Assembly (NCBI GenBank): GCA_003249555.1
Contig: QKIQ01000057.1
Span: forward strand, 124,001-188,000
Direction of reading: 5' to 3'
Length of the DNA stretch: 64,000 nucleotides
Origin: Clostridia bacterium
GTDB lineage: Bacteria > Bacillota > Clostridia > Christensenellales > SZUA-584
In this document: positions 1-64,000 of the stretch, piece by piece
Layout: each line of letters starts with the position of its first letter
How positions within the stretch are numbered: the first letter of the stretch is position 1
Program-made: the position numbers and the translations under genes
Notes under the pieces: generated by a model
The model's database searches: none
The model's input: the letters and a program-made list of their open reading frames with translations, nothing else
What the model was told of the DNA's origin: nothing

Positions 1-151
1 GCGCGTTTTCGGTTCTCTGCTTGTCGTTTATGATCGTGTTGTAGGCGCTTGATCCCGCGTTGATGACGAGAAATGTGACCAGCGCAAAAATAATCATCAC
101 GAGCATGACGGTAACGGATTCTATCGCAAACACCTTGCTTCTTGGATGCAT
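1..151 (-). CDS. pilin-like membrane protein (partial, runs off left edge)
   Basis: The reading frame begins with ATG at 151 on the minus strand and continues past base 1, so only about 50 residues are present. They start MHPRSKVFAIESVTVML and form a short polar leader, a glutamate near position 11, and one hydrophobic helix, which is the layout of a minor (pseudo)pilin or DUF4860-type protein. The ATG lies just 1 base beyond the stop of the upstream gene at 153, so it is translated in the same operon as the pilus genes. The assignment as pilin-like rests on the N-terminal layout and the neighbours; the C-terminal part is missing. Confidence 0.6.
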   Translation of the reverse strand, partial: MHPRSKVFAIESVTVMLVMIIFALVTFLVINAGSSAYNTIINDKQRTENA

Positions 152-152
152 G

Positions 153-476
153 CTAGTTTCCTTCCTGATTGATTTGAATCACCTTGACTTCGGGCAAGAA
201 GTTGGACGCGAAGTTAAGGTAGTGGTAAACGTATTTGTCTTTGTTCAGCACAAGCCCGTAATTGTCCTCAAGATATTGGAGATCAGCGGGATACCTGCCC
301 TCCAACGCGTAGCACTGCGCTACATAGCTGAGCACCGTATCACGCACCTCTCCCGCCTTTTTTTTATCGTATCTGTCTTTGTAGTCGCCGATGGCAGCAA
401 AAACGATTGCCGCGACAACGGTGATGACGAGGATGGTAACGAGAACGGACACAAATGACAAATTGATCCTTTTCAT
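153..476 (-). CDS. type IV pilin-like / pseudopilin-like protein
   Basis: A 107-residue protein with a single N-terminal transmembrane helix (residues about 8-30) and a soluble tail carrying the segment GRYPADLQYLEDNYGL, a pattern common in type II secretion and type IV pilus pseudopilins. It lacks an obvious G/FTLxE prepilin cleavage motif, so processing by a prepilin peptidase is uncertain. It lies 4 bases downstream of the pilC-like gene and just ahead of a second pilin-like gene. It probably contributes a minor subunit to the pilus fibre or a competence-like pseudopilus; this is inference from position and topology. Confidence 0.55.
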   Translation of the reverse strand: MKRINLSFVSVLVTILVITVVAAIVFAAIGDYKDRYDKKKAGEVRDTVLSYVAQCYALEGRYPADLQYLEDNYGLVLNKDKYVYHYLNFASNFLPEVKVIQINQEGN

Positions 477-480
477 ATCA

Positions 481-1530
481 CTAACCCACTGCGTTCATGA
501 TGCGGGTGACGGGCAGTATCACAGAGATAAGTACGATGCCGATGATGACGGACAGCACGATAATCAGGGCGGGCTCCAGCACTGTGGTCAGCCGTGTCAG
601 CCGCTCGTCGAGTTCTTCCTCCATCACGTCCGCGGCCCTGTCCAGCATATCGTCTGTATGGCCTGTGCTTTCCGCGACGGCGAGTATGCGCAGCAGCAAG
701 CCCGGGAACAGCCCGAGAGAGAGCAGCGCCTGCTTCAATGTACTGCCTTGTTCAATGCTGTCTGCGGCCTTATCAATGATCGCCTTGATGCGCGCGTTCA
801 TAACCAAGCTGCCCGTCATACGAACGCCCTGCGCAAGCCCGATGCCGCTGCGGATCAGCATGGCGAGTGTACGTGCAAAACGTACCGCCGCTGTGTTTTT
901 CACAATGCCGCGCTGAATGGGCATTTTCAGCTTGAACCCGTCCAGCTTTTCGCGGCCTTGTCTGGTCTGGCGCATGATAATCACAGCGATCACGGCGAGC
1001 GCGATCACGGCGATAATAATGTATAAGTAAGTACTGATAAAGCGGCCGATGTTCATCAGCGCGCGTGTGATGCCCGGCATGTCGCCGCCGACTGACGAGA
1101 GCACCTCGTCGAACATGGGCATCACCTCTGTGAGCAGCAATATAATGACGCCCAGCATGAGAACGGTGAGTATGACAGGGTATGTGACGGCCTGCATGAC
1201 CTTGGCTGATATTTTCGCGTCCTTGTCGTAAGAATCGGCCACGCGGATTAAGACCTTTTCCAAATTACCGCTTTGCTCGCCGATGCGGATTGTCTGAATA
1301 TAAAAATCGGGCAACACTTTGTTTTCTTTGGCAAAAGCTTCGGAAAGTGAATCTCCATCGTTCAGCCGTGTTTCCACGCGCGATAAAAGCCCCTTCACAG
1401 TTTTGGACTTGGTTTGTTGCGCAATCAGCTCAAGGCCTTCCTGCATTGAAAGGTCTGAATTTACGACGAGCGCTAGCTGCCGCGACATAGACGACAGATC
1501 GGTGCTTGAGAGCTCTTTGGCGATTTTCAT
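481..1530 (-). CDS. pilC: type II secretion/type IV pilus inner-membrane protein, GspF/PilC family
   Basis: This 349-residue protein has two GspF domains, near residues 12-140 and 205-335, each with the family's four-helix cytoplasmic bundle, and three hydrophobic segments (about 118-138, 165-185 and 318-340). PilC is the polytopic platform that couples the cytoplasmic ATPase to pilin assembly. It is somewhat shorter than typical PilC (about 400 residues) because the N-terminal extension is missing. The start ATG follows an AAAGGAG site. It lies 12 bases after pilT and before the pilin-like genes in one minus-strand operon. Confidence 0.85.
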   Translation of the reverse strand: MKIAKELSSTDLSSMSRQLALVVNSDLSMQEGLELIAQQTKSKTVKGLLSRVETRLNDGDSLSEAFAKENKVLPDFYIQTIRIGEQSGNLEKVLIRVADSYDKDAKISAKVMQAVTYPVILTVLMLGVIILLLTEVMPMFDEVLSSVGGDMPGITRALMNIGRFISTYLYIIIAVIALAVIAVIIMRQTRQGREKLDGFKLKMPIQRGIVKNTAAVRFARTLAMLIRSGIGLAQGVRMTGSLVMNARIKAIIDKAADSIEQGSTLKQALLSLGLFPGLLLRILAVAESTGHTDDMLDRAADVMEEELDERLTRLTTVLEPALIIVLSVIIGIVLISVILPVTRIMNAVG

Positions 1531-1542
1531 GTATTTTCTCCT

Positions 1543-2622
1543 TTATCGCTTCGCAATCGCCAAATACTGCTCGAACAGCTTGGCATCCTGCGCCTTAATC
1601 TTGGCGACTTTTTCATCGACGATATCCTTGGCGACCAGCTCGGCCAGATTTCTTTCAAGCGAGCTCATGCCCTGATCCTTGCCGGTTTGTATGATGTTGC
1701 TAATCTGATAGTGCTTACTGTCGCGGATGAGATTGCGTACGGCGGGCGTGGCCACCATCACTTCGCACGCGGCTACAAGTCCCTTGCCGTCTTTGCGGGG
1801 CAGCAGCAGCTGAGACACGATGCCTTCCAGCACTGTTGCCAGCTGGCTTCTCACCTGGTTCTGCTGATCCGTCGAGAACGAATCCAGTATGCGGTCGATG
1901 GTTTTCACAGCGCCCACGGTGTGCAGTGTGGAAAACACGAGATGCCCCGTTTCTGCGGCGGTTAGTGCAATCCCCATCGTTTCCTGATCGCGCATTTCGC
2001 CCACCATGATCACATCCGGATCCTGCCGCAGTGCGGAGCGCAACGCAGACGCAAACGATTCCGCGTCTTCGCCGATCTCCCGTTGGGTGACAAGGCTTTT
2101 GCCGTGGCTGTGCAGATATTCCACCGGGTCTTCGATGGTGAGGATATGATATGGATATTCGTTGTTAATGATATCGATAAGACTTGCGAGTGTGGTGGAC
2201 TTGCCGCACCCCGTTGCGCCTGTCAGCAACACAAGCCCGTTTGTTTTCTTGGGAAACCGCAGAATGGTATCGGGCAGGCCGAGTGACGCAAAAGGCGGGA
2301 TGTTGGGCGGCAGCATGCGCACTGCCATGGCGTACGTGCCACGCTGTTTGTATATGTTGCAACGAAACCGCCCGAAGCCGCGTATGGAATACGAAAAATC
2401 CAGCACGTTCTTCTCGTCAAGCAGCCGTTTTTTCTTATCGTCGTCGAGGCATTGTTCAACGATCGCGGCGGCGTTGTCGGGGGAGAGGACGCTTGTTCCG
2501 GGCACTGTTTGCAGCTTTGCATTGACGCGCATCAGCGGATAAGACCCCACGCAGATGTGCAAATCTGTCGCGTTATGTTTTTTAGATTCTTCGAGCAGGT
2601 CGTTTAGCTGTAAGCTTTGCAT
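1543..2622 (-). CDS. pilT: type IV pilus retraction ATPase, PilT family
   Basis: PilT is the hexameric secretion-type ATPase that powers pilus disassembly and twitching. The Walker A motif GATGCGKSTT lies near residue 134, followed by the Asp box, the Walker B region DPDVIMVGEMRD and the His box HLVFSTLHT; length (about 360) is normal. ATG at 2622 is preferred over 2631 because GGCGGA sits at the right distance upstream of it. It is the first gene of the pilus operon visible here. No extension ATPase (PilB) is in the window; it could lie beyond base 1 or elsewhere. Confidence 0.9.
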   Translation of the reverse strand: MQSLQLNDLLEESKKHNATDLHICVGSYPLMRVNAKLQTVPGTSVLSPDNAAAIVEQCLDDDKKKRLLDEKNVLDFSYSIRGFGRFRCNIYKQRGTYAMAVRMLPPNIPPFASLGLPDTILRFPKKTNGLVLLTGATGCGKSTTLASLIDIINNEYPYHILTIEDPVEYLHSHGKSLVTQREIGEDAESFASALRSALRQDPDVIMVGEMRDQETMGIALTAAETGHLVFSTLHTVGAVKTIDRILDSFSTDQQNQVRSQLATVLEGIVSQLLLPRKDGKGLVAACEVMVATPAVRNLIRDSKHYQISNIIQTGKDQGMSSLERNLAELVAKDIVDEKVAKIKAQDAKLFEQYLAIAKR

Positions 2623-2734
2623 AGAGCGCATTCCGCCTTTGTTAATATCTGTGGCAAGTTAAAAACCACCGTTTTACATATAAACAGCAATTGCTTGTCA
2701 TAATCGTTGAATTATAAAAATTGGCAAAAAGAAA

Positions 2735-3220
2735 TCAGATATGGTGAGCTTCGAGCCATAACAGATAGTTTTTGATATCAAGGCCGCCGCGGTATGCGTC
2801 GGCATTTGCCGACTTGTGCACCACGCGGTGGCAGGGGATCAGCAGCGGCAATTGATTCATTTTCATGGCAGTGCCCACGGCGCGCATGGCGAGCGGATAT
2901 CCGGCGGCCAGCGCCACTGCTGAATACGATGCGGTGCTTCCGTACGGGATATCGATCACGGCGTGGTATACATTTTGCCGAAAAGGCGTGCCTGGGACGA
3001 TCATGGGCAGAGAGAAGCCGCGACGCTTGCCCGTGAAATATTCTTTGATCTGTGCGGAAAACGCAAGGGTGTTATCAAAGACGGAAAATGGGCAAGGCTC
3101 GTCTGGAAACAGCACACGACAAATCACGCCGTTTTCATACAGCGCGGTAAAAGCGCCGAGAGGTGTATCCGCGCGGCATGCAATGCGCATTATCATGCTT
3201 TCGGGATTTTTCAGATTCAT
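2735..3220 (-). CDS. ogt: methylated-DNA-[protein]-cysteine S-methyltransferase
   Basis: The enzyme removes O6-alkyl groups from guanine by transferring them to its own cysteine, a one-turnover repair reaction. The diagnostic motif PCHRVV with the acceptor cysteine is present in the C-terminal third, preceded by the DNA-binding helix region (YGSTASYSAVALAAGYP) and followed by a YRGGLDIKNYLLWLE tail typical of the family. The start at 3220 is chosen because AGGCGG lies six bases upstream; an in-frame ATG at 3250 has no good site. The 161-residue size fits Ogt. It is a stand-alone gene between the pilus operon and the cupin gene. Confidence 0.92.
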   Translation of the reverse strand: MNLKNPESMIMRIACRADTPLGAFTALYENGVICRVLFPDEPCPFSVFDNTLAFSAQIKEYFTGKRRGFSLPMIVPGTPFRQNVYHAVIDIPYGSTASYSAVALAAGYPLAMRAVGTAMKMNQLPLLIPCHRVVHKSANADAYRGGLDIKNYLLWLEAHHI

Positions 3221-3415
3221 ATCATACCGCCTGTCATGCTTTGCAAACATATATTATCATTGAGATGAAGAGGAGACAATAAGAGGGTTGTTTGTCATTC
3301 GATTAAACGGTTTTTCTTGGCTGGAGTTTTGACAAAGATCAATAAATGATACAGCGTATTATGAGAATGGCTGTCCGTTTTTGGACAGCCACGAAGGTGA
3401 TACAAACCCTGTTTA

Positions 3416-3754
3416 TTATTCTTTCGGGAACACCACGACAAGCAGCATCTTAAACGGCGCCGGCGCTTGTACGGCATGTGGTATGCCTGCGGGCATGACG
3501 ATGGTTTGTCCGCCAGTGAGCGAATGCACTTTATCACCGATGGTGACGGACGCGCTGCCGTCGAGTATGTACACGAGCGCGTCGCCCTTGGATTCATGTG
3601 CGCTGATCTCCTCGTCTGCATCGAATGCGAACAGCGTGATGCTTACGGCGTTGTTTTGTACAAGAGTGCGGCTTACGATCTGACCCGGTTGATACGAGAC
3701 AAGCTCTGCCATGCTAAGGACTGTTTCCAGATCGATGTTTTTGAGAATCTTCAT
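3416..3754 (-). CDS. cupin-domain protein
   Basis: A 112-residue single-domain cupin. The first conserved cupin motif is seen as EISAHESKGDALVYILDG and the second as the run from GGQTIVMPAGIPHAV, with histidines positioned to bind a metal. Such small cupins are often dioxygenases, isomerases or ligand-binding stress proteins; substrate cannot be told from the sequence. It is preceded by AAAGGGG at a workable distance and lies downstream of the eroded DUF438 gene on the same strand, with about 20 bases between, so the two may once have shared a transcript. Confidence 0.8.
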   Translation of the reverse strand: MKILKNIDLETVLSMAELVSYQPGQIVSRTLVQNNAVSITLFAFDADEEISAHESKGDALVYILDGSASVTIGDKVHSLTGGQTIVMPAGIPHAVQAPAPFKMLLVVVFPKE

Positions 3755-3776
3755 TTCGGTAAACCCCTTTCTTATT

Positions 3777-4230
3777 CTATATATCCGACACGAGTCGTTT
3801 TTTATCGTTAATCTGCTGAACAGGCGCTATGTTCTGCGTAACCTCAAGCGTACCTAAATATTGACCGCCGGAATCTCTGAGTGCGATGGATGCGTGTGTC
3901 GATAAGCGATTCGATCGCACGATTTTCCTGCATAACTGTATGCGCGGGATGACCCGGCGTTTTGGACGCTTCGGATGGTTTGTGGATGCCTTCAATAGAA
4001 CCCTTGAACACCGCGGAATGCACGTCGCAAAGGCGCTGAACCTCCTGGACAGGAAGACCTTCTGCTATCAGTGCCTGCTCCGCATCGGATATTTCGGATG
4101 CAGACACACCGCTGAACGCCTTTTCAAACTGCGACTTGACTTCGTCCGCTGTTTTGCCCGCATGAAGCTGAGACAGCAGATCCTTGATCACTTTTTTCCT
4201 GTATTCTCTGTTATTGATTTCCTGACTCAT
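3777..4230 (-). pseudogene. DUF438-domain protein remnant, internally deleted and frameshifted
   Basis: Reading from ATG 4230 (site GGAGAAAATACC), the first 95 or so residues match the N-terminal DUF438 domain and run into the start of a hemerythrin-like region (PGHPAHTVMQENRAIESLI). The frame then jumps: the next sequence in a second frame reads IALRDSGGQYLGTLEVTQNI and ends at 3777, which is the C-terminal end of the PAS domain that closes this family. About 250 residues (most of hemerythrin and PAS) are therefore deleted with a frame change. Intact members are about 400 residues and are thought to sense oxygen or NO. The gene is judged non-functional. Confidence 0.75.
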
Positions 4231-4339
4231 GGTATTTTCTCCTATTCTGATTCGATAGCGCTTTGCTCTGTGCACACAGCGTGTAGACAGATTGCGATAT
4301 ATTGAGTATTCTCGTTTTTTCTTCCGTTACACCCATCAT
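4211..4339 (-). pseudogene. DUF1858-domain protein remnant
   Basis: From ATG 4339 the frame reads MMGVTEEKTRILNISQSVYT, matching the start of DUF1858 proteins that normally sit directly ahead of DUF438 genes. After about 22 residues the homology stops and unrelated residues run to a stop at 4211, inside the next gene. The rest of the roughly 75-residue domain is deleted. It has lost sequence together with the DUF438 gene downstream, so this two-gene module appears to be eroding. Confidence 0.6.
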
Positions 4340-4584
4340 TTCATTTCCTGATTTTAACTTAACACAAACGACCCAAATTATGCGTTGCAAATGCAACAAA
4401 ACGGATTTATCTTCCCTAATTACTTATTATTTGGAAGAACAGCACGTTTGGTTATGAAAATCGTTGATGCTGAATCGTTGTTTATGTAATGCTTGTGCTC
4501 GTCATTGAGCGTTCTTAATCATTTAGCTAGATTGAGATGGCACCTTTTGATTTGCCGGCAACAAGATTGCGCTTAAGACGGAAG
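4340..4584. other. intergenic region without recognised gene
   Basis: AT-rich spacer between the eroded DUF1858/DUF438 pair and the inositol-phosphatase-like gene. No convincing coding frame, tRNA or terminator was seen. Confidence 0.5.
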
Positions 4585-5376
4585 TTACAGCGTTGCCGCC
4601 AGTTCGCCAATCTCTTGCGTGATATCGGGGGTGACAGCGACGAGGCTCCGGCGTTCACCAAGGTCATTCATAGGGGGCAAAGGCTTGCCGTTCAAGCCAA
4701 GCGCCGTTGCGCCCGCTTCCTGTGCGATGAGCAGCCCTGCGATATAGTCGATAAACGCCTGACTGCGACCGAAAACCGCGTCGATTCGGCCGCTTGCCAT
4801 ATGGCAGAGCTCCAGAGCAAAAGACGCGCAACTCCGTATATTCTGCGATTGCGTCAAAAGATTGCGCAGAGCATTTTCTTGCGCGGTGCGCAACGTGCCG
4901 TGATCGAGGGACACATACGCATCCATCACGCGCTTGCAGCGGGAAACGGCGATGCTCTTGCCGTTCATATATGCGCCGAGGTTTTTGACAGCGTGGAAAA
5001 GCTCCGCGTGAGACGGGTCGTACACCATTGCCGCTTTGATTTGTTTTTCTTCTATATAGGCAATGGCTGTGCCGTTGTCGCGCAGACCACGTTCAAACGC
5101 ACTTCGCCCGCTCAGCGAGCAGACGGCAAAGCAGGGGCCGTTGTGCCACGCGGCGTTTGGCGAATAATCATCGAGCGCGGTTTCACTTCTTGCAAGCATG
5201 GGCACCGCAAGCCCGTCCGCCAGTAATGCCACGGGTTCATCCTGCTCGGCAAACCAGCCATTGAGCAATGCTGTCAGCGCCGCGTCGCAAACGCCTTCGG
5301 TTCTTTTTGACTGAAGTGCTTCCGCCGCCGCGAAAACGGCATCCTTCATATAATAAACGGCCTGTTTGCTTCTCAT
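4585..5376 (-). CDS. inositol-monophosphatase-like protein lacking catalytic motif
   Basis: The second half resembles the inositol monophosphatase/FIG superfamily: the run VYDPSHAELFHAVKNLGAYM followed by NGKSIAVS, and the closing FIDYIAGLLIAQEAGA segment in which the aspartate of the WDxAAG motif is kept. The metal-binding DPxDGTxNF motif expected near residue 85-100 is absent; the corresponding stretch reads DDYSPNAAWHNGPCFAVC. An EE pair for the first metal site is also not evident. The fold is therefore likely retained but activity doubtful. The length of 263 residues is normal. The start follows GAGGATAAAC. It is a single gene, divergent from the GNAT at 5542. Confidence 0.65.
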   Translation of the reverse strand: MRSKQAVYYMKDAVFAAAEALQSKRTEGVCDAALTALLNGWFAEQDEPVALLADGLAVPMLARSETALDDYSPNAAWHNGPCFAVCSLSGRSAFERGLRDNGTAIAYIEEKQIKAAMVYDPSHAELFHAVKNLGAYMNGKSIAVSRCKRVMDAYVSLDHGTLRTAQENALRNLLTQSQNIRSCASFALELCHMASGRIDAVFGRSQAFIDYIAGLLIAQEAGATALGLNGKPLPPMNDLGERRSLVAVTPDITQEIGELAATL

Positions 5377-5541
5377 ATGTTTATCCTCGAGATCAATAAT
5401 ATGGTATCATTATATCATACAAAATATGTGGCTTCCTTAGATATTTCCTTAATATTAATTGTATTAATAGCAAGATAGCGATATAATGTGCATTCAATGG
5501 AAACCATGCTATTAGCCGTAATTTTGTTTCTGGGGTGTTAT

Positions 5542-6048
5542 ATGGATCGGATACAAATACGAGAGATAAAGCCAAGTGAGCTGCATTTACTGGAAGACTT
5601 TCTCTATGAAGCGGTATTTCAGAAAGAAGGGGAGCCGCCTCTTCCCAAAACGATCATTGATGAGCCAAGCATTCGTAACTACATTGGCGATTGGGGCAGG
5701 CCGGATGACATATGCCTCGTGGCGCTGATTGATGGCCGATGCATAGGCGCCGTGTGGACGAGGCTACTGTCGGGCGATATCAAAGGCTATGGCTATATTA
5801 ATGACTTCACACCCGAATTTGCCATTTCTCTGTATAAAGAGTACCGAGGCAAGGGGATTGGCACGGTGCTCATGCGTTCAATGATACAAAAGCTCAAGAA
5901 GCACGGTTGCAGCCAAGCCTCACTGAGCGTGCAAAAGGATAATCTCGCGTATCAATTATATAAGAAACTGGGCTTTAAGGTTGTGGCCGAGCTGCATGAC
6001 GATTATCTGATGGCGCTTGATTTATCGGAGGAAAATCCCGGAAAATAG
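5542..6048 (+). CDS. GNAT family N-acetyltransferase
   Basis: A 168-residue acetyltransferase that moves an acetyl group from acetyl-CoA to an unknown amine. The acetyl-CoA binding loop is visible as EYRGKGIGTVLMRSMIQ (the R/QxxGxG/A motif), and the C-terminal NLAYQLYKKLGFK is the usual motif B. The start at 5542 has GGGGTG five bases upstream; longer in-frame starts lack a site. Substrate is unknown and the neighbours do not suggest one. Confidence 0.85.
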   Translation: MDRIQIREIKPSELHLLEDFLYEAVFQKEGEPPLPKTIIDEPSIRNYIGDWGRPDDICLVALIDGRCIGAVWTRLLSGDIKGYGYINDFTPEFAISLYKEYRGKGIGTVLMRSMIQKLKKHGCSQASLSVQKDNLAYQLYKKLGFKVVAELHDDYLMALDLSEENPGK

Positions 6049-6083
6049 CGCGAAAAAATATTGATTCATATGTGTCATAAACA

Positions 6084-6112
6084 TTGACAATATAGCGCGC
6101 TTGTGTTAGATT
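6084..6112 (+). promoter_or_regulatory. sigma-A type promoter for rpmG-secE-nusG
   Basis: TTGACA at 6084-6089, a 17-base spacer, and TAGATT at 6107-6112. It lies about 74 bases ahead of rpmG with a short terminator-like hairpin between. Confidence 0.7.
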
Positions 6113-6131
6113 ACCAATAGTGCTGTTGAGG

Positions 6132-6153
6132 AAAGGCTCTAAGAGCCTTTTTT
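6132..6153 (+). terminator. terminator-like hairpin in rpmG leader (possible attenuator)
   Basis: AAAGGCTCT and AGAGCCTTT are complementary with a very short loop and are followed by a T run to 6153. The hairpin falls within about 15-40 bases of the expected transcript start and before rpmG, so it would end most transcripts unless regulated. Confidence 0.55.
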
Positions 6154-6185
6154 AAATGCGCTGATACAAGACTTGGAGGATGGCC

Positions 6186-6335
6186 ATGCGTACCAAAATC
6201 ACACTGGCATGCACAGAGTGCAAGCAGAGAAATTACGACACCATGAAGAACAAGAAAAACGACCCTGACAGGCTGGAAATGAACAAATACTGCCGTTTCT
6301 GTAAGAAACACACCTTACACAAAGAGACCAAATAG
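6186..6335 (+). CDS. rpmG: 50S ribosomal protein L33
   Basis: A 49-residue protein with the L33 pattern: [17 protein letters not shown], then a [18 protein letters not shown] tail. It has two CxxC pairs (CTEC and CRFC), i.e. the zinc-binding form. The start follows GGAGGA. It is the first gene of the rpmG-secE-nusG group, a common arrangement in Bacillota, 53 bases ahead of secE. Confidence 0.95.
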
Positions 6336-6388
6336 TATAAACCTTGTGTAGCTTGGGTATTTTATTAAACGTTTAGGATGTGAGGGCT

Positions 6389-6661
6389 ATGGCAAAAGCA
6401 AAATTACTCGGAAACGATCGTAAGGAAAAGCTGGAGCAGCAAAAGAAAGCTGCAAAAAAAGCGAACAAGAAGAAAAGAAAGAGTCCGGCTAGATTTTTCA
6501 AGGATATTATTTCCGAGCTAAAGAAAGTCACATGGCCGACAGCAAAGGACCTGGTTAAGTACGCAGGTGCCGTTATTGCATTCATCATCGTTGTGGCTAT
6601 CATAGTTGGCCTTATGGACTTAGGCTTGAGTTCTTTGTTTAACCTTGTTCTAAATAAGTAA
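6389..6661 (+). CDS. secE: preprotein translocase subunit SecE
   Basis: SecE is the small membrane subunit that clamps SecY in the protein-translocation channel. The 90-residue protein has a long basic N-terminal region (many Lys residues), the conserved amphipathic segment FFKDIISELKKVTWPTAKD and one C-terminal transmembrane helix (about residues 60-82). ATG at 6389 is chosen over GTG 6380 because it gives the better spacing from AGGA. Its stop precedes nusG by 13 bases. Confidence 0.95.
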   Translation: MAKAKLLGNDRKEKLEQQKKAAKKANKKKRKSPARFFKDIISELKKVTWPTAKDLVKYAGAVIAFIIVVAIIVGLMDLGLSSLFNLVLNK

Positions 6662-6674
6662 GGAGGCGCGCTGC

Positions 6675-7328
6675 GTGTCTTTTGGTCCCGGCGGCGCACA
6701 ATTTAAGTTGATGTCTGAAGAAACAAAGACCGGCGAGTTACTCGAATCGCCGGAAATAACAGAAGAGCCGAAGAAACCTGAAGTACAGGGTGTGTTTATC
6801 AAGCAGGAGAAGACTGATAAACCATATTGGTATGTCATCCATACGTATTCAGGTTATGAAAACAAGGTCAAGGTGAATCTTGAAAAGGCCATACAAAACA
6901 GGGGCTTTGAGGATGTGATCCTTGAAGTGACGGTGCCGATGGAAGAGAGCATCGAGGTTAAGAACGGCAAGAAAAAGCATGTGATGAAAAAGCGTTACCC
7001 CGGATATGTTATGGTCAAGATGATACTTGACGACGAAACGTGGTACGTGGTGCGCAATACGCGCGGCGTGACGGGCTTTGTGGGTCCTGGGTCTAAGCCG
7101 ATTCCGTTGACTGACAAGGAAGTTCGTGCGATGGGTGTGGAGAATGTGCCCATCAAGCTCGACGTGGAAGTAGGCGAAAACGTCATGGTGACATCCGGTC
7201 CGCTCGAGAGCTTCGTCGGCATCATCAAAGAGGTTCAGCCCGAAAAGCAGAAGGTCAAGGTCGTGGTGTCCATGTTTGGGCGCGACACACTGGTCGATCT
7301 CGATTTCGTCCAGATCAAACGAATATAA
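6675..7328 (+). CDS. nusG: transcription termination/antitermination protein NusG
   Basis: NusG binds RNA polymerase and couples transcription to pausing, termination and translation. The NGN domain begins at about residue 50 (PYWYVIHTYSGYENKVKVNL) and the KOW domain is C-terminal (GENVMVTSGPLESFVGII). A 45-residue acidic N-terminal extension precedes the NGN domain, longer than in most homologues. GTG 6675 is preferred because AAGGAGG sits at ideal distance; an ATG at 6711 has no such site. Confidence 0.95.
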   Translation: MSFGPGGAQFKLMSEETKTGELLESPEITEEPKKPEVQGVFIKQEKTDKPYWYVIHTYSGYENKVKVNLEKAIQNRGFEDVILEVTVPMEESIEVKNGKKKHVMKKRYPGYVMVKMILDDETWYVVRNTRGVTGFVGPGSKPIPLTDKEVRAMGVENVPIKLDVEVGENVMVTSGPLESFVGIIKEVQPEKQKVKVVVSMFGRDTLVDLDFVQIKRI

Positions 7329-7409
7329 GAAGGTAAACTTCTTTTAGCAAGTGGGAGGATTCATCATCATCCGCTTGTACCACATTAAAAGAATCAAGGA
7401 GGTGTAACC

Positions 7410-7835
7410 ATGGCAAAAAAGATTTCTGGTTACGTCAAACTGCAGATCCCTGCAGGCAAGGCAACGCCTGCCCCGCCGGTTGGTCCGGCTCTGGGTCAGC
7501 ACGGTGTCAACATTATGGGCTTTTGTAAAGAGTTCAACGAGAAGACAGCCAAGCAGGTGGGCTACATTATCCCCGTCGTCATCACGGTGTATGCGGACAG
7601 AACGTTCTCGTTCATCATGAAGACGCCTCCGGCGCCTGTTCTTATCAAAAAGGCGATTAACATTGAAAGCGGAAGCGGTGAGCCCAACAAGAAAAAGGTT
7701 GGCAAGATCACCAAAGCGCAGCTCAAAGAGATCGCTGAAACAAAGATGCCGGATTTGAATGCGGCAAGCGTCGAAGCAGCCATGAGCATGATTGCCGGAA
7801 CGGCAAGAAGCATGGGCGTCGAAGTTGTCGACTAG
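7410..7835 (+). CDS. rplK: 50S ribosomal protein L11
   Basis: The 141-residue protein carries the L11 signature: [20 protein letters not shown] at the N-terminus, then the GTPase-centre binding domain ending in [18 protein letters not shown]. It forms the stalk base with 23S rRNA and is the target of methylation and of the stringent response factor RelA in other bacteria. AAGGAGGTG precedes the start. It follows nusG by 81 bases and leads rplA. Confidence 0.97.
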
Positions 7836-7884
7836 TGAAAATGTGGGAGGCTTGGATTAGCCGCAAAACCACGAGGAGGATAAT

Positions 7885-8580
7885 ATGAAAAGAGGAAAAA
7901 AATATATTGAGAGCCTAAAGGCTTACGATAAGACAACGTTATACGAGCCCATTGATGCGTTGCAGCTGTCTATAGATACGGCCAAGGCAAATTTCGATGA
8001 GACCATCGAAGCGTCGATCCGCTTGGGCGTAGACCCCCGTCATGCCGACCAGCAGGTTAGAGGCGCCATCGTGCTGCCGCACGGCACAGGCAAAACGCTT
8101 CGCGTGCTTGTTTTTGCCAAGGGCGACAGCGCCAAGGAAGCGCAGGAAGCCGGTGCGGATTATGTGGGCGGCGACGAGTTTGTCGAGAAGATCAAAAACG
8201 AAAACTGGTTCGAGTTTGATATCTGCGTAGCGACGCCCGATATGATGGGTGTTGTCGGTAAAATCGGCCGTGTGCTGGGCCCCAAAGGTCTGATGCCCAA
8301 CCCCAAATCCGGTACGGTGACAAAAGATGTGGCCAAGGCCATTGCGGACATCAAAGCCGGTAAGGTGGAGTACCGTGTGGACAAGACGGCTATCGTTCAT
8401 GTGATCATCGGCAAGAAAAGCTTTGGCAAAGAAAAGCTGATGGACAACTTAGGCGCGTTGATGGAAGCGCTGGTTAAGGCCAAGCCGTCTGCAGCAAAGG
8501 GCACGTACTTAAAAAGCGTGGTTGTGTCGTCGACAATGGGCCCCGGAATCAAGATCAACCCGACTCGTTTTATCAACTAG
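7885..8580 (+). CDS. rplA: 50S ribosomal protein L1
   Basis: The 231-residue protein has the L1 features: the N-terminal [20 protein letters not shown], the central [18 protein letters not shown] motif that contacts 23S rRNA, and a [11 protein letters not shown] tail. L1 binds the mobile L1 stalk and in many bacteria represses its own rplK-rplA message. The start is preceded by CGAGGAGG. The next promoter begins immediately after its stop. Confidence 0.97.
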
Positions 8581-8609
8581 TTGACAAAACTGACCGGTGC
8601 TGATAGAAT
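8581..8609 (+). promoter_or_regulatory. promoter for rplJ-rplL
   Basis: TTGACA at 8581-8586, a 17-base spacer and TAGAAT at 8604-8609, starting on the base after the rplA stop. It gives rplJL its own transcript with the L10 leader. Confidence 0.75.
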
Positions 8610-8760
8610 AACTGCGAAAATTGAATATCCCTAATCTGCCGAAGACAACAGGTGCGGTTATCGCTTAATTTCCTGTCGAGGAGAGTTGATACGAAAAGAG
8701 ACCCTTTTTTGTGCGGCTTTCCCGTGCAAAAAGGGTTTTTTGGTTTTTAAGCAGCTTTGA
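8610..8760 (+). promoter_or_regulatory. ribosomal protein L10 leader with intrinsic terminator
   Basis: A 150-base untranslated leader sits between the promoter and rplJ. It ends in a long hairpin at 8699-8743, where ACCCTTTTTTGTGCGG pairs with CCGTGCAAAAAGGGT and is followed by a T run. This is the usual layout of the L10(L12)4-responsive leader in Bacillota, in which excess L10 complex stops transcription. Confidence 0.8.
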
Positions 8761-8773
8761 GGAGGTGAAACAC

Positions 8774-9301
8774 TTGGGAGAGAAAGCCATTGAGGCGAAG
8801 AAACAAATCGTTTTAGACGTTAAAGAAAAGATGGAACAGTGCAGAGGCATCATCTTTTATGACTACAGAGGATTAAACGTTGAAGAGGTGACCGAGCTTC
8901 GCAATAAGTTTCGTGAAGCAGGCGTGGAGTATCACGTTATTAAAAACTCGATGTTAAAGCGCGCGGCGGATATGCTTGAAATCGAAGGGCTGGGCGAATA
9001 CCTCGCAGGCCCCACTGCGGTTGCATTCGGCATAAATGATCCGGTTGCTCCGGCAAAAGTGCTTGTTGAGTTTGTCAAGAAGGTTAAGAAGACGGAGATT
9101 AAATCCGGCGTACTTGGCAAAAAGGTGATCGACGTTAAAGGCATTGAAGCGTTGGCTGAGCTGCCATCGAGAGAGCAATTGCTTGCACAATTGGCGGGCA
9201 CACTCAATGCGCCGATTACAGGCCTTGCAAGATCGCTTTCGGGCATCATCTGCAAGCTTGGATACGCATTGAATGCGGTAAAAGAACAAAAAGAGGCGTA
9301 A
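8774..9301 (+). CDS. rplJ: 50S ribosomal protein L10
   Basis: L10 anchors the L7/L12 stalk to the ribosome. The 175-residue sequence shows the L10 N-terminal domain (FYDYRGLNVEEVTELRNKFR and the following EYHVIKNSMLKRA) and a C-terminal helix that binds L12 dimers. TTG at 8774 is the start: AGGAGGTG sits directly upstream and homologues begin here; the longer open frame overlaps the leader terminator. Confidence 0.95.
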   Translation: MGEKAIEAKKQIVLDVKEKMEQCRGIIFYDYRGLNVEEVTELRNKFREAGVEYHVIKNSMLKRAADMLEIEGLGEYLAGPTAVAFGINDPVAPAKVLVEFVKKVKKTEIKSGVLGKKVIDVKGIEALAELPSREQLLAQLAGTLNAPITGLARSLSGIICKLGYALNAVKEQKEA

Positions 9302-9347
9302 TTGCCGCAATTAAAATTAATGAAAAAATTTACGGAGGAAATGAAAA

Positions 9348-9725
9348 ATGAGCAATCAAGAAATATTAGAAGCCATTGAGAAGATGAGCGTACTCGAGCT
9401 TTCCGAGCTCATCAAAGCGATTGAAGACAAATTCGGCGTGAGCGCTGCGGCTCCTGTGGCTGTGGCTGCTGCCGGCCCTGCTGCGGGTCCTGCCGCTGCT
9501 GCGGAAGAAGAAAAGACCGAGTTCGACGTTGTGCTTAAGGACGTTGGCGCTGAAAAGATCAAGGTTATCAAGGTTGTCCGTGAGCTGACTGGCCTTGGCC
9601 TCAAGGAAGCCAAAGATTTGGTTGACGGCGCTCCCAGCACAGTGAAAGAAGCTGTTGCCAAGGAAGAAGCCGAAGGTATGGTTGCCAAGCTTAAAGAAGT
9701 TGGCGCGACAGCGGAACTTAAATAA
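9348..9725 (+). CDS. rplL: 50S ribosomal protein L7/L12
   Basis: The 125-residue protein has the dimerising N-terminal domain, an Ala/Gly/Pro-rich hinge at about residues 35-52 and the C-terminal factor-binding domain ([20 protein letters not shown]). It recruits and activates the GTPase translation factors. A strong terminator follows, so rpoB and rpoC, which usually come next, are not cotranscribed here. Confidence 0.97.
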
Positions 9726-9743
9726 GTTTACTAAAAGCAAAGG

Positions 9744-9773
9744 ACGGCTGTGAGAAATCGCAGCCGTTTTTTT
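9744..9773 (+). terminator. intrinsic terminator after rplL
   Basis: ACGGCTG and CAGCCGT form the stem, followed by seven T. Confidence 0.9.
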
Positions 9774-10088
9774 GATAAAAAGAATGAAACGTATTTTTGA
9801 TTTAACGCAACGGCAAGTTGATCTATAAAGTGACTTAGTCAGAATCCAAATAACAGTAAAACAATTTAACATTACAACAAATTAACTCAGAATTTACTCA
9901 AATATTATGAATATTTATGAATAAAATTGCAAAATGCAAATAAGGTTCCCGTATTATTTTTTTGTGATGCTATACAAAAGCTTTATAAAAAGGATAAAAA
10001 ACAGAACCCCAATATTCAGGAAAAATATGCAAAGCAAAAATAATGTCTTTGTATAAATAAATATTTTGAATAAAATTATGAGGTAAAA
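9774..10088. other. AT-rich intergenic region, 315 bases
   Basis: Strongly AT-rich spacer between rplL and the chemoreceptor. Probably the receptor's promoter region. No consensus sigma-A or sigma-28 promoter was convincing by eye, and no coding frame was seen. Confidence 0.5.
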
Positions 10089-12509
10089 ATGAAATTAAGC
10101 GTAAAGATACTTTTATTTGTTGTTGCCATTGTCGTGGTTTCGGTGATGAGTGTGACTTTTTTGGTCATGATGGAAAATGAGGATTACCGCCAAGAGGTTA
10201 ATCAAAACCGCGTGATTTCAGGGGTTGAAGGCTTAAAGGATGAGATCGACAAAATATCTGAGAAAGCTAAATACTCGGCAGTTCTGCTCGCTCAAAACAA
10301 AAACATTATCACCGGTGTGGAGTATTCCAATTTTTTAGGTTTAAAGGCAGTACTGGATAAGCTGAACGCCGACCTTGACTTAAGCACCATCTGTGTGATA
10401 AATGAAACGGGAGATGTGATTATCCGTCAACATGAGCCTGATATGAGGGGCGATAATTTAAGCGAACAGACAGATGTGCAGCAAGCGTTGGCCGGTGATG
10501 TGTCGTTAACACTCGAATCAAGCAAGGACTCGGGGCTTTCATGCCGCGCTGCCGCGCCAATTGAAAATCAAAGAGGAGCTATCATCGGTGCCGTTGAAAC
10601 AGGTTTCGTGTTTGAGAACGCGGCGCTGCTCGAGAAACTGAAAAAAGACTATGGGATGGAATTCAGCATATATGCCGACAGTACGCGTTTTGCCACCACG
10701 TATAAGAAGACAGGCATCACGGCAAAGGAAACCGGCTTGGACGCGAATATTTCGAAGCAGGTGATGGAAAAGGGAGAGACTTATACCGGCAATATTTCGG
10801 TTCTGGGCAAGCCATATATAGCAAGCTATATGCCGTTGACAGATAACGACGGACATATTATCGGCGTTTTAGCGTCAGCGATGTCTGAGGAAGACGCGAA
10901 CGCCGCAACAATGAATACGGTACTGCTTGCTATATACGCTGCGGTCGCCGTCATCGTGGTCAGCGTGGTGATACTGATGCTGTTTGTAAGAGGAAGCATC
11001 AGAAAGCCCATGCTAGAGCTGGTTAACGCGTCGAAATTGCTGGCGGACGGCAATATGGATATCGATATCAAAGTTGGCAGACGTAAGGACGAAATTGGTA
11101 TGCTTGCCAAAGCTTTTGAACATGTGGTTTCGGTGGTGGGAGGGCTGATTTATGATATTGCCGCGCTGGAAGACAAGGTGGCGGAAGGGCATCTTTTGGA
11201 TCGTGCCGATGAGAGCGCCTACAAGGGCGAATACAAAACAGTGATGCAGGGCTATAACAAGACGGTGAATACGCTCGTCGATTATATCGATAAGCTGCCG
11301 TTGCCTGTGTTGGTGATGGACAGAGATTTTACGTTACGCTATATCAATGAGAATGGCGCCGAATTACTTGGAGATTCGCAGGAGTCACTGACAGGGCACA
11401 AATGCCATGACCTGTTTTGCACGGATGATTGCCTCACAGATAAATGCGTGTGTTTCAATGCCATGAATACCGGTGAGCAGCAAGTCGGTGAGACGACAGC
11501 GCATCTGGCAGGCGGCAAGGTTCTTGACATCCGCTATATGGGTATACCCATTGTGAAAGACGGCGAGGTGGTGGGTGCTCTTGAAGCCATCAACGACTTA
11601 ACGGATATGAAAGAAGCAAACAGAAAATCTGAAGAGCAGGCGACCTCGTTGAAGGCACTGCTCGACAAGATCAATGAAGCGGCAAACCTTGTGACGGAGA
11701 GTGCCAGGCAGGTGTCTGAGGGCAGTCAGGTGCTGTCTCAGGGCGCAACTGAACAGGCGGAGGCGATTCTGCGGCTATCCTCATCAATCGCCGAGATTTC
11801 GCATCAGACGCAGCAGAACGCAGAAAACTCTGAGAAAGCGAGCGACGTTGCCGATAAGACGCGCAGTGACGCTGTGGTGATTGATGACAAAATGCATGAG
11901 ATGCTGGGTGCGATGAACGATATATCGGATGCATCGGTCAACATATCAAAGATCATCAAGACAATTGATGATATCGCGTTTCAGACAAACATACTCTCGC
12001 TCAATGCAGCGGTGGAAGCCGCCCGTGCGGGCATTCACGGCAAAGGTTTTGCTGTGGTTGCAGAGGAGGTGAGAAGCCTTGCGTCCAAGAGCGCTGTGGC
12101 AGCGAAAGATACGGCACGGCTTATAAAGACGTCTATGGACAAGGTGCATCAAGGCACCAAGGTAGCCGGTGATACCGCAGAGACGCTGGGTGTTGTGCTT
12201 TCAGGCATTTCAAAATCCGCGGAGCTGATGGATCAGGTGGCTGTGGCATCGAGAAAGCAGTCCCTGAGTATTTCTCAGGTGGAAAGCGGTGTGGAACAGG
12301 TGTCCGGCGTGATACAAAACATTACCGCAACGGCACAGGAAAGCGCCGCGGCGAGCCAGGAGCTTTCAGGCCAAGCTGTGATGCTGACGGAACTTGTGAA
12401 CGAACACAAAACACACAGCTTAAAAAGTGCGGACGGGAAAAACGCTCTGGCTGATGCCGAATCGGAGAAAATATTGTTGTCCAATGGCGGCGGCTTCGGA
12501 AAATACTAG
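10089..12509 (+). CDS. methyl-accepting chemotaxis protein with Cache, HAMP and Cys-rich PAS domains
   Basis: An 806-residue membrane chemoreceptor. In order: N-terminal transmembrane helix (8-28), extracellular Cache-type sensor (to about 275), second helix (277-300), HAMP domain, PAS domain (about 395-510) and the cytoplasmic signalling hairpin with the conserved tip [18 protein letters not shown]. The PAS domain carries five cysteines at 439, 444, 448, 453 and 455 with neighbouring His residues, suggesting a bound metal or redox centre. It would signal to CheA/CheW, none of which is in the window. The gene stands alone and ends at a terminator. Confidence 0.92.
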
Positions 12510-12536
12510 CATCGAATATGAAATAAAATAAAGCAG

Positions 12537-12567
12537 CGCCCTGTGCAAAGAGGACACAGGGCGTTTT
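12537..12567 (+). terminator. intrinsic terminator after chemoreceptor
   Basis: CGCCCTGTG and CACAGGGCG form a nine-pair stem followed by TTTT. Confidence 0.85.
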
Positions 12568-12708
12568 CGATTAAAGTATGCTATTTATACAACGCTGCAA
12601 TAAATGCTTGTGAGTTTTAAAGCGTTCACCTAAACAACTCGATTTTCATACATAGGTCGCCGGATTTCAGATAAGGGAATACCATCATGGGGATATGAGG
12701 AAAAAGAT

Positions 12709-13347
12709 TCACGCTGCGTCGTACCGGCCGCCCATAAGCTGACGATGGTAGAGGATAATGTTAAGAGGCCAGGTAGCAACGCCAATCATGGGCCACATGA
12801 ACCAAATAACTGTTGTGCTAGTAATTATATTGATTAGGAATAAAATGAGGGAGATGGAGCCCCAGCCGAAAAACGCCATTTTTAACAGCTTTCTATATGG
12901 CATTTCAATCACATTAATTTTTTTAGGGTCTTTTCTAAACTGAATCCAGGCAATGGCCGGCCAGACGCTTAAGCTTAATAGAATAGCTAACAAGGAATAA
13001 GGAAATGGATTTGATGCAACAGACATGCCAGATACGACGAGGAATACAAGCCAACCAAGCAAGAATAAGCCCAGTATAATAAGTGTACAGAATAATGCGT
13101 TGTTTTTGTTAAGCTTGTTCACGTAGACATTTTTCACATTGCCTGCCACCTCTTCAAGCAACGGCGTCACATCGCCGAGCGAGTCGATCGCGGCCTTGGC
13201 AGCGTTATTGTAGTTGAGTCCTTGCGATTGGTATTCCTCCGTTTTGATATGCAGGGTATCGCGGAGCTCTTCGAGCTGTTCTTGCACGGCCTGCGTATTT
13301 GGATAGTGTCTCTTGAGTTTCGACAGATAATCGTTGATCATGCTCAT
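12709..13347 (-). CDS. HAAS/permease-prefix-type membrane protein, partner of PadR regulator
   Basis: The 212-residue protein has an N-terminal helical domain (residues 1-70, with HYPNTQAVQEQLEELRDTLH) of the kind found beside PadR regulators (HAAS/DUF1700-like), then four hydrophobic segments between about 85 and 200. Its start overlaps the padR stop by four bases (ATGA), so the two are translated together. Such pairs act as membrane sensor plus repressor in stress or secretion control; the signal is unknown. Confidence 0.7.
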   Translation of the reverse strand: MSMINDYLSKLKRHYPNTQAVQEQLEELRDTLHIKTEEYQSQGLNYNNAAKAAIDSLGDVTPLLEEVAGNVKNVYVNKLNKNNALFCTLIILGLFLLGWLVFLVVSGMSVASNPFPYSLLAILLSLSVWPAIAWIQFRKDPKKINVIEMPYRKLLKMAFFGWGSISLILFLINIITSTTVIWFMWPMIGVATWPLNIILYHRQLMGGRYDAA

Positions 13348-13685
13348 TTTTCGACCTCCAATAGCTTATCGATAATTTTTTTGGCAAACTGCCAGTTGTT
13401 AAAGTTTTGCGTAAACGCTTTTTGACCTGCCGCCGTGATACGGTAATATTTGCGGCGTGCCCCTTGCGATTCGTCACCCCAGTACGCATCAATGAGCTGC
13501 TGCGATTCCAGACGACGGATCGTGCTGTACATGGACGGTTCTTTCAGTTCATATTCTCCACCGCTTTTTTCGCGCACAATGCGGCAGATCTCATAGCCGT
13601 AGCGGTCACCTGTGCGAAGCAGTCCCAAAATGATGGTGTCTATATGACCACGAATCAGATCACTGTTTAAGTCCAATACGCTCAC
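13344..13685 (-). CDS. PadR family transcriptional regulator
   Basis: A 113-residue winged-helix regulator. The sequence RGHIDTIILGLLRTGDRYGY at the start, followed by a recognition helix and the wing SMYSTIRRLESQQLIDAYWG, is the PadR pattern. PadR proteins bind as dimers to palindromes over their own promoter; the promoter would lie just upstream at 13690-13750. It heads a two-gene operon with the membrane protein at 12709. Confidence 0.9.
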   Translation of the reverse strand: MSVLDLNSDLIRGHIDTIILGLLRTGDRYGYEICRIVREKSGGEYELKEPSMYSTIRRLESQQLIDAYWGDESQGARRKYYRITAAGQKAFTQNFNNWQFAKKIIDKLLEVEK

Positions 13686-13816
13686 CTCCTAACATCAATG
13701 TAGCACAAACTACTATGCGTGTCAAGGTAATATGGCACAAACAGTATATTTGTAAAGACGAGTATGTGATGATATGAATAAGTGCATTCAAAGATAGAAA
13801 AAGAAGTAACAAAAAA

Positions 13817-13845
13817 GGCCTCGGGATTTTTCCGAGGCCTTTTTT
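13817..13845 (-). terminator. bidirectional-type terminator hairpin
   Basis: GGCCTCGG and CCGAGGCC form a perfect stem flanked by A and T runs, so it can act on either strand; it lies just beyond the end of the gene at 13858. Confidence 0.85.
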
Positions 13846-13857
13846 GTGTCGTTTGAG

Positions 13858-14325
13858 TTAGGCCTGTACAGGCGGTGCTGCTTGCTTGTCGGGAATGAGA
13901 GCTAAGATACCGCCGATGATGAAGAGGATTGAAGCTAAAATGCCAAGACCGGTAAAGAAGCTCGGAACAGCCGCGACGAGCATAAGAACACCCGCAACAA
14001 CATTTTTCTTTTTGACCATAGCGCCGCCGACAATGCCCAATACAGCACCGACGATGCTTATAATACCGACTACATAGATCATTGTGATGCCTGCACCGAC
14101 AGAAGCGTTATATACATCGTCAAACCCTTCAAAGTCGACATCAGCGTCTTCCACAGTCCAGCCTTCGGCTTCCATTGCATCACCAAACTCGCCTAAAGTA
14201 TTTGCGAGCGCGTCTGCAGAACCTACCAGACTTGCCGCGGCGATGCCGCCGATAATATAAACAATCCCAAAGATGACGGCGAGAACGCCTCCGATGATTC
14301 CAAGTACCAAGCTTGCTGTTTTCAT
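13858..14325 (-). CDS. DUF4064-like four-helix membrane protein
   Basis: A 155-residue membrane protein: an N-terminal helix (SLVLGIIGGVLAVIFGIVYI), an acidic extracellular loop (about residues 40-75) and three further helices, with the sequence GGAMVKKKNVVAGVLMLVAA between the second and third. The same layout and the VKKKNV motif recur in the gene at 22270, so the two are paralogues. Start at 14325 follows GGAGGG. Function is unknown. Confidence 0.65.
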   Translation of the reverse strand: MKTASLVLGIIGGVLAVIFGIVYIIGGIAAASLVGSADALANTLGEFGDAMEAEGWTVEDADVDFEGFDDVYNASVGAGITMIYVVGIISIVGAVLGIVGGAMVKKKNVVAGVLMLVAAVPSFFTGLGILASILFIIGGILALIPDKQAAPPVQA

Positions 14326-14639
14326 ATTACCCTCCAATTATTTAATGTGTTACCATAGTAATTTATACCACGTTTTATACGGAAGAACCATAGTGTATCA
14401 ATAAGAAATTATTAAAATTTGATTAACTTCATTCAAAAAGATACAAAAAGGCGGACGGATACAAAAATTTTGCTTATTAAAGCGGAATCAGTTGACCTGA
14501 AGCATTTTCAGAAATATAATATATATGTACTCAACCAATTAAAACCATATATCTATATTTTAAGCATCCCTAAAAGTATTGCTTTTTGGTGTGTGATTCT
14601 TGGTGATACATATATTTTTTCCACGAAAAGAGGAGTATT
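14326..14639. other. AT-rich intergenic region, 314 bases
   Basis: Divergent promoter region between the membrane protein at 13858 and the receptor at 14640. Apart from the AAGAGGAG site of the latter, nothing certain is seen; a 74-codon frame here has no ribosome binding site and is not called. Confidence 0.5.
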
Positions 14640-15647
14640 ATGACTAATCAAACGGCAATGCAGACGGACATGTCACTGTTGCTCAGTGAGCTGATGGCAT
14701 CCTATGATAAGATGCTGGGGATTGTCAAAAGCATTGAGATGATTACACTTCAGACGGAAATTCTGTCGTTGAATTCGGCCGTGGAAGCGGCACGGGCGGG
14801 AGACGCAGGCAGAGGATTTAATGTTGTTGCGAAAGAGATTAAAAAGCTTGCGGAGAGCAGTGCCCGGTCTAATAATGAAAGTGTCGAGGTCATCAAGTCG
14901 ATACAGGCAAAGGTCAATGAGGTTATTGGGGTGAGAACGGCGGACATTGCCTATGATGTGATGGACAAGATAGACCGCAACCTTTTTGAACGCAATAGTG
15001 ATGTGCAGGCCTGGGCCACATTTGCAAGAATAATTGATTTTGTGGAGGCGCCGAGCGAATCGCGGCGTGAGGAAGTGACTGTATTACTTAATAATCTTGT
15101 GGACATTCACGAGGTTTATTACGATATTTACATCACGGACATGCAGGGGAAACTGATTGCGGTCGGTATCAATCAAGATATGCTAGGCAAAGATATGTCC
15201 AAAAAGATGTGGTACAACGATTCAATCAATACTCAAATGCCGGTGGCCGCCGATGTGCATTATTCTGATACAATCAAGGATATTACGGTGGGGTACAACA
15301 GCCCCATTCGTGACCGCACAGGTGTTATGCGCGGTATACTCTCAACACGTTTTAACTGGTCGTATGTGTATGACATCATTGACCACGCCAAGGTCAGCGC
15401 AAAAGGCGAAATCTATGTGATTAACAAAAACGGGCTTGTGATTGGCTCAAGACAGCGCGGCGATGTGCTCAAAAAAGATTTGAGCAAGTTAGACGCCGTG
15501 AAACGAGCGATGGCGGGAGAGGCGTATGGATATGCCTTTGAAAAGGACAAATACGGCGAAATGAGCATAATCGGCTATGCGCATTCGCACGGCTATAACG
15601 CCTATAAGGGCAAAGACTGGTCGGTCATTGTTTTGGAACAAATATAA
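14640..15647 (+). CDS. soluble chemoreceptor-like protein: MCP tip followed by C-terminal Cache-type sensor
   Basis: A 335-residue protein without any transmembrane segment. Residues about 25-100 match the signalling tip of chemoreceptors ([18 protein letters not shown], then [19 protein letters not shown]), but only a short hairpin is present. Residues about 105-335 look like a Cache sensor ([20 protein letters not shown] ... [20 protein letters not shown]). Sensor and output are thus in the reverse of the usual order and both are predicted cytoplasmic. The start follows AAGAGGAG and the gene ends at its own terminator. Confidence 0.8.
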
Positions 15648-15663
15648 GGCGATGAGTCAATAA

Positions 15664-15692
15664 AATGCGGCCGTAGAAAGCCGCATTTTTTA
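15664..15692 (+). terminator. intrinsic terminator
   Basis: AATGCGGC and GCCGCATT stem followed by a T run, just after the soluble receptor gene. Confidence 0.85.
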
Positions 15693-15863
15693 TACCCCAA
15701 TACCCTATTTATCAACAAAATATTATCACTTTACCAATAAAAAGTCAAATAGTATAAACCATAGTATAAGAGCATAGGTTTTCTGTGGGATTTAGGCTTT
15801 GCGTAAAATGTTCATAAGGTATAATGATATCAAGAAGCGTTAATTTGTACTGTGGAGGAAAAA

Positions 15864-16496
15864 ATGTTTGTCTTTGAAAACGTGAAATACAAAAATATTA
15901 TCGACATAAGCAAGTTGAGCATCGAGCCAAAAAAGGTGACATTTGTCATTGGGGAGAGCGGCAGCGGTAAAACAACGCTTTTACGGCTGCTTAATAAGAT
16001 GATCAGCCCAGATATCGGAGAGATTTTTTACTTTGGTGAGCCGCTTGCGTCGATTGATTCAGTGAAGCTGCGGCGAAACGTGGTCATGCTTTCGCAGTCC
16101 CCCGTGATTTTTGAGGGAAGTATTAAAGACAATTTGCTCATCGGTCTTGCGTTTTCCGAAAGGCCGGAAGCTAGTGACGATGAGCTTGTGGTGATGCTCA
16201 AACGTGTGAATTTGCATAAGTCGCTAAAGCAAAGCGCGGATAACCTCTCGGGTGGCGAGAAGCAAAGAGTGGCGCTGGGACGGGTGCTGCTTATGAATCC
16301 GGACGTGCTGCTGCTGGACGAGCCGTCCTCTGCGCTGGATGAAGAGACGGAAAAGCTGATCTTTGATACGCTGACATCCCATACCCGGAACAACGGCAAA
16401 ACGCTGATCTGTGTCACTCATTCAAAACGGGCGGCGAGAAGCTATGCTGATCGAATCATAGAAATGAAAAACGGCGGCGCAGAGGAGGCGGTATGA
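15864..16496 (+). CDS. fetA: ABC transporter ATP-binding protein, FetA/YbbL type
   Basis: A 210-residue ATPase with Walker A GESGSGKTT near residue 30, the signature LSGGEKQR and Walker B VLLLDEPSSALD. Its stop overlaps the start of the UPF0014 permease by four bases, the pairing seen for FetA-FetB, which in Escherichia coli exports iron and protects against peroxide. ATG 15864 is favoured over GTG 15852 because GGAGG lies five bases upstream. The iron role is inferred from the partner; metal specificity is not proven by sequence. Confidence 0.8.
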   Translation: MFVFENVKYKNIIDISKLSIEPKKVTFVIGESGSGKTTLLRLLNKMISPDIGEIFYFGEPLASIDSVKLRRNVVMLSQSPVIFEGSIKDNLLIGLAFSERPEASDDELVVMLKRVNLHKSLKQSADNLSGGEKQRVALGRVLLMNPDVLLLDEPSSALDEETEKLIFDTLTSHTRNNGKTLICVTHSKRAARSYADRIIEMKNGGAEEAV

Positions 16497-17311
16497 TGAA
16501 CGGGGTGATTACACCACAGGTTTGGCAGATTGCCGTCGCATATGTGTTTGTGGTGATACTGCTTTTTATTGTGCGAAAGCGGGGGATCTCAAGAGAAAAG
16601 GAGATACTCATTGCCACAGTGCGCATGACGCTTCAGCTCATTTTGGCGGGGTATATCCTGCTGTTTCTGTTTGACAACGTACACGTGGCTTATACCGTAG
16701 GAACGGTTATCCTAATGGAAACATTTGCAATCTATAACACGATTAAACGAGCCAAAACAAAGCTCTCGGTGTCGCTTAAAAAGATCATCGCGATATCCAT
16801 GATTTCGGGGACGCTCTTTTGTCTTGTGTTTTTTATCGTCGTGGTGCTGGGTGTGAAGCCATGGTATCGTCCGCGATATTTTATCCCCATTGCGGGCATG
16901 CTGATCGGCAATTCGATGACGGGCATTTCGCTGGGTGTTAACAGGCTTGTTAACGGAATGCGCAGCCAAAAACATGCTATCGAAACGGCGTTGATGCTGG
17001 GTGCTGCGCCGAAAATGGCCGCCAAAAAATATGTGAACGCCGCGTTCGATGCCGCCATTTTGCCGACGATCAATTCGATGGTGGGTATGGGTATTGTATT
17101 TTTGCCCGGCATGATGACGGGGCAGATACTTTCGGGGACGTCACCCGTGACGGCGATTGAATATCAGATCGTGATTATGCTGGGGATACTCGGCAGTGTG
17201 ACGCTCACCGTTATCATGTTTGTTCAGCTCGCTTATAAAAGCTTTTTCAACGCACAGCAGCAGCTTGTGATGGATGATGAAGCGGACTTGAATGAAAAAA
17301 GCCTGCTTTAA
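16493..17311 (+). CDS. fetB: UPF0014 permease, FetB/YbbM type
   Basis: A 272-residue polytopic protein with about seven hydrophobic segments. The central GMLIGNSMTGISLGVNRL and the AAPKMAAKKYVNAAFDAAIL stretch are characteristic of the FetB/YbbM family. It forms the membrane half of the transporter with the overlapping fetA. A terminator spans its stop codon. No Fur-like operator was seen upstream. Confidence 0.85.
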   Translation: MMNGVITPQVWQIAVAYVFVVILLFIVRKRGISREKEILIATVRMTLQLILAGYILLFLFDNVHVAYTVGTVILMETFAIYNTIKRAKTKLSVSLKKIIAISMISGTLFCLVFFIVVVLGVKPWYRPRYFIPIAGMLIGNSMTGISLGVNRLVNGMRSQKHAIETALMLGAAPKMAAKKYVNAAFDAAILPTINSMVGMGIVFLPGMMTGQILSGTSPVTAIEYQIVIMLGILGSVTLTVIMFVQLAYKSFFNAQQQLVMDDEADLNEKSLL

Positions 17312-17323
17312 CCGGCAGGCTTT
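17299..17323. terminator. terminator between convergent genes
   Basis: AGCCTGC and GCAGGCT flank a short loop, with an A run before and T bases after, overlapping the fetB stop and lying just before the end of the minus-strand gene at 17329. Confidence 0.7.
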
Positions 17324-17328
17324 GAGTT

Positions 17329-17691
17329 CTATGCTTTTGTATCCTCGCCGTTTTTTTCTTGCTTCGTATCGCCTGTAAACATCTTTGCGATGATGCTGGA
17401 AATGGGGATCGCAAAGAAGATGAGCCAGCCCGGATGCCACAAGTGATAGAAGAACCCCATGAATAAATAGCCGATCACGCACAGCGTGGATATGATGCTG
17501 GACACCAAGGCGACAGGGTCTTTTTTCTTTGTAGCAATATCGGTGATCATCGATACGATGGGGATCAAGAGAAACACAAGCCAAGTCGGGTGCCAGATGC
17601 CCTGTGTAAAGCCGATGAACAAGAACGCGAACGCCGCAAGAAGCGATACAAGACCGACGATGGAGCCTGCGATTTTATTTTTATTATCCAT
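17329..17691 (-). CDS. small membrane protein with internally duplicated helices
   Basis: A 120-residue protein with four hydrophobic segments. The two halves share the pattern G-F-x(5)-WHPTWLVFLLIPI and F-x(3)-LWHPGWLIFFAIPI, so the gene arose by duplication of a two-helix unit. Start at 17691 is set by GGAGGG seven bases upstream. A charged tail (KQEKNGEDTKA) ends the protein. Not recognised as a named family; function unknown. Confidence 0.65.
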   Translation of the reverse strand: MDNKNKIAGSIVGLVSLLAAFAFLFIGFTQGIWHPTWLVFLLIPIVSMITDIATKKKDPVALVSSIISTLCVIGYLFMGFFYHLWHPGWLIFFAIPISSIIAKMFTGDTKQEKNGEDTKA

Positions 17692-17979
17692 AATCATACC
17701 CTCCAATAAAGCTTGTTAACTTCATTATATAATGGTAGAGATTTGGATGCAATCTTTTGCTCGATTCAACGCCGAATGACCGCTGAGCAGATATACATTT
17801 GTTTTTGATAGTGGTGCATAAAAATAAAAGTCAGCACGTTGTAAAGTTATTGGAGGTGGTTTTTCTGCCTTGGGAATGGTGAACGCAAAAGTGTTTATAG
17901 CAGAATCAAGTGACAATAATAGTGAAGAAGGAAAGGAAGCAGAAAAGTTTAAATATTACCATAAAATTTAATAATCCTA
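17692..17979. other. intergenic region upstream of heat-shock promoter
   Basis: About 290 AT-rich bases between divergent genes. No supported coding frame, repeat or RNA gene was seen; the heat-shock promoter and operator begin at 17980. Confidence 0.45.
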
Positions 17980-18035
17980 TTGCATTCTTAAACGGAATGT
18001 ATTATCATTACACCATAAGGTCAAGGAAAGTCAAA
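17980..18035 (+). promoter_or_regulatory. promoter with CtsR-like operator for dnaJ-like gene and clpB
   Basis: TTGCAT at 17980-17985, a 17-base spacer and TATCAT at 18003-18008 form a promoter. Directly downstream at 18019-18035 are the heptads GGTCAAG and AGTCAAA, three bases apart, matching the direct-repeat operator of the heat-shock repressor CtsR. A CtsR dimer here would block initiation. No ctsR gene is in the window. Confidence 0.7.
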
Positions 18036-18082
18036 GTCATACAAGCCAGCGTGAGAAGTGGCTAGGGAAGGAGTGATATGGC

Positions 18083-19063
18083 ATGCAGTATAAAGATTAT
18101 TATGCGATACTCGGCGTGGAAAAAACCGCGTCTCAGGACGAAATAAAAAAAGCATATCGAAAGCTTGCCAAACAGCATCATCCGGATGTGAATAAGGGCA
18201 ACAAGGCGTCTGAGGATAAGTTCAAGGATGTGAGCGAGGCTTACGAGGTACTGGGAGATGCGGAGAAACGCAAAAAATACGATGTGTTCGGATCGCAGGC
18301 GCAGTTTGCCAACGGGTACGATTTTGATCCGTCTCAGTACGGTTTTAACGGCAGCAATGTGCATTATGAATACGCAGGCGGCGGCGACCACAGCGATTTT
18401 TTCAATATGTTCTTTTCTAACGCTTTTGATCTAAACGATCTGTTTTCACAGGCGCGTGATGGCGGACGCAGCACACACGTTTACGAAGGCGGCGATTTGG
18501 GTGACATATTTGGCCAGACACGCGGCGGCGCAAGAGCGCCGCGTGTGCACAACGGCCAGGACATAGAAGCGGAAATTGAACTCACGCCTGAAGAAGGCGC
18601 GGCGGGAACGGAAAAGCGTATTTCGCTGCAAACACAAACGGGTACACGCAGCATCAACTTTAAGGTGCCTGCGGGTGTAAATGACGGAGAGACGATACGG
18701 CTAAAAGGACAGGGGCATGCGGGAAGCAATGGCGGTAAGAACGGCGATTTGCGCATGACGGTGCGTATGAAACCGGGGCGATTCACATTGAAGGGGCAGG
18801 AGCTTATCATGAATGCGGACGTGTATCCGTGGGATGCGGCGCTCGGTACCAAGCTGACAGTTGATACGCTGGACGGACGCATTGCGGTCAAGATCCCGTC
18901 GGGTGTGCAGTCCGGCAGCCGTATACGCGTGGCAGGAAAAGGGTATCCGTTCCGTGCGGGGGAACGCGGTGATTTGTATATCACGGTGCGTATCGTGAAT
19001 CCCGCATATTTAACGGCGGAGCAAAAGACGCTGTATGAGAAGCTGAAAGAGACGGTGAAGTAG
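18083..19063 (+). CDS. J-domain co-chaperone, CbpA/DnaJ type without zinc finger
   Basis: A 326-residue class B J-protein. The J domain covers residues 1-70 with the HPD motif ([10 protein letters not shown]), followed by a Gly-rich linker and two C-terminal substrate-binding domains (from about residue 155, including [20 protein letters not shown]). The CxxCxGxG zinc modules of DnaJ are absent, so it is closer to CbpA. It stimulates DnaK ATPase and hands substrates to DnaK and ClpB. It heads a likely operon with clpB under the CtsR-type promoter. Confidence 0.9.
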
Positions 19064-19233
19064 GGGAGAAACGCAGAGACGGCCGGGCACAAAGACCGAT
19101 TACAGATACTTCGTCGCGTTGCTCCTCAGGATGACAAAATGGGCAGAGAGCACGCAGTTTGTGTGGGAGGCACGGTGAACAGCCCCTACGGAAAAACGCA
19201 GAGATGGAAATAGAAATCATATTGATTTTTTAA
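19064..19233. repeat. mosaic of dispersed-repeat fragments between dnaJ-like gene and clpB
   Basis: The spacer contains a piece of the TTCG...GGATGACA palindrome family (about 19108-19138) and a CCCCTACGG piece (about 19183-19191). The whole insert is bracketed by near-identical 17-base direct repeats at 19066-19082 and 19191-19207 (two mismatches), which may be a target duplication. Confidence 0.5.
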
Positions 19234-19251
19234 TAGAGGAGGTAAGCAGTG

Positions 19252-21840
19252 ATGGAACTGGATAGATTAACGGAAAAAGCGATGGCCGCGGTACAGGCGG
19301 CACAGGAAATTACAATAAGAATGGGACAGCAGCAGATCGACGGAGAACATCTGCATCTCGCGCTGGCATCGCAGCAGGACGGATTGATTCCGCGGCTGCT
19401 TGGATATATGGGCGTGGACACCGCGCAGTATACACTGGCGCTGGAGGCAGAGCTTGCGAGGCTGCCCAAGGTGCAGGGTACGGCTGCGTCGGTGTATGCG
19501 TCGCGGCGGTTTAGTGAGCTGATTGTGCACGCACAGGACGAGGCCAAGCGTTTTAAGGACGAATACACGGGTGTGGAGCATCTATTTATCGCGCTGCTCA
19601 AAGAGCGAAACACACCTTCTGCCGCCATATTCAAGCGGTTTGGCATCACGCTGGATGCGTTTATGACGGCGCTCTCCAAGGTGAGGAGTAACCAGCGTAT
19701 CACGTCGCAGAACCCCGAAGAGACATACGACTCGCTTAAGCGGTTCGGGCGCGACTTGGTTGAGCTCGCCAAGCAGGGCAAGATTGATCCCGTTATCGGG
19801 CGGGACAGCGAGATACGGCGTGCGATACGCATCCTCTCACGGCGCACCAAAAACAATCCTGTGCTCATCGGCGAGCCGGGCGTCGGCAAAACGGCGGTGG
19901 TGGAAGGGCTGGCGCAGCGTATCATTGCGGGAGACGTGCCTGAAGGGCTAAAGGACAAGACGATATTCGCGCTGGATTTGGGCGCACTGATTGCGGGCGC
20001 AAAGTACCGCGGTGAGTTTGAGGAGCGTTTGAAGGCGGTCTTAAACGATGTCAACAAGTCTGAAGGGCGCATCATATTGTTTATTGATGAACTGCACAAC
20101 ATCGTGGGCGCGGGCAAGGCTGAGGGCGCGATGGACGCGGGCAACATATTAAAGCCCATGCTGGCGCGCGGCGAGCTGCACTGTATCGGCGCAACGACAT
20201 TGGACGAATACCGAAAATATATCGAGAAGGACGCGGCGCTGGAGCGTCGTTTTCAGCCGATACTCGTGGAACCGCCGACGGTAGAGGATACGATATCTAT
20301 ACTGCGCGGACTCAAAGAACGTTTCGAGATTCACCACGGCGTGCGCATTACGGACGGCGCGTTGATTGCGTGTGCGGTGCTTTCCGACCGCTACATATCC
20401 GACAGGTTTTTGCCAGACAAGGCGATCGACCTGATGGACGAGGCAGCGGCGATGATCCGTACCGAGATCGACAGCATGCCGACCGAGCTGGACGAGATAT
20501 CGCGGCGTGTGATGCAGCTTCAGATCGAGCGGCAGGCGCTGAAAAAAGAGGACGACGCGGGCAGCAAGGCGCGGCTGGCGGCGCTGGAAAAAGAGCTGTC
20601 TGGTCTTAAGGAGCAGATGGATAAACTCAATGCGCAGTGGGAGCTGGAAAAGGTGGGACTCACGCGCGAGAAGGAACTCAAGCAGTCGATTGAGGACGTG
20701 CGGCGCAAGATTGACGATGCCAAACGCGCATATGACCTTGAGCAGGCGGCAAAGCTGGAATACGGCGAGCTGCCCGCCATGCAGCGGCAACTGGAGGAGG
20801 AGAAGGTGCGCAACAGAAAGAGCGGCCACGAACTGCTCAAAGAAGAGGTGACGGACGAGGAGATTGCCGAAATTGTGTCGCGCTGGACGGGCATTCCCGT
20901 GGCGCGGCTTGTGGAGCAGGAGCGAGACAAGCTGCTGCATCTGGAAGACATATTGCACAAGCGCGTCATTGGGCAGGACGAAGCGGTGCAGGCGGTCAGT
21001 GAAGCGGTGATCCGTGCGCGCAGCGGCCTGAAGGATCCACGGCGTCCCATTGGTTCGTTCATATTCTTGGGGCCGACGGGCGTCGGCAAAACGGAGCTGG
21101 CACGCACGCTTTCCGAGGCGCTGTTTGACAGCGAGGACAACATGGTGCGAATCGACATGTCTGAGTATATGGAGAAGCACGCGGTCGCAAGGCTGATCGG
21201 TGCGCCACCGGGATACGTGGGCTACGACGAAGGCGGACAGCTCACCGAGGCGGTGAGAAGAAAGCCGTACTGCGTGATTTTGTTCGACGAGATTGAAAAG
21301 GCGCATCACGATGTGTTTAACGTGCTGTTGCAGCTTTTAGACGATGGGCGGCTCACGGACAGCCAAGGACGCACGGTGGATTTTAAGAACACGGTGGTGA
21401 TCATGACGAGCAACATAGGCAGCGAGTATCTGCTTTCGGGTATCAATGCGCAGGGCGAGATCGATGAGGCAGTGAGAGATCGCGTGATGGGCGATTTGTC
21501 GCGGCATTTCCGGCCAGAGTTTTTGAACCGTGTGGACGATGTGGTGCTGTTTAAGCCGCTCAAGGAAAGCGACATTGTGCGTATTATCGACCTTACGGTA
21601 TCCGCCATCCAGAAGCGGCTTGACGACCGTAACATCAAGCTGGGCGTCACGGATGCGGCGAAGCGGCTGATCGCCGAAAAGTCTTACACGCCGATATACG
21701 GCGCGCGGCCTGTGAAGCGGTACTTGCAGAAGGCTGTCGAGACGCAAGTGGGGCGGATGATGGTGTCCGGCGATCTCATCGATGGCGGGCTTGTGAAAGT
21801 GGACGCTGACGGAGGGGAACTCAAGATTATTGCTGAATAA
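19252..21840 (+). CDS. clpB: ATP-dependent disaggregase ClpB
   Basis: The 862-residue Hsp100 protein frees aggregated proteins with DnaK. In order: N-terminal Clp repeats (1-145), AAA-1 with Walker A GEPGVGKT near residue 207, the long coiled-coil middle domain (about 400-525) that identifies ClpB rather than ClpA/ClpC, and AAA-2 with GPTGVGKT near 607. The C-terminal domain ends at [21 protein letters not shown] lies eight bases upstream of ATG 19252; GTG 19249 is an alternative. It shares the heat-shock promoter with the J-protein gene. Confidence 0.97.
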
Positions 21841-22269
21841 GGGGTTGTTTGGTGGGGGAGATTTGCGTGGTGTTGGCTCACCACTGGCAGGGGCTCTGCC
21901 CCCCTGCCCCCCGCCAAAGGGCCAACCCTTTGGAAACCCACATGTTTTTGTTCCGCATGCTGCGGGAGTCGTTATACAATATTATTTAAAGACTATCTTG
22001 ATAACAATCTTAATATTTCAGTTTATCTCTTGGGGCTGACGGAAGAAGAAAAGTAGAAGCGGTATTTGGATATGCATTGGATGTACGGGCCGGCATACCC
22101 CATTCGGGCCGGCGCGGAGACCGGCCCCTACGGTTCGTGAATGCATAACGTCTGTAGGGGTGCGTTTCTATGCGCACCCGTTTACGTCGCAATCATGCAG
22201 AACGGTTATACCCTATCCGGGGCACAGGCTAAGACCGCCTATACACAGAGCTGCAAAAAAAGACGGTGG
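21841..22269. repeat. gene-free region of GC-rich dispersed repeats
   Basis: The 430 bases downstream of clpB hold several palindromic pieces: a Gly/Pro-type G/C block at about 21880-21950 (GGGGCTCTGCCCCC and CCAAAGGGCCAACCCTTTGG), a CCGGCCCCTACGG piece near 22117, and a GTAGGGGTGCG...GCGCACCC hairpin at about 22153-22181. No gene is supported here. Frames that appear to code RIRLLW repeats are the shadow of the tandem repeat in the next gene. Confidence 0.55.
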
Positions 22270-23016
22270 TTAAGCCTGCGGGTCTTCCGGTGGATTTTCC
22301 TGCGGCGCGGCAGGCTGTTGCGGATACGGCTGTTGTGGATACGGCTGTTGTGGATACGGCTGTTGTGGATACGGCTGTTGTGGATACGGCTGTTGTGGAT
22401 ACGGCTGTTGTGGATACGGCTGCTGCGGATACGGCTGCTGCGGATATGGGTAATACGGCGGCATCGCGTTCTGCCGTTCGCGCATCAGCGCAAACACGCC
22501 GCCAAGTATGAACAGCACCATCGAAATGATATTAAAGAAGCTGAACAGGCTCAGCACGGCTGCGATAATCATCAGCACGCCCGCGAGGACGTTTTTCTTT
22601 TTCACGATAATGCCGCCCACGAGTCCCATAACACCCGCGACAGCGGCAATGATTCCAGGAATCAGGAACATGGCGCCCAATACAGTTTGAGCGGCTTGTT
22701 TTGAATCGGAGAAAATCTGCACATCGTCATAGATACCGTCATTATTATCATCATAGGCAAAATAGTCATCATCAAGCAAGTCGTCAAGATCATATTCGTA
22801 GTTATCATCCAAGAGATCGTCATAATCATATTCGTAGCTATCATCAAAGATATCGTCGTATTCTTCATCCCAAGAGTTTAAATCATAATCTGGATAATAC
22901 ATGCCATCCCAAAAGTTTGAGCTGGAAAAAACCGCGCTGCCGAAAAGCAGCAGTATCGAAACCAAGATCGCGAAAGCGCCACCCACGATACCCATCACCA
23001 TACCTGCTGTACGCAT
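22270..23016 (-). CDS. DUF4064-like membrane protein with acidic loop and PYPQQ tail
   Basis: A 248-residue protein. The N-terminal helix (residues 3-30) is followed by an acidic extracellular loop with repeats of a DDLLDDxYEYD type and a DDNNDGIYDD run that resembles a calcium-binding loop. Three further helices include GGIIVKKKNVLAGVLMIIAA, shared with the paralogue at 13858. The C-terminal tail has nine PYPQQ units. Start at 23016 follows AGGAGGGG. The function is unknown; the loop suggests cation binding and the tail a disordered, possibly cytoplasmic or wall-spanning, spacer. Confidence 0.7.
   Translation of the reverse strand: MRTAGMVMGIVGGAFAILVSILLLFGSAVFSSSNFWDGMYYPDYDLNSWDEEYDDIFDDSYEYDYDDLLDDNYEYDLDDLLDDDYFAYDDNNDGIYDDVQIFSDSKQAAQTVLGAMFLIPGIIAAVAGVMGLVGGIIVKKKNVLAGVLMIIAAVLSLFSFFNIISMVLFILGGVFALMRERQNAMPPYYPYPQQPYPQQPYPQQPYPQQPYPQQPYPQQPYPQQPYPQQPYPQQPAAPQENPPEDPQA
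22313..22447. repeat. tandem repeat, nine 15-base units
   Basis: Nine 15-base units of the form GGCTGTTGTGGATAC with C/T variants at two positions encode PYPQQ on the minus strand. The middle units are identical in DNA as well as protein, so copy number has probably changed recently by slippage. Confidence 0.9.
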
Positions 23017-23283
23017 AAAAAGACCCCTCCTCAATACCAATATTTGCTCTATTATACCTTCATTTTATGTGTATGACAACATTGAGAAGTTTAACCCTTG
23101 CGCATTTTCGTTTTTTTAAAATGGCAAAACAAATGAACTGTCTCTTCCCTTGTAAAGAAACAAATGCGAAATTAAAATCTCTTAGTCGTGAAATGATATT
23201 GAATTGAAAGTGGTTTGAATAGAAGTTGGTTTGATGACTGGTTTGATTTTGTGGGTGAACTCATGAGATTTTAAATTAGCCCA

Positions 23284-23457
23284 TTATTTTACTTTTTTTG
23301 TCTGCACGGTCTGCTCAATCAACTGTTCCAAAAAACGACTCTGATTTTGTATGCTCTCGTTTTTCGATAAAGGAATGCGGCTGGTCAGCGCCTCTTCAAC
23401 CATATGATTGAGCTTTTCGCGTTCTAACTGAACGCTGTGCTGAAAACTGCCCTTCAT
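23284..23457 (-). CDS. small Spo0E-like protein
   Basis: A 57-residue protein preceded by GGAGG. Residues about 10-50 (EREKLNHMVEEALTSRIPLS then NQSRFLEQLIEQ) fit the two-helix Spo0E phosphatase pattern, with NQSRFLEQLI in place of the SQELDxLI motif. Spo0E proteins remove phosphate from the sporulation regulator Spo0A. The motif match is partial. It is divergent from the HTH gene at 23609. Confidence 0.5.
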   Translation of the reverse strand: MKGSFQHSVQLEREKLNHMVEEALTSRIPLSKNESIQNQSRFLEQLIEQTVQTKKVK

Positions 23458-23608
23458 ACGTCCTCCAACATCATTTGTTATGATACACACGGACACTAAT
23501 ATATAACGAAATTTACCAAGTGTCAACCGTGAAAGGGTAATAAAAAAAGAAAGACTTTGATACACTAGTAAGCAAAAAGCCATCCGGTGGTTGGAGGAAC
23601 GTGACATC

Positions 23609-23851
23609 ATGACGTACGCAGAAGCAGTTGCCAGACGCATTTCGCAGATTTGCATTGAGAGAAAACTCACGCTCAATAAGCTTGCGTGCCTTTCGGGGCT
23701 CAGACAGTCCACACTAGATAATATTACAAAAGGCAATACCAAAAATCCCACACTGCGCACGCTGCACCGCATTGCGGTGGGGCTCGATATGACGGTGGCA
23801 CAGCTGCTGGATTACGATATCATGAACGAGTCTGTATTTGAAGACGAATAA
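23609..23851 (+). CDS. XRE-family helix-turn-helix regulator
   Basis: An 80-residue single-domain DNA-binding protein of the Cro/C1 type: the helix-turn-helix spans about residues 18-50 (LNKLACLSGLRQSTLDNITK) and the fifth helix follows (LRTLHRIAVGLDMTVAQLLD). No separate sensor domain is present. The start ATG lies about ten bases after GGAGG. Target and role are unknown; the divergent Spo0E-like gene is a possible target. Confidence 0.85.
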   Translation: MTYAEAVARRISQICIERKLTLNKLACLSGLRQSTLDNITKGNTKNPTLRTLHRIAVGLDMTVAQLLDYDIMNESVFEDE

Positions 23852-23972
23852 ATAATACATACGAGACATAATTCTTAGGATATTTGTGAACACTCTATGA
23901 AATAGCAGGGATATCTGAAACAAACGGGGAAGTTATCATTCATAACAACTGCGATAAAAAGGAGGACAGAAC

Positions 23973-24467
23973 ATGAGCGAGAACAAAACAATGGACAATT
24001 TGATGGAAGCCTTTGCGGGAGAGTCTCAGGCGAACCGGAAATATACGGCATATGCCAAGCAGGCGGAGAAAGAAGGCAAGACGAATGCCGCGAAGCTGTT
24101 CCGCGCAGCTGCGGATGCGGAGACGCTGCATGCGCTTAAACACTTTGAGGTGGCGGGAAAGATCGGCAATACCGCCGCGAATTTAAAAGACGCGGTGGCG
24201 GGAGAGACACACGAATACAAGGATATGTACCCCGATTTTGTAAAGGCCGCCGAAGCCGAAGGCAACAAAGCGGCAGTACGCACCTTCACGTATGCGATGA
24301 AAGCCGAAGAGGTGCACGCAAGGCTTTATGCAAAGGCGCTAGAGGACGTGGATGATGCCGAAGAGATATTCTACTATCTGTGCCCGGTCTGCGGAAACAT
24401 TGAAAAAGAGCGGCCGGAAAACTGCCCCATATGCGGCGTGCCGGGCAGCAAATTTATTGAATATTAA
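23973..24467 (+). CDS. rbr: rubrerythrin
   Basis: A 164-residue non-haem iron protein that reduces peroxide in anaerobes. The four-helix ferritin-like domain carries the diiron glutamates and histidines (ESQANRKYTAYAKQ, ETLHALKHFE, and EEVHARLYAKAL). The C-terminal rubredoxin domain has both CPVCG and CPICG knuckles for one iron. Gene length and order of domains are standard. AGGAGG precedes the start. No PerR-box was recognised upstream. Confidence 0.97.
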   Translation: MSENKTMDNLMEAFAGESQANRKYTAYAKQAEKEGKTNAAKLFRAAADAETLHALKHFEVAGKIGNTAANLKDAVAGETHEYKDMYPDFVKAAEAEGNKAAVRTFTYAMKAEEVHARLYAKALEDVDDAEEIFYYLCPVCGNIEKERPENCPICGVPGSKFIEY

Positions 24468-24654
24468 AGCTTTTGAGGGGAACGGGTATCGTATGGTGTT
24501 CTAAATGGTACTATCAGAAGTCTGAGGGGCGTCGTGTGGCGTCTCTTTTTTTGCCGAAAAATTGGAGCGGATGGGGGCTGACTATGTTCGGCTTGTGGAA
24601 GAGAAATGGCGGCGTTATAATATCAATGACAATACTGGATAAGAAAGGTAAAAT

Positions 24655-26313
24655 ATGGACAAGGGTTGGTTTGTTGTGATTATCGTTGCAGCGCTGATTG
24701 CCGCTGTCATTGTGTCGGTTTTGCGCGGTGAAAGAAAGCTGCGGGAGCGAATTGAGGCGCGGTTCGGCAAGAGGCCGGAATCGGTTGATGAAACAGATCA
24801 CATTGCGGTTTACTTTAAAAGCAGACAGACGCATGACGCGCCCATGCATTATATCGACCACATGACCTGGGACGACCTTGACATGGACAAGGTGTTTAAG
24901 TACATGGATGCATGCCAGTCTGCCGTGGGTGCGTCGCAGCTTTATGCGATGCTGCACGAGCCATGCTTTGAGTCAGGCGTATTGGAACAACGCGAAAAGC
25001 TGCTGACTTTGTTGGACGCTGATGCCGGCATTCGGCTCAAATTACAGGTCTTCTTCGCCAAGATGGGACGGCCTTTGGGACACGCTCTTGCCTCGCTCGT
25101 TTATGGAGTGTCTGAGAAGCGGCTGAAAAGGCCGTGGCTGTATACTGTGCTGGCGCTGCTGCCTTTGCTGTTCATCGGTGTCATATTCCTGAATGCCTAT
25201 GCCGGAGGGATATTGATCGCGGTGTCGGCAGTGACCAACGGAGTGATATTTTATCGTACTTTCAGACGCATAGAGACGGAAGTGGATGCGGTCAAACAGT
25301 TTTCCGCACTTCTTTGGGCTGCAGGGAAAATTTCTGACACACATGCGCTGGATGAGCTTGCTCTCGGGCAAGACATTGCGGAAGGCTACATGCTGTTTAG
25401 ACACTTGGGAGGAAAGCTCTCTGGGCTGACACAGCAAAAGGTATCTGATTTTGATTTTTTGGCGGAGTACATTCGCGCCATATTTCTAACAAATATACGC
25501 AGCTACAACCGCATAATCAAAGTGCTGGATGAAAACACAAAGGCATTTCGACGGTTATACCGCAGCGTGGGTGAGTTGGACGCGATGATTGCGGTGTTGT
25601 CATTCCGAAAGAGCTTGCCATATTATTGTCAGCCCGAATTCGTGACGGACAGCCGTTTTGAGATGGATGGCATTTATCATCCCCTGATCGAAAAGCCTGT
25701 GGAGAATTCGTTTGTGATGGTGCGGGGTTGCTTGATATCCGGTTCCAACGCGTCGGGCAAATCCACATTTGTCAAGGCGATGGCGGTGAGCGCGATACTC
25801 GCACAGACGGTGAACACGTGCATGGCGAGGAGGTTCGTAATGCGCCCCGCGCTTGTGATGACCTCGATGGCGGTGCGCGACAATGTGACGGCGGGGGAAA
25901 GCTATTTTGTGACCGAGATCAAATCGCTGCGGCGTATACTTGATAAGTTGTCTGAAGTGTTCTGTATCTGCTTTATTGATGAGATACTCAAAGGCACCAA
26001 CACGGCGGAACGTATCGCGGCATCCGCGGCGACGCTCACATATCTGCATGGGGGCGGCTGCCTTTGCGCAGCGGCCACGCACGATGTGGAGCTCACGCGA
26101 ATACTTGCGGGAGAATACGATAACTATCATTTTGCGGAGAAGGTGACGGATGAGGGCGTTGTTTTCGATTACAGAATACAGTCAGGACCCACCAGAACGC
26201 GCAACGCGATACGGCTGCTGGATTTCATGGGATTTGACAAGCGCATTATTACGGAAGCGGAACAGTTGGCGGAGAATTTTGATAAGACGGGAAAGTGGCC
26301 CGAAAGCATATAA
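24655..26313 (+). CDS. membrane-anchored MutS-like ATPase
   Basis: A 552-residue protein with the MutS ATPase domain: Walker A SGSNASGKSTF near residue 363, Walker B FCICFIDEILKGTNTAERIA, and the following helix. The MutS core helices lie before it, but the mismatch-binding and connector domains are missing. Residues 5-24 and about 160-205 are hydrophobic, giving one N-terminal and two central membrane segments, so it is not a mismatch repair enzyme in the usual sense. Its start at 24655 has GAAAGG upstream. Role unknown. Confidence 0.8.
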   Translation: MDKGWFVVIIVAALIAAVIVSVLRGERKLRERIEARFGKRPESVDETDHIAVYFKSRQTHDAPMHYIDHMTWDDLDMDKVFKYMDACQSAVGASQLYAMLHEPCFESGVLEQREKLLTLLDADAGIRLKLQVFFAKMGRPLGHALASLVYGVSEKRLKRPWLYTVLALLPLLFIGVIFLNAYAGGILIAVSAVTNGVIFYRTFRRIETEVDAVKQFSALLWAAGKISDTHALDELALGQDIAEGYMLFRHLGGKLSGLTQQKVSDFDFLAEYIRAIFLTNIRSYNRIIKVLDENTKAFRRLYRSVGELDAMIAVLSFRKSLPYYCQPEFVTDSRFEMDGIYHPLIEKPVENSFVMVRGCLISGSNASGKSTFVKAMAVSAILAQTVNTCMARRFVMRPALVMTSMAVRDNVTAGESYFVTEIKSLRRILDKLSEVFCICFIDEILKGTNTAERIAASAATLTYLHGGGCLCAAATHDVELTRILAGEYDNYHFAEKVTDEGVVFDYRIQSGPTRTRNAIRLLDFMGFDKRIITEAEQLAENFDKTGKWPESI

Positions 26314-26433
26314 CAGGGCTTTAGACAGTATATCAGGTGTATTGTGGAAAAAAACAAGCTGTTTGTGTCGGCGCATCGTGATATAATGAACGAAACAAAA
26401 TGTGAATCTATGCGATACCGGAGGAGGGCAATA

Positions 26434-27450
26434 ATGACGGATAAAACGATCGCCGTGATTGGCGGCGGTGCGATAGGTGGCATTACAGCGGCATATTTGA
26501 GCCAGGCGGGTTATGATGTGGAGCTGGTGGTGAAGCATCAGGATAAGGCCGACCAAGTGATTAACAAGGGACTGCACATCACAGGTGTGCGCGGAGAGCA
26601 TGATATCAAGCTTAAGGCTGTGGCCGAGGTGGAGCAGCTGTCGGGCAAAAAGGATATTGTGATGATCGTGACCAAAGCATACGACATGCCGGACGCGGCG
26701 CGGCGCGTGCTGCCTTTTCTCAAAGAGGATGCCGTGGTGGTGTCTATGCAGAACGGCATATGTGTGGAAGCGCTGGGCGAGATCGTGGGAGCGGAGCGTT
26801 CGGTGGGGTGCGTGATCGGCTGGGGCTCAACAATGCTGCCGGACGGCACGCTTCACATGACATCTGAGGGTGATTTTGTGATCGGGGGACAGTTGCCTAA
26901 AAATGATGTAACGTGGCTTAAAGAGGTGCTGGATCACATGATGGAAACGCGTATTTCCGATAACATCATTGCCGATCTGTACTCCAAAATGATCGTGAAC
27001 TCTTGCATCACGTCGCTTGGCGTACTCAGCGGGCTTTACTTAGGTCAAATAATGAAGTTTAAACGCGCAAGGGAGATATTCATATCCATCATCAGCGAGG
27101 CTGTGGCCGTGGCGAACGCGATGAAGCTTCATGTTGAGCCGTACGGCGGGAAGCTGGACTATTACAGCTTGATAAAGGGCGAAGGGGCTATGTCTGATTT
27201 TAGAAGGCACACGATGATTCGTATTATCGGCTTTAAATACCGCCGCTTGAAATCGTCGAGTTTGCAATCGCTGCAACGCGGCAAGCCGACGGAGGTTGAC
27301 TATTACAACGGTTATATTGCCAAAAAAGGCGCGGAACTGGGTGTGAAGACGCCTGTCAACGCGCGCATTGTGAAAATGATCAAAGAGATTGAAGCGGGGA
27401 ACAGGACGATCGACCCTAATAATTTTGAAGACGCGGGACTGGAAGGGTAA
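26434..27450 (+). CDS. panE: 2-dehydropantoate 2-reductase family protein
   Basis: A 338-residue NADPH-dependent reductase of the ApbA/PanE family. The Rossmann motif is IAVIGGGAIGGITAAYLS, and the catalytic helix region contains KMIVNSCITSLGVL with the usual lysine and asparagine. The C-terminal KPTEVDYYNGYIAKKGAELG fits the family. Enzymes of this family make pantoate for coenzyme A, but paralogues act on other 2-keto acids, so substrate is uncertain. Start at 26434 is preceded by GGAGGAGGG. Confidence 0.8.
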   Translation: MTDKTIAVIGGGAIGGITAAYLSQAGYDVELVVKHQDKADQVINKGLHITGVRGEHDIKLKAVAEVEQLSGKKDIVMIVTKAYDMPDAARRVLPFLKEDAVVVSMQNGICVEALGEIVGAERSVGCVIGWGSTMLPDGTLHMTSEGDFVIGGQLPKNDVTWLKEVLDHMMETRISDNIIADLYSKMIVNSCITSLGVLSGLYLGQIMKFKRAREIFISIISEAVAVANAMKLHVEPYGGKLDYYSLIKGEGAMSDFRRHTMIRIIGFKYRRLKSSSLQSLQRGKPTEVDYYNGYIAKKGAELGVKTPVNARIVKMIKEIEAGNRTIDPNNFEDAGLEG

Positions 27451-27504
27451 GGCGAACAGCCCAATAGTTTTTTCTGTATGGTGCTTTGAAAAGGAGGATA
27501 ACAA

Positions 27505-27930
27505 ATGAGCCATGAATTAGAGGCATCCGTTGAGCTGAAAAACGGGAGGATGATGTTTGAGGGCGAAGCCGGCGGGCATACAGTGATGACAGATTATATT
27601 CCGCCGCATGGTGACGGACAGGGGTTTATGCCGCTTCAACTCTTTTTGGTGAGCCTGGCTTCGTGTTTGGGCGCAACGATCACGTTTCTTGCAAAAACGA
27701 TGAATAAAGAGGTGAAAAACCTGTCCATCGGCGCGACAGGCACGCGTAAAGAGCAGCATCCGATGGGCTTTGAATCCATTGCGCTGAACGCGCGAGTGAT
27801 ATCGGGCGATATGGATGACGAGACGATGCAAAAGATACTGGCATCTGCGGAAGAAAAGATCTGCCCCGTGATGGCGATGATCAAGGGTAACGTGAAGGTA
27901 TCGACAACATATCAGATATTTGATTCATAG
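27505..27930 (+). CDS. OsmC family protein
   Basis: A 141-residue OsmC/Ohr-type protein. The first active-site cysteine lies in SLASCLGATITFLA and the second in KICPVMAMIKGN, the two redox cysteines that reduce organic hydroperoxides in this family. The start follows AAGGAGG. It follows panE by 54 bases and may be cotranscribed with it. The physiological substrate is not known. Confidence 0.88.
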   Translation: MSHELEASVELKNGRMMFEGEAGGHTVMTDYIPPHGDGQGFMPLQLFLVSLASCLGATITFLAKTMNKEVKNLSIGATGTRKEQHPMGFESIALNARVISGDMDDETMQKILASAEEKICPVMAMIKGNVKVSTTYQIFDS

Positions 27931-28030
27931 ACGGATGCAAACTTGATTAAAATTCGTATTGAAACCATATTGGGTATACTGATAAAATGGATACGTTAAG
28001 CAATGACCGACGACAAAGGAGATGCAGGTG

Positions 28031-28438
28031 ATGACAAAGAGAACAAGGATCATAATTCTGACGATTCAGTTTATCGTCATAGCAGCGATTATCGCCGGTA
28101 TCATATATCTTGTCAGTGTAAGTTCCTATAAGGCTGCCGTGTCCAATATGACATACTCAGACGTTGATATATCGTCGGTTCCTGACGGGTCATACATCGG
28201 TGAATGCGATGTGGGGTTCATCTATGCTAAGGTTGAAGTGACTATGGAAGACGGCGTTATGACGAGGATTGACCTGCTTGAACACAAAAATGGGCAGGGG
28301 AAAAACGCGGAAGGCATTGAAGACGATATCGTGGCGCAACAAAAGGTGGATGTGGACGGGATATCCGGCGCCACCAATTCGAGCAAAGTAATAAAAAAAG
28401 CGGTTGATAATGCGTTGACAGGTGTAACGGGGCAGTAA
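28031..28438 (+). CDS. FMN-binding domain membrane protein
   Basis: A 135-residue protein with an N-terminal transmembrane helix (about residues 7-28) and an extracytoplasmic FMN-binding domain. The DGISGATNSS motif is the site where FMN is attached to threonine by ApbE-type transferases in this family. Such proteins take part in extracytoplasmic electron transfer in anaerobes. The start is set by GGAG nine bases upstream of ATG 28031. A terminator follows. Confidence 0.88.
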   Translation: MTKRTRIIILTIQFIVIAAIIAGIIYLVSVSSYKAAVSNMTYSDVDISSVPDGSYIGECDVGFIYAKVEVTMEDGVMTRIDLLEHKNGQGKNAEGIEDDIVAQQKVDVDGISGATNSSKVIKKAVDNALTGVTGQ

Positions 28439-28466
28439 CAAGATTTGCGCTTCTAATAAGAGAACG

Positions 28467-28493
28467 AAAGGGCGGTTTTTTGAGCCGCCCTTT
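28467..28493 (+). terminator. terminator between convergent genes
   Basis: AAAGGGCGG and CCGCCCTTT stem with a T run in the loop and at the end; it lies between the FMN-binding protein gene and the DUF975 gene. Confidence 0.85.
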
Positions 28494-28502
28494 ATCGATC
28501 GG

Positions 28503-29234
28503 TTAGATATTTGCAGCCATGCCAAGCTCTTCGGGACGCACGACACCTTTTTCAATTGCGTTACGTTTGAGCTCATCATAAAGCCCCGCAAAGCTGGCTC
28601 CCATATAGGGGCCGGTATAAAGGATACCGAGAATACCAAACGTCAGGCCGGTTAAAATGGCCCAGCCGATAAAGCTTAACCCCATCACGAAAATCTCACC
28701 CTTGTAGCCGTTTGTCATGCGTATGGAAAGCTTGAGCGCGTCCGTCGCGGTCACGTCGGGGCAGTCGGAGAGTATGTACGGCGTCATGAAGTATGCCAGT
28801 GCCTTGATAATGCCGGGAATGATGAAAAGCAGTGACCATAGAAATGTGAACAGATACATCCAGAGTATACCGCCCACCTTGCGCCAGTAATTGAAAAAGC
28901 CTGTGCGAAACATATCGCCGATATCGCCCTGCTGCCCTCGGTATATGCGAAGCGAAAAGGAACAATACCCCGCTATAATGGGGGGGTATAGAAAGATGGA
29001 CATTAAAAAGCTAAGCTGGCTAAGCAGGACAAGCAGGACAATCGTTCCGCCCGCGACGATATAGCTTGCATAACTAAATCCATGCAATAAAAACGTCTGG
29101 AAGTAAATGATGTTGTAGATTAGTGAAACGATGTACATAATAAGCGTGGCAAGCAAAATTGCGACAATGGATACGCCATATTGAGACAAGAAGCCTGCTT
29201 TGGCCTGCGCTTTGATTTGGGGGCGAAGTTTCAT
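28503..29234 (-). CDS. DUF975 family membrane protein
   Basis: A 243-residue polytopic protein with about six hydrophobic segments. The pattern MKLRPQIKAQAKAGF at the start, the mid-protein FIPGIIKALAYFMTPYILSD and the C-terminal GPYMGASFAGLYDELK are typical of DUF975 proteins of Clostridia. Start at 29234 follows a GGAGGT-type site. Function unknown. It is divergent from the Sel1 gene. Confidence 0.82.
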   Translation of the reverse strand: MKLRPQIKAQAKAGFLSQYGVSIVAILLATLIMYIVSLIYNIIYFQTFLLHGFSYASYIVAGGTIVLLVLLSQLSFLMSIFLYPPIIAGYCSFSLRIYRGQQGDIGDMFRTGFFNYWRKVGGILWMYLFTFLWSLLFIIPGIIKALAYFMTPYILSDCPDVTATDALKLSIRMTNGYKGEIFVMGLSFIGWAILTGLTFGILGILYTGPYMGASFAGLYDELKRNAIEKGVVRPEELGMAANI

Positions 29235-29544
29235 ATGATACCTCCGATATAATATTATTTGGTATAATGACGACGACATATGCAGCCTATTGTATGATTT
29301 GTGCGTATGACTATATATGAAAATTATTCGCGTCGAGCATACCGCTATTCTTGCATGGTATGCCGAAAATTTATAAATAAATCTATATATTAACTATAAC
29401 ACAGAGCGTGTATTGTGAACAATAGCGAAATTCGACAATTGTTGATTAATACAGGGAGTTTTTGTTTATCTAATTGATACAAAAGATTATTGGTAACAAG
29501 TACGAAGGCTTTGTTTGAGAACTCGGACTGCAGGAGGGTGTGAC
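29235..29544. other. AT-rich intergenic region, 310 bases
   Basis: Divergent promoter region between the DUF975 and Sel1 genes. No repeat, RNA gene or certain promoter was seen. Confidence 0.45.
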
Positions 29545-30075
29545 ATGGACGACAGAACTGACGAATTATACGTTCAGGGGCTGGTCTTTACTGAGATCAA
29601 GGACTATGAACAGGCAGTAGTGTGCTTTCGGAAGGCTGCGGAGTGGTTTCATCCCGATGCCCAATACAGGCTGGCGTTTTGTTACGAGTGGGGTCTTGGC
29701 GTTAAAGCGAATGCGGATGAGGCGGTAAACTGGTATAGGCGCTCGGCAGAACTCAACCAGGTGAAGGCACAGTGTCATCTTGGTGATTTGTATGTGAACG
29801 GCGAAAATGTGGATAAAGATGAATCGGTGGCGTTTGAGTGGTATCGGAAGGCAGCTCGGCAAGGCGACTCGGATGCCATGTATAAGTTGGCGTTGTGTTA
29901 TTATAACGGCTGCGGCGTGTCGGCTGATAAGGCGCGTGCAACAGTGTGGTTTAAAAAAGCTGCTGATGCAGGCAATACGCTTGCGAAATACAATTTTGCA
30001 AACGGGATATTGTTTGCAGACGATATAGACAGAGACGAAATGACCGCTGTAGACTCAAAGACGGATAACGTGTAA
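29545..30075 (+). CDS. Sel1-like repeat protein
   Basis: A 176-residue protein made of about four Sel1/TPR-like units, for example AQYRLAFCYEWGLGVKANAD, AVNWYRRSAELNQVKAQCHL and AMYKLALCYYNGCGVSADKA, each starting with the characteristic A-x-Y-x-L-A/G pattern. Sel1 proteins are protein-binding scaffolds. Partner unknown. ATG 29545 is favoured because GGAGGG lies just upstream. A terminator follows. Confidence 0.88.
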   Translation: MDDRTDELYVQGLVFTEIKDYEQAVVCFRKAAEWFHPDAQYRLAFCYEWGLGVKANADEAVNWYRRSAELNQVKAQCHLGDLYVNGENVDKDESVAFEWYRKAARQGDSDAMYKLALCYYNGCGVSADKARATVWFKKAADAGNTLAKYNFANGILFADDIDRDEMTAVDSKTDNV

Positions 30076-30101
30076 TAAAACAATGAGTAATCAGGGGATA
30101 G

Positions 30102-30136
30102 CCGGACTGCCGCTTGTGCGCCAGCCCGGTTTTTTG
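30102..30136 (+). terminator. terminator after Sel1 gene
   Basis: CCGGACTG and CAGCCCGG arms with one mismatch, then a T run. Confidence 0.7.
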
Positions 30137-30162
30137 TATATGCAGTTTATTCAGCGAGCGGA

Positions 30163-30945
30163 TTAGTTTGACTTGGGCAGAAACGGGATAATCTGCTTAG
30201 CAAAGCCCGGAAGCGTCATGGTTTGGAGCCAGACACGGCCGGGACCGGTGAGTGTGGTGAGAAAAAGGCCTTCGCCGCCGAACAGAATATTTTTAAAGCC
30301 TTTCACCATCTCAGCTTGATATCCCACGCTTTCATCAAAGGCGGCCACATTGCCTGTATCCACTCGGATGGTTTCTCCGGGTGCAAGCGTGCGCGCGACG
30401 AGACTGCCGTCGATCTCGAGGAATACCTTGCCGAACCCCGAAAGGCGCTGGAGAATAAAGCCCTCGCCGCCGAACAGCCCCGCACCAATTCCTCTGGTGA
30501 CATGGGCGCTTAGCGTGACGTTTGGCTGAGCGCAAAGAAATGCAGACTTCTGTGCGATAATCGTGTTGCCGTTCATGTCGAGATCGATAATGCTGCCGGG
30601 GAATGTGCTGGCAACGGCGATTTCCTGATTGGGCGCGGTGGATGTGTAGGTGGCCATGAATAGAGAATCGCCCGAAAGCATGCGCCCAATACCTTTCATG
30701 AGCCCGCCTTTCATGTTTGTTTCCATCACGATGCCGCCGCCCATCCAGACCATGCCACCCGACTGGGTATAAATACTTTCACCGGGATTCAGCCGGATGG
30801 ATACGGCTGGCAGATTGCCGCCGAAAATCTCATATTCGAGATGCTGGGGAGCCGCACCGGTTTGCGGCTGGTTAAGAGGCGTACCGCAGGCGTTACAGAA
30901 TTTTGAGCCGTCCGCCGTTGAAGCGCCGCAGTTGGGACAAAACAT
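30163..30945 (-). CDS. zinc ribbon plus AIM24-family protein
   Basis: A 260-residue protein. Residues 1-25 form a zinc ribbon (MFCPNCGASTADGSKFCNAC), and the rest is an AIM24/TIGR00266 beta-sandwich domain with repeats such as GLFGGEGFILQRLSGFGKVF and the later GGEGLFLTTLTGPGRVWLQT. These proteins are cytoplasmic and of unknown function. ATG 30945 is set by AGGAGG eight bases upstream. The gene has no close partner; the phage block starts beyond it. Confidence 0.82.
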   Translation of the reverse strand: MFCPNCGASTADGSKFCNACGTPLNQPQTGAAPQHLEYEIFGGNLPAVSIRLNPGESIYTQSGGMVWMGGGIVMETNMKGGLMKGIGRMLSGDSLFMATYTSTAPNQEIAVASTFPGSIIDLDMNGNTIIAQKSAFLCAQPNVTLSAHVTRGIGAGLFGGEGFILQRLSGFGKVFLEIDGSLVARTLAPGETIRVDTGNVAAFDESVGYQAEMVKGFKNILFGGEGLFLTTLTGPGRVWLQTMTLPGFAKQIIPFLPKSN

Positions 30946-31225
30946 ATTCAATTCCTCCTTTGTTTTGATATGGCTTTATATAATAAATATATCATATCAC
31001 AAGCGCTGTATATACCGTATAATGACAAGAATTCATTTTGACTGCCATTACGGAGAAAAATATGGAGGTGGTCACGTATACGGGCGTATTTTGAGTGATT
31101 CTGAGCTGACGGATATGGAAAAATGGCCATAACGAGACAAAGGAGGCGCGGCAGGTCGCTTCTTTTTTTATGTGCCATCCAAAATCGTTGGTTTTTGGGT
31201 GATGAATTGAGAACGGAGGGATATT
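30946..31225. other. left flank of the phage block
   Basis: About 280 bases without a supported gene. A hairpin with a T run near 31137-31168 (AAGGAGGCG and CGCTTCT arms with wobble pairs) may act as a terminator ahead of the phage genes. No attachment site or integrase was seen. Confidence 0.4.
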
Positions 31226-31429
31226 GTGGAGCAGGTTTTAATCGGTGTGGCAGCGGGGTTGGCTGTCACGGCGGCGGGATGGGTTGGCTATAGGCGGGGA
31301 TTGAAGGACAGTGCGGGAGTGAGAGGAACAACGGGTACGGATGACGGAAATGCGGCGCAGGAACAAGATGCGCTTATGAAAAAGTATGAGGCGATACTTG
31401 ATTACGATCCGTATGGTGAGCGTGTATGA
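31226..31429 (+). CDS. small membrane protein at head of phage block
   Basis: A 67-residue protein starting at GTG 31226 (site CGGAGGG). One N-terminal hydrophobic helix (about residues 4-22) is followed by a polar tail. Its stop overlaps the portal gene start by four bases, so it belongs to the phage transcript. It occupies the place where terminase would be in an intact phage but is far too short and has no ATPase motif. Function unknown. Confidence 0.6.
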   Translation: MEQVLIGVAAGLAVTAAGWVGYRRGLKDSAGVRGTTGTDDGNAAQEQDALMKKYEAILDYDPYGERV

Positions 31430-33084
31430 GCAGCACACAGATTTGGCAGGAGTATGAGCTGGGGATTGATTACAAGGCCCGCATTGGGCTTTATCATACC
31501 GTAGACCTGAACGAACGGTTTTATGCGGGGGATCAGTGGGTCGGAATTCCGCATGAAGGATTGCCGACGCCTGTGGTCAATTTTATTCGTTACGCGTCGG
31601 CGTGGAAAATCGCGGCGGTGACGGACAGACGGCTCAAGCTCAAGTTTTTTGCGGAGGGCGTGGGCGACGGAGGCGATATCGGTATTTACGCGAAGCAGAT
31701 TTCTGGCTACTGCGACATGCTCTGGGAGCGGCTTAAAATGGACTATTTGACCAAGGAAGGATTGAAACAGGCCGCGATTACGGGCGACTGCGTGCAGTAC
31801 TTTTACTGGGATGCGTCGCTGGAGACGGGGCAGGCGCTCACCGGCGACATTGCGATGCAGATTGTTGACAATGTAAACTTTTATCCCGGTAATCCCAACA
31901 GCGCGGATGTACAGAGCCAGCCGTACATCATCCTTGCTTTTCGAGAGCTCTTGAGCAAGGTAAAACAGGAAGCAAAGGCCAACGGATGTGAGAATGCAGA
32001 TGAGATCTCGGCGGACGAGGATAACGCATATACGGCAGGGGATCTTGGCAAAGTGGAGCTTGAGGATGCCGGCAAGTGCAATGTGCTGCTCAAAATGTAC
32101 AAGAAAGATGGGCATGTGTGGTGTGAGAAAAGCGTGCGCAACGCAGTGATACAGCCGCCCAAGGACACGCGGCTCACACGGTATCCCGTGGCGCTGATGA
32201 ACTGGGATACGCGAAAGAACTCGTGCCACGGTGTGGCCGAGGTGACGGGGCTGATTCCCAATCAAGTGTTTGTCAACAAGATACTTGCGCTGTCACAGCT
32301 CAGCCAGATGCAGATGAGCTTTCCGAAGGTCATATTTGATCGCACGCGTATTCGGGAGTGGAGTAACAAAGTGGCGGGGGCAGTGGGTGTGAACGGAGAC
32401 ATTGCAGGCGCGGCGCAGTATCTGATGCCGCCCGGTGTGTCGTACGACGCGTGGCAGGGACTGAATGCGACATTGGAAACCACAATGCGTATGATGGGTG
32501 CAAACGACGTAACGCTCGGAAACCTCAAAAATCCTGACAACACGTCTGCGTTTATCGCGACAAGGGATGCCGCGCTTGTGCCGCTTCAGTCTCAGCAGGA
32601 GCGGTTTTACGCGTTTGTGGAGGATATCGGGCTGATATGGCTGGATTTTATCAAGCAGTATTACCGCGCGGGGCGCATGATACCCTTGAACCATGATGAA
32701 CGGCGTGTGTATGTGCCGCTGCCTGATGATTTACTGGACGCGTATACAATGCGGCTAAGGGTGGACGTGGGTCCGTCTTCGATGTGGAGCGAGGTACAGG
32801 TGGTGCAGACGCTGGATAATCTCCTGAAAGCGGGGCAGATATCGCTTCGTCAGTATCTTGAGCGCATGCCGGACGGGCATATCCCGATGCGCGAAGAACT
32901 GCTTGACGAGGTGAAGCGTTTGGAGACGCAATTGGATCAGATACAGCAAGGAAAAACGGCAGGACACGAAGAAGCGCTGTTGGGCGCGCTCCATAAAGAA
33001 CGCGTCAAATCATTAACAGATGATAAGGATGAGAAGAAACAATCAAAAAATAAGGCAGACGGAAAGAAACGTGTGCGCATATAA
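31426..33084 (+). CDS. phage portal protein, P22-like
   Basis: The 552-residue protein resembles podovirus-type portal proteins, which form the dodecameric ring through which DNA enters and leaves the head. Seen features: the ERFYAGDQW segment near the start, a long mixed body, the LMNWDTRKNSCHGVAEVTGL region, and a C-terminal helical tail with QLDQIQQGKT then a Lys-rich end. The order portal, scaffold, coat that follows supports the call. The start overlaps the small membrane gene. Confidence 0.75.
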   Translation: MSSTQIWQEYELGIDYKARIGLYHTVDLNERFYAGDQWVGIPHEGLPTPVVNFIRYASAWKIAAVTDRRLKLKFFAEGVGDGGDIGIYAKQISGYCDMLWERLKMDYLTKEGLKQAAITGDCVQYFYWDASLETGQALTGDIAMQIVDNVNFYPGNPNSADVQSQPYIILAFRELLSKVKQEAKANGCENADEISADEDNAYTAGDLGKVELEDAGKCNVLLKMYKKDGHVWCEKSVRNAVIQPPKDTRLTRYPVALMNWDTRKNSCHGVAEVTGLIPNQVFVNKILALSQLSQMQMSFPKVIFDRTRIREWSNKVAGAVGVNGDIAGAAQYLMPPGVSYDAWQGLNATLETTMRMMGANDVTLGNLKNPDNTSAFIATRDAALVPLQSQQERFYAFVEDIGLIWLDFIKQYYRAGRMIPLNHDERRVYVPLPDDLLDAYTMRLRVDVGPSSMWSEVQVVQTLDNLLKAGQISLRQYLERMPDGHIPMREELLDEVKRLETQLDQIQQGKTAGHEEALLGALHKERVKSLTDDKDEKKQSKNKADGKKRVRI

Positions 33085-33133
33085 TACATTGAGTGACCGT
33101 TGCCTTGGCATACCTACTGAAAGGAAGGGGGTG

Positions 33134-33547
33134 ATGGTCACGGAACAGGATGCAATGGTATCCCACTTTTCAGAATTGTTTGAAAAACTGGGACTGAAGA
33201 GCGAGGCAGATGGCTGCGCCGCCATTGGGCGGGCTATCAAAGACGAGACGGAAAAACTTGAGGAGCGTTATGGCAGACGACTCGGCAAGCTGGAGGATCA
33301 GATGAATAAAGCACGCGTGGCGCTTGCAGAAACGGAAGGCCGTATCGGTAATATCAAGACCGGCATGGAAGGCGAAACAAAGCTGTTCTATGAGATGCTT
33401 AGCAGACTCAGTGAAAAAGTCGAGCGCATAGAAGAGAATACGTCTAAGGAGTTAAGTGTCAGACGAACCTGGGCGATAGCGTTGGTGGCCGCTTTGCCGG
33501 GTGTGGTTTCTGTGGTTTTACGGATCATTGAGATGCTATTGGAGTAA
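33134..33547 (+). CDS. XhlA-like coiled-coil membrane protein (holin accessory)
   Basis: A 137-residue protein: a long coiled coil (about residues 35-105, including RYGRRLGKLEDQMNKARVAL) followed by one C-terminal membrane helix (RRTWAIALVAALPGVVSVVL). This layout matches hemolysin XhlA/holin-accessory proteins, which act with holin and endolysin in host lysis, though it is longer than XhlA (about 90). Alternatively it could be a tail-associated spacer. Starts at ATG 33134 after AAGGAAGGGGG. Position between portal and scaffold is unusual for a lysis gene. Confidence 0.5.
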   Translation: MVTEQDAMVSHFSELFEKLGLKSEADGCAAIGRAIKDETEKLEERYGRRLGKLEDQMNKARVALAETEGRIGNIKTGMEGETKLFYEMLSRLSEKVERIEENTSKELSVRRTWAIALVAALPGVVSVVLRIIEMLLE

Positions 33548-33560
33548 ATGCCTTATGATT

Positions 33561-33590
33561 AAGGGGCTGCGCTGTATCGCGGCCCCTTTT
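33561..33590 (+). terminator. terminator-like hairpin inside phage block
   Basis: AAGGGGCTGCG and CGCGGCCCCTT arms pair closely, with TTTT at the end. A second hairpin at about 33661-33682 (GACCA/TGGTC with a long T run) lies just before the scaffold gene's ribosome binding site. Confidence 0.65.
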
Positions 33591-33606
33591 GTGTGCGGGT
33601 ATTTGC

Positions 33607-33636
33607 GTAGGGGCGGGCACAGAGACCCGCCTCTAC
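33607..33636. repeat. GTAGGGG-type palindromic repeat in phage block
   Basis: GTAGGGGCGGG and CCCGCCTCTAC form an inverted pair with an eight-base loop. Related pieces lie at 22117, 22153, 35657, 48034 and 19183. Confidence 0.75.
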
Positions 33637-33712
33637 GGTGGGGACGAGACGCTTGCTTTCGAGACCAAAATGGTCTTTTTTTATATTTACGAAATGAGAG
33701 GAGAAATGAAAT

Positions 33713-34399
33713 ATGTTTGAAATGGCCCAACCACAGGCTGTGGATACGGCAAACCAGCCGGAAGCAATTGATGGAGATGCCGCAGTTGGCGGCACAAAGG
33801 AGGACGCACAGGTACAGGAGAACGCAGCGTTTCTGACAGTGCGCTACAACAAGGAGGAGCTGCCGCTTTCGCGCGAGGCGACGGCAGTGTATGCCCAGAA
33901 AGGGCTCAACTATGACAAACTCAGCGGGCGGCTTGAAAAGGCCCGGGAGATGCTGATAACGTATGAAGACATCGGCGCCGCTGCGAAGGATTATGCGCAA
34001 AGTAATGGAATAAGCGAGGCGGAGGCGCTGACCGCGATCAAACAGCGGCTAAACGAAGAGCAGCAAAAGCAGGAATCTGTCAACGCGCAACTGGATGAGT
34101 TTTTGAAGGCGTATCCGGATGTTGACCCGCGCACGCTGCCCGAAACGGTGATTCACACGTGGAAGAACGGCACGCCGCTTATTACCGCCTATGCGCACAT
34201 GAAAGAGCATGAGCTTTTGCGTGAACACGCACGGCAAACCAACGCGCGCAACACGGCAGCCAGCATGGGCGGGGCTATCGGCACGGGGGCGGCCGCACCA
34301 AGGCCGGTTACGGAGGATGCCATTAAGATGATGAGTGCGGCAGAGCTGGACCGAAACCACAGCCGTATCTGGGCGTTTTTAACGGGACAAAAAGAATAG
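33713..34399 (+). CDS. phage capsid scaffold protein (probable)
   Basis: A 228-residue, charged, mostly helical protein without cysteines in the body. Helical coiled-coil segments run from about residue 70 to 170 (KLSGRLEKAREMLITYEDIG; ALTAIKQRLNEEQQKQES) and the tail is flexible with a Gly/Ala-rich region, ending RNHSRIWAFLTGQKE-like. It sits between portal and coat gene, the place of the P22 gp8 scaffold. Function is inferred from position and composition. Confidence 0.6.
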   Translation: MFEMAQPQAVDTANQPEAIDGDAAVGGTKEDAQVQENAAFLTVRYNKEELPLSREATAVYAQKGLNYDKLSGRLEKAREMLITYEDIGAAAKDYAQSNGISEAEALTAIKQRLNEEQQKQESVNAQLDEFLKAYPDVDPRTLPETVIHTWKNGTPLITAYAHMKEHELLREHARQTNARNTAASMGGAIGTGAAAPRPVTEDAIKMMSAAELDRNHSRIWAFLTGQKE

Positions 34400-34414
34400 A
34401 AAGGAAGATGTATT

Positions 34415-35254
34415 TTGGCATATGAAAGTTTTCGGCCGGAAATTCTGGCCAAAGAGCTGATGACGGACAGGGGCAGAGACTGTGTGTTTAAAAACCTCAC
34501 ATACAAGGGCCCCATCTTAGGAGAGATCACAAAAAAAGGCGATGTGCTTCGAATTGCGGGTGTGGGGCGCCCCACCGTCAGGGATTATACACCGGGCCAG
34601 GATATCACGTTGGAGCAGAAGACGAGCTATAACCAAGACCTTTACATTACCGAAGCCAAATACGTGAACGTCGAAGTGGATCGCGTGGACAAGGCGCAGT
34701 CTCAGGGCGAAGTGTTTGGCGTGGAGGTCAGAGAGGCCAAAAAAGCGCTTGCACAGACGCTGGATGAGTATCTTGCGGGCTTTCACGTGCAGGCAGGGGG
34801 GCTTATTGAAAACACGAGCTGCACGTCCGCGACGATACTATCGACTTTGGCAGAGGCCGAGCAGGCGCTGCTGGAGGCGGATGTGCCGTTTGAGGAGGAG
34901 CGTTTTCTTGTGATTTCGCCAGCGATTTACACAAAGCTTGTGCTTGGCAAAATCGTGTTTCAGCAGGGCAACGCGGATGTGTTTGGCAAGGGCTTTAAGG
35001 GCAGTTACTTAAACTTTGGGGTGTACGTCTCGAATTCCATTAAAAAGACGGGAGATGTCCATCACTGCATGGCGTTCACACGGCAGGCCATCGCACTGGC
35101 AGAGCAGATTCCTGCGGGCATGATTGAACGCTACAAGCCAGAAAAGACGTTCGCGGACGCGTTCAAGGTGCTGCACCTTTACGGCGGCACGGTCATTCGT
35201 CCTTCGGAGCTGATTCGCGTGGATTTGACAGCTGCGGAAGAGACGGCGATATAA
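34415..35254 (+). CDS. phage major coat protein, P22 coat-like
   Basis: The 279-residue protein begins at TTG 34415 after AAGGAAG. The N-terminal run FRPEILAKELMTDRGRDCVF with FKNLTYKGPI and the long beta-rich middle (PTVRDYTPGQDITLEQKTSY) match P22 gene 5-type coat proteins. A C-terminal AFTRQAIALAEQ segment is also typical. It would assemble the icosahedral shell with the scaffold encoded upstream. It is shorter than P22 gp5 (430), closer to smaller Gram-positive coats. Confidence 0.75.
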   Translation: MAYESFRPEILAKELMTDRGRDCVFKNLTYKGPILGEITKKGDVLRIAGVGRPTVRDYTPGQDITLEQKTSYNQDLYITEAKYVNVEVDRVDKAQSQGEVFGVEVREAKKALAQTLDEYLAGFHVQAGGLIENTSCTSATILSTLAEAEQALLEADVPFEEERFLVISPAIYTKLVLGKIVFQQGNADVFGKGFKGSYLNFGVYVSNSIKKTGDVHHCMAFTRQAIALAEQIPAGMIERYKPEKTFADAFKVLHLYGGTVIRPSELIRVDLTAAEETAI

Positions 35255-35267
35255 GGAGGGATGAGAA

Positions 35268-35642
35268 ATGGCAAATGTGAGCTTGTTTGACGTGAGCGGC
35301 GGCTCTGTGTGTAAGATTGCTCACAGCACATTGTCGGTGGCTGCGGCGGCACAGACGGTGCCTGCGGGCAAGGATGGACGCATGGTGCTGCGCGTCAGCA
35401 ACGGCAATGAAACGACAGCGGTAGAGATCAGCTTGAAAGCCGGGGACGGCCCGAGGGCTGTGCTGGGCGACAAAACATTGACGGTCAATGCCGCGCAGAC
35501 TGCGTATATCGCGCTGTATGATACAGCCAGGTTTAAACGGTTTTCGGATGGCGCTGTGGCGGTGGAACTCAGGGCGGTTGGCGGCAGTGCGCTGACACTG
35601 GATGAGCTGGCGAACATTGCGATAGAGGCGGCTGAGCTATAA
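35268..35642 (+). CDS. small phage structural protein
   Basis: A 124-residue beta-rich, acidic protein with low Cys content that follows the coat gene by 13 bases with AAGGAGGG upstream. Its sequence (AAAAQTVPAGKDGRMVLRVS; LTVNAAQTAYIALYDTARFK) resembles small beta-sandwich head proteins, so a decoration or head-closure role is possible. No family is recognised. Confidence 0.5.
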   Translation: MANVSLFDVSGGSVCKIAHSTLSVAAAAQTVPAGKDGRMVLRVSNGNETTAVEISLKAGDGPRAVLGDKTLTVNAAQTAYIALYDTARFKRFSDGAVAVELRAVGGSALTLDELANIAIEAAEL

Positions 35643-35656
35643 GAGAAAGACGGGAG

Positions 35657-35705
35657 CGTAGGGCGGGTATACCCTATTGGGCACACTGTGGGGACCCACC
35701 CCTAT
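35657..35705. repeat. GTAGGG-type palindromic repeat between phage genes
   Basis: GCGTAGGGCGGGT and ACCCACCCCTATGC arms form an imperfect palindrome, in the 167-base gap between the small structural gene and the connector gene. Confidence 0.6.
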
Positions 35706-35809
35706 GCAATAAATCTATAATTGGTTTTTGCCATGTAGGATTTGGTTTCTATTGTATGCCCTTTTGGGTATGTTTCACCGAGAGAATGAATGGTGAGGGA
35801 GTGAATGAT

Positions 35810-36172
35810 ATGACGGCTCAGGATGTATATGAGCTTGCGCTGGCGCTTATTGACCAGACGGATACTCAGGACGCAAAGGATTACGAAAAGCGCGCACCTC
35901 TGATGATCGATGTTCTTCAGCACGAGCTTGCGTTTTACGAAGGTGTGTCTGTGACGCGCGCAGTCGGCAGGCTGGAAGATACACTGGAGATCAGTGATGA
36001 CACGGCGGAGCGTATCATGCCGTACGGGTTGGCGGCGAGCTTTGCGCTGGCGGATAAGAACGGCGACATGTACGCCGATTACAGCACGATGTACCGATCG
36101 TTGATCCGTACGATAAGACCGACAGAGACGGATGCGGCAGACGATTATTTTACGCTTTGCGGCATGTATTAA
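35810..36172 (+). CDS. phage head-tail connector-like protein
   Basis: A 120-residue helical protein. The layout TAQDVYELALALIDQTD, two further helices and the YGLAASFALADKNGDMYADY stretch resemble gp6/gp4-type head-completion connectors, which join the portal to the tail. ATG 35810 is supported by GGGAG upstream; an earlier in-frame ATG at 35756 lacks a site. The stop overlaps the region just before the His-rich gene. Confidence 0.55.
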   Translation: MTAQDVYELALALIDQTDTQDAKDYEKRAPLMIDVLQHELAFYEGVSVTRAVGRLEDTLEISDDTAERIMPYGLAASFALADKNGDMYADYSTMYRSLIRTIRPTETDAADDYFTLCGMY

Positions 36173-36186
36173 GCGGAGGTGAGGAT

Positions 36187-36825
36187 ATGGTGCAAGCCCA
36201 TGTGACGATGGATCAGTTTTTGCGTCTTTCTAAGCGGCTGGATCAGTTTGCGCAAAGAGTCAACGATGAGGTGGTCATCAAAGTGTTTCCTGTCGGCGCG
36301 CTTTATCTTACTTTAACGGAGGAGAATCCCACGGTCTATTTGGGCGGACAGTGGGAGCGGTTTGCCAAGGGCTGCTGTCTCGTGGGCGTTGACCCTGACG
36401 ATGCGGACTTTGCACAGGCGGGACAGAAAACCGGCGCGAAAACAGTGGCGCTCACCGATACGCAGAACGGCGCACACACGCATGCGCAAGACACCCATAC
36501 ACATGTGCAATATGCGCATACGCACATACAGGATGCGCATACACACGTGCAGGAACCGCACACGCATACGTCCAATATCCAGCACAGCGATGGGACGCAA
36601 GTCACGGGGGAATATATCGATATCGGACTGACTAGCGGGCAATGCCGTATGCGCTACGAATCCGGCGCGGCCACGGCGGTCAGCCAAAGTACGACGGCCG
36701 CCAATCAAAGCGCCGCCGCTGTGAACCAGAGCGTCGTTGCCGTTAACCAGACGTCCGGAAACGGCGCGCCGCATAACAACATTCAGCCGTCTGTGCCGGT
36801 GTATATTTGGGTGCGCGTGGTGTAA
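36187..36825 (+). CDS. histidine-rich phage tail/baseplate protein
   Basis: A 212-residue protein. Residues 5-75 form a helix-rich start, residues about 95-130 carry repeated HTH motifs (nine His-x-His type pairs within HTHAQDTHTHVQ and the following), then a Gln/Ala-rich segment with NQS repeats, and the end GAPHNNIQPSVPVYIWVRVV. The HxH clusters resemble iron-binding sites in tail spikes such as T4 gp12, and the NNxQPSVPVYIWVR tail is common in phage tail-collar proteins. GGAGG lies at the right distance for ATG 36187. Confidence 0.65.
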   Translation: MVQAHVTMDQFLRLSKRLDQFAQRVNDEVVIKVFPVGALYLTLTEENPTVYLGGQWERFAKGCCLVGVDPDDADFAQAGQKTGAKTVALTDTQNGAHTHAQDTHTHVQYAHTHIQDAHTHVQEPHTHTSNIQHSDGTQVTGEYIDIGLTSGQCRMRYESGAATAVSQSTTAANQSAAAVNQSVVAVNQTSGNGAPHNNIQPSVPVYIWVRVV

Positions 36826-36834
36826 GGAGGAAGA

Positions 36835-38658
36835 ATGACACATATCAAAGAGATCAGCCTGCCCGATTTAAACGGTGGTCTGAACGTGAAAGACCCTGAA
36901 TACGGCATCGGGGATAACCAAAGCCCGAATATGCTCAACATGTGGTTCAAAGGGCGTGCGCTCGTCAAACGTGACGGACAGACGCTGATTGTCAGCGGAC
37001 TCGATGGCGCGGTTCACGGTATATCGCCGCTTTATAACGATGGTTACGCAGTGCATGCGGGTCAGTGCCTTTACAAATGGTGCGGCGAGGCAGCACAGCC
37101 AATCAAAAGCGGTTTGCCAAACAGCGCGGGTGTGTTTTGCGAGTTTGGCGATAGGCTCTATTATCTGGACGGATCGGAGATATGGGAGATATCTTCCGAA
37201 TACGGTGTCACTACATTGACGCCGTATGTGCCGTGTGTGATGTTTAACGCGCGTCCCGATCTTTCGGAAAGCGATGGCGGAGATGCGTATAACCTGCTGG
37301 GTGCGGGCTTTACGGTAAAATATAACGCTGACGGCGAAAGCACGGCTTACAGCTTGCCACAAACGGGACTGGATACGGCGGCGGTCAATATCAGCGTAAA
37401 CGCAACGGATTTAACGGAGGGTGTACATTTCACCGTAAACCGCACGGAAGCAACGGTGAGCTTTTCGGGCGGAGCAAGCCCATATGGCGCACCGCCCAAG
37501 GGGACGAACAACGTATGGATTACGGCGTACAAGACGATCACGGGAAATAAGGACAAGATCACCGGCTGCCGTATAGCGGTGCCGTTTGGCGGCGAGGCGG
37601 CAGGCGTTTTTGGCGGCACGCGTGTGTTTGTGATGGGCAATCCTGATCATCCGCGCAGCTATTGGCATAGCGACCTTGGTCATCATGTGGGCGGCGGTAT
37701 GCGCTATTTTCCCGATACGAGTGAAGAATTTCTGGATCAGAACAGCGAGCCCATCACTGCGGCGGCCAAAATGGGCGGAGAGCTCGTGATATTCAAGGAG
37801 AGCTCTCTGTTCAAGGTCGGGTATTCGTTTGACGGCGAGAACGTGTTTTATCCTGTACGGGAGTGCCACAGCACCATTGGGTGCGATATGCCGGGTAGCG
37901 TGCAACTGATCGACAACCGACTGGTATTTGCGCACTCCAAAAGCGGCGTGCACATGTTGGTTTCGACAGATAACGAGACAGAGGAGGCTGTGAAGCCGCT
38001 GTCCGCCAACATCGGCGCGCTGCTGCTTGCGGAAGACGGCCTTAAAGCTGCGTGTTCGGTGGATTCGGGACGGTATTACTGGCTGTGCGCGGGAGGTCAC
38101 GCGTATCTTTGGGATTATGAGCAAACGCCTTATTACAACTATGCGGACTATGAACAAGCGCAACGGCGACTCGCGTGGTATCGGTTTGACAACATCGAGG
38201 CGAACGTGTTTTGCGATGATCCAGACGGGCTTTGCTATGGCAGCGATAGCGGTATCGTGCGTTTTACGCGCAACCAGAACGATTTCGGCTGCGGATTTAT
38301 CTCATATTACACGAGCAAAGCTTTTGATATAGGCAGTCCCAATGAACTGAAAACATTTCTTTGTGTATATCCGAGCTTCGCGGTTGACGGTAACGTGAAG
38401 GCTGTTTTGACGGTCGGCAGTGACACAACAAGCGCATTCAAAAGCCGTGCGTATGATATCAAATCGTTTTCGTGGGACAGGTTTGGCTGGGGGGCGTTTT
38501 CGTGGGACGTTATTCGGTTTTTACGTACGTTTGCGATGCGGCTCAACATGAGGAATGCCGCGTTTGTTCAGATACGGATATCGGGCAGTGAGAAGGACAG
38601 AGGCGTGGGGTTTGCGGGCCTGCGTTTGACATATTGCAAAACGAAAAAGATGAGGTGA
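36835..38658 (+). CDS. large phage tail/neck protein, possible beta-propeller (P22 gp10-like)
   Basis: A 607-residue protein with the repeated pattern of short beta strands typical of propellers (for example GVHMLVSTDNETEEAVKPLS then SGRYYWLCAGGHAYLWDYEQ). It follows the connector and tail-collar genes and would close the neck or form the hub, as gp10 does in P22. It could equally be a tail hub or receptor-binding part; no catalytic motif was found. AAGGAGG precedes the start. Confidence 0.5.
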   Translation: MTHIKEISLPDLNGGLNVKDPEYGIGDNQSPNMLNMWFKGRALVKRDGQTLIVSGLDGAVHGISPLYNDGYAVHAGQCLYKWCGEAAQPIKSGLPNSAGVFCEFGDRLYYLDGSEIWEISSEYGVTTLTPYVPCVMFNARPDLSESDGGDAYNLLGAGFTVKYNADGESTAYSLPQTGLDTAAVNISVNATDLTEGVHFTVNRTEATVSFSGGASPYGAPPKGTNNVWITAYKTITGNKDKITGCRIAVPFGGEAAGVFGGTRVFVMGNPDHPRSYWHSDLGHHVGGGMRYFPDTSEEFLDQNSEPITAAAKMGGELVIFKESSLFKVGYSFDGENVFYPVRECHSTIGCDMPGSVQLIDNRLVFAHSKSGVHMLVSTDNETEEAVKPLSANIGALLLAEDGLKAACSVDSGRYYWLCAGGHAYLWDYEQTPYYNYADYEQAQRRLAWYRFDNIEANVFCDDPDGLCYGSDSGIVRFTRNQNDFGCGFISYYTSKAFDIGSPNELKTFLCVYPSFAVDGNVKAVLTVGSDTTSAFKSRAYDIKSFSWDRFGWGAFSWDVIRFLRTFAMRLNMRNAAFVQIRISGSEKDRGVGFAGLRLTYCKTKKMR

Positions 38659-38662
38659 CATG

Positions 38663-39358
38663 ATGGGTTTTACAAGAATGGCTTTCAGCCCTGAGGATGG
38701 GCTTAATAATACGGTGCATTACCCGACGACGCCTGTGAGCGAAGCAGACGCCCGCGCGCAGGTGCAAAGCGTGTCTGATCAGCTCAAAGCGTATCTTAAC
38801 AACACGCTGCTTGCCCAAATGGAAAGCACGCTATTGGGGCAAAGCGGCGCGGAAAGAATCGGCAGCGCGGCGGTTGCGAATGTGCTGGGGGAGACGGTGC
38901 GTACGCAGATTGCGGATGTAAAGCGCCAGATCGACGACGCTTCCATGGGTTCCGTGTCGGACGGCACGATTGTGACGGCGAAGCTGGCTGACGCCGCGGT
39001 AACCAAAACCAAGCTGCACCCTGACGCGATGGACTGGACGCTGGTGGCCGACAGCGGCGTGCTGAACGCGAGCGGAAGCTTCACAATGACCGCGCAGACG
39101 GGCAAAAGCGAAATGCTCGTTCAGCTGTGCAACGATACAGGGACGGTTGTGAGCGGTATGTTTGTGGCGCCGCTGGACGCAAACGGTGTGATGATACCAG
39201 CATGCCAGCGCGTGGTGAGCTTTAACCCCGCAGACTTTAGCGTGGATTACCGAAGCATCACGATGGCATCCGCCACCACAATCGTTTACGGGTTGTCCCG
39301 TGCGTACAGCGTGGACGGGGTGACGAATCTTCAGCGTGCGTATGTGTTTGTTAGGTAA
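38663..39358 (+). CDS. phage tail fibre-like protein
   Basis: A 231-residue protein with a helical N-terminal region (about residues 30-110, heptad-rich: VSDQLKAYLNNTLLAQMEST) and a beta-rich C-terminal domain (TKTKLHPDAMDWTLVADSGV to GVTNLQRAYVFVR), like small fibre or baseplate proteins. Start at 38663 is set by GAGGTG five bases upstream; the ATG at 38660 is closer. It ends 15 bases before the endolysin gene. Confidence 0.55.
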   Translation: MGFTRMAFSPEDGLNNTVHYPTTPVSEADARAQVQSVSDQLKAYLNNTLLAQMESTLLGQSGAERIGSAAVANVLGETVRTQIADVKRQIDDASMGSVSDGTIVTAKLADAAVTKTKLHPDAMDWTLVADSGVLNASGSFTMTAQTGKSEMLVQLCNDTGTVVSGMFVAPLDANGVMIPACQRVVSFNPADFSVDYRSITMASATTIVYGLSRAYSVDGVTNLQRAYVFVR

Positions 39359-39373
39359 TATGAGGAGGTTCAA

Positions 39374-40279
39374 ATGAAGGTAGCGGCAAAAAGCGTTAGC
39401 GTGTATAACAGTACAGGCGCGTGTGTGATCGGCGCACTCAGCTGCGGCGACGCGGTGAAGGTGATTGAGGAAAACGCCGCCGGTGTGCTGATAGCGTATA
39501 TCGTGGGGCTTGTGAAGACGGCGGATGCCCCGTCGCTCTTGAGCCCGGAGGTGTGGGATAGCGCTGTGGACGAAAAGCAAAGATTTATTGCGTTTATCGC
39601 GGCGCGGGAAGGCGCGCTTTATGTGTGGGGGGCGCAGGGGCAGCAGATGACGCCTGCGCTTATTAAGAAGCTCGAAAATTCTCCGGCGAACTATGAACGC
39701 GCGCTTGCGAAATACAACGAGCACGTTAAAACAGGGAAGACGTTGATCGCGTATGACTGCTCGGGGCTTGTGGTGTCTTATCTGCTTGGCGCGGGGCTGC
39801 TGTTAGGCGACCGAAGCGCCAACGGACTGTATCACAACGAATGCGATGCCGTTGGCAAGCATGAGATGGCAGCGGGAGACCTTGTTTTCAAGAAGTATCT
39901 GACCAAGGATCAGATGTATCATGTGGGTGTGTACATGGGCGATGGCAGTGTGGTGCATGCCAAAGGACGTGATGTGGGGGTGGTGCGCGAACCGCTTGGC
40001 GCGGCAGGGTGGAACCGCTTCGGGAGGCTTAAATGCTGGGGCGGTGCGATAAGCGCGGCTGTGTATTCACGTCTGCTCAAAAACAGCGGTAAGCCTTACT
40101 TAAAGGGCGACGATGTGTATGCGGTGCAGTACGAATTGGAAAACAGGGGCTACGATACGGGCGGCACTGACGGCGTTTACGGCCCGAAAACCGAGGAAGC
40201 TGTAACGGCGTTTCAGCACGCTGCGGGGCTCGGCGCGGATGGCATTGTGGGACCGGTCACGTGGGCGGCGTTAATGTAG
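39374..40279 (+). CDS. phage endolysin: NlpC/P60 peptidase with C-terminal peptidoglycan-binding domain
   Basis: A 301-residue wall hydrolase. Residues about 1-50 form an SH3-like segment, the peptidase domain contains the catalytic YDCSGLVVSYLLG and the histidine of HVGVYMGDGSVVHAKGRDVG, and a PG-binding-1 domain closes the protein (DGVYGPKTEEAVTAFQHAAG). It cleaves peptide bridges of peptidoglycan to release particles. GGAGG upstream. It is the last gene of the phage block and ends at a strong terminator. Confidence 0.85.
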   Translation: MKVAAKSVSVYNSTGACVIGALSCGDAVKVIEENAAGVLIAYIVGLVKTADAPSLLSPEVWDSAVDEKQRFIAFIAAREGALYVWGAQGQQMTPALIKKLENSPANYERALAKYNEHVKTGKTLIAYDCSGLVVSYLLGAGLLLGDRSANGLYHNECDAVGKHEMAAGDLVFKKYLTKDQMYHVGVYMGDGSVVHAKGRDVGVVREPLGAAGWNRFGRLKCWGGAISAAVYSRLLKNSGKPYLKGDDVYAVQYELENRGYDTGGTDGVYGPKTEEAVTAFQHAAGLGADGIVGPVTWAALM

Positions 40280-40302
40280 CTTGAAATGAATATTAATGAC
40301 AT

Positions 40303-40336
40303 GCTCTGGGGTTTTTATTGCCTCAGAGCTTTTTTA
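40303..40336 (+). terminator. terminator at end of phage block
   Basis: GCTCTGGGG and CCTCAGAGC stem followed by seven T. Confidence 0.88.
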
Positions 40337-40357
40337 TTTTGTGCAAAAGGTTTTTGT

Positions 40358-40422
40358 AATCAACGTTTGCGCATTTGCCAAACTTAATCAACGCTTGCAC
40401 TCCCTTTATAATAAAGTATAAT
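40358..40422 (+). promoter_or_regulatory. promoter with direct repeats for deoR-type gene
   Basis: TTGCAC at 40395-40400, a 16-base spacer and TATAAT at 40417-40422. Two copies of AATCAACGYTTGC, at 40358-40370 and 40386-40398, lie at a spacing of 28 bases and the second overlaps the -35 box, so they may be autoregulatory operators. Confidence 0.5.
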
Positions 40423-40487
40423 TAATACAAGAAGGACAGCACTATATATTACACGCTTTAAACGTCACAAAGGGTAAGGTAAAAATT

Positions 40488-41249
40488 ATGCTAAAAGAGA
40501 AGCGGCTTTTACAGACACTCGATATGCTTCGTGAGAACGGCGAGGTGGAAATTAGCCATCTGAGCCGGTTATTTGACGTGACGGAAATGACGGTGCGCCG
40601 CGATATCGAACAGCTCGTGCGTGCCGGCAAGGCTGTGCGTTCGCACGGCGGCGCGATGCTGGCCGCCGGTCCGATTGGAATACAAACTTCGCAGACAGTT
40701 GTCAATCTGGAAAGCAAGCTGGCCATCGCCCGAAAGGCGCTTGCCTTCATCAAGCAGGGTACAACGGTGTTTTTCGATTCGGGCTCGACCGGCTATTTGC
40801 TCGCGCAGTGCGTGCCCGCTTCCGCGCATATCACCGCTATATCCAATGGTATTGCGATTGTGACAGAGCTTGTTACCCGGTCTTTTGTGTCTGTGATTAT
40901 GATCGGTGGAGAGCTTAAAGCCGGTTCGCTTGCGTGCCGCGGCCCGGCGGCGGAGGACGCACTAGATAGGTTCCGCGTGGATCTCGCGTTTTTAAACGTG
41001 AGCGCAGTGGGCAAGCATGGTGAACTGTTTACGGGAAGTGTGGCGGAAGCCGGATTTAAACGAAAAATACTTGCGGCGGCGCAGCGGTGTGTCGTGCTGG
41101 CGGATTCGTCTAAAATCGGCAAACAGAGCCTATGCCGCTTTGCCGACGCGCGCGAAACACAGGCGTTGATTACAGACGATGGACTCGGAGCGCAGCAGCT
41201 CGAGATGCTGGAGCAAATCGGTACGAGCGTGATTATAGCAAACAGATAA
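40488..41249 (+). CDS. DeoR/GlpR family transcriptional regulator
   Basis: A 253-residue repressor. N-terminal winged helix (residues 1-60: KEKRLLQTLDMLRENGEVEI followed by MTVRRDIEQLVRAGKAVRSH) and a C-terminal DeoR sugar-phosphate-binding domain with the GSTGYLLAQC loop (D/SGST-x-L) and the ending GLGAQQLEMLEQIG. It normally represses sugar-catabolism genes; none is adjacent, so its regulon is elsewhere. Convergent with the gene at 41289. Confidence 0.88.
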   Translation: MLKEKRLLQTLDMLRENGEVEISHLSRLFDVTEMTVRRDIEQLVRAGKAVRSHGGAMLAAGPIGIQTSQTVVNLESKLAIARKALAFIKQGTTVFFDSGSTGYLLAQCVPASAHITAISNGIAIVTELVTRSFVSVIMIGGELKAGSLACRGPAAEDALDRFRVDLAFLNVSAVGKHGELFTGSVAEAGFKRKILAAAQRCVVLADSSKIGKQSLCRFADARETQALITDDGLGAQQLEMLEQIGTSVIIANR

Positions 41250-41288
41250 ACATCAACGCTGTGAAGCGTATTTAAGCGGCAAGTTTTT

Positions 41289-42278
41289 TCAAGACTGTGG
41301 CAGCGCTGAAGAGCATCTTTTGTTCTTTGCCGACCATTCCATCGAATACTCTGCGTTACCCGTATGCGCGTTTGGCTTTTCAAGAGCAGGAACGAACTCG
41401 CGGTTGAGCAAAAACTTAACTGATCGTTCATTTTGCTTAAAGCATTTGACAGATAGGCATGGAAAATGCTGCTTGGCATATTCAACGAGACGGAGACCGA
41501 TGCCCGTATGCTGTGCGATGAAGGCCACACAAAGCGCAATCACCTCAGCTTCGGAGGATAGGCTGATAAAGCCTTGTATCTTGCCATGGTGCTCATATAC
41601 GACTGTGTGTGCCTGCTTGACAGCGATGCGCATTGCATCATATCGCCTATGCCAGTAAAGCGCATCGATAAAAGGGTGCGCCGCAATATATGTTTGCAGC
41701 CAAATCTGCATAATCTCGCCGATATCATCATCGGTCGCTTTGCGGATAAGCTCGGCAGGTTCGTCGGGTTCAGCACTGGTACTTTGTTTTATTTTGAATC
41801 GACGCAGATCCAAAAAGCGGTTTACTATGTACGCGATAAATATGCCGAAAATCGTTTCTCCGAGCCGCGCTAGGCCGTAGAACACGGGCGGGATATCGCG
41901 TTCGTTACCGATGAGAATGATAAGGAAGACAACGATACTGATGGTGACACTGGCCTGAAGGCGAAAAACGTTGCACAGATAGATGATGAACAGCACACCG
42001 AGTATGCCGATGGCGGAGATAAGCGGAGCAGGAAGCAGACCGCTCAGCAGCAAAAACAATACGCCCATCACGGAACCGACAACAGTGCCTGCGGCGCGGT
42101 CCAGCCCTGTACGGATTGTGTTTTGCAATGACGATTTCATGCAGATGGTGGCGGCGAGTGCCGCCTGAATACCGTTGATGCTGCTTTTCGGCATTAGAAA
42201 CTGAAAGACCAGCAGACATATGCCCACTGCAACCACCGTTTTGACGGTTCTCATGCCGATTTTGTAGCGTGGATTCAT
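41289..42278 (-). CDS. aromatic acid exporter (ArAE/FUSC-like) domain fused to GNAT acetyltransferase
   Basis: A 329-residue two-part protein. Residues 1-165 contain about five membrane helices with the FUSC/DUF939 pattern (QAALAATICMKSSLQNTIRT; RAAGTVVGSVMGVLFLLL). From about residue 180 to 320 a YjaB-type GNAT domain follows (IRKATDDDIGEIMQIWLQTY; QHTGIGLRLVEYAKQHFPCL; NERSVKFLLNREFVP). The parts are in one frame without a break. The acetyl-CoA loop QHTGIGLRLV is present, so the domain may be active. The function could be coupling of acetylation to export; this is inference. Start follows GGGAGGATGC. Confidence 0.75.
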   Translation of the reverse strand: MNPRYKIGMRTVKTVVAVGICLLVFQFLMPKSSINGIQAALAATICMKSSLQNTIRTGLDRAAGTVVGSVMGVLFLLLSGLLPAPLISAIGILGVLFIIYLCNVFRLQASVTISIVVFLIILIGNERDIPPVFYGLARLGETIFGIFIAYIVNRFLDLRRFKIKQSTSAEPDEPAELIRKATDDDIGEIMQIWLQTYIAAHPFIDALYWHRRYDAMRIAVKQAHTVVYEHHGKIQGFISLSSEAEVIALCVAFIAQHTGIGLRLVEYAKQHFPCLSVKCFKQNERSVKFLLNREFVPALEKPNAHTGNAEYSMEWSAKNKRCSSALPQS

Positions 42279-42450
42279 GCATCCTCCCGTATTTTGTCGA
42301 ACTGTGCTTGAACTCTATTCTAGTGGAAATGTGGGGCGTGTCAAGCTTAAAAGAACGCTGCCACAAGCCTTAACATGCGGAATACTTTTGCTTTGTTGCT
42401 GCATAAGCATATAAATGAACTTTATTAAGTCGATTAAGGAGGGCGGCGAT

Positions 42451-43497
42451 ATGGCATCAATAAAAGCAAGCGAGCTGGTGAGCTTTGTCCACAATGCAAA
42501 AAAAAGCGGCTGGGGTTATGTGTTCGGGGGACAAGGAGAGCTGTATACAAAGGAGCTTGCTGAAAGCTGGGCGCGCAGGAACAGATCCGGCAAAGATTAC
42601 AATTATTTTGTTGTGAGATGCGCCCGTTGGTTTGGCAAGATCGTTGTGGACTGCTCGGGGCTTATTATTGAAGCATATCGCAGCAAAATACCCGGTTACG
42701 GAGATAAAACGGCGAATACGATTTTCGGAAGATGCGTACAGACGGGGATGCTGAATACAATTCCTGAGCTCCCGGGCCTGTGTGTGTGGCGGAGCGGCCA
42801 TATCGGTATTTATATCGGAAACGGCAAAGTGGTGGAAGCAGGCGGAACAAACATTGGGGTGGTAACCACAAAAATAAGCGCGCCGGCAACAAACAAATAT
42901 TGGACCAATTGGGGACGAATGTCGGATGTTGATTACGAAGACACATCTGCGACACCGGATGAGACGAGTACGCCTTCCTGTTGGATAGGCCGATTTATTG
43001 AGATAACGCGTCCTTATACGAAAGGTGAGGATGTGCAAGAAATCCAGCAAGCGCTTGCCGATCAGGGATTTGATCCGGGACCTATCGACGGAATATACGG
43101 GCCTTTAACAGAAGCAGCTGTCAAGAGCTTTCAGATGAGCAAGGGGCTTGCGGCAGACGGCATTGTCGGGCCGGACACCATCGACGCTTTGCTGGGCAGT
43201 TGGGTGACGGATTGCGACGGAAAGCCGTATCCTCCCGGCTGGGAGTCTCCGCTCGAATCGTTTATACTGGATAGGCTGCTTAAGCTGACCTCGCCGTATA
43301 TGCGCGGAGACGATGTTGTCAATGTGCAGGATGCCTTGCAGCTGGCGTCGTTTTCGCCGGGACAATCCGACGGCATATTTGGGCCTATGACAATAAGCGC
43401 GTTGGAAGAGTTTCAAAGAAACCGCGGTTTGCAGGCGGATGGCATTGTCGGGCCGTTAACCATTAACGAGCTGGGCGGCATCTGGACGGGAAATTAA
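42451..43497 (+). CDS. NlpC/P60-like wall hydrolase with two peptidoglycan-binding domains
   Basis: A 348-residue protein. Residues 1-160 carry an NlpC/P60-type peptidase with the cysteine in KIVVDCSGLIIEAYR and a histidine in RSGHIGIYIGNGKVVEAGGT. Two PG-binding-1 domains follow at about 195-255 and 275-348 (DGIYGPLTEAAVKSFQMSKG and DGIFGPMTISALEEFQRNRG), strongly like that of the phage endolysin 2 kb upstream, suggesting duplication. No signal peptide was seen. AAGGAGGG fixes ATG 42451. It ends at a terminator. Confidence 0.85.
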   Translation: MASIKASELVSFVHNAKKSGWGYVFGGQGELYTKELAESWARRNRSGKDYNYFVVRCARWFGKIVVDCSGLIIEAYRSKIPGYGDKTANTIFGRCVQTGMLNTIPELPGLCVWRSGHIGIYIGNGKVVEAGGTNIGVVTTKISAPATNKYWTNWGRMSDVDYEDTSATPDETSTPSCWIGRFIEITRPYTKGEDVQEIQQALADQGFDPGPIDGIYGPLTEAAVKSFQMSKGLAADGIVGPDTIDALLGSWVTDCDGKPYPPGWESPLESFILDRLLKLTSPYMRGDDVVNVQDALQLASFSPGQSDGIFGPMTISALEEFQRNRGLQADGIVGPLTINELGGIWTGN

Positions 43498-43533
43498 TAA
43501 AAATAGCGAAGATACACCGAGTGAATCAAATTC

Positions 43534-43573
43534 GGCGCACGCTTGTCTTAGGACGATGATGTGCGCCTTTTTT
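43534..43573 (+). terminator. terminator after second wall hydrolase
   Basis: GGCGCAC and GTGCGCC arms separated by a 20-base loop, followed by six T. Confidence 0.75.
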
Positions 43574-43586
43574 CATTTTGATTTGG

Positions 43587-44081
43587 TTAAACTTCTGTGG
43601 GGTCGTCTATGTGAAGATGCACATTCCAATCCTTTGAAACATCGAATTCTTCGGATATCTGGCCGCTGCGCATTTTAACGTATTTTGCTTTGGCCGTCAC
43701 AGCCACATCACCCTCCGGCGTGCAAATTTCGCCCTCGCCTTCAAACATGAGCCTGTTTTCGTATGTGATGCGACCGAATGCTTTGAGTTCGCATTCATAC
43801 GGCAACGGCTTTTTGTATGTGAGACTGAGCTCCACGGTGACGCCCCAGACATCAGGATTGCCGATCTGTATCGCGCGGCCGATGGTTTCATCGAGAATAC
43901 ACGCCGCAATGCCGCCGTGGACCCTGCCGGGATAGCTTTGATGCTGCCGGTGAGGGGTGAAAACAGCTGCGACTTCATGGGTGTCCGTTTCGTAAAAGAA
44001 AGCCTGAACGCCTCTTTCGTTATTCAATCCGCAGACAAAGCAATCGGCCGAATTCGGCTGTTTGTTGACTATTTTTTTCAT
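43587..44081 (-). CDS. PaaI-like hotdog thioesterase
   Basis: A 164-residue hotdog-fold protein with the family motif PGRVHGGIAACILDETIGRA, in which the helix follows the HGG turn, and a paired beta sheet with VTVELSLTYKKPLPYECEL. These enzymes hydrolyse acyl-CoA thioesters. A cysteine near residue 18 (DCFVCG with a following Gly) occurs in a subset of the family. Substrate unknown. Lies convergent with the upstream lysin gene. Confidence 0.85.
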   Translation of the reverse strand: MKKIVNKQPNSADCFVCGLNNERGVQAFFYETDTHEVAAVFTPHRQHQSYPGRVHGGIAACILDETIGRAIQIGNPDVWGVTVELSLTYKKPLPYECELKAFGRITYENRLMFEGEGEICTPEGDVAVTAKAKYVKMRSGQISEEFDVSKDWNVHLHIDDPTEV

Positions 44082-44214
44082 AAAAAACCCTCCGTTTTCA
44101 CAGTTTTTGCCCAGCGCATTATATCACATTTTATCCGCATGTGCTTAGGCACCGGACGCTTTCCCTTCTGCCTGATTGTATGGTATGATAGCTTGACTGT
44201 AAAGGAGAGCTTCA

Positions 44215-45207
44215 ATGAAACCACACAGCGTGTTTGAGAAAAAGAGCGTGATGATCATCACGGCCATGTTTTGCTGCCTGCTTTGGGGCAGCGCTTTTCC
44301 GAGCCTGAAAATCACATATCAACTGCTTGGCAATGTCGACGAATTTCAAAAAATCTGGCTCGCCGGGCTGCGGTTTACGCTGGCGGGCGTGGGCATACTC
44401 GTTTTCGCGAAGCTCAAAATGCGCACGGTCTTAAAGCCCAAGGCAAAGGAAATGCCGTTTATATTGCTTATTGCGCTGCTGCAAACGTTTGGCGCGTATG
44501 TGCTTTATTACATCGGGCTGGGGCATACCACCGCAGTGAAGACCGCTGTGCTTTCATCTCTAAGTGCGTTTTTGGTGGCAGTGATGTCTCACTTCATGAC
44601 CAAAAACGACCGCCTCGGATGGAAGAAGGGGCTTGGCCTGCTATGCGGGTTCGCGGGCGTTCTGGCGGTGAATGTGACGATGCTGTCGGGAGCGGTTTTT
44701 TCGTTTTCGTTGCTGGGTGAAGGGTTTGTCGTGCTGCACAGCCTGTTGATTGCCATCGCGTTGGTGCTTGTAAGAAAATTTGGCGGGACAATCGATGTGG
44801 TGCGATTAAGCGGCTGGCAGTTTTTCTTTGGCGGGCTGTTGCTCTGTATCACGGGTTACATAGGCAGCCCCGGCGGCGTGGAGATGAGCGCGGGCGTGAT
44901 TGCGCTGCTGTTTTATATGGCGGCGATTGCGGGCGTCGCGTTTACGCTGTGGTATGTGCTGCTCAAATACCATAACGCCACGCTTTTGGAGCAGTACAAG
45001 TTTGCGAATCCGCTGTTTGGCACGGCGCTGTCTGTGCTGTTTGTGCCGGGCGAGCATATCGGTATCGAAATGATCGCGGCCGTGGCGCTGGTGGCGGCGG
45101 GCATGGTGATCGTTAACAGGCATGACAAACCGCTTAAAGCAATAATAGCCATACCGGAGCAAGACAAGAAAGCAGACAACTGTTCGGCAAACGGCACAGG
45201 TTTATGA
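44215..45207 (+). CDS. EamA-family (DMT) transporter
   Basis: A 330-residue membrane protein with ten hydrophobic segments in two EamA repeats. The first repeat begins MFCCLLWGSAFPSLKITYQL, a typical DMT opening with the WGS pattern. The second starts after about residue 160 (FVVLHSLLIAIALVLVRKFG). Members export metabolites such as amino acids or drugs; substrate not predictable. AAAGGAG lies upstream. It precedes the tRNA genes by 98 bases. Confidence 0.88.
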   Translation: MKPHSVFEKKSVMIITAMFCCLLWGSAFPSLKITYQLLGNVDEFQKIWLAGLRFTLAGVGILVFAKLKMRTVLKPKAKEMPFILLIALLQTFGAYVLYYIGLGHTTAVKTAVLSSLSAFLVAVMSHFMTKNDRLGWKKGLGLLCGFAGVLAVNVTMLSGAVFSFSLLGEGFVVLHSLLIAIALVLVRKFGGTIDVVRLSGWQFFFGGLLLCITGYIGSPGGVEMSAGVIALLFYMAAIAGVAFTLWYVLLKYHNATLLEQYKFANPLFGTALSVLFVPGEHIGIEMIAAVALVAAGMVIVNRHDKPLKAIIAIPEQDKKADNCSANGTGL

Positions 45208-45305
45208 TGGCGACGAAAAGCATATATATAAATGGAAATTATTTTTTCGCAAAAACGGTTGACGCGCAAACGGTTTTGATATAGAATACTTCTTGCGCTC
45301 ATTGA

Positions 45306-45382
45306 CGCGGGGTAGAGCAGTTTGGTAGCTCGTCGGGCTCATAACCCGGAGGCCGTAGGTTCAAATCCTTCCCCCGCAACCA
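45306..45382 (+). tRNA. initiator tRNA-fMet (CAT)
   Basis: A complete 77-base cloverleaf with CCA encoded (45380-45382) and anticodon CAT at 45340-45342. Base 1 is C and base 72 is A, so the acceptor stem has the unpaired C1-A72 that marks the initiator, and the anticodon stem has the three consecutive G-C pairs of initiators. All other stems pair. Confidence 0.92.
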
Positions 45383-45429
45383 CTTTACCATAACCCGATT
45401 GGATGAATTTTCAGTCGGGTTGTGTATAT

Positions 45430-45502
45430 GGCGGCGTGGCTCAGCTGGCTAGAGCATTCGGTTCATACCCGGAGGGTCACTGGTTCGACTCCAGTCGCAC
45501 GG
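45430..45502 (+). tRNA. elongator-type tRNA-Met (CAT) with defective acceptor stem
   Basis: The D, anticodon (CAT at 45464-45466) and T arms pair well, and the 5' acceptor strand is GGCGGCG. The 3' strand reads CGCACGG, so only the three inner acceptor pairs form; the other four are mismatched, and no CCA follows. The break after CGC at 45498 looks like replacement of the 3' end. It is likely a non-functional remnant. Confidence 0.6.
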
Positions 45503-45535
45503 CGGGGCAAAGTACGCTTTGCTCCGTTTTTCTTT
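45503..45535 (+). terminator. terminator after tRNA pair
   Basis: CGGGGCAAAG and CTTTGCTCCG form a ten-pair stem with a four-base loop, followed by TTTTTCTTT. Confidence 0.85.
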
Positions 45536-45536
45536 A

Positions 45537-45919
45537 CAGAAAAACATCCGCCCGCTCCCTTGCTCCGCCTTAACCGAACAAAGCCTAGCGTCTTTGCGGG
45601 GGCCCCATAAAACAAACTTTGCTCCCAACCGTACGCGGTGGTTTTTTTTTTCGTACCGCACCGTTATATATAATTGCTATCTTGCGTTATATAAAGACTT
45701 GATAAAAGGAAGAGATGATAATTTAATTGTATGGGCAGATAATTCTGGATTTAATCCAAAAGTGAATGGCCTTTCCGAGCCATTAACGACATATATAATT
45801 TCAGAAAAGCTAAAATGGCGTTTGTTTGAAGATTGACTCCTGATAAGCATAGATTGTAGTATAAGTTTTTTTGTGCAAATCATAAAGAAATGATTTTGCA
45901 AGATAGTATATCTTGCCAC
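45537..45919. other. spacer after tRNA genes with possible gene remnant
   Basis: The 380-base stretch has no full gene. A frame ending at 45836 reads like a protein C-terminus (LYKDLIKGRDDNLIVWADNS, then about 30 residues) but has no start; it could be the end of a broken gene that once lay next to the tRNA. No family is recognised. Confidence 0.4.
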
Positions 45920-46870
45920 TCATTCTGCTTCCGTCCATGCCTGATTGATGATGTCGATATACGTACGCGTGTCTCGCGTGTCGGGGAAGCCGTCGTGCCA
46001 GGTGAGCATCGTGCTGTCATCGGTGCTGTACTGCGCTTTGATGATGAGCGCCGGACGGTATTCAAAGTGCAGAAAATCAAAGTGCGCCCATTTGCCGCCC
46101 CATATGAAGCCGTGGCTTTCAAACAGCGCCACGAGCGAGTGCGGATAAGCATCCAGGCGGGATTGCCCCTGCTGTGTGTTCGCCCACAGCCAGTAGTCGC
46201 AGTCGTCACGCTTTAAATCGATGGCGATGGCAAACGCATGCGGGCTGAGCTGTGCCGTTCCCGCGATGGTGCGGTAGTTGTACGTGCCGCTTAGTGGGTA
46301 CACAAAGCCGTAGACCTCCGGCTCTTTTTTGAGCAGGTCGGAAAGATTCGCAAACACGGCAGCAAGCGCTTTGGCGGCGCCGTTGCTTTCGTTGAACGGA
46401 TAACAGCCCGCGCCCAAGTCCACGCTTTCAAGGTTGGCTTCAATGTCGCGCTGAGAGCCGCCGTATACCGCGTGTAAAAACGGATAACAGCGGATGCGCC
46501 CCGGGTCGCAGTTGTCACTCTTCAGCGTGTCGATGCATTCAAGCGGATAGCCGATCTCCATCATGTCCTGAATGTCTGCACTGTCAAGCTTTTCATCGAA
46601 GCTCTTTATTTTCATATCGTCATATACGATTTTTTCGCCCGATTCCATCAACACACACACAATCTGCCCGTCCTTCTCGATGCCTTCGATATGCTTAGGA
46701 TACGCCATCATCAGCGCGAGCAGATCGCGTTTGGCGGTCGTCTCATATTCTCGGCCGGCGGTGCTTGCTGCCTCGCAAAAGCTCAAAGCGTTGTCCTGAT
46801 AAAAGCTGCGCGCGGCGAATACGAGCAAGAACAGCGCAGCCACCGCATAAAAGGCTTTGTATTTGTTCAA
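45920..46870 (-). CDS. M15 family D-alanyl-D-alanine carboxypeptidase-like protein
   Basis: A 316-residue exported protein. An N-terminal signal/anchor helix (about 5-20) precedes a ~150-residue lead and the M15 zinc peptidase domain. Metal ligands appear in LSPHAFAIAIDLKRDD (H and D) and FIWGGKWAHFDFLHFEYRP (H). Such VanY/CwlK-type enzymes trim peptidoglycan peptides. Start is TTG 46870, following GAGGTG. It is the second gene of an operon with the transporter 25 bases upstream. Confidence 0.82.
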   Translation of the reverse strand: MNKYKAFYAVAALFLLVFAARSFYQDNALSFCEAASTAGREYETTAKRDLLALMMAYPKHIEGIEKDGQIVCVLMESGEKIVYDDMKIKSFDEKLDSADIQDMMEIGYPLECIDTLKSDNCDPGRIRCYPFLHAVYGGSQRDIEANLESVDLGAGCYPFNESNGAAKALAAVFANLSDLLKKEPEVYGFVYPLSGTYNYRTIAGTAQLSPHAFAIAIDLKRDDCDYWLWANTQQGQSRLDAYPHSLVALFESHGFIWGGKWAHFDFLHFEYRPALIIKAQYSTDDSTMLTWHDGFPDTRDTRTYIDIINQAWTEAE

Positions 46871-46895
46871 AGAGTGTCACCTCGCTTTTTCATGC

Positions 46896-47951
46896 TCAGC
46901 GGACGAAATTCCGCTTCTTGATCCATACATACGCCATACCCCCGAAGAACAGCATGCCGCCGTAGCCCACGGCGGGGTAGAGGAATTTGACCATGCTGGA
47001 GAACCCAAACTGCGCTGCCGCAAACGCGAGCGCCGTTGCTGCCGCGGCAAACATCCAGTGGGGAAGGCGATAGGAGAGACGCTGCACCAGCCCGAACAGG
47101 TTGCCTACCGCTGTGGTGTATACCGCGCCGAACAGCACCAACGAAAAGAGCAGGCGCACAAAGGGAGAAATGGCGCTTGCCGCCGCAATCATCGGCACCT
47201 CCATGCCATATGCGCGGCCGATATTGGTCATTACGCACAGGTAAATCGCCGCCATGCCCAAGCCGAGCCCCAATGCGCCGAGCACGGCACCGCCCAGCAG
47301 TGTGCGTTTCCTTGACGCTCCGGCACCCATGGCCGCGAGCACGCCGATGGACACCACGATGTTGTACGAGGCGTAGTTGACGGCGGACAGCAGCCAATGA
47401 GGCGTCGCGCCGCCGAGCTGTGCGGCAGCGCTGATCTCTTCTTGCGTGACGGGGTTTCTCATAAGGCTCACGAACGAGATGTAAAGCACGGAGAAAATGA
47501 GAAACGGCACGATATAACTCATGGCGCTCACCACGCTTTGCGTGCCCGTCGCCACGGTGACCAGCGCCGCTGCCGCCATCAGTGCCACGCCCCAAACGGG
47601 GGCTATGCCAAATTGTTCACCGCATATCGCGCCCGAGCCTGCGAGCATCGCCGCAAGCCCGCCGAACATAAACACCGTAATCACGATATCGATGAGTGTG
47701 CCGAGTAGGTCGCCGTTGGTATGCCGTACGATGTCTACGTGAGACCGCGCGTTTAGGTTTCGCCCCAGCATGAGTATTGAGTAGCCCACAAAAAAGAACA
47801 GCAGCGACGAAACCAGAATGCCCCAAAGGCCCCAGAGCCCGTACGCGTTGAAAAACTGAAGCACCTCTTGACCCGAGGCAAAGCCAGCGCCCACCACTGT
47901 GCCGATGTAGGCAGTGGCAATTTGGAACATATTGAGCTTGCGCTTTTTCAT
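46896..47951 (-). CDS. YkvI-like membrane transporter
   Basis: A 351-residue polytopic protein with about ten hydrophobic segments. The start MKKRKLNMFQIATAYIGTVV followed by GAGFASGQEVLQFF is the family's signature (a distant APC-superfamily group, YkvI of Bacillus). Substrate unknown. Start at 47951 has GGGGGTG upstream. It heads an operon with the M15 peptidase. Confidence 0.8.
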   Translation of the reverse strand: MKKRKLNMFQIATAYIGTVVGAGFASGQEVLQFFNAYGLWGLWGILVSSLLFFFVGYSILMLGRNLNARSHVDIVRHTNGDLLGTLIDIVITVFMFGGLAAMLAGSGAICGEQFGIAPVWGVALMAAAALVTVATGTQSVVSAMSYIVPFLIFSVLYISFVSLMRNPVTQEEISAAAQLGGATPHWLLSAVNYASYNIVVSIGVLAAMGAGASRKRTLLGGAVLGALGLGLGMAAIYLCVMTNIGRAYGMEVPMIAAASAISPFVRLLFSLVLFGAVYTTAVGNLFGLVQRLSYRLPHWMFAAAATALAFAAAQFGFSSMVKFLYPAVGYGGMLFFGGMAYVWIKKRNFVR

Positions 47952-48033
47952 AGGCACCCCCGATATTCCATTCTTATGAAACGGAAGGGGAGATGATAAC
48001 CTCATGCGATCTCGTGTGTGTGGCGCCTTCGTT

Positions 48034-48094
48034 GTAGGGGCGGTTTTTTAGCCCTTTGGGGTGTTGTCGGCCGGCATGGAAACCGGCCCCTACG
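48034..48094. repeat. GTAGGGG-type palindromic repeat
   Basis: GTAGGGGCGG and ACCGGCCCCTAC arms bracket a 39-base middle. Same family as the repeats at 33607 and 35657. Confidence 0.6.
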
Positions 48095-48244
48095 GATATG
48101 TGTATGTGGCGTCTCTATGCGTGTCCGACGTGATCATTTTTTTATTGTGACGAATGTGGTGCTTCCGCGATTTTTCTTCCTGAAAATATGATATAATAGC
48201 GATATAAGGATAGTATTGGAAACGACTGAAAAGGAGTGAATGTC

Positions 48245-48559
48245 ATGTCGAAAAGTATCAGCGAAGATTTAAAGGATGTGCTGCTTGCGGGAATCGGCGC
48301 CATGGCCGTGACGGCGGAAAAATCGCAGCAAATCGTCGAAAAGCTCATAAAAAAAGGAGAGCTTACCGTGGAACAGGGCAAGGTATTAAACGAGGAGCTT
48401 AAGCATAAGGCCAAAGACAAGGTGAAAGACGCCATCTCCGGCAGTAAGCTTTGCGTGGATGCGGTGATCGACAACATTGGCAAGATGAGTGATGAAGAGA
48501 TCGCGGCGCTGAAGGCCAAACTGGCCGATCTGGAAAAGAAGCCGGATGCCGAAAAATAA
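48245..48559 (+). CDS. phasin-like protein
   Basis: A 104-residue helical protein, KDVLLAGIGAMAVTAEKSQQ followed by KGELTVEQGKVLNEELKHKA, like phasin-domain proteins that precede UbiB/ABC1 kinases in Bacillota. The coding end overlaps the ubiB-like start by 14 bases, so the two are translated together. AAGGAG sets ATG 48245. Its role with the kinase is unknown. Confidence 0.75.
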   Translation: MSKSISEDLKDVLLAGIGAMAVTAEKSQQIVEKLIKKGELTVEQGKVLNEELKHKAKDKVKDAISGSKLCVDAVIDNIGKMSDEEIAALKAKLADLEKKPDAEK

Positions 48560-50132
48560 CGCCACGGCTGCTGCGCGTTTCAAAGACATATTAAAAGTCT
48601 TGCGGCGGCACGACCTGATTCGCGGGCTGAACCCCCAAAAGCTGCGGCATATACTCGAGGATTTAGGGCCGACGTTTGTTAAGCTTGGGCAAATTATGTC
48701 CATGCGTCCGGATATGATACCATCGGAATATTGCGATGAACTCACAAAGCTGCGCACAGAAGTCAGACCGATGACGTTTGAAGATGTGTGGCGTGTGCTG
48801 GAAAGCGAGTACGGAGAGCCGCCCCAAAGCTATTTTGCGTCTGTCGATGAAAAGCCTTATGGCTCGGCTTCGATCGCGCAGGTGCATAAAGCGAGGCTCA
48901 AGGGCGGAAAAGACGTGGTCATCAAGGTGCAGCGTCCGGGCATATACGAAAAGATGGCGCAGGATGTGAAGCTGTTGCGCAAGGCGGCGGGAATATTTCG
49001 CATTGTCTCTCATACCGGCAACGTGGTGGACTTTCATGCGGTGCTGGGGGAGCTGTGGATGGTGGCGCAGCAGGAGATGGATTTCATGCTGGAGGCGGCG
49101 CATATCCGTGAATTTGCGGAATACAATGAAGACGTTGCCTACATCGCGTTTCCGCAAGTGGAAGCCGAGCTGACCACGCACAAGGTGCTCGTGATGGAGC
49201 TAATAGAGGGCATACAGATCGACAACGCGCAGACGCTTAAAGAAAGCGGGTACGACGCGCGAGAGATCAGCGAAAAGCTGGCGGCGAACTTCGTTAAGCA
49301 GGTGGTGGACGACGGCTTTTTTCATGCCGATCCGCACCCGGGAAATATCCGCATTCGTGACGGAAAAATCGTCTGGATCGATCTTGGTATGGTGGGGCGT
49401 TTATCGCCAAGGCACAGGCGTCTGTTTAAGGATGCCGTGGTCTCTGCCGTGGAAAACGATGTTTTTAAGCTCAAAGATACGCTGCTGATGCTCGGCCACT
49501 GCCGGGGAGAGGTCGATCACAACCGGCTTTATTCGGATGTTGGTGATATGCTCGGCAAATATGCGTCGCTTGATCTTGGCAGCTTGGATGCGGGGCAGTT
49601 CATCACGGAATTTTTGCGTCTCGCGCAAACGCACAATATCGCGCTGCCGTCCGGCGTGGCGATGCTGGCGCGCGGCATCATGACGCTGGAAGGAGTGCTC
49701 AGCAAAATCGACCCGGAAACAAATTTCCTGCAAATCGTCAGCGGGCATTTGTCCGGCAGCATGTTTGAAGAAGTGGATATAAAACGCGAGCTGCGGCACG
49801 CGGGCCGCGCGCTTTTTACGTTCAGCAAACGTGCGGCGGATATCCCGGGGCAGATGTCCGACATGCTTAAAATGGCAGCCAAGGGGCAGACCAAGCTCAA
49901 TCTCGAAATCGTGGGCTCCGAAAAAGTGCTGTACCGCTTCGACAGAATTGTCAACCGTATCATCGTGTGCATACTCAACGCGGCGGTGGTGATGGGCTCC
50001 AGCATACTTTGCACAACGAACATGACGCCCAAGCTGCTTGGTATTCCACTGCTCGGCGTGCTCGGCTACGGCGCGTCGTTCGTCATGACCGTGTGGCTCA
50101 TTATTCGTATACTCAAGAACCGATCAAAGTGA
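48546..50132 (+). CDS. ABC1/AarF/UbiB family kinase-like protein
   Basis: A 528-residue protein of the UbiB family of atypical kinases. The family's KxGQ motif is seen as FVKLGQIMSMRPDMIPSEYC, the Ala-rich loop as GSASIAQVHKA, the nucleotide-binding lysine lies in VVIKVQRPG, and the metal/catalytic region is HADPHPGNIRI with WIDLGMVGR. Two hydrophobic helices close the protein. In other bacteria UbiB supports quinone or lipid metabolism. It overlaps the phasin-like gene. Confidence 0.9.
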   Translation: MPKNNATAAARFKDILKVLRRHDLIRGLNPQKLRHILEDLGPTFVKLGQIMSMRPDMIPSEYCDELTKLRTEVRPMTFEDVWRVLESEYGEPPQSYFASVDEKPYGSASIAQVHKARLKGGKDVVIKVQRPGIYEKMAQDVKLLRKAAGIFRIVSHTGNVVDFHAVLGELWMVAQQEMDFMLEAAHIREFAEYNEDVAYIAFPQVEAELTTHKVLVMELIEGIQIDNAQTLKESGYDAREISEKLAANFVKQVVDDGFFHADPHPGNIRIRDGKIVWIDLGMVGRLSPRHRRLFKDAVVSAVENDVFKLKDTLLMLGHCRGEVDHNRLYSDVGDMLGKYASLDLGSLDAGQFITEFLRLAQTHNIALPSGVAMLARGIMTLEGVLSKIDPETNFLQIVSGHLSGSMFEEVDIKRELRHAGRALFTFSKRAADIPGQMSDMLKMAAKGQTKLNLEIVGSEKVLYRFDRIVNRIIVCILNAAVVMGSSILCTTNMTPKLLGIPLLGVLGYGASFVMTVWLIIRILKNRSK

Positions 50133-50140
50133 CTTTAATA

Positions 50141-50257
50141 GAGAATATAACCCGCAGTGTTAAGCTTAGAATTATGGTGCCGAAAAATTTTTGTTCGGAG
50201 TATGAAATAAAAATAAAAGCAGGCGACTTGAAAATTAATGGATGTGAAATTCAATAA
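50141..50257 (+). pseudogene. possible DUF4097-type remnant
   Basis: Directly after the ubiB-like gene a frame without a start reads VPKNFCSEYEIKIKAGDLKI and stops at 50257. The pattern resembles the DUF4097 (adhesin-like beta-helix) repeats. Only about 38 residues remain, next to a dispersed repeat. Confidence 0.35.
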
Positions 50258-50273
50258 TGCTCTAATAAGTGTT

Positions 50274-50420
50274 TGACAGAAGAGTCGGGTTAATGTCATC
50301 CCGAGCTTGCCGAGGGATCCCATGGCTATTTGTCATAGTAACTATGAGCGCTGATACATGGGATACTTCGCTACGCTCAGTATGACAGCAGGCAGCTGCT
50401 TTTGTCACTTTGAGCGCAGC
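50274..50420. repeat. 147-base direct repeat, copy A
   Basis: This copy differs from the one at 50856-51002 at one base that I could see. It holds an imperfect inverted pair: TGTCATCCCGAGC...GGGATCCCATG (50295-50332) and CATGGGATAC...GCTCAGTATGACA (50358-50388), and then a third arm that starts at 50403. Confidence 0.9.
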
Positions 50421-50436
50421 GACTACGAAGTGGATT
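50403..50436. repeat. left inverted arm of GIY-YIG unit
   Basis: TGTCACTTTGAGCGCAGCG followed by ACTACGAAGTGGAT; its last 17 bases are the exact inverse of those at 50826-50842. Confidence 0.8.
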
Positions 50437-50498
50437 AAGAGTCCCGTGACGAGAGCGAAATGCGTGGATATATTATGTAATTTGTAAGAGGTCTGATC

Positions 50499-50783
50499 AT
50501 GTACTATGTATATATGCTGACGAACAAGTATAACAAAGTTCTTTATACCGGCATGACGAACGACTTGCATAGACGATTATTCGAGCACAAGGACAAAAGA
50601 AACGAGGGCTTTTCTGCTAAATATAATACACACAAGCTGGTTTATTATGAAACATCGTCGGATGTTAAAGCGGCAATCGCCAGAGAAAAGCAACTGAAGG
50701 GCTGGAAAAGAGAAAAGAAAGATGTGCTGATAAACGGTATGAATCCGGAATGGAGAGACTTGTCCGAAGACTGGAAGGAATAA
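50499..50783 (+). CDS. small GIY-YIG endonuclease-like protein
   Basis: A 94-residue single-domain GIY-YIG protein (UPF0213/YhbQ type). The core is YYVYMLTNKYNKVLYTGMTN with the conserved Y, Y, G and later R (NDLHRRLFEHK) and a C-terminal KGWKREKKDVLI with Lys-rich end. Such proteins nick DNA and lie beside repeats in many genomes. AGAGG is upstream of the ATG. It lies between two inverted arms (50403-50436 and 50826-50860) and two direct repeats, so it appears to travel or act with this repeat family. Confidence 0.85.
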   Translation: MYYVYMLTNKYNKVLYTGMTNDLHRRLFEHKDKRNEGFSAKYNTHKLVYYETSSDVKAAIAREKQLKGWKREKKDVLINGMNPEWRDLSEDWKE

Positions 50784-50825
50784 TGAAGTAATAAAATACC
50801 AAGAGCGCTAAACCATGGGATGCTC

Positions 50826-50860
50826 ATCCACTTCGTAGTCGCCTTCGGCTCAGTATGACA
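50826..50860. repeat. right inverted arm of GIY-YIG unit
   Basis: ATCCACTTCGTAGTCGC then CTTCGGCTCAGTATGACA; faces the arm at 50403-50436. Confidence 0.8.
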
Positions 50861-51002
50861 GAAGAGTCGGGTTAATGTCATCCCGAGCTTGCCGAGGGAT
50901 CCCATGGCTATTTGTCATAGTAACTATGAGCGCTGATACATGGGATACTTCGCTACGCTCAGTATGATAGCAGGCAGCTGCTTTTGTCACTTTGAGCGCA
51001 GC
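50856..51002. repeat. 147-base direct repeat, copy B
   Basis: Same 147 bases as copy A, with a T for C at one position near 50977. After its last base the sequence diverges into the terminator region of the next gene. Confidence 0.9.
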
Positions 51003-51023
51003 AGAGAGACCCGAGGGCTCATC

Positions 51024-51051
51024 AAAAAGGAGCCGCATCATAAGGCTCCTT
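51024..51051 (-). terminator. terminator of the beta-glucoside operon
   Basis: On the minus strand AGGAGCC and GGCTCCT arms are followed by TTTTT; it lies just after the end of the transporter gene. Confidence 0.8.
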
Positions 51052-51066
51052 ATAAATTCTTATTCG

Positions 51067-52437
51067 TTATTCAACACTCTTGATGTCGCCTCTCTCGGCC
51101 AGTTCACTCACAATTTTGTCATAAAACGCCTTGTCAAGCTTGAACTTGAAGCGGTATACGATGTATCCCGCGATGATGCAGATGAGCGGCAGTACGAACA
51201 TTGCGAGCTTCATCATGAGCAGCCCCTCGCTGGTGACATCCGCCGCGGAGTTTGCGCGGTTGATGCCCGAGATAATCAGCGTGACAGTCACGATGCCTGT
51301 GGCGATCGCGCCGCCGATCTTGTTGATAAGCGGCTGAATGGAAAGAGTGACGGCCTGATTGCGCTTGCCGGATTTCCACTGCCCGTATTCAATGGTATCC
51401 GCAAGGAACATGAGCATCAGCAGCTGGATAAAGGCATCGCCGATAAATATCAGCACACCGGCGATGCCGATGGGCAGCATGTTCATCGGAGAGAAGAAGA
51501 ACAGCGCATAGCCCGTAAGCACCAGTATAGTCGCGAAGAAATAGAGCTGCTTGCGCGAGAAACGCTTGCTGAAAAGCGGGAATACAACGAGCGCGCTTAG
51601 CTGAGATACGCCCAGCACAGCGGCAAATATCGAATACATTCCTTCGTCGCCGAATGCGTATTTAAAATAATATGTGCCAAAGCTCGTGGTCGTCATGTAT
51701 CCGATCAAGAACAGCGCCATGGAAATGGTGGTGAACAGCAGCTGGTCGTTTTTGAATATGGCCTTTGCCATGCCCTTGAGCGTTGTCTTTTCTTCCTCTT
51801 TAAATTTTGAACGGTGCTCCTTAACGCCGAAAAGCGTGAAGAGCTGAAAACCCACCATCAGCAGCGCGATAACCAGCGCGAACAGGAACCAAGCCTGCTC
51901 CATATTGTCAAGCGCGGCTCCCATGGCATTGGTAATCGGCAGTATGCCCACCACCACAACAAACAAGCCGATGTTGGCGCAGATTCTCGCGAAAGCGCCG
52001 ATTTTCTCGCGCTCTTTCTGATCCAGCGACAGCGCGGGCATCATCGACCAGTAGGCGATGTCGTTAAGACCATAGGTAATATCCCAGCTCAGGTAGAATA
52101 TCGTGAAGAAAACGATATACCCGACTGATGATAGCCCGAGGTCTGTAAACAGCAGCACCATGAATACGGCGCTGGTGAGCGCGCCCACCAAAATCCACGG
52201 CTTGTACTTGCCCCAGCGGGATTTGGTATTATCCACGATCAGGCCCATAATAGGGTCGTTAAGTGCGTCAAAGATTCTCATGAACGTGAGGATACCGCCC
52301 GTCCAAGCGAGCATTTGGTCAGACAAATCGAGTATCTCGGTTAAGAACCAGATCAGGTACATGCTGATCATCGAATAAAACATGTCGCGTCCGATTGTGC
52401 CGAGACCGAAGAAATATTTGTTTCGCCTGTTGGTCAT
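51067..52437 (-). CDS. GPH-family (glycoside-pentoside-hexuronide) cation symporter
   Basis: A 456-residue transporter with twelve hydrophobic segments, MelB/GPH type: the N-terminal RNKYFFGLGTIGRDMFYSMI, then FDALNDPIMGLIVDNTKSRWGK-type loop and the WDITYGLNDIAYWSMMPALS region. Imports beta-glucosides or related sugars with Na+ or H+. Start at 52437 follows GGAGG. It is second in the operon after the GH1 gene. Confidence 0.88.
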   Translation of the reverse strand: MTNRRNKYFFGLGTIGRDMFYSMISMYLIWFLTEILDLSDQMLAWTGGILTFMRIFDALNDPIMGLIVDNTKSRWGKYKPWILVGALTSAVFMVLLFTDLGLSSVGYIVFFTIFYLSWDITYGLNDIAYWSMMPALSLDQKEREKIGAFARICANIGLFVVVVGILPITNAMGAALDNMEQAWFLFALVIALLMVGFQLFTLFGVKEHRSKFKEEEKTTLKGMAKAIFKNDQLLFTTISMALFLIGYMTTTSFGTYYFKYAFGDEGMYSIFAAVLGVSQLSALVVFPLFSKRFSRKQLYFFATILVLTGYALFFFSPMNMLPIGIAGVLIFIGDAFIQLLMLMFLADTIEYGQWKSGKRNQAVTLSIQPLINKIGGAIATGIVTVTLIISGINRANSAADVTSEGLLMMKLAMFVLPLICIIAGYIVYRFKFKLDKAFYDKIVSELAERGDIKSVE

Positions 52438-52477
52438 ATCTTTTCCTCCGTTTGTTTTATAGAAAACAAAACGTTTA

Positions 52478-53764
52478 TCAGTCGTTTGTATTGTATGCCA
52501 TGTCGCAGTACACGTCATACATCTCCTGCGAAACGCCACGGGCTTCGATCATCTTGGCAAAAAATTCGCCGCTGCGTTTAACGGTTCGCTGCTGTGTCGC
52601 AAAATCCACGTGCACAATGCCAAACCGTGCCGTAAAGCCTTCCACCCACTCAAAGTTGTCCGCGAAACACCAATGATAATACCGCTGCACGGGCAGGCCG
52701 CTTTCGCAGAGCGCTTTGAGATGTTCGTAAATATAGCGGCTCCGAAACGTATCTTTTTTGTCGCAGGTGCCGTTTTCCGTGATGTATATGGGCAGCGGCG
52801 CAAGCGCATACAAATCGCGCGCATTTTGCACGATGCCCTCGGGGTAGATCTCCCAACCGAGATCGTTGATGGGCACGCCATCCATAAAGCCGCTGGCAAA
52901 GCCGGACACGGCTGTGCGGCTGTAGTAGTTGATGGCATGGAAATCGCAGAAAAGACCGCTGTCAGCGCCTTTGATGCGTCTTAACGGGAAACAGCCCTTG
53001 CCGGTTAAGTACGTTTTGGACAGGGAAGACTGGAACATCCGCTCCATCACGGGTGTGCAGATGCGGTGCCAGATCTTTTTGGGATTCTTGGGTGCAAACA
53101 CGCGCATATGGTGCGCGTAGCTCACCTTGGTATCGTCAAAGCCCATTTCTTTACGCAGCCTGTGTATCAGCGTGTACGCTTTCACATGGCATTCGCCCAT
53201 GTGATTGTGTACGCGCAGTGTCAGCATCAGAGACTTTTTACCGGGCGGCCATATGCCGAAAAAATAGCCGCTCGTCGCGTAAACGTTGGGTTCGTTGATC
53301 GTGATATATTCGCTGACGAGGTCACCAAAAGCGCGCACGACTTTTTTCACAAAGCGCAGATAGATATTGACGCATTTTTTGTTTTTGAACGCGCCCATTT
53401 TCTCAAACCAGAGCGGATTCGTAAAATGATGAATGGTGAGCAAAGGTGTGATGCCAAGCTTTTTTAACAACAGCAGTTCCTTGCGATAATGCATGAACTC
53501 GGTTTCGTCGAAAACGCCGTTTTTAGGCTCCAACCGCGCCCACTCGATGCCGAGCCGGTAGTGGCGGATGCCCATATCGCTCATGAGTTGTGTATCTTCT
53601 TCATAGCGCTCGTAATGCATGGTGGCAACGGATGGGTCGGCATTTTCTTTAATGTGGCCTTTTCTGTACCAGTCGTACCAGCTGTTATGCTTGTTGCCGC
53701 CCTCAATCTGTGTGGCCGCGGATGCCACCCCAATCTGCATTCCTTCCAAAAGCTTAAAAGACAT
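52478..53764 (-). CDS. glycoside hydrolase family 1 beta-glucosidase
   Basis: A 428-residue GH1 enzyme. The acid/base glutamate lies in YITINEPNVYA and the nucleophile glutamate in IYITENGTCDK. The N-terminal IGVASAATQIEGGNKHNSWY and the end FGIVHVDFATQQRTVKRSGE are typical. The lack of a signal peptide suggests action on imported glucosides, phosphorylated or not; a phospho-specific Lys-Ser signature was not established. It heads a two-gene operon with the symporter. Confidence 0.9.
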   Translation of the reverse strand: MSFKLLEGMQIGVASAATQIEGGNKHNSWYDWYRKGHIKENADPSVATMHYERYEEDTQLMSDMGIRHYRLGIEWARLEPKNGVFDETEFMHYRKELLLLKKLGITPLLTIHHFTNPLWFEKMGAFKNKKCVNIYLRFVKKVVRAFGDLVSEYITINEPNVYATSGYFFGIWPPGKKSLMLTLRVHNHMGECHVKAYTLIHRLRKEMGFDDTKVSYAHHMRVFAPKNPKKIWHRICTPVMERMFQSSLSKTYLTGKGCFPLRRIKGADSGLFCDFHAINYYSRTAVSGFASGFMDGVPINDLGWEIYPEGIVQNARDLYALAPLPIYITENGTCDKKDTFRSRYIYEHLKALCESGLPVQRYYHWCFADNFEWVEGFTARFGIVHVDFATQQRTVKRSGEFFAKMIEARGVSQEMYDVYCDMAYNTND

Positions 53765-53967
53765 AGTTGCATTTCCCCTTGTATATGTAACATTCTAAAG
53801 ACAATCGCACCATATACATATGTCGATAATGAACCTTTTATTTGAAATGATTAACATATTAACCATTCGACACAAACGGTGGAATTCCTTCAAGGCGACG
53901 GTCTTTAAAATAAGGATATAATGCCATCACGGCAGATTATTTGTTCTGAGACTGAACGCCGCTGATC
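53765..53967. other. promoter region of the GH1 operon
   Basis: Contains an eight-base inverted pair TGTATATG (53780-53787) and CATATACA (53811-53818), a possible operator, and otherwise AT-rich spacer. No gene is supported. Confidence 0.35.
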
Positions 53968-54026
53968 GCGGTATTAAGATAATACCGCTGTCGCTCGTCA
54001 AAAAAGACTTGAAATATAATTTGTGG
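53968..54026. repeat. 59-base direct repeat, copy 1
   Basis: Starts with the hairpin GCGGTATT-AAGAT-AATACCGC, then TCAAAAAAGACTTGAAATATA and TTTGTGG. It recurs at 54138-54196 with a few differences. Confidence 0.85.
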
Positions 54027-54137
54027 GCAAGACGGGCTTTTGCCCACGCAGCCCACACCTTGCGGTTTTGTGCAGTTTCGAGGAACAAGCAAAACCGGAA
54101 AACTGTCGAAAAACAGTAGGCTTGTCGACAAGCCTAG
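54027..54137. repeat. palindrome-rich spacer between the 59-base repeats
   Basis: Contains a GGGCAA/TTGCCC hairpin near 54023-54044, an ACTGT/ACAGT hairpin near 54102-54117 and a perfect 18-base palindrome AGGCTTGTCGACAAGCCT at 54118-54135. Confidence 0.6.
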
Positions 54138-54196
54138 GCGGCATTAAGATGATACCGCCTCAAGCTGTCAAAAAAGACTTGAAATATAATTTGTGG
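54138..54196. repeat. 59-base direct repeat, copy 2
   Basis: Second copy; the opening hairpin has one mismatch (GCGGCATT). It ends two bases before the antiporter stop codon. Confidence 0.85.
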
Positions 54197-54197
54197 T

Positions 54198-55466
54198 TTA
54201 AGAAGCTTTCGTTGTGTCTGCCAATCCGCATTGCCTGCTTGGAGCCGGCTTTTCGATATGCCTGACTTCATTAAGTGCGGTTTCATCCTTGTATTGGAAT
54301 TTCAAAAGTATGGGTGTCAGCAGACTTGTCGCGATAACAAGAATGATAATGGGTGTTAACAGATCCGCACTCATGAGTCCCGCGGATACGCCTCTGTCTG
54401 CCACGATCAGTGCCACCTCGCCGCGCGCGACCATGCCGGTGCCGATACGCAGTGCGTCTTTGTTGGAAAAGCCGCACATTTTCGCGCCGAACCCGCAGCC
54501 GCCCATTTTTGTAATGACCGCTACGGCAAGCAGCGCTGAAGCGAACAATATCATATGCAGATCAATCTGCCCCACTGTAGCTTTTATGCCGATGCTTGCA
54601 AAAAACATCGGAGAGAGAAGCATATATGACGTGACTTCGACTTTTTCTGTGACGTATTCCGAAAGTGTGGTGTTGCAAAGAGAAATGTTTGAAATAATAA
54701 TGCCTGCCATATATGCACCTGTGATGTCTGCCACACCGAAGATTTTTTCAGCGCCGTAAGCCATCAGCAAGCAAAATACGAAGCTGTATATCGGCATGCG
54801 CCTTCTCTTTTTTTCGTGTCTTTGGCAGATCTTTTTGAACATATAATTCGCGCCCAAGCCCACCACAACAGCGGCAACAAAGAACAGCAATATTTTAAGC
54901 ATTACCTGAATCACACTAACGGATGCATCGCCAAAGCTGATGAGCATTGTCAGTATAATGATGCCGATGATGTCGTCGATGATGGCTGCGCCAAGTATCG
55001 CTGTGCCGGTCTTGGTTTTCAGCTTGCCCATTTCGCGAAGCGCTTCAACCGTGATACTCACCGATGTGGCCGTCAGAATTACGCCGATAAAAATGTTCTT
55101 GAACAATTCGACCTGGGACATCTGCGCCATGTTCTGATAATATATGCCGGCAACCAGAAAACCGCCTCCGAGTGGCAGAAGAATACCCAAAAGTGCGATG
55201 ACGATAGACGCTTTGCCTGTGCTTTTGAGCTGCTTAATATCTGTTTCCATGCCCGCTGTAAACATAATCACGATAACGCCGAGCTCTGACATTTTGTCGA
55301 TGAATTCGGATTCATGAACGAGATTCAAAAGGGTGGGCCCAAGGATTAATCCGGCGATAAGGGCACCCACAACCTGCGGGAGGTGCAGCTTTTTTGCAAG
55401 CACACCAAATAGCTTCGTTGCCAGCAAAATGATGGCAAGATCTAAAAAGAAGTCGTAAGATAACAT
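54198..55466 (-). CDS. Kef-type cation:proton antiporter (CPA2)
   Basis: A 422-residue protein with about twelve hydrophobic segments. The opening FFLDLAIILLATKLFGVLAK and the VVGALIAGLILGPTLLNLV loop, with the later GAAIIDDIIGIIILTMLISF motif (two Asp in the membrane core), are those of Na+ or K+/H+ exchangers. No C-terminal TrkA-N domain is present. Start at 55466 follows GAGGAG; a longer frame to 55601 would read through the leader. Ion not assignable from sequence alone. Confidence 0.88.
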   Translation of the reverse strand: MLSYDFFLDLAIILLATKLFGVLAKKLHLPQVVGALIAGLILGPTLLNLVHESEFIDKMSELGVIVIMFTAGMETDIKQLKSTGKASIVIALLGILLPLGGGFLVAGIYYQNMAQMSQVELFKNIFIGVILTATSVSITVEALREMGKLKTKTGTAILGAAIIDDIIGIIILTMLISFGDASVSVIQVMLKILLFFVAAVVVGLGANYMFKKICQRHEKKRRRMPIYSFVFCLLMAYGAEKIFGVADITGAYMAGIIISNISLCNTTLSEYVTEKVEVTSYMLLSPMFFASIGIKATVGQIDLHMILFASALLAVAVITKMGGCGFGAKMCGFSNKDALRIGTGMVARGEVALIVADRGVSAGLMSADLLTPIIILVIATSLLTPILLKFQYKDETALNEVRHIEKPAPSRQCGLADTTKAS

Positions 55467-55644
55467 TTGAATGCTCCTCTTAAATTTTCTAAACATAAAA
55501 GGGTTTAAACCATGCGGCCTAAACCCTTGCATATACTTTTTCGCCGAAAAGTTTCTTTGATACCAGTTAACCTGTCTGTCAAATTTCGTCTTCCGCTGCA
55601 ATTTCAGTTTAGCTCTGTTAGCCGCCTATTATGAAAAACATACG
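55467..55644 (-). promoter_or_regulatory. structured leader of antiporter, candidate riboswitch
   Basis: A 178-base untranslated leader on the minus strand. A long-range pair (GCGGC-TAA at 55618-55625 with TTTAGGCCGC at 55514-55523) would close a multi-stem core, and its 3' arm overlaps the 5' arm of an intrinsic terminator (AAGGGTTTA with TAAACCCTT and a T run, 55497-55528). The two folds exclude each other, the usual riboswitch layout. The aptamer class was not identified. Confidence 0.6.
55497..55528 (-). terminator. leader terminator ahead of antiporter
   Basis: AAGGGTTTA and TTTAAACCCTT arms with TTTTATGTTT downstream, 31 bases before the antiporter start. Confidence 0.75.
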
Positions 55645-55650
55645 GTGCTT

Positions 55651-55679
55651 ATTATAGTACTCGAAATTATGCATGTCAA
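55651..55679 (-). promoter_or_regulatory. consensus promoter of the antiporter
   Basis: On the minus strand TTGACA (55679-55674), a 17-base spacer and TATAAT (55656-55651): a perfect sigma-A consensus. Confidence 0.9.
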
Positions 55680-55777
55680 ATTTACTTTTTAAAAAAGTCC
55701 TATGAGTAGAATGCAAGTTCATTGTCCACTAAAATGCCTGCTGTATCATATCGGTTAGAGCACATGACATGCGAGTA

Positions 55778-57751
55778 TTAGAATGAATTATCAATAGCGG
55801 TAGCCGTCACGCTGATGCCCAGGCAAACTCCTTCGGAAACGCTTTCTTTCACGTCTGTTGTCACATTGATATCGCCGACAGCGCCGCGTCGCGTGGCTTC
55901 CTGCCGCGCCGCCAGCTGTGCTTTTTGCAGCGCGTTGCTGACAGCTTCCTCGCGGCTTTTAAAAAACGCGCGGTTTTCCCCCAAAACTGCGTATCCCGCA
56001 ATGCCCTCTACCGTGTAATTCGGCTTGATGTTGACTTCCTTGACCACTGTCACATGGCCGACGATTGCGCCAAGAGCGTTGGCCACATTCGCGTACTTTG
56101 GCGATACCGCGCTTGTTCCGAGCGCCTTAGCAACAGAGTCGATAAATATATGCGTCGGCGCACCGATGCCGATTAGCTTGGCTTTGGTGCAGAACCCAAA
56201 CTCAAAGAAGCCGTTGCTGTTCTTCCAGCTGTTTTCTATCAGAGTTGTCAAATCTTGAGCCATGCCGTTTTGCCTGTACACTGGGTACCTGTCTTCCAAC
56301 AGCATTTGAACCACTTGGGTATAGACCGTTTTTTCGATGCGTTCATACACTTCACGGCAAAGTGAATCCGTTTCCACCTTAAGCGCCGCCGCGACGTATT
56401 TGGCGCCCAGAATCGAAGCCTGCGTATTAAAACGTGTAAAATCGCCTTTGATGTGCATGATATCTGTAGGCGTCAAGCCGCAGCGATTTACAATGCCTTC
56501 TTTCTCAAGGCGTTGCAGGTTGAGGCTGTATTTATCTGTTCCGCAGACCTGCGCCGCGGCTTGAAGGCTGAGCGGACCATTTTCCAGCGCTTGGCATAGC
56601 GCAATCTCCTGCTTTGAATAACGTGCCGCGTTCGTCACGGAATGCTGAAGATAGAAAAATTCGTGCAACGGCAGTGTGCTGCCCAGATTATCTGTTACCT
56701 GCCGCTCCAAATCGTTTTTAATCCGAGGCCACCTCTCAGCCGCCACCGCAAGAGGCATCACTCGCGAGGGACCGATATTTAGCCGCCCGAAGCGATCCAG
56801 CCGTATGGCGCTGTCTCCGCCCAGACCAAAAGTGTTCACATTAACAGCTCTCACAAAAGTTTTCCATTTTCCCACACTCGCACCGTTTTGAGACAGCACG
56901 GGCGCGCCGTTTTTTACGAGCGAGATGTCGGTGGTCGTGCCGCCCATGTCTACCACGATGCAGTCGCTCTCACCTGTTAATTCCATACCGCCGAGCACAC
57001 TGGCCGCAGGACCGCAGAGCAACGTTTCCACGGGACGAAAAGTCGTAAATGCCTCAGACATCACGGAACCGTCACTTCGCACAATAATCACGGGTGCTTT
57101 AATGCTGCGCTGCTTGAGCGATGAGCGTACAGCGTCCAAAAACTCCTGAATGATGGGAATCAGCTGCGCATTGAGCAGCGTGCTGGAGCTTCTTTTAAGC
57201 GAATTCATATCGTCGAACAGTTCATGTCCGCATATCACAGGCTTATCAGCGGACTTGGCAAGCAGATCTTTCACCTTGTTTTCCAATATAGGATTGCGGT
57301 TACCGTACAGATCCACCACGGCGATACCGTCTGCATCGCGAACCCAATCTTTTATGCATGACTCCAGCCTCTGCCAGTCTGGTTCCCGCTTCACGCTGCC
57401 GGACAAATCTCCTTCTGCGTCCACGAACAAAATGTCGTCCGCAGGCGGCAGCCCGTATTCATGCCCGTATTTATTTACAATATGCTCGCTTATGCCGATA
57501 AAAACGAGTTTGGCATGTCCGCCTTTGTCTTCCACGCACGCGTTGGTCGCCAATGTTGTAGAGAGCGACACCATATCGATATCTGGCAGCAGCTTTGCGG
57601 GCAGAGCGTCAATGGCAGCGATAATGCCAAGAGACAGATCTTCTTTGGTGGTCAATGTTTTTGTCGTATGCAGCACTTGCTTATGAACGAAATCGAAAAT
57701 GACCGCGTCGGTATATGTTCCTCCGGTATCAATGCCCAAACCTAATTTCAT
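55778..57751 (-). CDS. hydantoinase/oxoprolinase-family protein
   Basis: A 657-residue protein of the HyuA/OplA ATPase family. The N-terminal phosphate loop is GLGIDTGGTYTDAVIFDF, and a second ASKHA motif is CIVVDMGGTTTDISLV. Middle residues about 385-430 contain a winged-helix-like stretch (LQAAAQVCGTDKYSLNLQRL then EKEGIVNRCGL). These enzymes hydrolyse hydantoins or 5-oxoproline; the partner HyuB subunit is not nearby, so substrate is unknown. Start ATG 57751 follows GGGGATATT. Confidence 0.82.
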   Translation of the reverse strand: MKLGLGIDTGGTYTDAVIFDFVHKQVLHTTKTLTTKEDLSLGIIAAIDALPAKLLPDIDMVSLSTTLATNACVEDKGGHAKLVFIGISEHIVNKYGHEYGLPPADDILFVDAEGDLSGSVKREPDWQRLESCIKDWVRDADGIAVVDLYGNRNPILENKVKDLLAKSADKPVICGHELFDDMNSLKRSSSTLLNAQLIPIIQEFLDAVRSSLKQRSIKAPVIIVRSDGSVMSEAFTTFRPVETLLCGPAASVLGGMELTGESDCIVVDMGGTTTDISLVKNGAPVLSQNGASVGKWKTFVRAVNVNTFGLGGDSAIRLDRFGRLNIGPSRVMPLAVAAERWPRIKNDLERQVTDNLGSTLPLHEFFYLQHSVTNAARYSKQEIALCQALENGPLSLQAAAQVCGTDKYSLNLQRLEKEGIVNRCGLTPTDIMHIKGDFTRFNTQASILGAKYVAAALKVETDSLCREVYERIEKTVYTQVVQMLLEDRYPVYRQNGMAQDLTTLIENSWKNSNGFFEFGFCTKAKLIGIGAPTHIFIDSVAKALGTSAVSPKYANVANALGAIVGHVTVVKEVNIKPNYTVEGIAGYAVLGENRAFFKSREEAVSNALQKAQLAARQEATRRGAVGDINVTTDVKESVSEGVCLGISVTATAIDNSF

Positions 57752-57904
57752 AATATCCCCATTATCATAAGATGTTGTTGTGTTACAGTCACCATTGTGA
57801 GTGTTTGCTTTTCAGTCTTTTATCTAAGACATTATAGAACGTAAGTACTGGTGACGCAATAACAATTAAGTGTACGATACAATAAAAATGCCTTCTCCGT
57901 GCGG

Positions 57905-57933
57905 TTGTGCAAACATAAACTGTATAGTATATT
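57905..57933 (+). promoter_or_regulatory. probable promoter of methyltransferase gene
   Basis: TTGTGC at 57905-57910, 17-base spacer, TATATT at 57928-57933. Confidence 0.4.
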
Positions 57934-58004
57934 GTTCTTGCCGCGTGCGGCTTATCACGACGAAACCAAATCAATCGGAGCGTTTGATTTTGCGGAGGGG
58001 ATAT

Positions 58005-58730
58005 GTGAAGGCTTACAGTTATCTTGCAAAGGCCTATAACGAACTGATGGCTGACGTTGATTATGACGGCTGGGCAGCGTATATAAACGAACTCTTGGGG
58101 TTAAACAACGGACGTATATTCGAAGCCGCCTGTGGCACGGGAAGTATATCGTGCCGTCTTTACGATTTCGGGCACGAAATTATTGCTTCGGACATATCGG
58201 ACGAGATGCTGCGAGAGGCGGCGGAGTATGCGCGCGGCACCGGCCGCGATATAAAGTTTGTCAAGCAGGATATGCGCTGCTTTGAGACGGGCAGCAAGGT
58301 GGATGCAGTGGTCTGTGCTTGCGACGGTGTGAATTATATTGATGAAGAAGGGCTGAAGCAATTTGCGGGTTGTGCGTTCCGTGCGCTCAAAAGCGGCGGC
58401 TTGCTGTTGTTTGATTTAAGCACAAGGGCAAAGCTGCACTGTATGGATGCCGAGGTTTATTTTGACGATTCGGATGATGTATCCTGCATCTGGCGTAATA
58501 CGTATAATAAAGTGCGCGGCACGTTGACAATGGATGTGACGCTGTTTGTGCGCAAGGGCAGCCTGTTCGAGCGGTTCGACGAAACGCATGTGCAGCACGC
58601 GCATGATAATGAAGCCGTACGGCAAATCTTTTTGGCGGAAGGGTTTGCAGATGCCCGCGTTTACGGATTCCTGACTAAGGAAAACTGCACGAAAGACTTT
58701 ACGCGCGCGCAGTTTGTCTGCCGCAAATGA
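58005..58730 (+). CDS. class I SAM-dependent methyltransferase
   Basis: A 241-residue methyltransferase. Motif I is IFEAACGTGSISCRLYDFGH, followed by an acidic end of strand 2 (EIIASDISDEM), and a DAVVCACDGVNYI segment for motif II. The start is GTG 58005, four bases after GGAGGGG; a longer frame to 57870 lacks a site. Acceptor substrate unknown. It leads the run of co-directional genes that follow. Confidence 0.85.
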   Translation: MKAYSYLAKAYNELMADVDYDGWAAYINELLGLNNGRIFEAACGTGSISCRLYDFGHEIIASDISDEMLREAAEYARGTGRDIKFVKQDMRCFETGSKVDAVVCACDGVNYIDEEGLKQFAGCAFRALKSGGLLLFDLSTRAKLHCMDAEVYFDDSDDVSCIWRNTYNKVRGTLTMDVTLFVRKGSLFERFDETHVQHAHDNEAVRQIFLAEGFADARVYGFLTKENCTKDFTRAQFVCRK

Positions 58731-58779
58731 GCGTATTGTTTTTGTCGTCTATATGGTATAATCAAGACATGGAGGTCAA

Positions 58780-60474
58780 ATGGAAAACAACAGGAACAAC
58801 AAAATACTCAGCTTCAATCAACCGGCCGAGTTTTTTATAAAGAAAGCGGAAAAGCACATTGACGCGGGGAATTTCCTTGAAGCATTGGCGCTTTATCGCT
58901 GTGTGCTGGGGATGGAACCGGAAAATGTGGATTATCTTTTAAGCGTCGCACAGATTTATTCCGAAATGGGGCTATATGCCGAATCCAACGATGTGCTGTT
59001 GAAAATTGCGAAATATGGCAGCACGCCAACCGAGTGCCTGTTTGCGCTCGGGTGCAACTATATGGGCCTTAAAAACTACGAGCTTGCGGACGAGGCGTTC
59101 GAGCAGTATCTTGCGGTCGACCCGGAAGGCGAATACGCTGAGGATATCGATGAACTATTCGACATCATGGATGAGGAGGACTTTGAAGAAGAAGGCTCTT
59201 TGCACGATATCAGCCGTCGCATGATGTATGAAGAGGCCTATGAGGGAAAGCAGTGTCTTGACAGCGGCGATTATAAAAACGCCATCAAACATCTGGAAAA
59301 GGTGGTTCGGCGCAGCGACACCATGTACAGCGCGATGAACAACCTGGCGCTGTCATATTTCTTTGAAGGACGAAAAGAAGAGGCGGTCGAATTATCTAAG
59401 CGGGTGCTTTCTTCGCAGCGGCTCAATCTGCACGCGTGCTGCAATCTTGCGCTGTTCTATTCGGATATGAACGATCATGCGAATGCTGCGGTGAATCTGG
59501 AAAAGCTCAACGGCATGACCGATATTGAGCCCGAGGATATGCATAAGGTCGCTTTGACATACTGTGAGCTGGGCTACCACCAAAAGGCGTATCAGATGTT
59601 TCTAAAGATTGTCGCGTTTCAGCCGTATGATATACGGATTCTGCACTTTTGCGGGCTCGCGGCTTACAACTGCGCTCAGTATGCGGAGTCGCTTTCATAT
59701 TTTGTAAAGATTTTAAAGATCGACCCGAGCAACAGCCTCGCTCAGTATTATAAATTGCGCGCAGAGGATGCCAAATCAGGCGGCTCTCATAAAGAGTTCG
59801 AATATGTCTATCAGGTGCAATTTGAAGAGATCAAACGCCGTATCAGCTACTTGAACGAATGCTTAAAGCAAAAGGACGGCAGCCTGAAGGATAAGTGGAA
59901 AAAAGACGAGTTTTTTAAATCCATCATATTCTGGGGTTTGCATTACGGCGACGAATACATAAAAAAGATTGTGCTTGAGATTATGAGCATGTTTTCTGAC
60001 GCAAAGGTGGAGGACGCGTTTCGCGATTTTCTGCTCAAAAGCTCTGAAACCGACGATATTAAGAACGACATTTTTATGTATTTGAAGAAGATGGGTGCGA
60101 AAGAACCATATGTGGCATACATAAAAGGCGCGATTGCTGAGGTGCGCGTCGGGACGGTGTCGGAAGACTTAAAGAAACTCCCTCAGCGATATGCGGACGC
60201 ATTGTCAAGCTTTATCAGCCACGCGCGCCCGCGCTACAACGATGAATTTGTAACGTTGGGTGTCGAGACGATGCTTTCAATTGTGACGGCAGGCAAGGAT
60301 GACGCCAATTGGGTTAAAACCCCGGAAGCGTTTGCCGCGGCGCTGGAGCTTCGCGTTTGCGAGACCGCTGAGAATATTCAGTTGCCGTCCAAAAGGGAGC
60401 TTGCCGAGGTTTATGGCATTTCCGTGCCAACGATTAATAAATACTATGCCAAGCTTATCGAGAAAAAGGAATGA
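58780..60474 (+). CDS. tetratricopeptide repeat protein with C-terminal HTH-like segment
   Basis: A 564-residue protein. The first half has several TPR units (for example AGNFLEALALYRCVLGMEPE; LDSGDYKNAIKHLEKVVRRS; LSYFVKILKIDPSNSLAQYY). The second half is helical with no clear fold, and the last 30 residues, SKRELAEVYGISVPTINKYY, resemble a GntR-type helix-turn-helix. TPRs bind partner proteins. The start follows GGAGGT. It precedes a helical-repeat protein gene with only nine bases between. Confidence 0.7.
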   Translation: MENNRNNKILSFNQPAEFFIKKAEKHIDAGNFLEALALYRCVLGMEPENVDYLLSVAQIYSEMGLYAESNDVLLKIAKYGSTPTECLFALGCNYMGLKNYELADEAFEQYLAVDPEGEYAEDIDELFDIMDEEDFEEEGSLHDISRRMMYEEAYEGKQCLDSGDYKNAIKHLEKVVRRSDTMYSAMNNLALSYFFEGRKEEAVELSKRVLSSQRLNLHACCNLALFYSDMNDHANAAVNLEKLNGMTDIEPEDMHKVALTYCELGYHQKAYQMFLKIVAFQPYDIRILHFCGLAAYNCAQYAESLSYFVKILKIDPSNSLAQYYKLRAEDAKSGGSHKEFEYVYQVQFEEIKRRISYLNECLKQKDGSLKDKWKKDEFFKSIIFWGLHYGDEYIKKIVLEIMSMFSDAKVEDAFRDFLLKSSETDDIKNDIFMYLKKMGAKEPYVAYIKGAIAEVRVGTVSEDLKKLPQRYADALSSFISHARPRYNDEFVTLGVETMLSIVTAGKDDANWVKTPEAFAAALELRVCETAENIQLPSKRELAEVYGISVPTINKYYAKLIEKKE

Positions 60475-60483
60475 GGAGGTCGT

Positions 60484-61308
60484 ATGCTGATTAATTTTGA
60501 AGAAAAGTTCGGCGCATATCTGCATGAATATATGCACGGCAGCGGCCTGAATGAGGACGAGGTTGAAGAGCAGGTACCCCAGCTGTATCTGAAATGGCTG
60601 GATACGCCCAAGGAGTGGCTGTCGGGAAAGTCGCCCAACGCCTATTTTGAGGCAATGGACGCAGGCAAACTGGTGACCGTTCTGGGGCAGTATATGCTTT
60701 CCGACATAACCGCGCCAGGCCCGCTTCTGAATCGAATTGCCGACGTGAACAAAGACACATATCCGTTGTTGGTGTCTTTGATGCAGAATTACGAAGGCGA
60801 AAAAGGAGACGAGGTTCGCACAATTGTTGTAAAGCTTATCGAAGAGATGGATATGCCGCGTCCGTATGCGTATTATATTGATGTGGTGTTAAAGGCCACG
60901 GCACCCTGTGAGTTTTGTGAAGTATGCGTGGAGGAGCTAAAAAACGCAGGGGCAGAGTATACGCAGAGTGTGATCAGCGCATATGAAACAGCGCAGTCGC
61001 CTTATGCCGCGGACTGCCTGCTTGATATACTTGCCGATATGCCGTTTGACGAGCGTTCGTATGAGTTTGCAATGGAAAAGTTCATTTACAGTGAGACCAA
61101 CAAAGCGTTTTACGCAAGTTGCCTTGGCAAGCTGGGCAGCGATAAAGCGCTGCCTTATCTTGAGGAGGCGCTGCGTCAGGACGGCATCAAATACTATGAT
61201 TATGTCAGTATCAAAAACGCGGTGGAAGAGCTGGGCGGTGAAGTGATGATCGACCGCGATTTCTCGGGAGATAAGGATTACGAATCTTTGATAGACATGG
61301 AGGATTAG
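60484..61308 (+). CDS. HEAT-like helical repeat protein
   Basis: A 274-residue all-helical protein, acidic, with repeated antiparallel helix pairs such as RTIVVKLIEEMDMPRPYAYY and FYASCLGKLGSDKALPYLEE that resemble HEAT units. No catalytic motif. It follows the TPR gene by nine bases with AGGAGG and ends two bases before the HD gene, so it is in the same operon. Function unknown; a scaffold role is inferred. Confidence 0.6.
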   Translation: MLINFEEKFGAYLHEYMHGSGLNEDEVEEQVPQLYLKWLDTPKEWLSGKSPNAYFEAMDAGKLVTVLGQYMLSDITAPGPLLNRIADVNKDTYPLLVSLMQNYEGEKGDEVRTIVVKLIEEMDMPRPYAYYIDVVLKATAPCEFCEVCVEELKNAGAEYTQSVISAYETAQSPYAADCLLDILADMPFDERSYEFAMEKFIYSETNKAFYASCLGKLGSDKALPYLEEALRQDGIKYYDYVSIKNAVEELGGEVMIDRDFSGDKDYESLIDMED

Positions 61309-61310
61309 AC

Positions 61311-61988
61311 TTGGCAATCACATTAGAGGATGTTCAAAAGAATGAGAAGATAAAGGTGCTCGTGGAGCACGCTAACAAGGTGCTCGAAGTGATGGGGTAT
61401 ACCGACCACGGGCCGCGTCATGTGGGCTACGTCAGCCGCAAAGCGGGGGAGGTTCTGGAGAATCTTTGCAAGGATCAGCGGCGCGTTGAGCTTGCCAAGA
61501 TCACAGGCTGGGTGCACGACGTGGGCAACATGATTAACAGAAAGCATCACGGTTTAAACGGTGCGGCGTTGCTTTTTCCTATCTTGGATGAAATGGGCAT
61601 GGATATCGCTGAGGTTTGCGAGGTTTGCTCGGCGGTGGGTTCTCATGAAGAAGAGACGGGTTTGCCCATTAGCGACATTTCAGCGGCTTTGATTATCGCT
61701 GATAAAGTGGATGCGCACCGGGCGCGTGTGCGCTCGAAGGAGTTTTTGCCCACGGACATTCATGACCGCGTCAATTATTCGATTCAATCCACCAAGCTGA
61801 CTGTCAAGGAAGGCACCATCGCGATGGATTATACGATGAACAGCGGCGCATCGCCCATGGATTTTTTAAGCATTTATCTGACGCGCATGCAGATGTGCGA
61901 AAAGAGCGCGCGTTTTCTCGGGTGCAATTTTGCGCTGCATATAAACGGTGTGAAGCTCAACAGATGGGATGAGACCGATGGTGTATAA
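61311..61988 (+). CDS. HD-domain phosphohydrolase-like protein
   Basis: A 225-residue protein starting at TTG 61311. The HD domain contains DHGPRHVGYVSRKAGEVL, then GWVHDVGNMINRKHHGLNGA with the HD pair, and GSHEEETGLPISDISAALII with a later ADKVDAHR. These metal enzymes cleave phosphate esters or nucleotides; substrate unknown. The next gene starts within its last 11 bases. Confidence 0.85.
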   Translation: MAITLEDVQKNEKIKVLVEHANKVLEVMGYTDHGPRHVGYVSRKAGEVLENLCKDQRRVELAKITGWVHDVGNMINRKHHGLNGAALLFPILDEMGMDIAEVCEVCSAVGSHEEETGLPISDISAALIIADKVDAHRARVRSKEFLPTDIHDRVNYSIQSTKLTVKEGTIAMDYTMNSGASPMDFLSIYLTRMQMCEKSARFLGCNFALHINGVKLNRWDETDGV

Positions 61989-63057
61989 CTGCTTTGCTTC
62001 TTGTGCATTTGGTCTTGAATCGTTAACCGCTGCAGAACTCAGAAAATTAAGACTCGACGGCGTGAGCGCCAGAGACGCCCGGGTCTATTTTAATGCCGAC
62101 GAACGCGGCATCGCGCTCGCGAACCTTTGCCTGCGTACAGCGGACAGGGTATATATAGAGCTGGGCACGTTTGAAGCCACAACGTTCGACGCGTTGTTTG
62201 AAGGCGTCCGCGCGATTGCGCTGGAAGATCACATCCCCAAGGATGCCGCGTTTCCCGTCAACGCCGACTCGGTGGGCAGCGCTCTTTTTAGCGTATCGGA
62301 CATTCAGTCTATCAGCAAGAAGGCGGCTGTCACGCGGCTCATGGACAGGCATCGGGTATCAGTGCTGCCTGAAACCGGCGACCGCTACGACATTCACGTT
62401 AAGATACTTCGCAATCAGGTGTCGGTCTGCCTAAACACCAGCGGCATGGGGCTGAACCGCCGTGGCTACCGTAAGGCGAATGTGGCCGCCCCCATACGCG
62501 AGACGCTTGCGGCGGGGCTTGTGATGCTGTCTGGTTGGGGCGGCGGCGAGCTCAGTGACCCGATGTGCGGCTCGGGCACTATCGCGATTGAAGCGGCGAT
62601 GCTGGGCGCGAATATCGCACCGGGGCTAAACCGTGCTTTCGATGCGCAAAGCTGGCCGCGTTTTAAAAAGAAGTGGAACACGACTCGCAGTGAAACAGAG
62701 GAAATGCAGACGGAGCCGCCGGTCATCTTCGCGTCGGACATCGATAAGCGCGCGCTCAGCGCCGCGTCCCAAAACGCTGAAGCGGCGGGTGTGAAGCTGA
62801 AAGTTTATCACGCGGATGTGAAAAGCTTTTCGCGCCAATGCACCGTGCTGACCAATCCGCCTTATGCGGTGCGACTGGGAGAAAGGGACGAAGTCCACAG
62901 GCTTTATAGCGATATGGGCCACGCATTTGCAGACGTACCCCAAAAATATATCATATCGGCAGACGATCAATTTGAGCGTTATTTCGGTAAGCGCGCCACA
63001 AAAAAGCGTAAGCTTTACAACGGTAGTATAAGATGTACGTTTTATCAGTATTTTTGA
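61978..63057 (+). CDS. THUMP-domain class I RNA methyltransferase (RlmL-like)
   Basis: A 359-residue RNA methyltransferase. An N-terminal ferredoxin-like/THUMP region (residues 1-155) precedes the catalytic domain with the SAM motif SDPMCGSGTIAIEAAMLGAN and the target motif TNPPYAVRLG. This resembles RlmL/RlmK N-terminal half enzymes that methylate G2445 of 23S rRNA. ATG 61978 and ATG 61969 are both possible; the first is given. Overlaps the HD gene. Confidence 0.85.
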   Translation: MVYNCFASCAFGLESLTAAELRKLRLDGVSARDARVYFNADERGIALANLCLRTADRVYIELGTFEATTFDALFEGVRAIALEDHIPKDAAFPVNADSVGSALFSVSDIQSISKKAAVTRLMDRHRVSVLPETGDRYDIHVKILRNQVSVCLNTSGMGLNRRGYRKANVAAPIRETLAAGLVMLSGWGGGELSDPMCGSGTIAIEAAMLGANIAPGLNRAFDAQSWPRFKKKWNTTRSETEEMQTEPPVIFASDIDKRALSAASQNAEAAGVKLKVYHADVKSFSRQCTVLTNPPYAVRLGERDEVHRLYSDMGHAFADVPQKYIISADDQFERYFGKRATKKRKLYNGSIRCTFYQYF

Positions 63058-63137
63058 ATCAAGTCGTATCGCTGATAAAGGAAGCTTAAAGGTTTTTTAT
63101 GCATTTATTAAATGCGAACATTTAGCGGGGTGGAAAG

Positions 63138-63518
63138 ATGAACAATGAACAGATAAAGACCGATAAAGCGCCCGCAGCCATCGGGCCGTATTCGCAGGCA
63201 ATAAAAACAGGCCGCTTCATTTATACATCGGGACAGATTGCGATGGAGCCTGAAACGGGTGAGATTGCGCGCGGCATCGAGGCGCAGACCAGGCGCGTAC
63301 TGGAAAATCTCAGTGAGGTGCTGAATGCCGCCGGCGCAGGCTTAAAAGACGTCGTCAAAACCACGGTGTTTATCAAGGATATGAATGATTTTCCGATAAT
63401 CAATACGGTGTACGCGCAATATTTTGCAGTGCCTTATCCTGCGCGTTCGTGTGTTGAGGCGGCGCGCTTGCCCAAGGATGTGCTCGTGGAGATCGAAGCA
63501 GTGGCGGTCTGCCCATGA
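63138..63518 (+). CDS. RidA family enamine/imine deaminase
   Basis: A 126-residue trimeric protein: [20 protein letters not shown], the conserved [20 protein letters not shown] helix and the arginine-bearing end [21 protein letters not shown]. RidA enzymes hydrolyse reactive enamines made by PLP enzymes. GGGGTGG upstream. Its stop overlaps the ThiF-like gene start (ATGA). Confidence 0.93.
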
Positions 63519-64000
63519 CAACGCCCGACGCTTTTTCAAGAACGGAGCTGCTGCTTGGGGCTGCGGCGATGGACAAACTCAAGAACGCGACGGTGGCGGT
63601 GTTCGGTGTGGGCGGCGTCGGTTCGTTTACTGTGGAGGCGCTTGCGCGCAGTGGTGTGGGCGGCCTTGCTTTGTTCGATGACGACAAGGTCTGCCTGACA
63701 AACATCAATCGCCAGCTTATCGCCACGCACGACACGGTGGGGCGCAGCAAGGTAGCAGCAGCCAAAGAGCGCATACTCTCTATCAATCCGCAATGCGTGG
63801 TTGAGACGCATGCTTGTTTTTATACTGTGCATAATGCCGACGAATACGATCTGTCGCAGTATTCTTATATTGTGGATGCCATCGATACGGTCTCGTCCAA
63901 GCTGACGCTTATTGAGCGCGCCAAGACTGCGGGAGTTCCCATAATCAGCTGCATGGGCGCGGGCAACAAGCTGGACCCCACGCTTTTTGAGGTGGCGGAT
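63515..64000 (+). CDS. tcdA: TcdA/CsdL-like ThiF-family protein (partial, runs off right edge)
   Basis: About 162 residues are present. The E1-like adenylation domain shows the nucleotide loop [20 protein letters not shown], the following [16 protein letters not shown] (with the Arg/Gln of the catalytic loop) and [10 protein letters not shown]. TcdA (CsdL) makes cyclic t6A37 in tRNA; MoeB/ThiF relatives are alternatives until the C-terminus is read. It overlaps ridA by four bases. Confidence 0.85.

Follow-up and report, generated by a model that had tools for sequence, protein, structure and literature searches.

The stretch of DNA analysed here (64 kb; the window) carries on its minus strand a gene for a Na+/H+ antiporter of the CPA2 family, preceded by a promoter and an untranslated leader (Table 1). 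Na_H_Exchanger is the sole Pfam domain of the protein. The nearest solved structures were those of Thermus NapA (4bwz, 5bz2 and 5bz3), with KefC ranking far behind, and the DD motif of NapA was kept, with IIDDIIG aligning with VIDDVLG of TtNapA. A C-terminal RCK/TrkA-N domain was absent from the 422-aa protein, and the KefC/KefB models scored far below their cut-offs. Thus, judged from its sequence, the gene product belongs with the NapA-like Na+/H+ antiporters and lacks an RCK domain; it is not the Kef-type antiporter of the original prediction. It was the only antiporter of this family in the assembly. Downstream of it, on the same strand, lie a GH1 glycosidase gene and then a gene for a GPH-family sugar:cation symporter (51067-53764). 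Elsewhere in the window, an L10 ribosomal protein leader (RF00557) was found at 8621-8750.

The promoter upstream of the antiporter gene (TTGACA-17-TATAAT, 55679-55651) matched the consensus at 12/12 positions, and it was the sole perfect promoter in the window when both strands were scanned with spacings of 15-19. From the promoter spacing, transcription would start near 55644, which places approximately 178 nt ahead of the ATG at 55466. Both the perfect promoter and the 178-base leader had been predicted, and both were recovered here. The leader contains an intrinsic terminator, AAGGGTTTAGGCCGCATGGTTTAAACCCTT followed by TTATGTTTAG, with a folding energy of -17.3 kcal/mol and at a distance of ~32-33 nt from the ATG. 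Because only 32 nt separate the terminator from the ATG, there is no room for a separate promoter of the antiporter gene. The whole leader folded better than shuffled sequences (z -2.6); when the 3' arm of the terminator was removed, the advantage over shuffles was less clear (z -1.6). At equilibrium, the full-length RNA favoured the terminator.

Table 1. Features of the antiporter gene and its leader in the window (minus strand; TSS, transcription start site)
Feature	Position	Strand	Basis or remark
-35 box TTGACA	55674..55679	-	Half of the 12/12 promoter match
-10 box TATAAT	55651..55656	-	Flanking GAGTACTATAATAANCACCGT common to the second copy
Leader RNA	55467..55644	-	Inferred TSS (~55644) to the base preceding ATG 55466
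5' antiterminator arm GGCGGCUA (putative)	55619..55626	-	Second copy identical at 8/8 positions; GCGGC forms pairs with GCCGC (55514-55518)
Second antiterminator segment CUAAACU (putative)	55606..55612	-	Pairs with 55519-55525; kept only partly in the second copy
Leader centre	55529..55596	-	Folds in the window copy (p 0.016); neither similar to the second copy nor sharing a helix with it
Intrinsic terminator stem-loop, 13 pairs, then TTATGTTTAG	55499..55528	-	Fold
GCCGC of the terminator (5' arm and loop), pairing target of GGCGGCUA	55514..55518	-	Identical in both copies
Shine-Dalgarno AGAGGAG	55474..55480	-	Sequence
CPA2 Na+/H+ antiporter, NapA-like, 422 aa	54198..55466	-	PF00999, E 4e-68; TtNapA 4bwz, E 8e-46

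The upstream bases 55626-55606 were complementary to the 5' arm and loop of the terminator. The closing stem consists of GCGGC (55625-55621) and GCCGC (55518-55514). It can be extended by CUAA/UUAG over one bulged G, as first drawn, or alternatively by CUAAACU (55612-55606) pairing with 55519-55525. With either extension the closing stem shares bases with the 5' arm of the terminator, so this element of the original prediction stands. When the transcript of the window leader was cut off short of the terminator's 3' arm, GCGGC paired with the 5' arm of the terminator at a probability of at least 0.96. When the upstream leader was shuffled with dinucleotides preserved, 5.4% of the shuffles paired with the terminator at least as well (p 0.054), a borderline value that is therefore not strong evidence by itself.

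The only real relative of the leader was found by BLAST in the same genome, on contig C28 (positions 3270-3486; E 2e-9 and 1e-5). When the two copies were compared segment by segment, similarity was high in the promoter and start region (z 8.1), in the 5' leader as far as GCUNAACUGA (z 6.1) and in the terminator (z 9.4), whereas the centre of ~70 nt was no closer than shuffled sequence (z -0.5). The arm GGCGGCUA (8/8) and its target GCCGC (5/5), which lies partly in the terminator loop, were identical between the copies. In each copy, the terminator arm had its best partner in the homologous place, and a single base change in the pairing preserved it (U-G in the window copy, U-A in the second). 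A comparison of the two copies detected no two-sided covariation in the closing stem. In a truncated transcript of the second copy, the CGGCU pairing reached a probability of 0.85-0.97; against shuffles, the arm-terminator pairing of this copy gave p 0.19. A common internal hairpin in the two centres was not above chance (p 0.56). We set aside a hairpin GCGGAAGA/ACAAAAGA at the start of both centres, which appeared compensatory by eye, because such helices are expected by chance at that level.

Contig C28 ends at the terminator, and the gene behind the second copy is therefore missing. The contig also carries a ferredoxin gene and a fragment of a phage terminase large subunit (1-1033 of locus L131), and thus may border a prophage. 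Note that both copies come from one metagenome-assembled genome with ~93% completeness and 5.6% contamination, and the second copy could therefore stem from another strain or organism.

The search for further relatives covered 396 sampled genomes of the order by BLAST, and 297 genomes of the order and 391 of the class with the covariance model R1. No third copy was found in any of these samples, and scans of plasmids and viral contigs also found nothing. Weak R1 matches in two genomes (G271 and G226) and a BLAST match in another (G003) proved to be the ends of coding genes plus ordinary terminators. R1 was also run on 82 loci with homologous antiporters, which were mostly from Clostridia. The original prediction had proposed a comparison with the leaders of related antiporter genes; in the approximately 80 loci examined, there was no relative of the leader. 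The closest homologs (61-62% identity; L002 and L061) were preceded by different sequence without such a leader. Further, terminators ahead of the homologous antiporters were found in 38/79 cases on the sense strand versus 27/79 on the antisense strand, an excess that is not convincing.

Some of these loci, and one from a relative of the same family, have features of their own upstream of the gene. The antiporter genes of Gottfriedia/Bacillus (L118, L120, L121, L123, L128 and L129; ~2905-2970) possess a conserved intrinsic terminator, CCTGTCACGAT..GTGGCAGG followed by T7, between a promoter-like site and the Shine-Dalgarno sequence; in L123, an A-T pair of this terminator is replaced by T-A, apparently as a compensatory change. 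This leader resembles that of the window in having an intrinsic terminator just before the Shine-Dalgarno sequence of a homologous antiporter, but it is shorter and unrelated in sequence, and its R1 match was not above chance. It is a candidate for a second, unrelated attenuator. In homologs of Oscillospiraceae/Lawsonibacter (L083, L089, L103, L108 and L122), an 11/12 promoter is followed by a GC-rich hairpin 4-8 nt past the -10 box, at the expected start of the transcript. In a genome of the same family (G004; L146, 1500-1800), a strong promoter and a short terminator-bearing leader of unrelated sequence precede a small membrane protein gene.

In Clostridia, the Na+-I riboswitch (DUF1646 motif, RF03071) governs termination before antiporter genes that are annotated as kefB but are napA-like; these genes, too, match napA better (PMC9337991). 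Na+-I is therefore the natural candidate class for the leader studied here. However, the RF03071 model found no match in the leader copies or anywhere in this genome, and the two copies share no aptamer core. The control for this model was positive in Lactococcus, and one member of the family was found in a relative of the same order (G022). In that relative, the Na+-I match (L183, ~1500-3006) is followed by a small membrane protein gene and by a gene for the predicted beta subunit of a sodium-pump decarboxylase. The c-di-AMP class (RF00379) likewise had no match in the leader or in this genome, and its two controls were positive. For the Li+ riboswitches (nhaA-I and nhaA-II motifs), the scan of the whole of Rfam 15 gave no match, a result that holds if the library includes both motifs. 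At the gathering level and at E<=10 with permissive filters, neither copy matched any of the 4227 families of Rfam 15 beyond noise. A match to sucA overlapped the Shine-Dalgarno sequence and the terminator and was rejected at 15 bits versus a cut-off of 40. Further, Rfam scans of 60 homologous antiporter loci revealed no ion riboswitches. The original prediction could assign the leader to no known class, as was the case here, and none of the classes that it put forward (ydaO, Na+-I and Li+) was found in either copy.

In the attenuators of Firmicutes that depend on BglG/LicT RAT sequences, PyrR or T-boxes, the 5' arm of an intrinsic terminator overlaps with a segment lying upstream of it, and transcription terminates by default. 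The layout of the window leader is similar in both respects. It differs in that it matches no T-box or other Rfam leader and holds no RAT-like or PyrR-like motif that we could recognise by eye. Leader peptides were also considered. The peptide AUGUUUUUCAUAAUAGGCGGCUAA near the 5' end lacks a Shine-Dalgarno sequence and has lost its start codon in the second copy, where the open frame that begins with the TTG at 55601 is closed as well; both were rejected.

The computed features of the leader are a promoter followed by an intrinsic terminator before the start codon, an alternative pairing that uses the 5' arm of this terminator, and the conservation of these pieces alone in the second copy. On balance, they suggest that the element is probably a cis-acting transcription attenuator of the terminator/antiterminator type. 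The centre was free to diverge while both ends were kept, and therefore what is under selection seems to be whether the antiterminator or the terminator forms, in association with a particular promoter. The strong promoter would yield a leader of ~178 nt that, by default, would stop at the intrinsic terminator as an RNA of ~150 nt, and the antiporter gene would be reached by read-through only. Termination would be blocked when the conserved 5' segment (GGCGGCUA, then GCUNAACUGA) pairs with the terminator in its 5' arm and loop. The two pairings may compete in the cell, with read-through being regulated. The trigger would then act on the conserved promoter-proximal segment, not on a large central aptamer, and might be an RNA-binding protein, pausing of RNA polymerase or a small ligand. 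The nature of the gene makes Na+ or alkaline stress the obvious signal to consider first.

Without any regulation, the same arrangement could be no more than a strong promoter and a leaky terminator, which together set a fixed low level of the antiporter, the 5' complementarity being due to chance and the 5' region being kept for promoter-proximal or RNA-stability reasons. This agrees with the modest excess of the arm-terminator duplex over shuffles in the two copies (p 0.054 and 0.19) and with the persistence of the terminator in the full-length fold. It does not account for the identity of GGCGGCUA and GCCGC in copies whose centres have fully diverged, and we regard it as unlikely, at roughly one chance in a handful. 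A gene for a small RNA in two paralogous copies, with a conserved 5' seed, a variable middle and an intrinsic terminator, would likewise explain why both copies possess a strong promoter, a conserved 5' end, a variable centre and a terminator with a U tract, and no gene is visible behind the second copy, where the contig ends. The antiporter would then be expressed by incidental read-through; however, it has a good Shine-Dalgarno sequence and an ATG ~33 nt past the terminator, where its own promoter is impossible for space, and the complement of the conserved arm lies in the terminator of the same leader. This explanation is somewhat less probable still.

The original prediction was of an ON riboswitch. 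Its terminator/antiterminator layout is upheld by the second copy, in which promoter, 5' arm and terminator are all retained, but the riboswitch itself is not. An aptamer in the leader is unsupported: no conserved structured aptamer emerged from the two copies, given the divergence of the centre (z -0.5), the chance level of the shared hairpin (p 0.56), the lack of Rfam matches and the lack of such leaders at homologous genes. Known riboswitch classes have many members and conserved cores, and the search of other antiporter genes and of the remaining sampled genomes yielded no relatives of this leader. A new class of ON switch for an ion or small molecule, whose aptamer would comprise the conserved 5' segment together with the closing stem, is therefore improbable, although its geometry is compatible with the leader, the centre of the window copy folds better than shuffles (p 0.016), and a different class of Na+ riboswitch is found in Clostridia ahead of napA-like genes that are annotated as kefB (PMC9337991). 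A classical riboswitch is thus the less likely reading; a compact one is possible, two copies being few. We give an equally small chance to a very narrowly distributed new class of RNA switch, represented at least twice in one genome, in which a promoter-proximal sensor of ~50 nt would double as the antiterminator and control the NapA antiporter and one further gene. That the leader is a divergent form of one of the known ion classes (Na+-I, Li+-I/II or c-di-AMP) is suggested by the gene context only and is very improbable. This possibility is largely refuted by the searches of both copies at E<=10 with permissive filters, which gave nothing beyond noise, and by the absence of RF03071 and RF00379 from the genome with working controls.

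A transcription attenuator thus remains our preferred reading of the leader. The locus also calls for caution, in that a convincing fold before an ion transporter need not hold an aptamer; here, the part that would have been the aptamer diverged freely. NapA-type antiporters are sometimes under the control of Na+ riboswitches, and here a gene of the same sort is preceded by an unrelated leader with a comparable terminator layout and a second copy. If this leader is regulated, it would represent another, independent coupling of antiporter expression to a cell signal.
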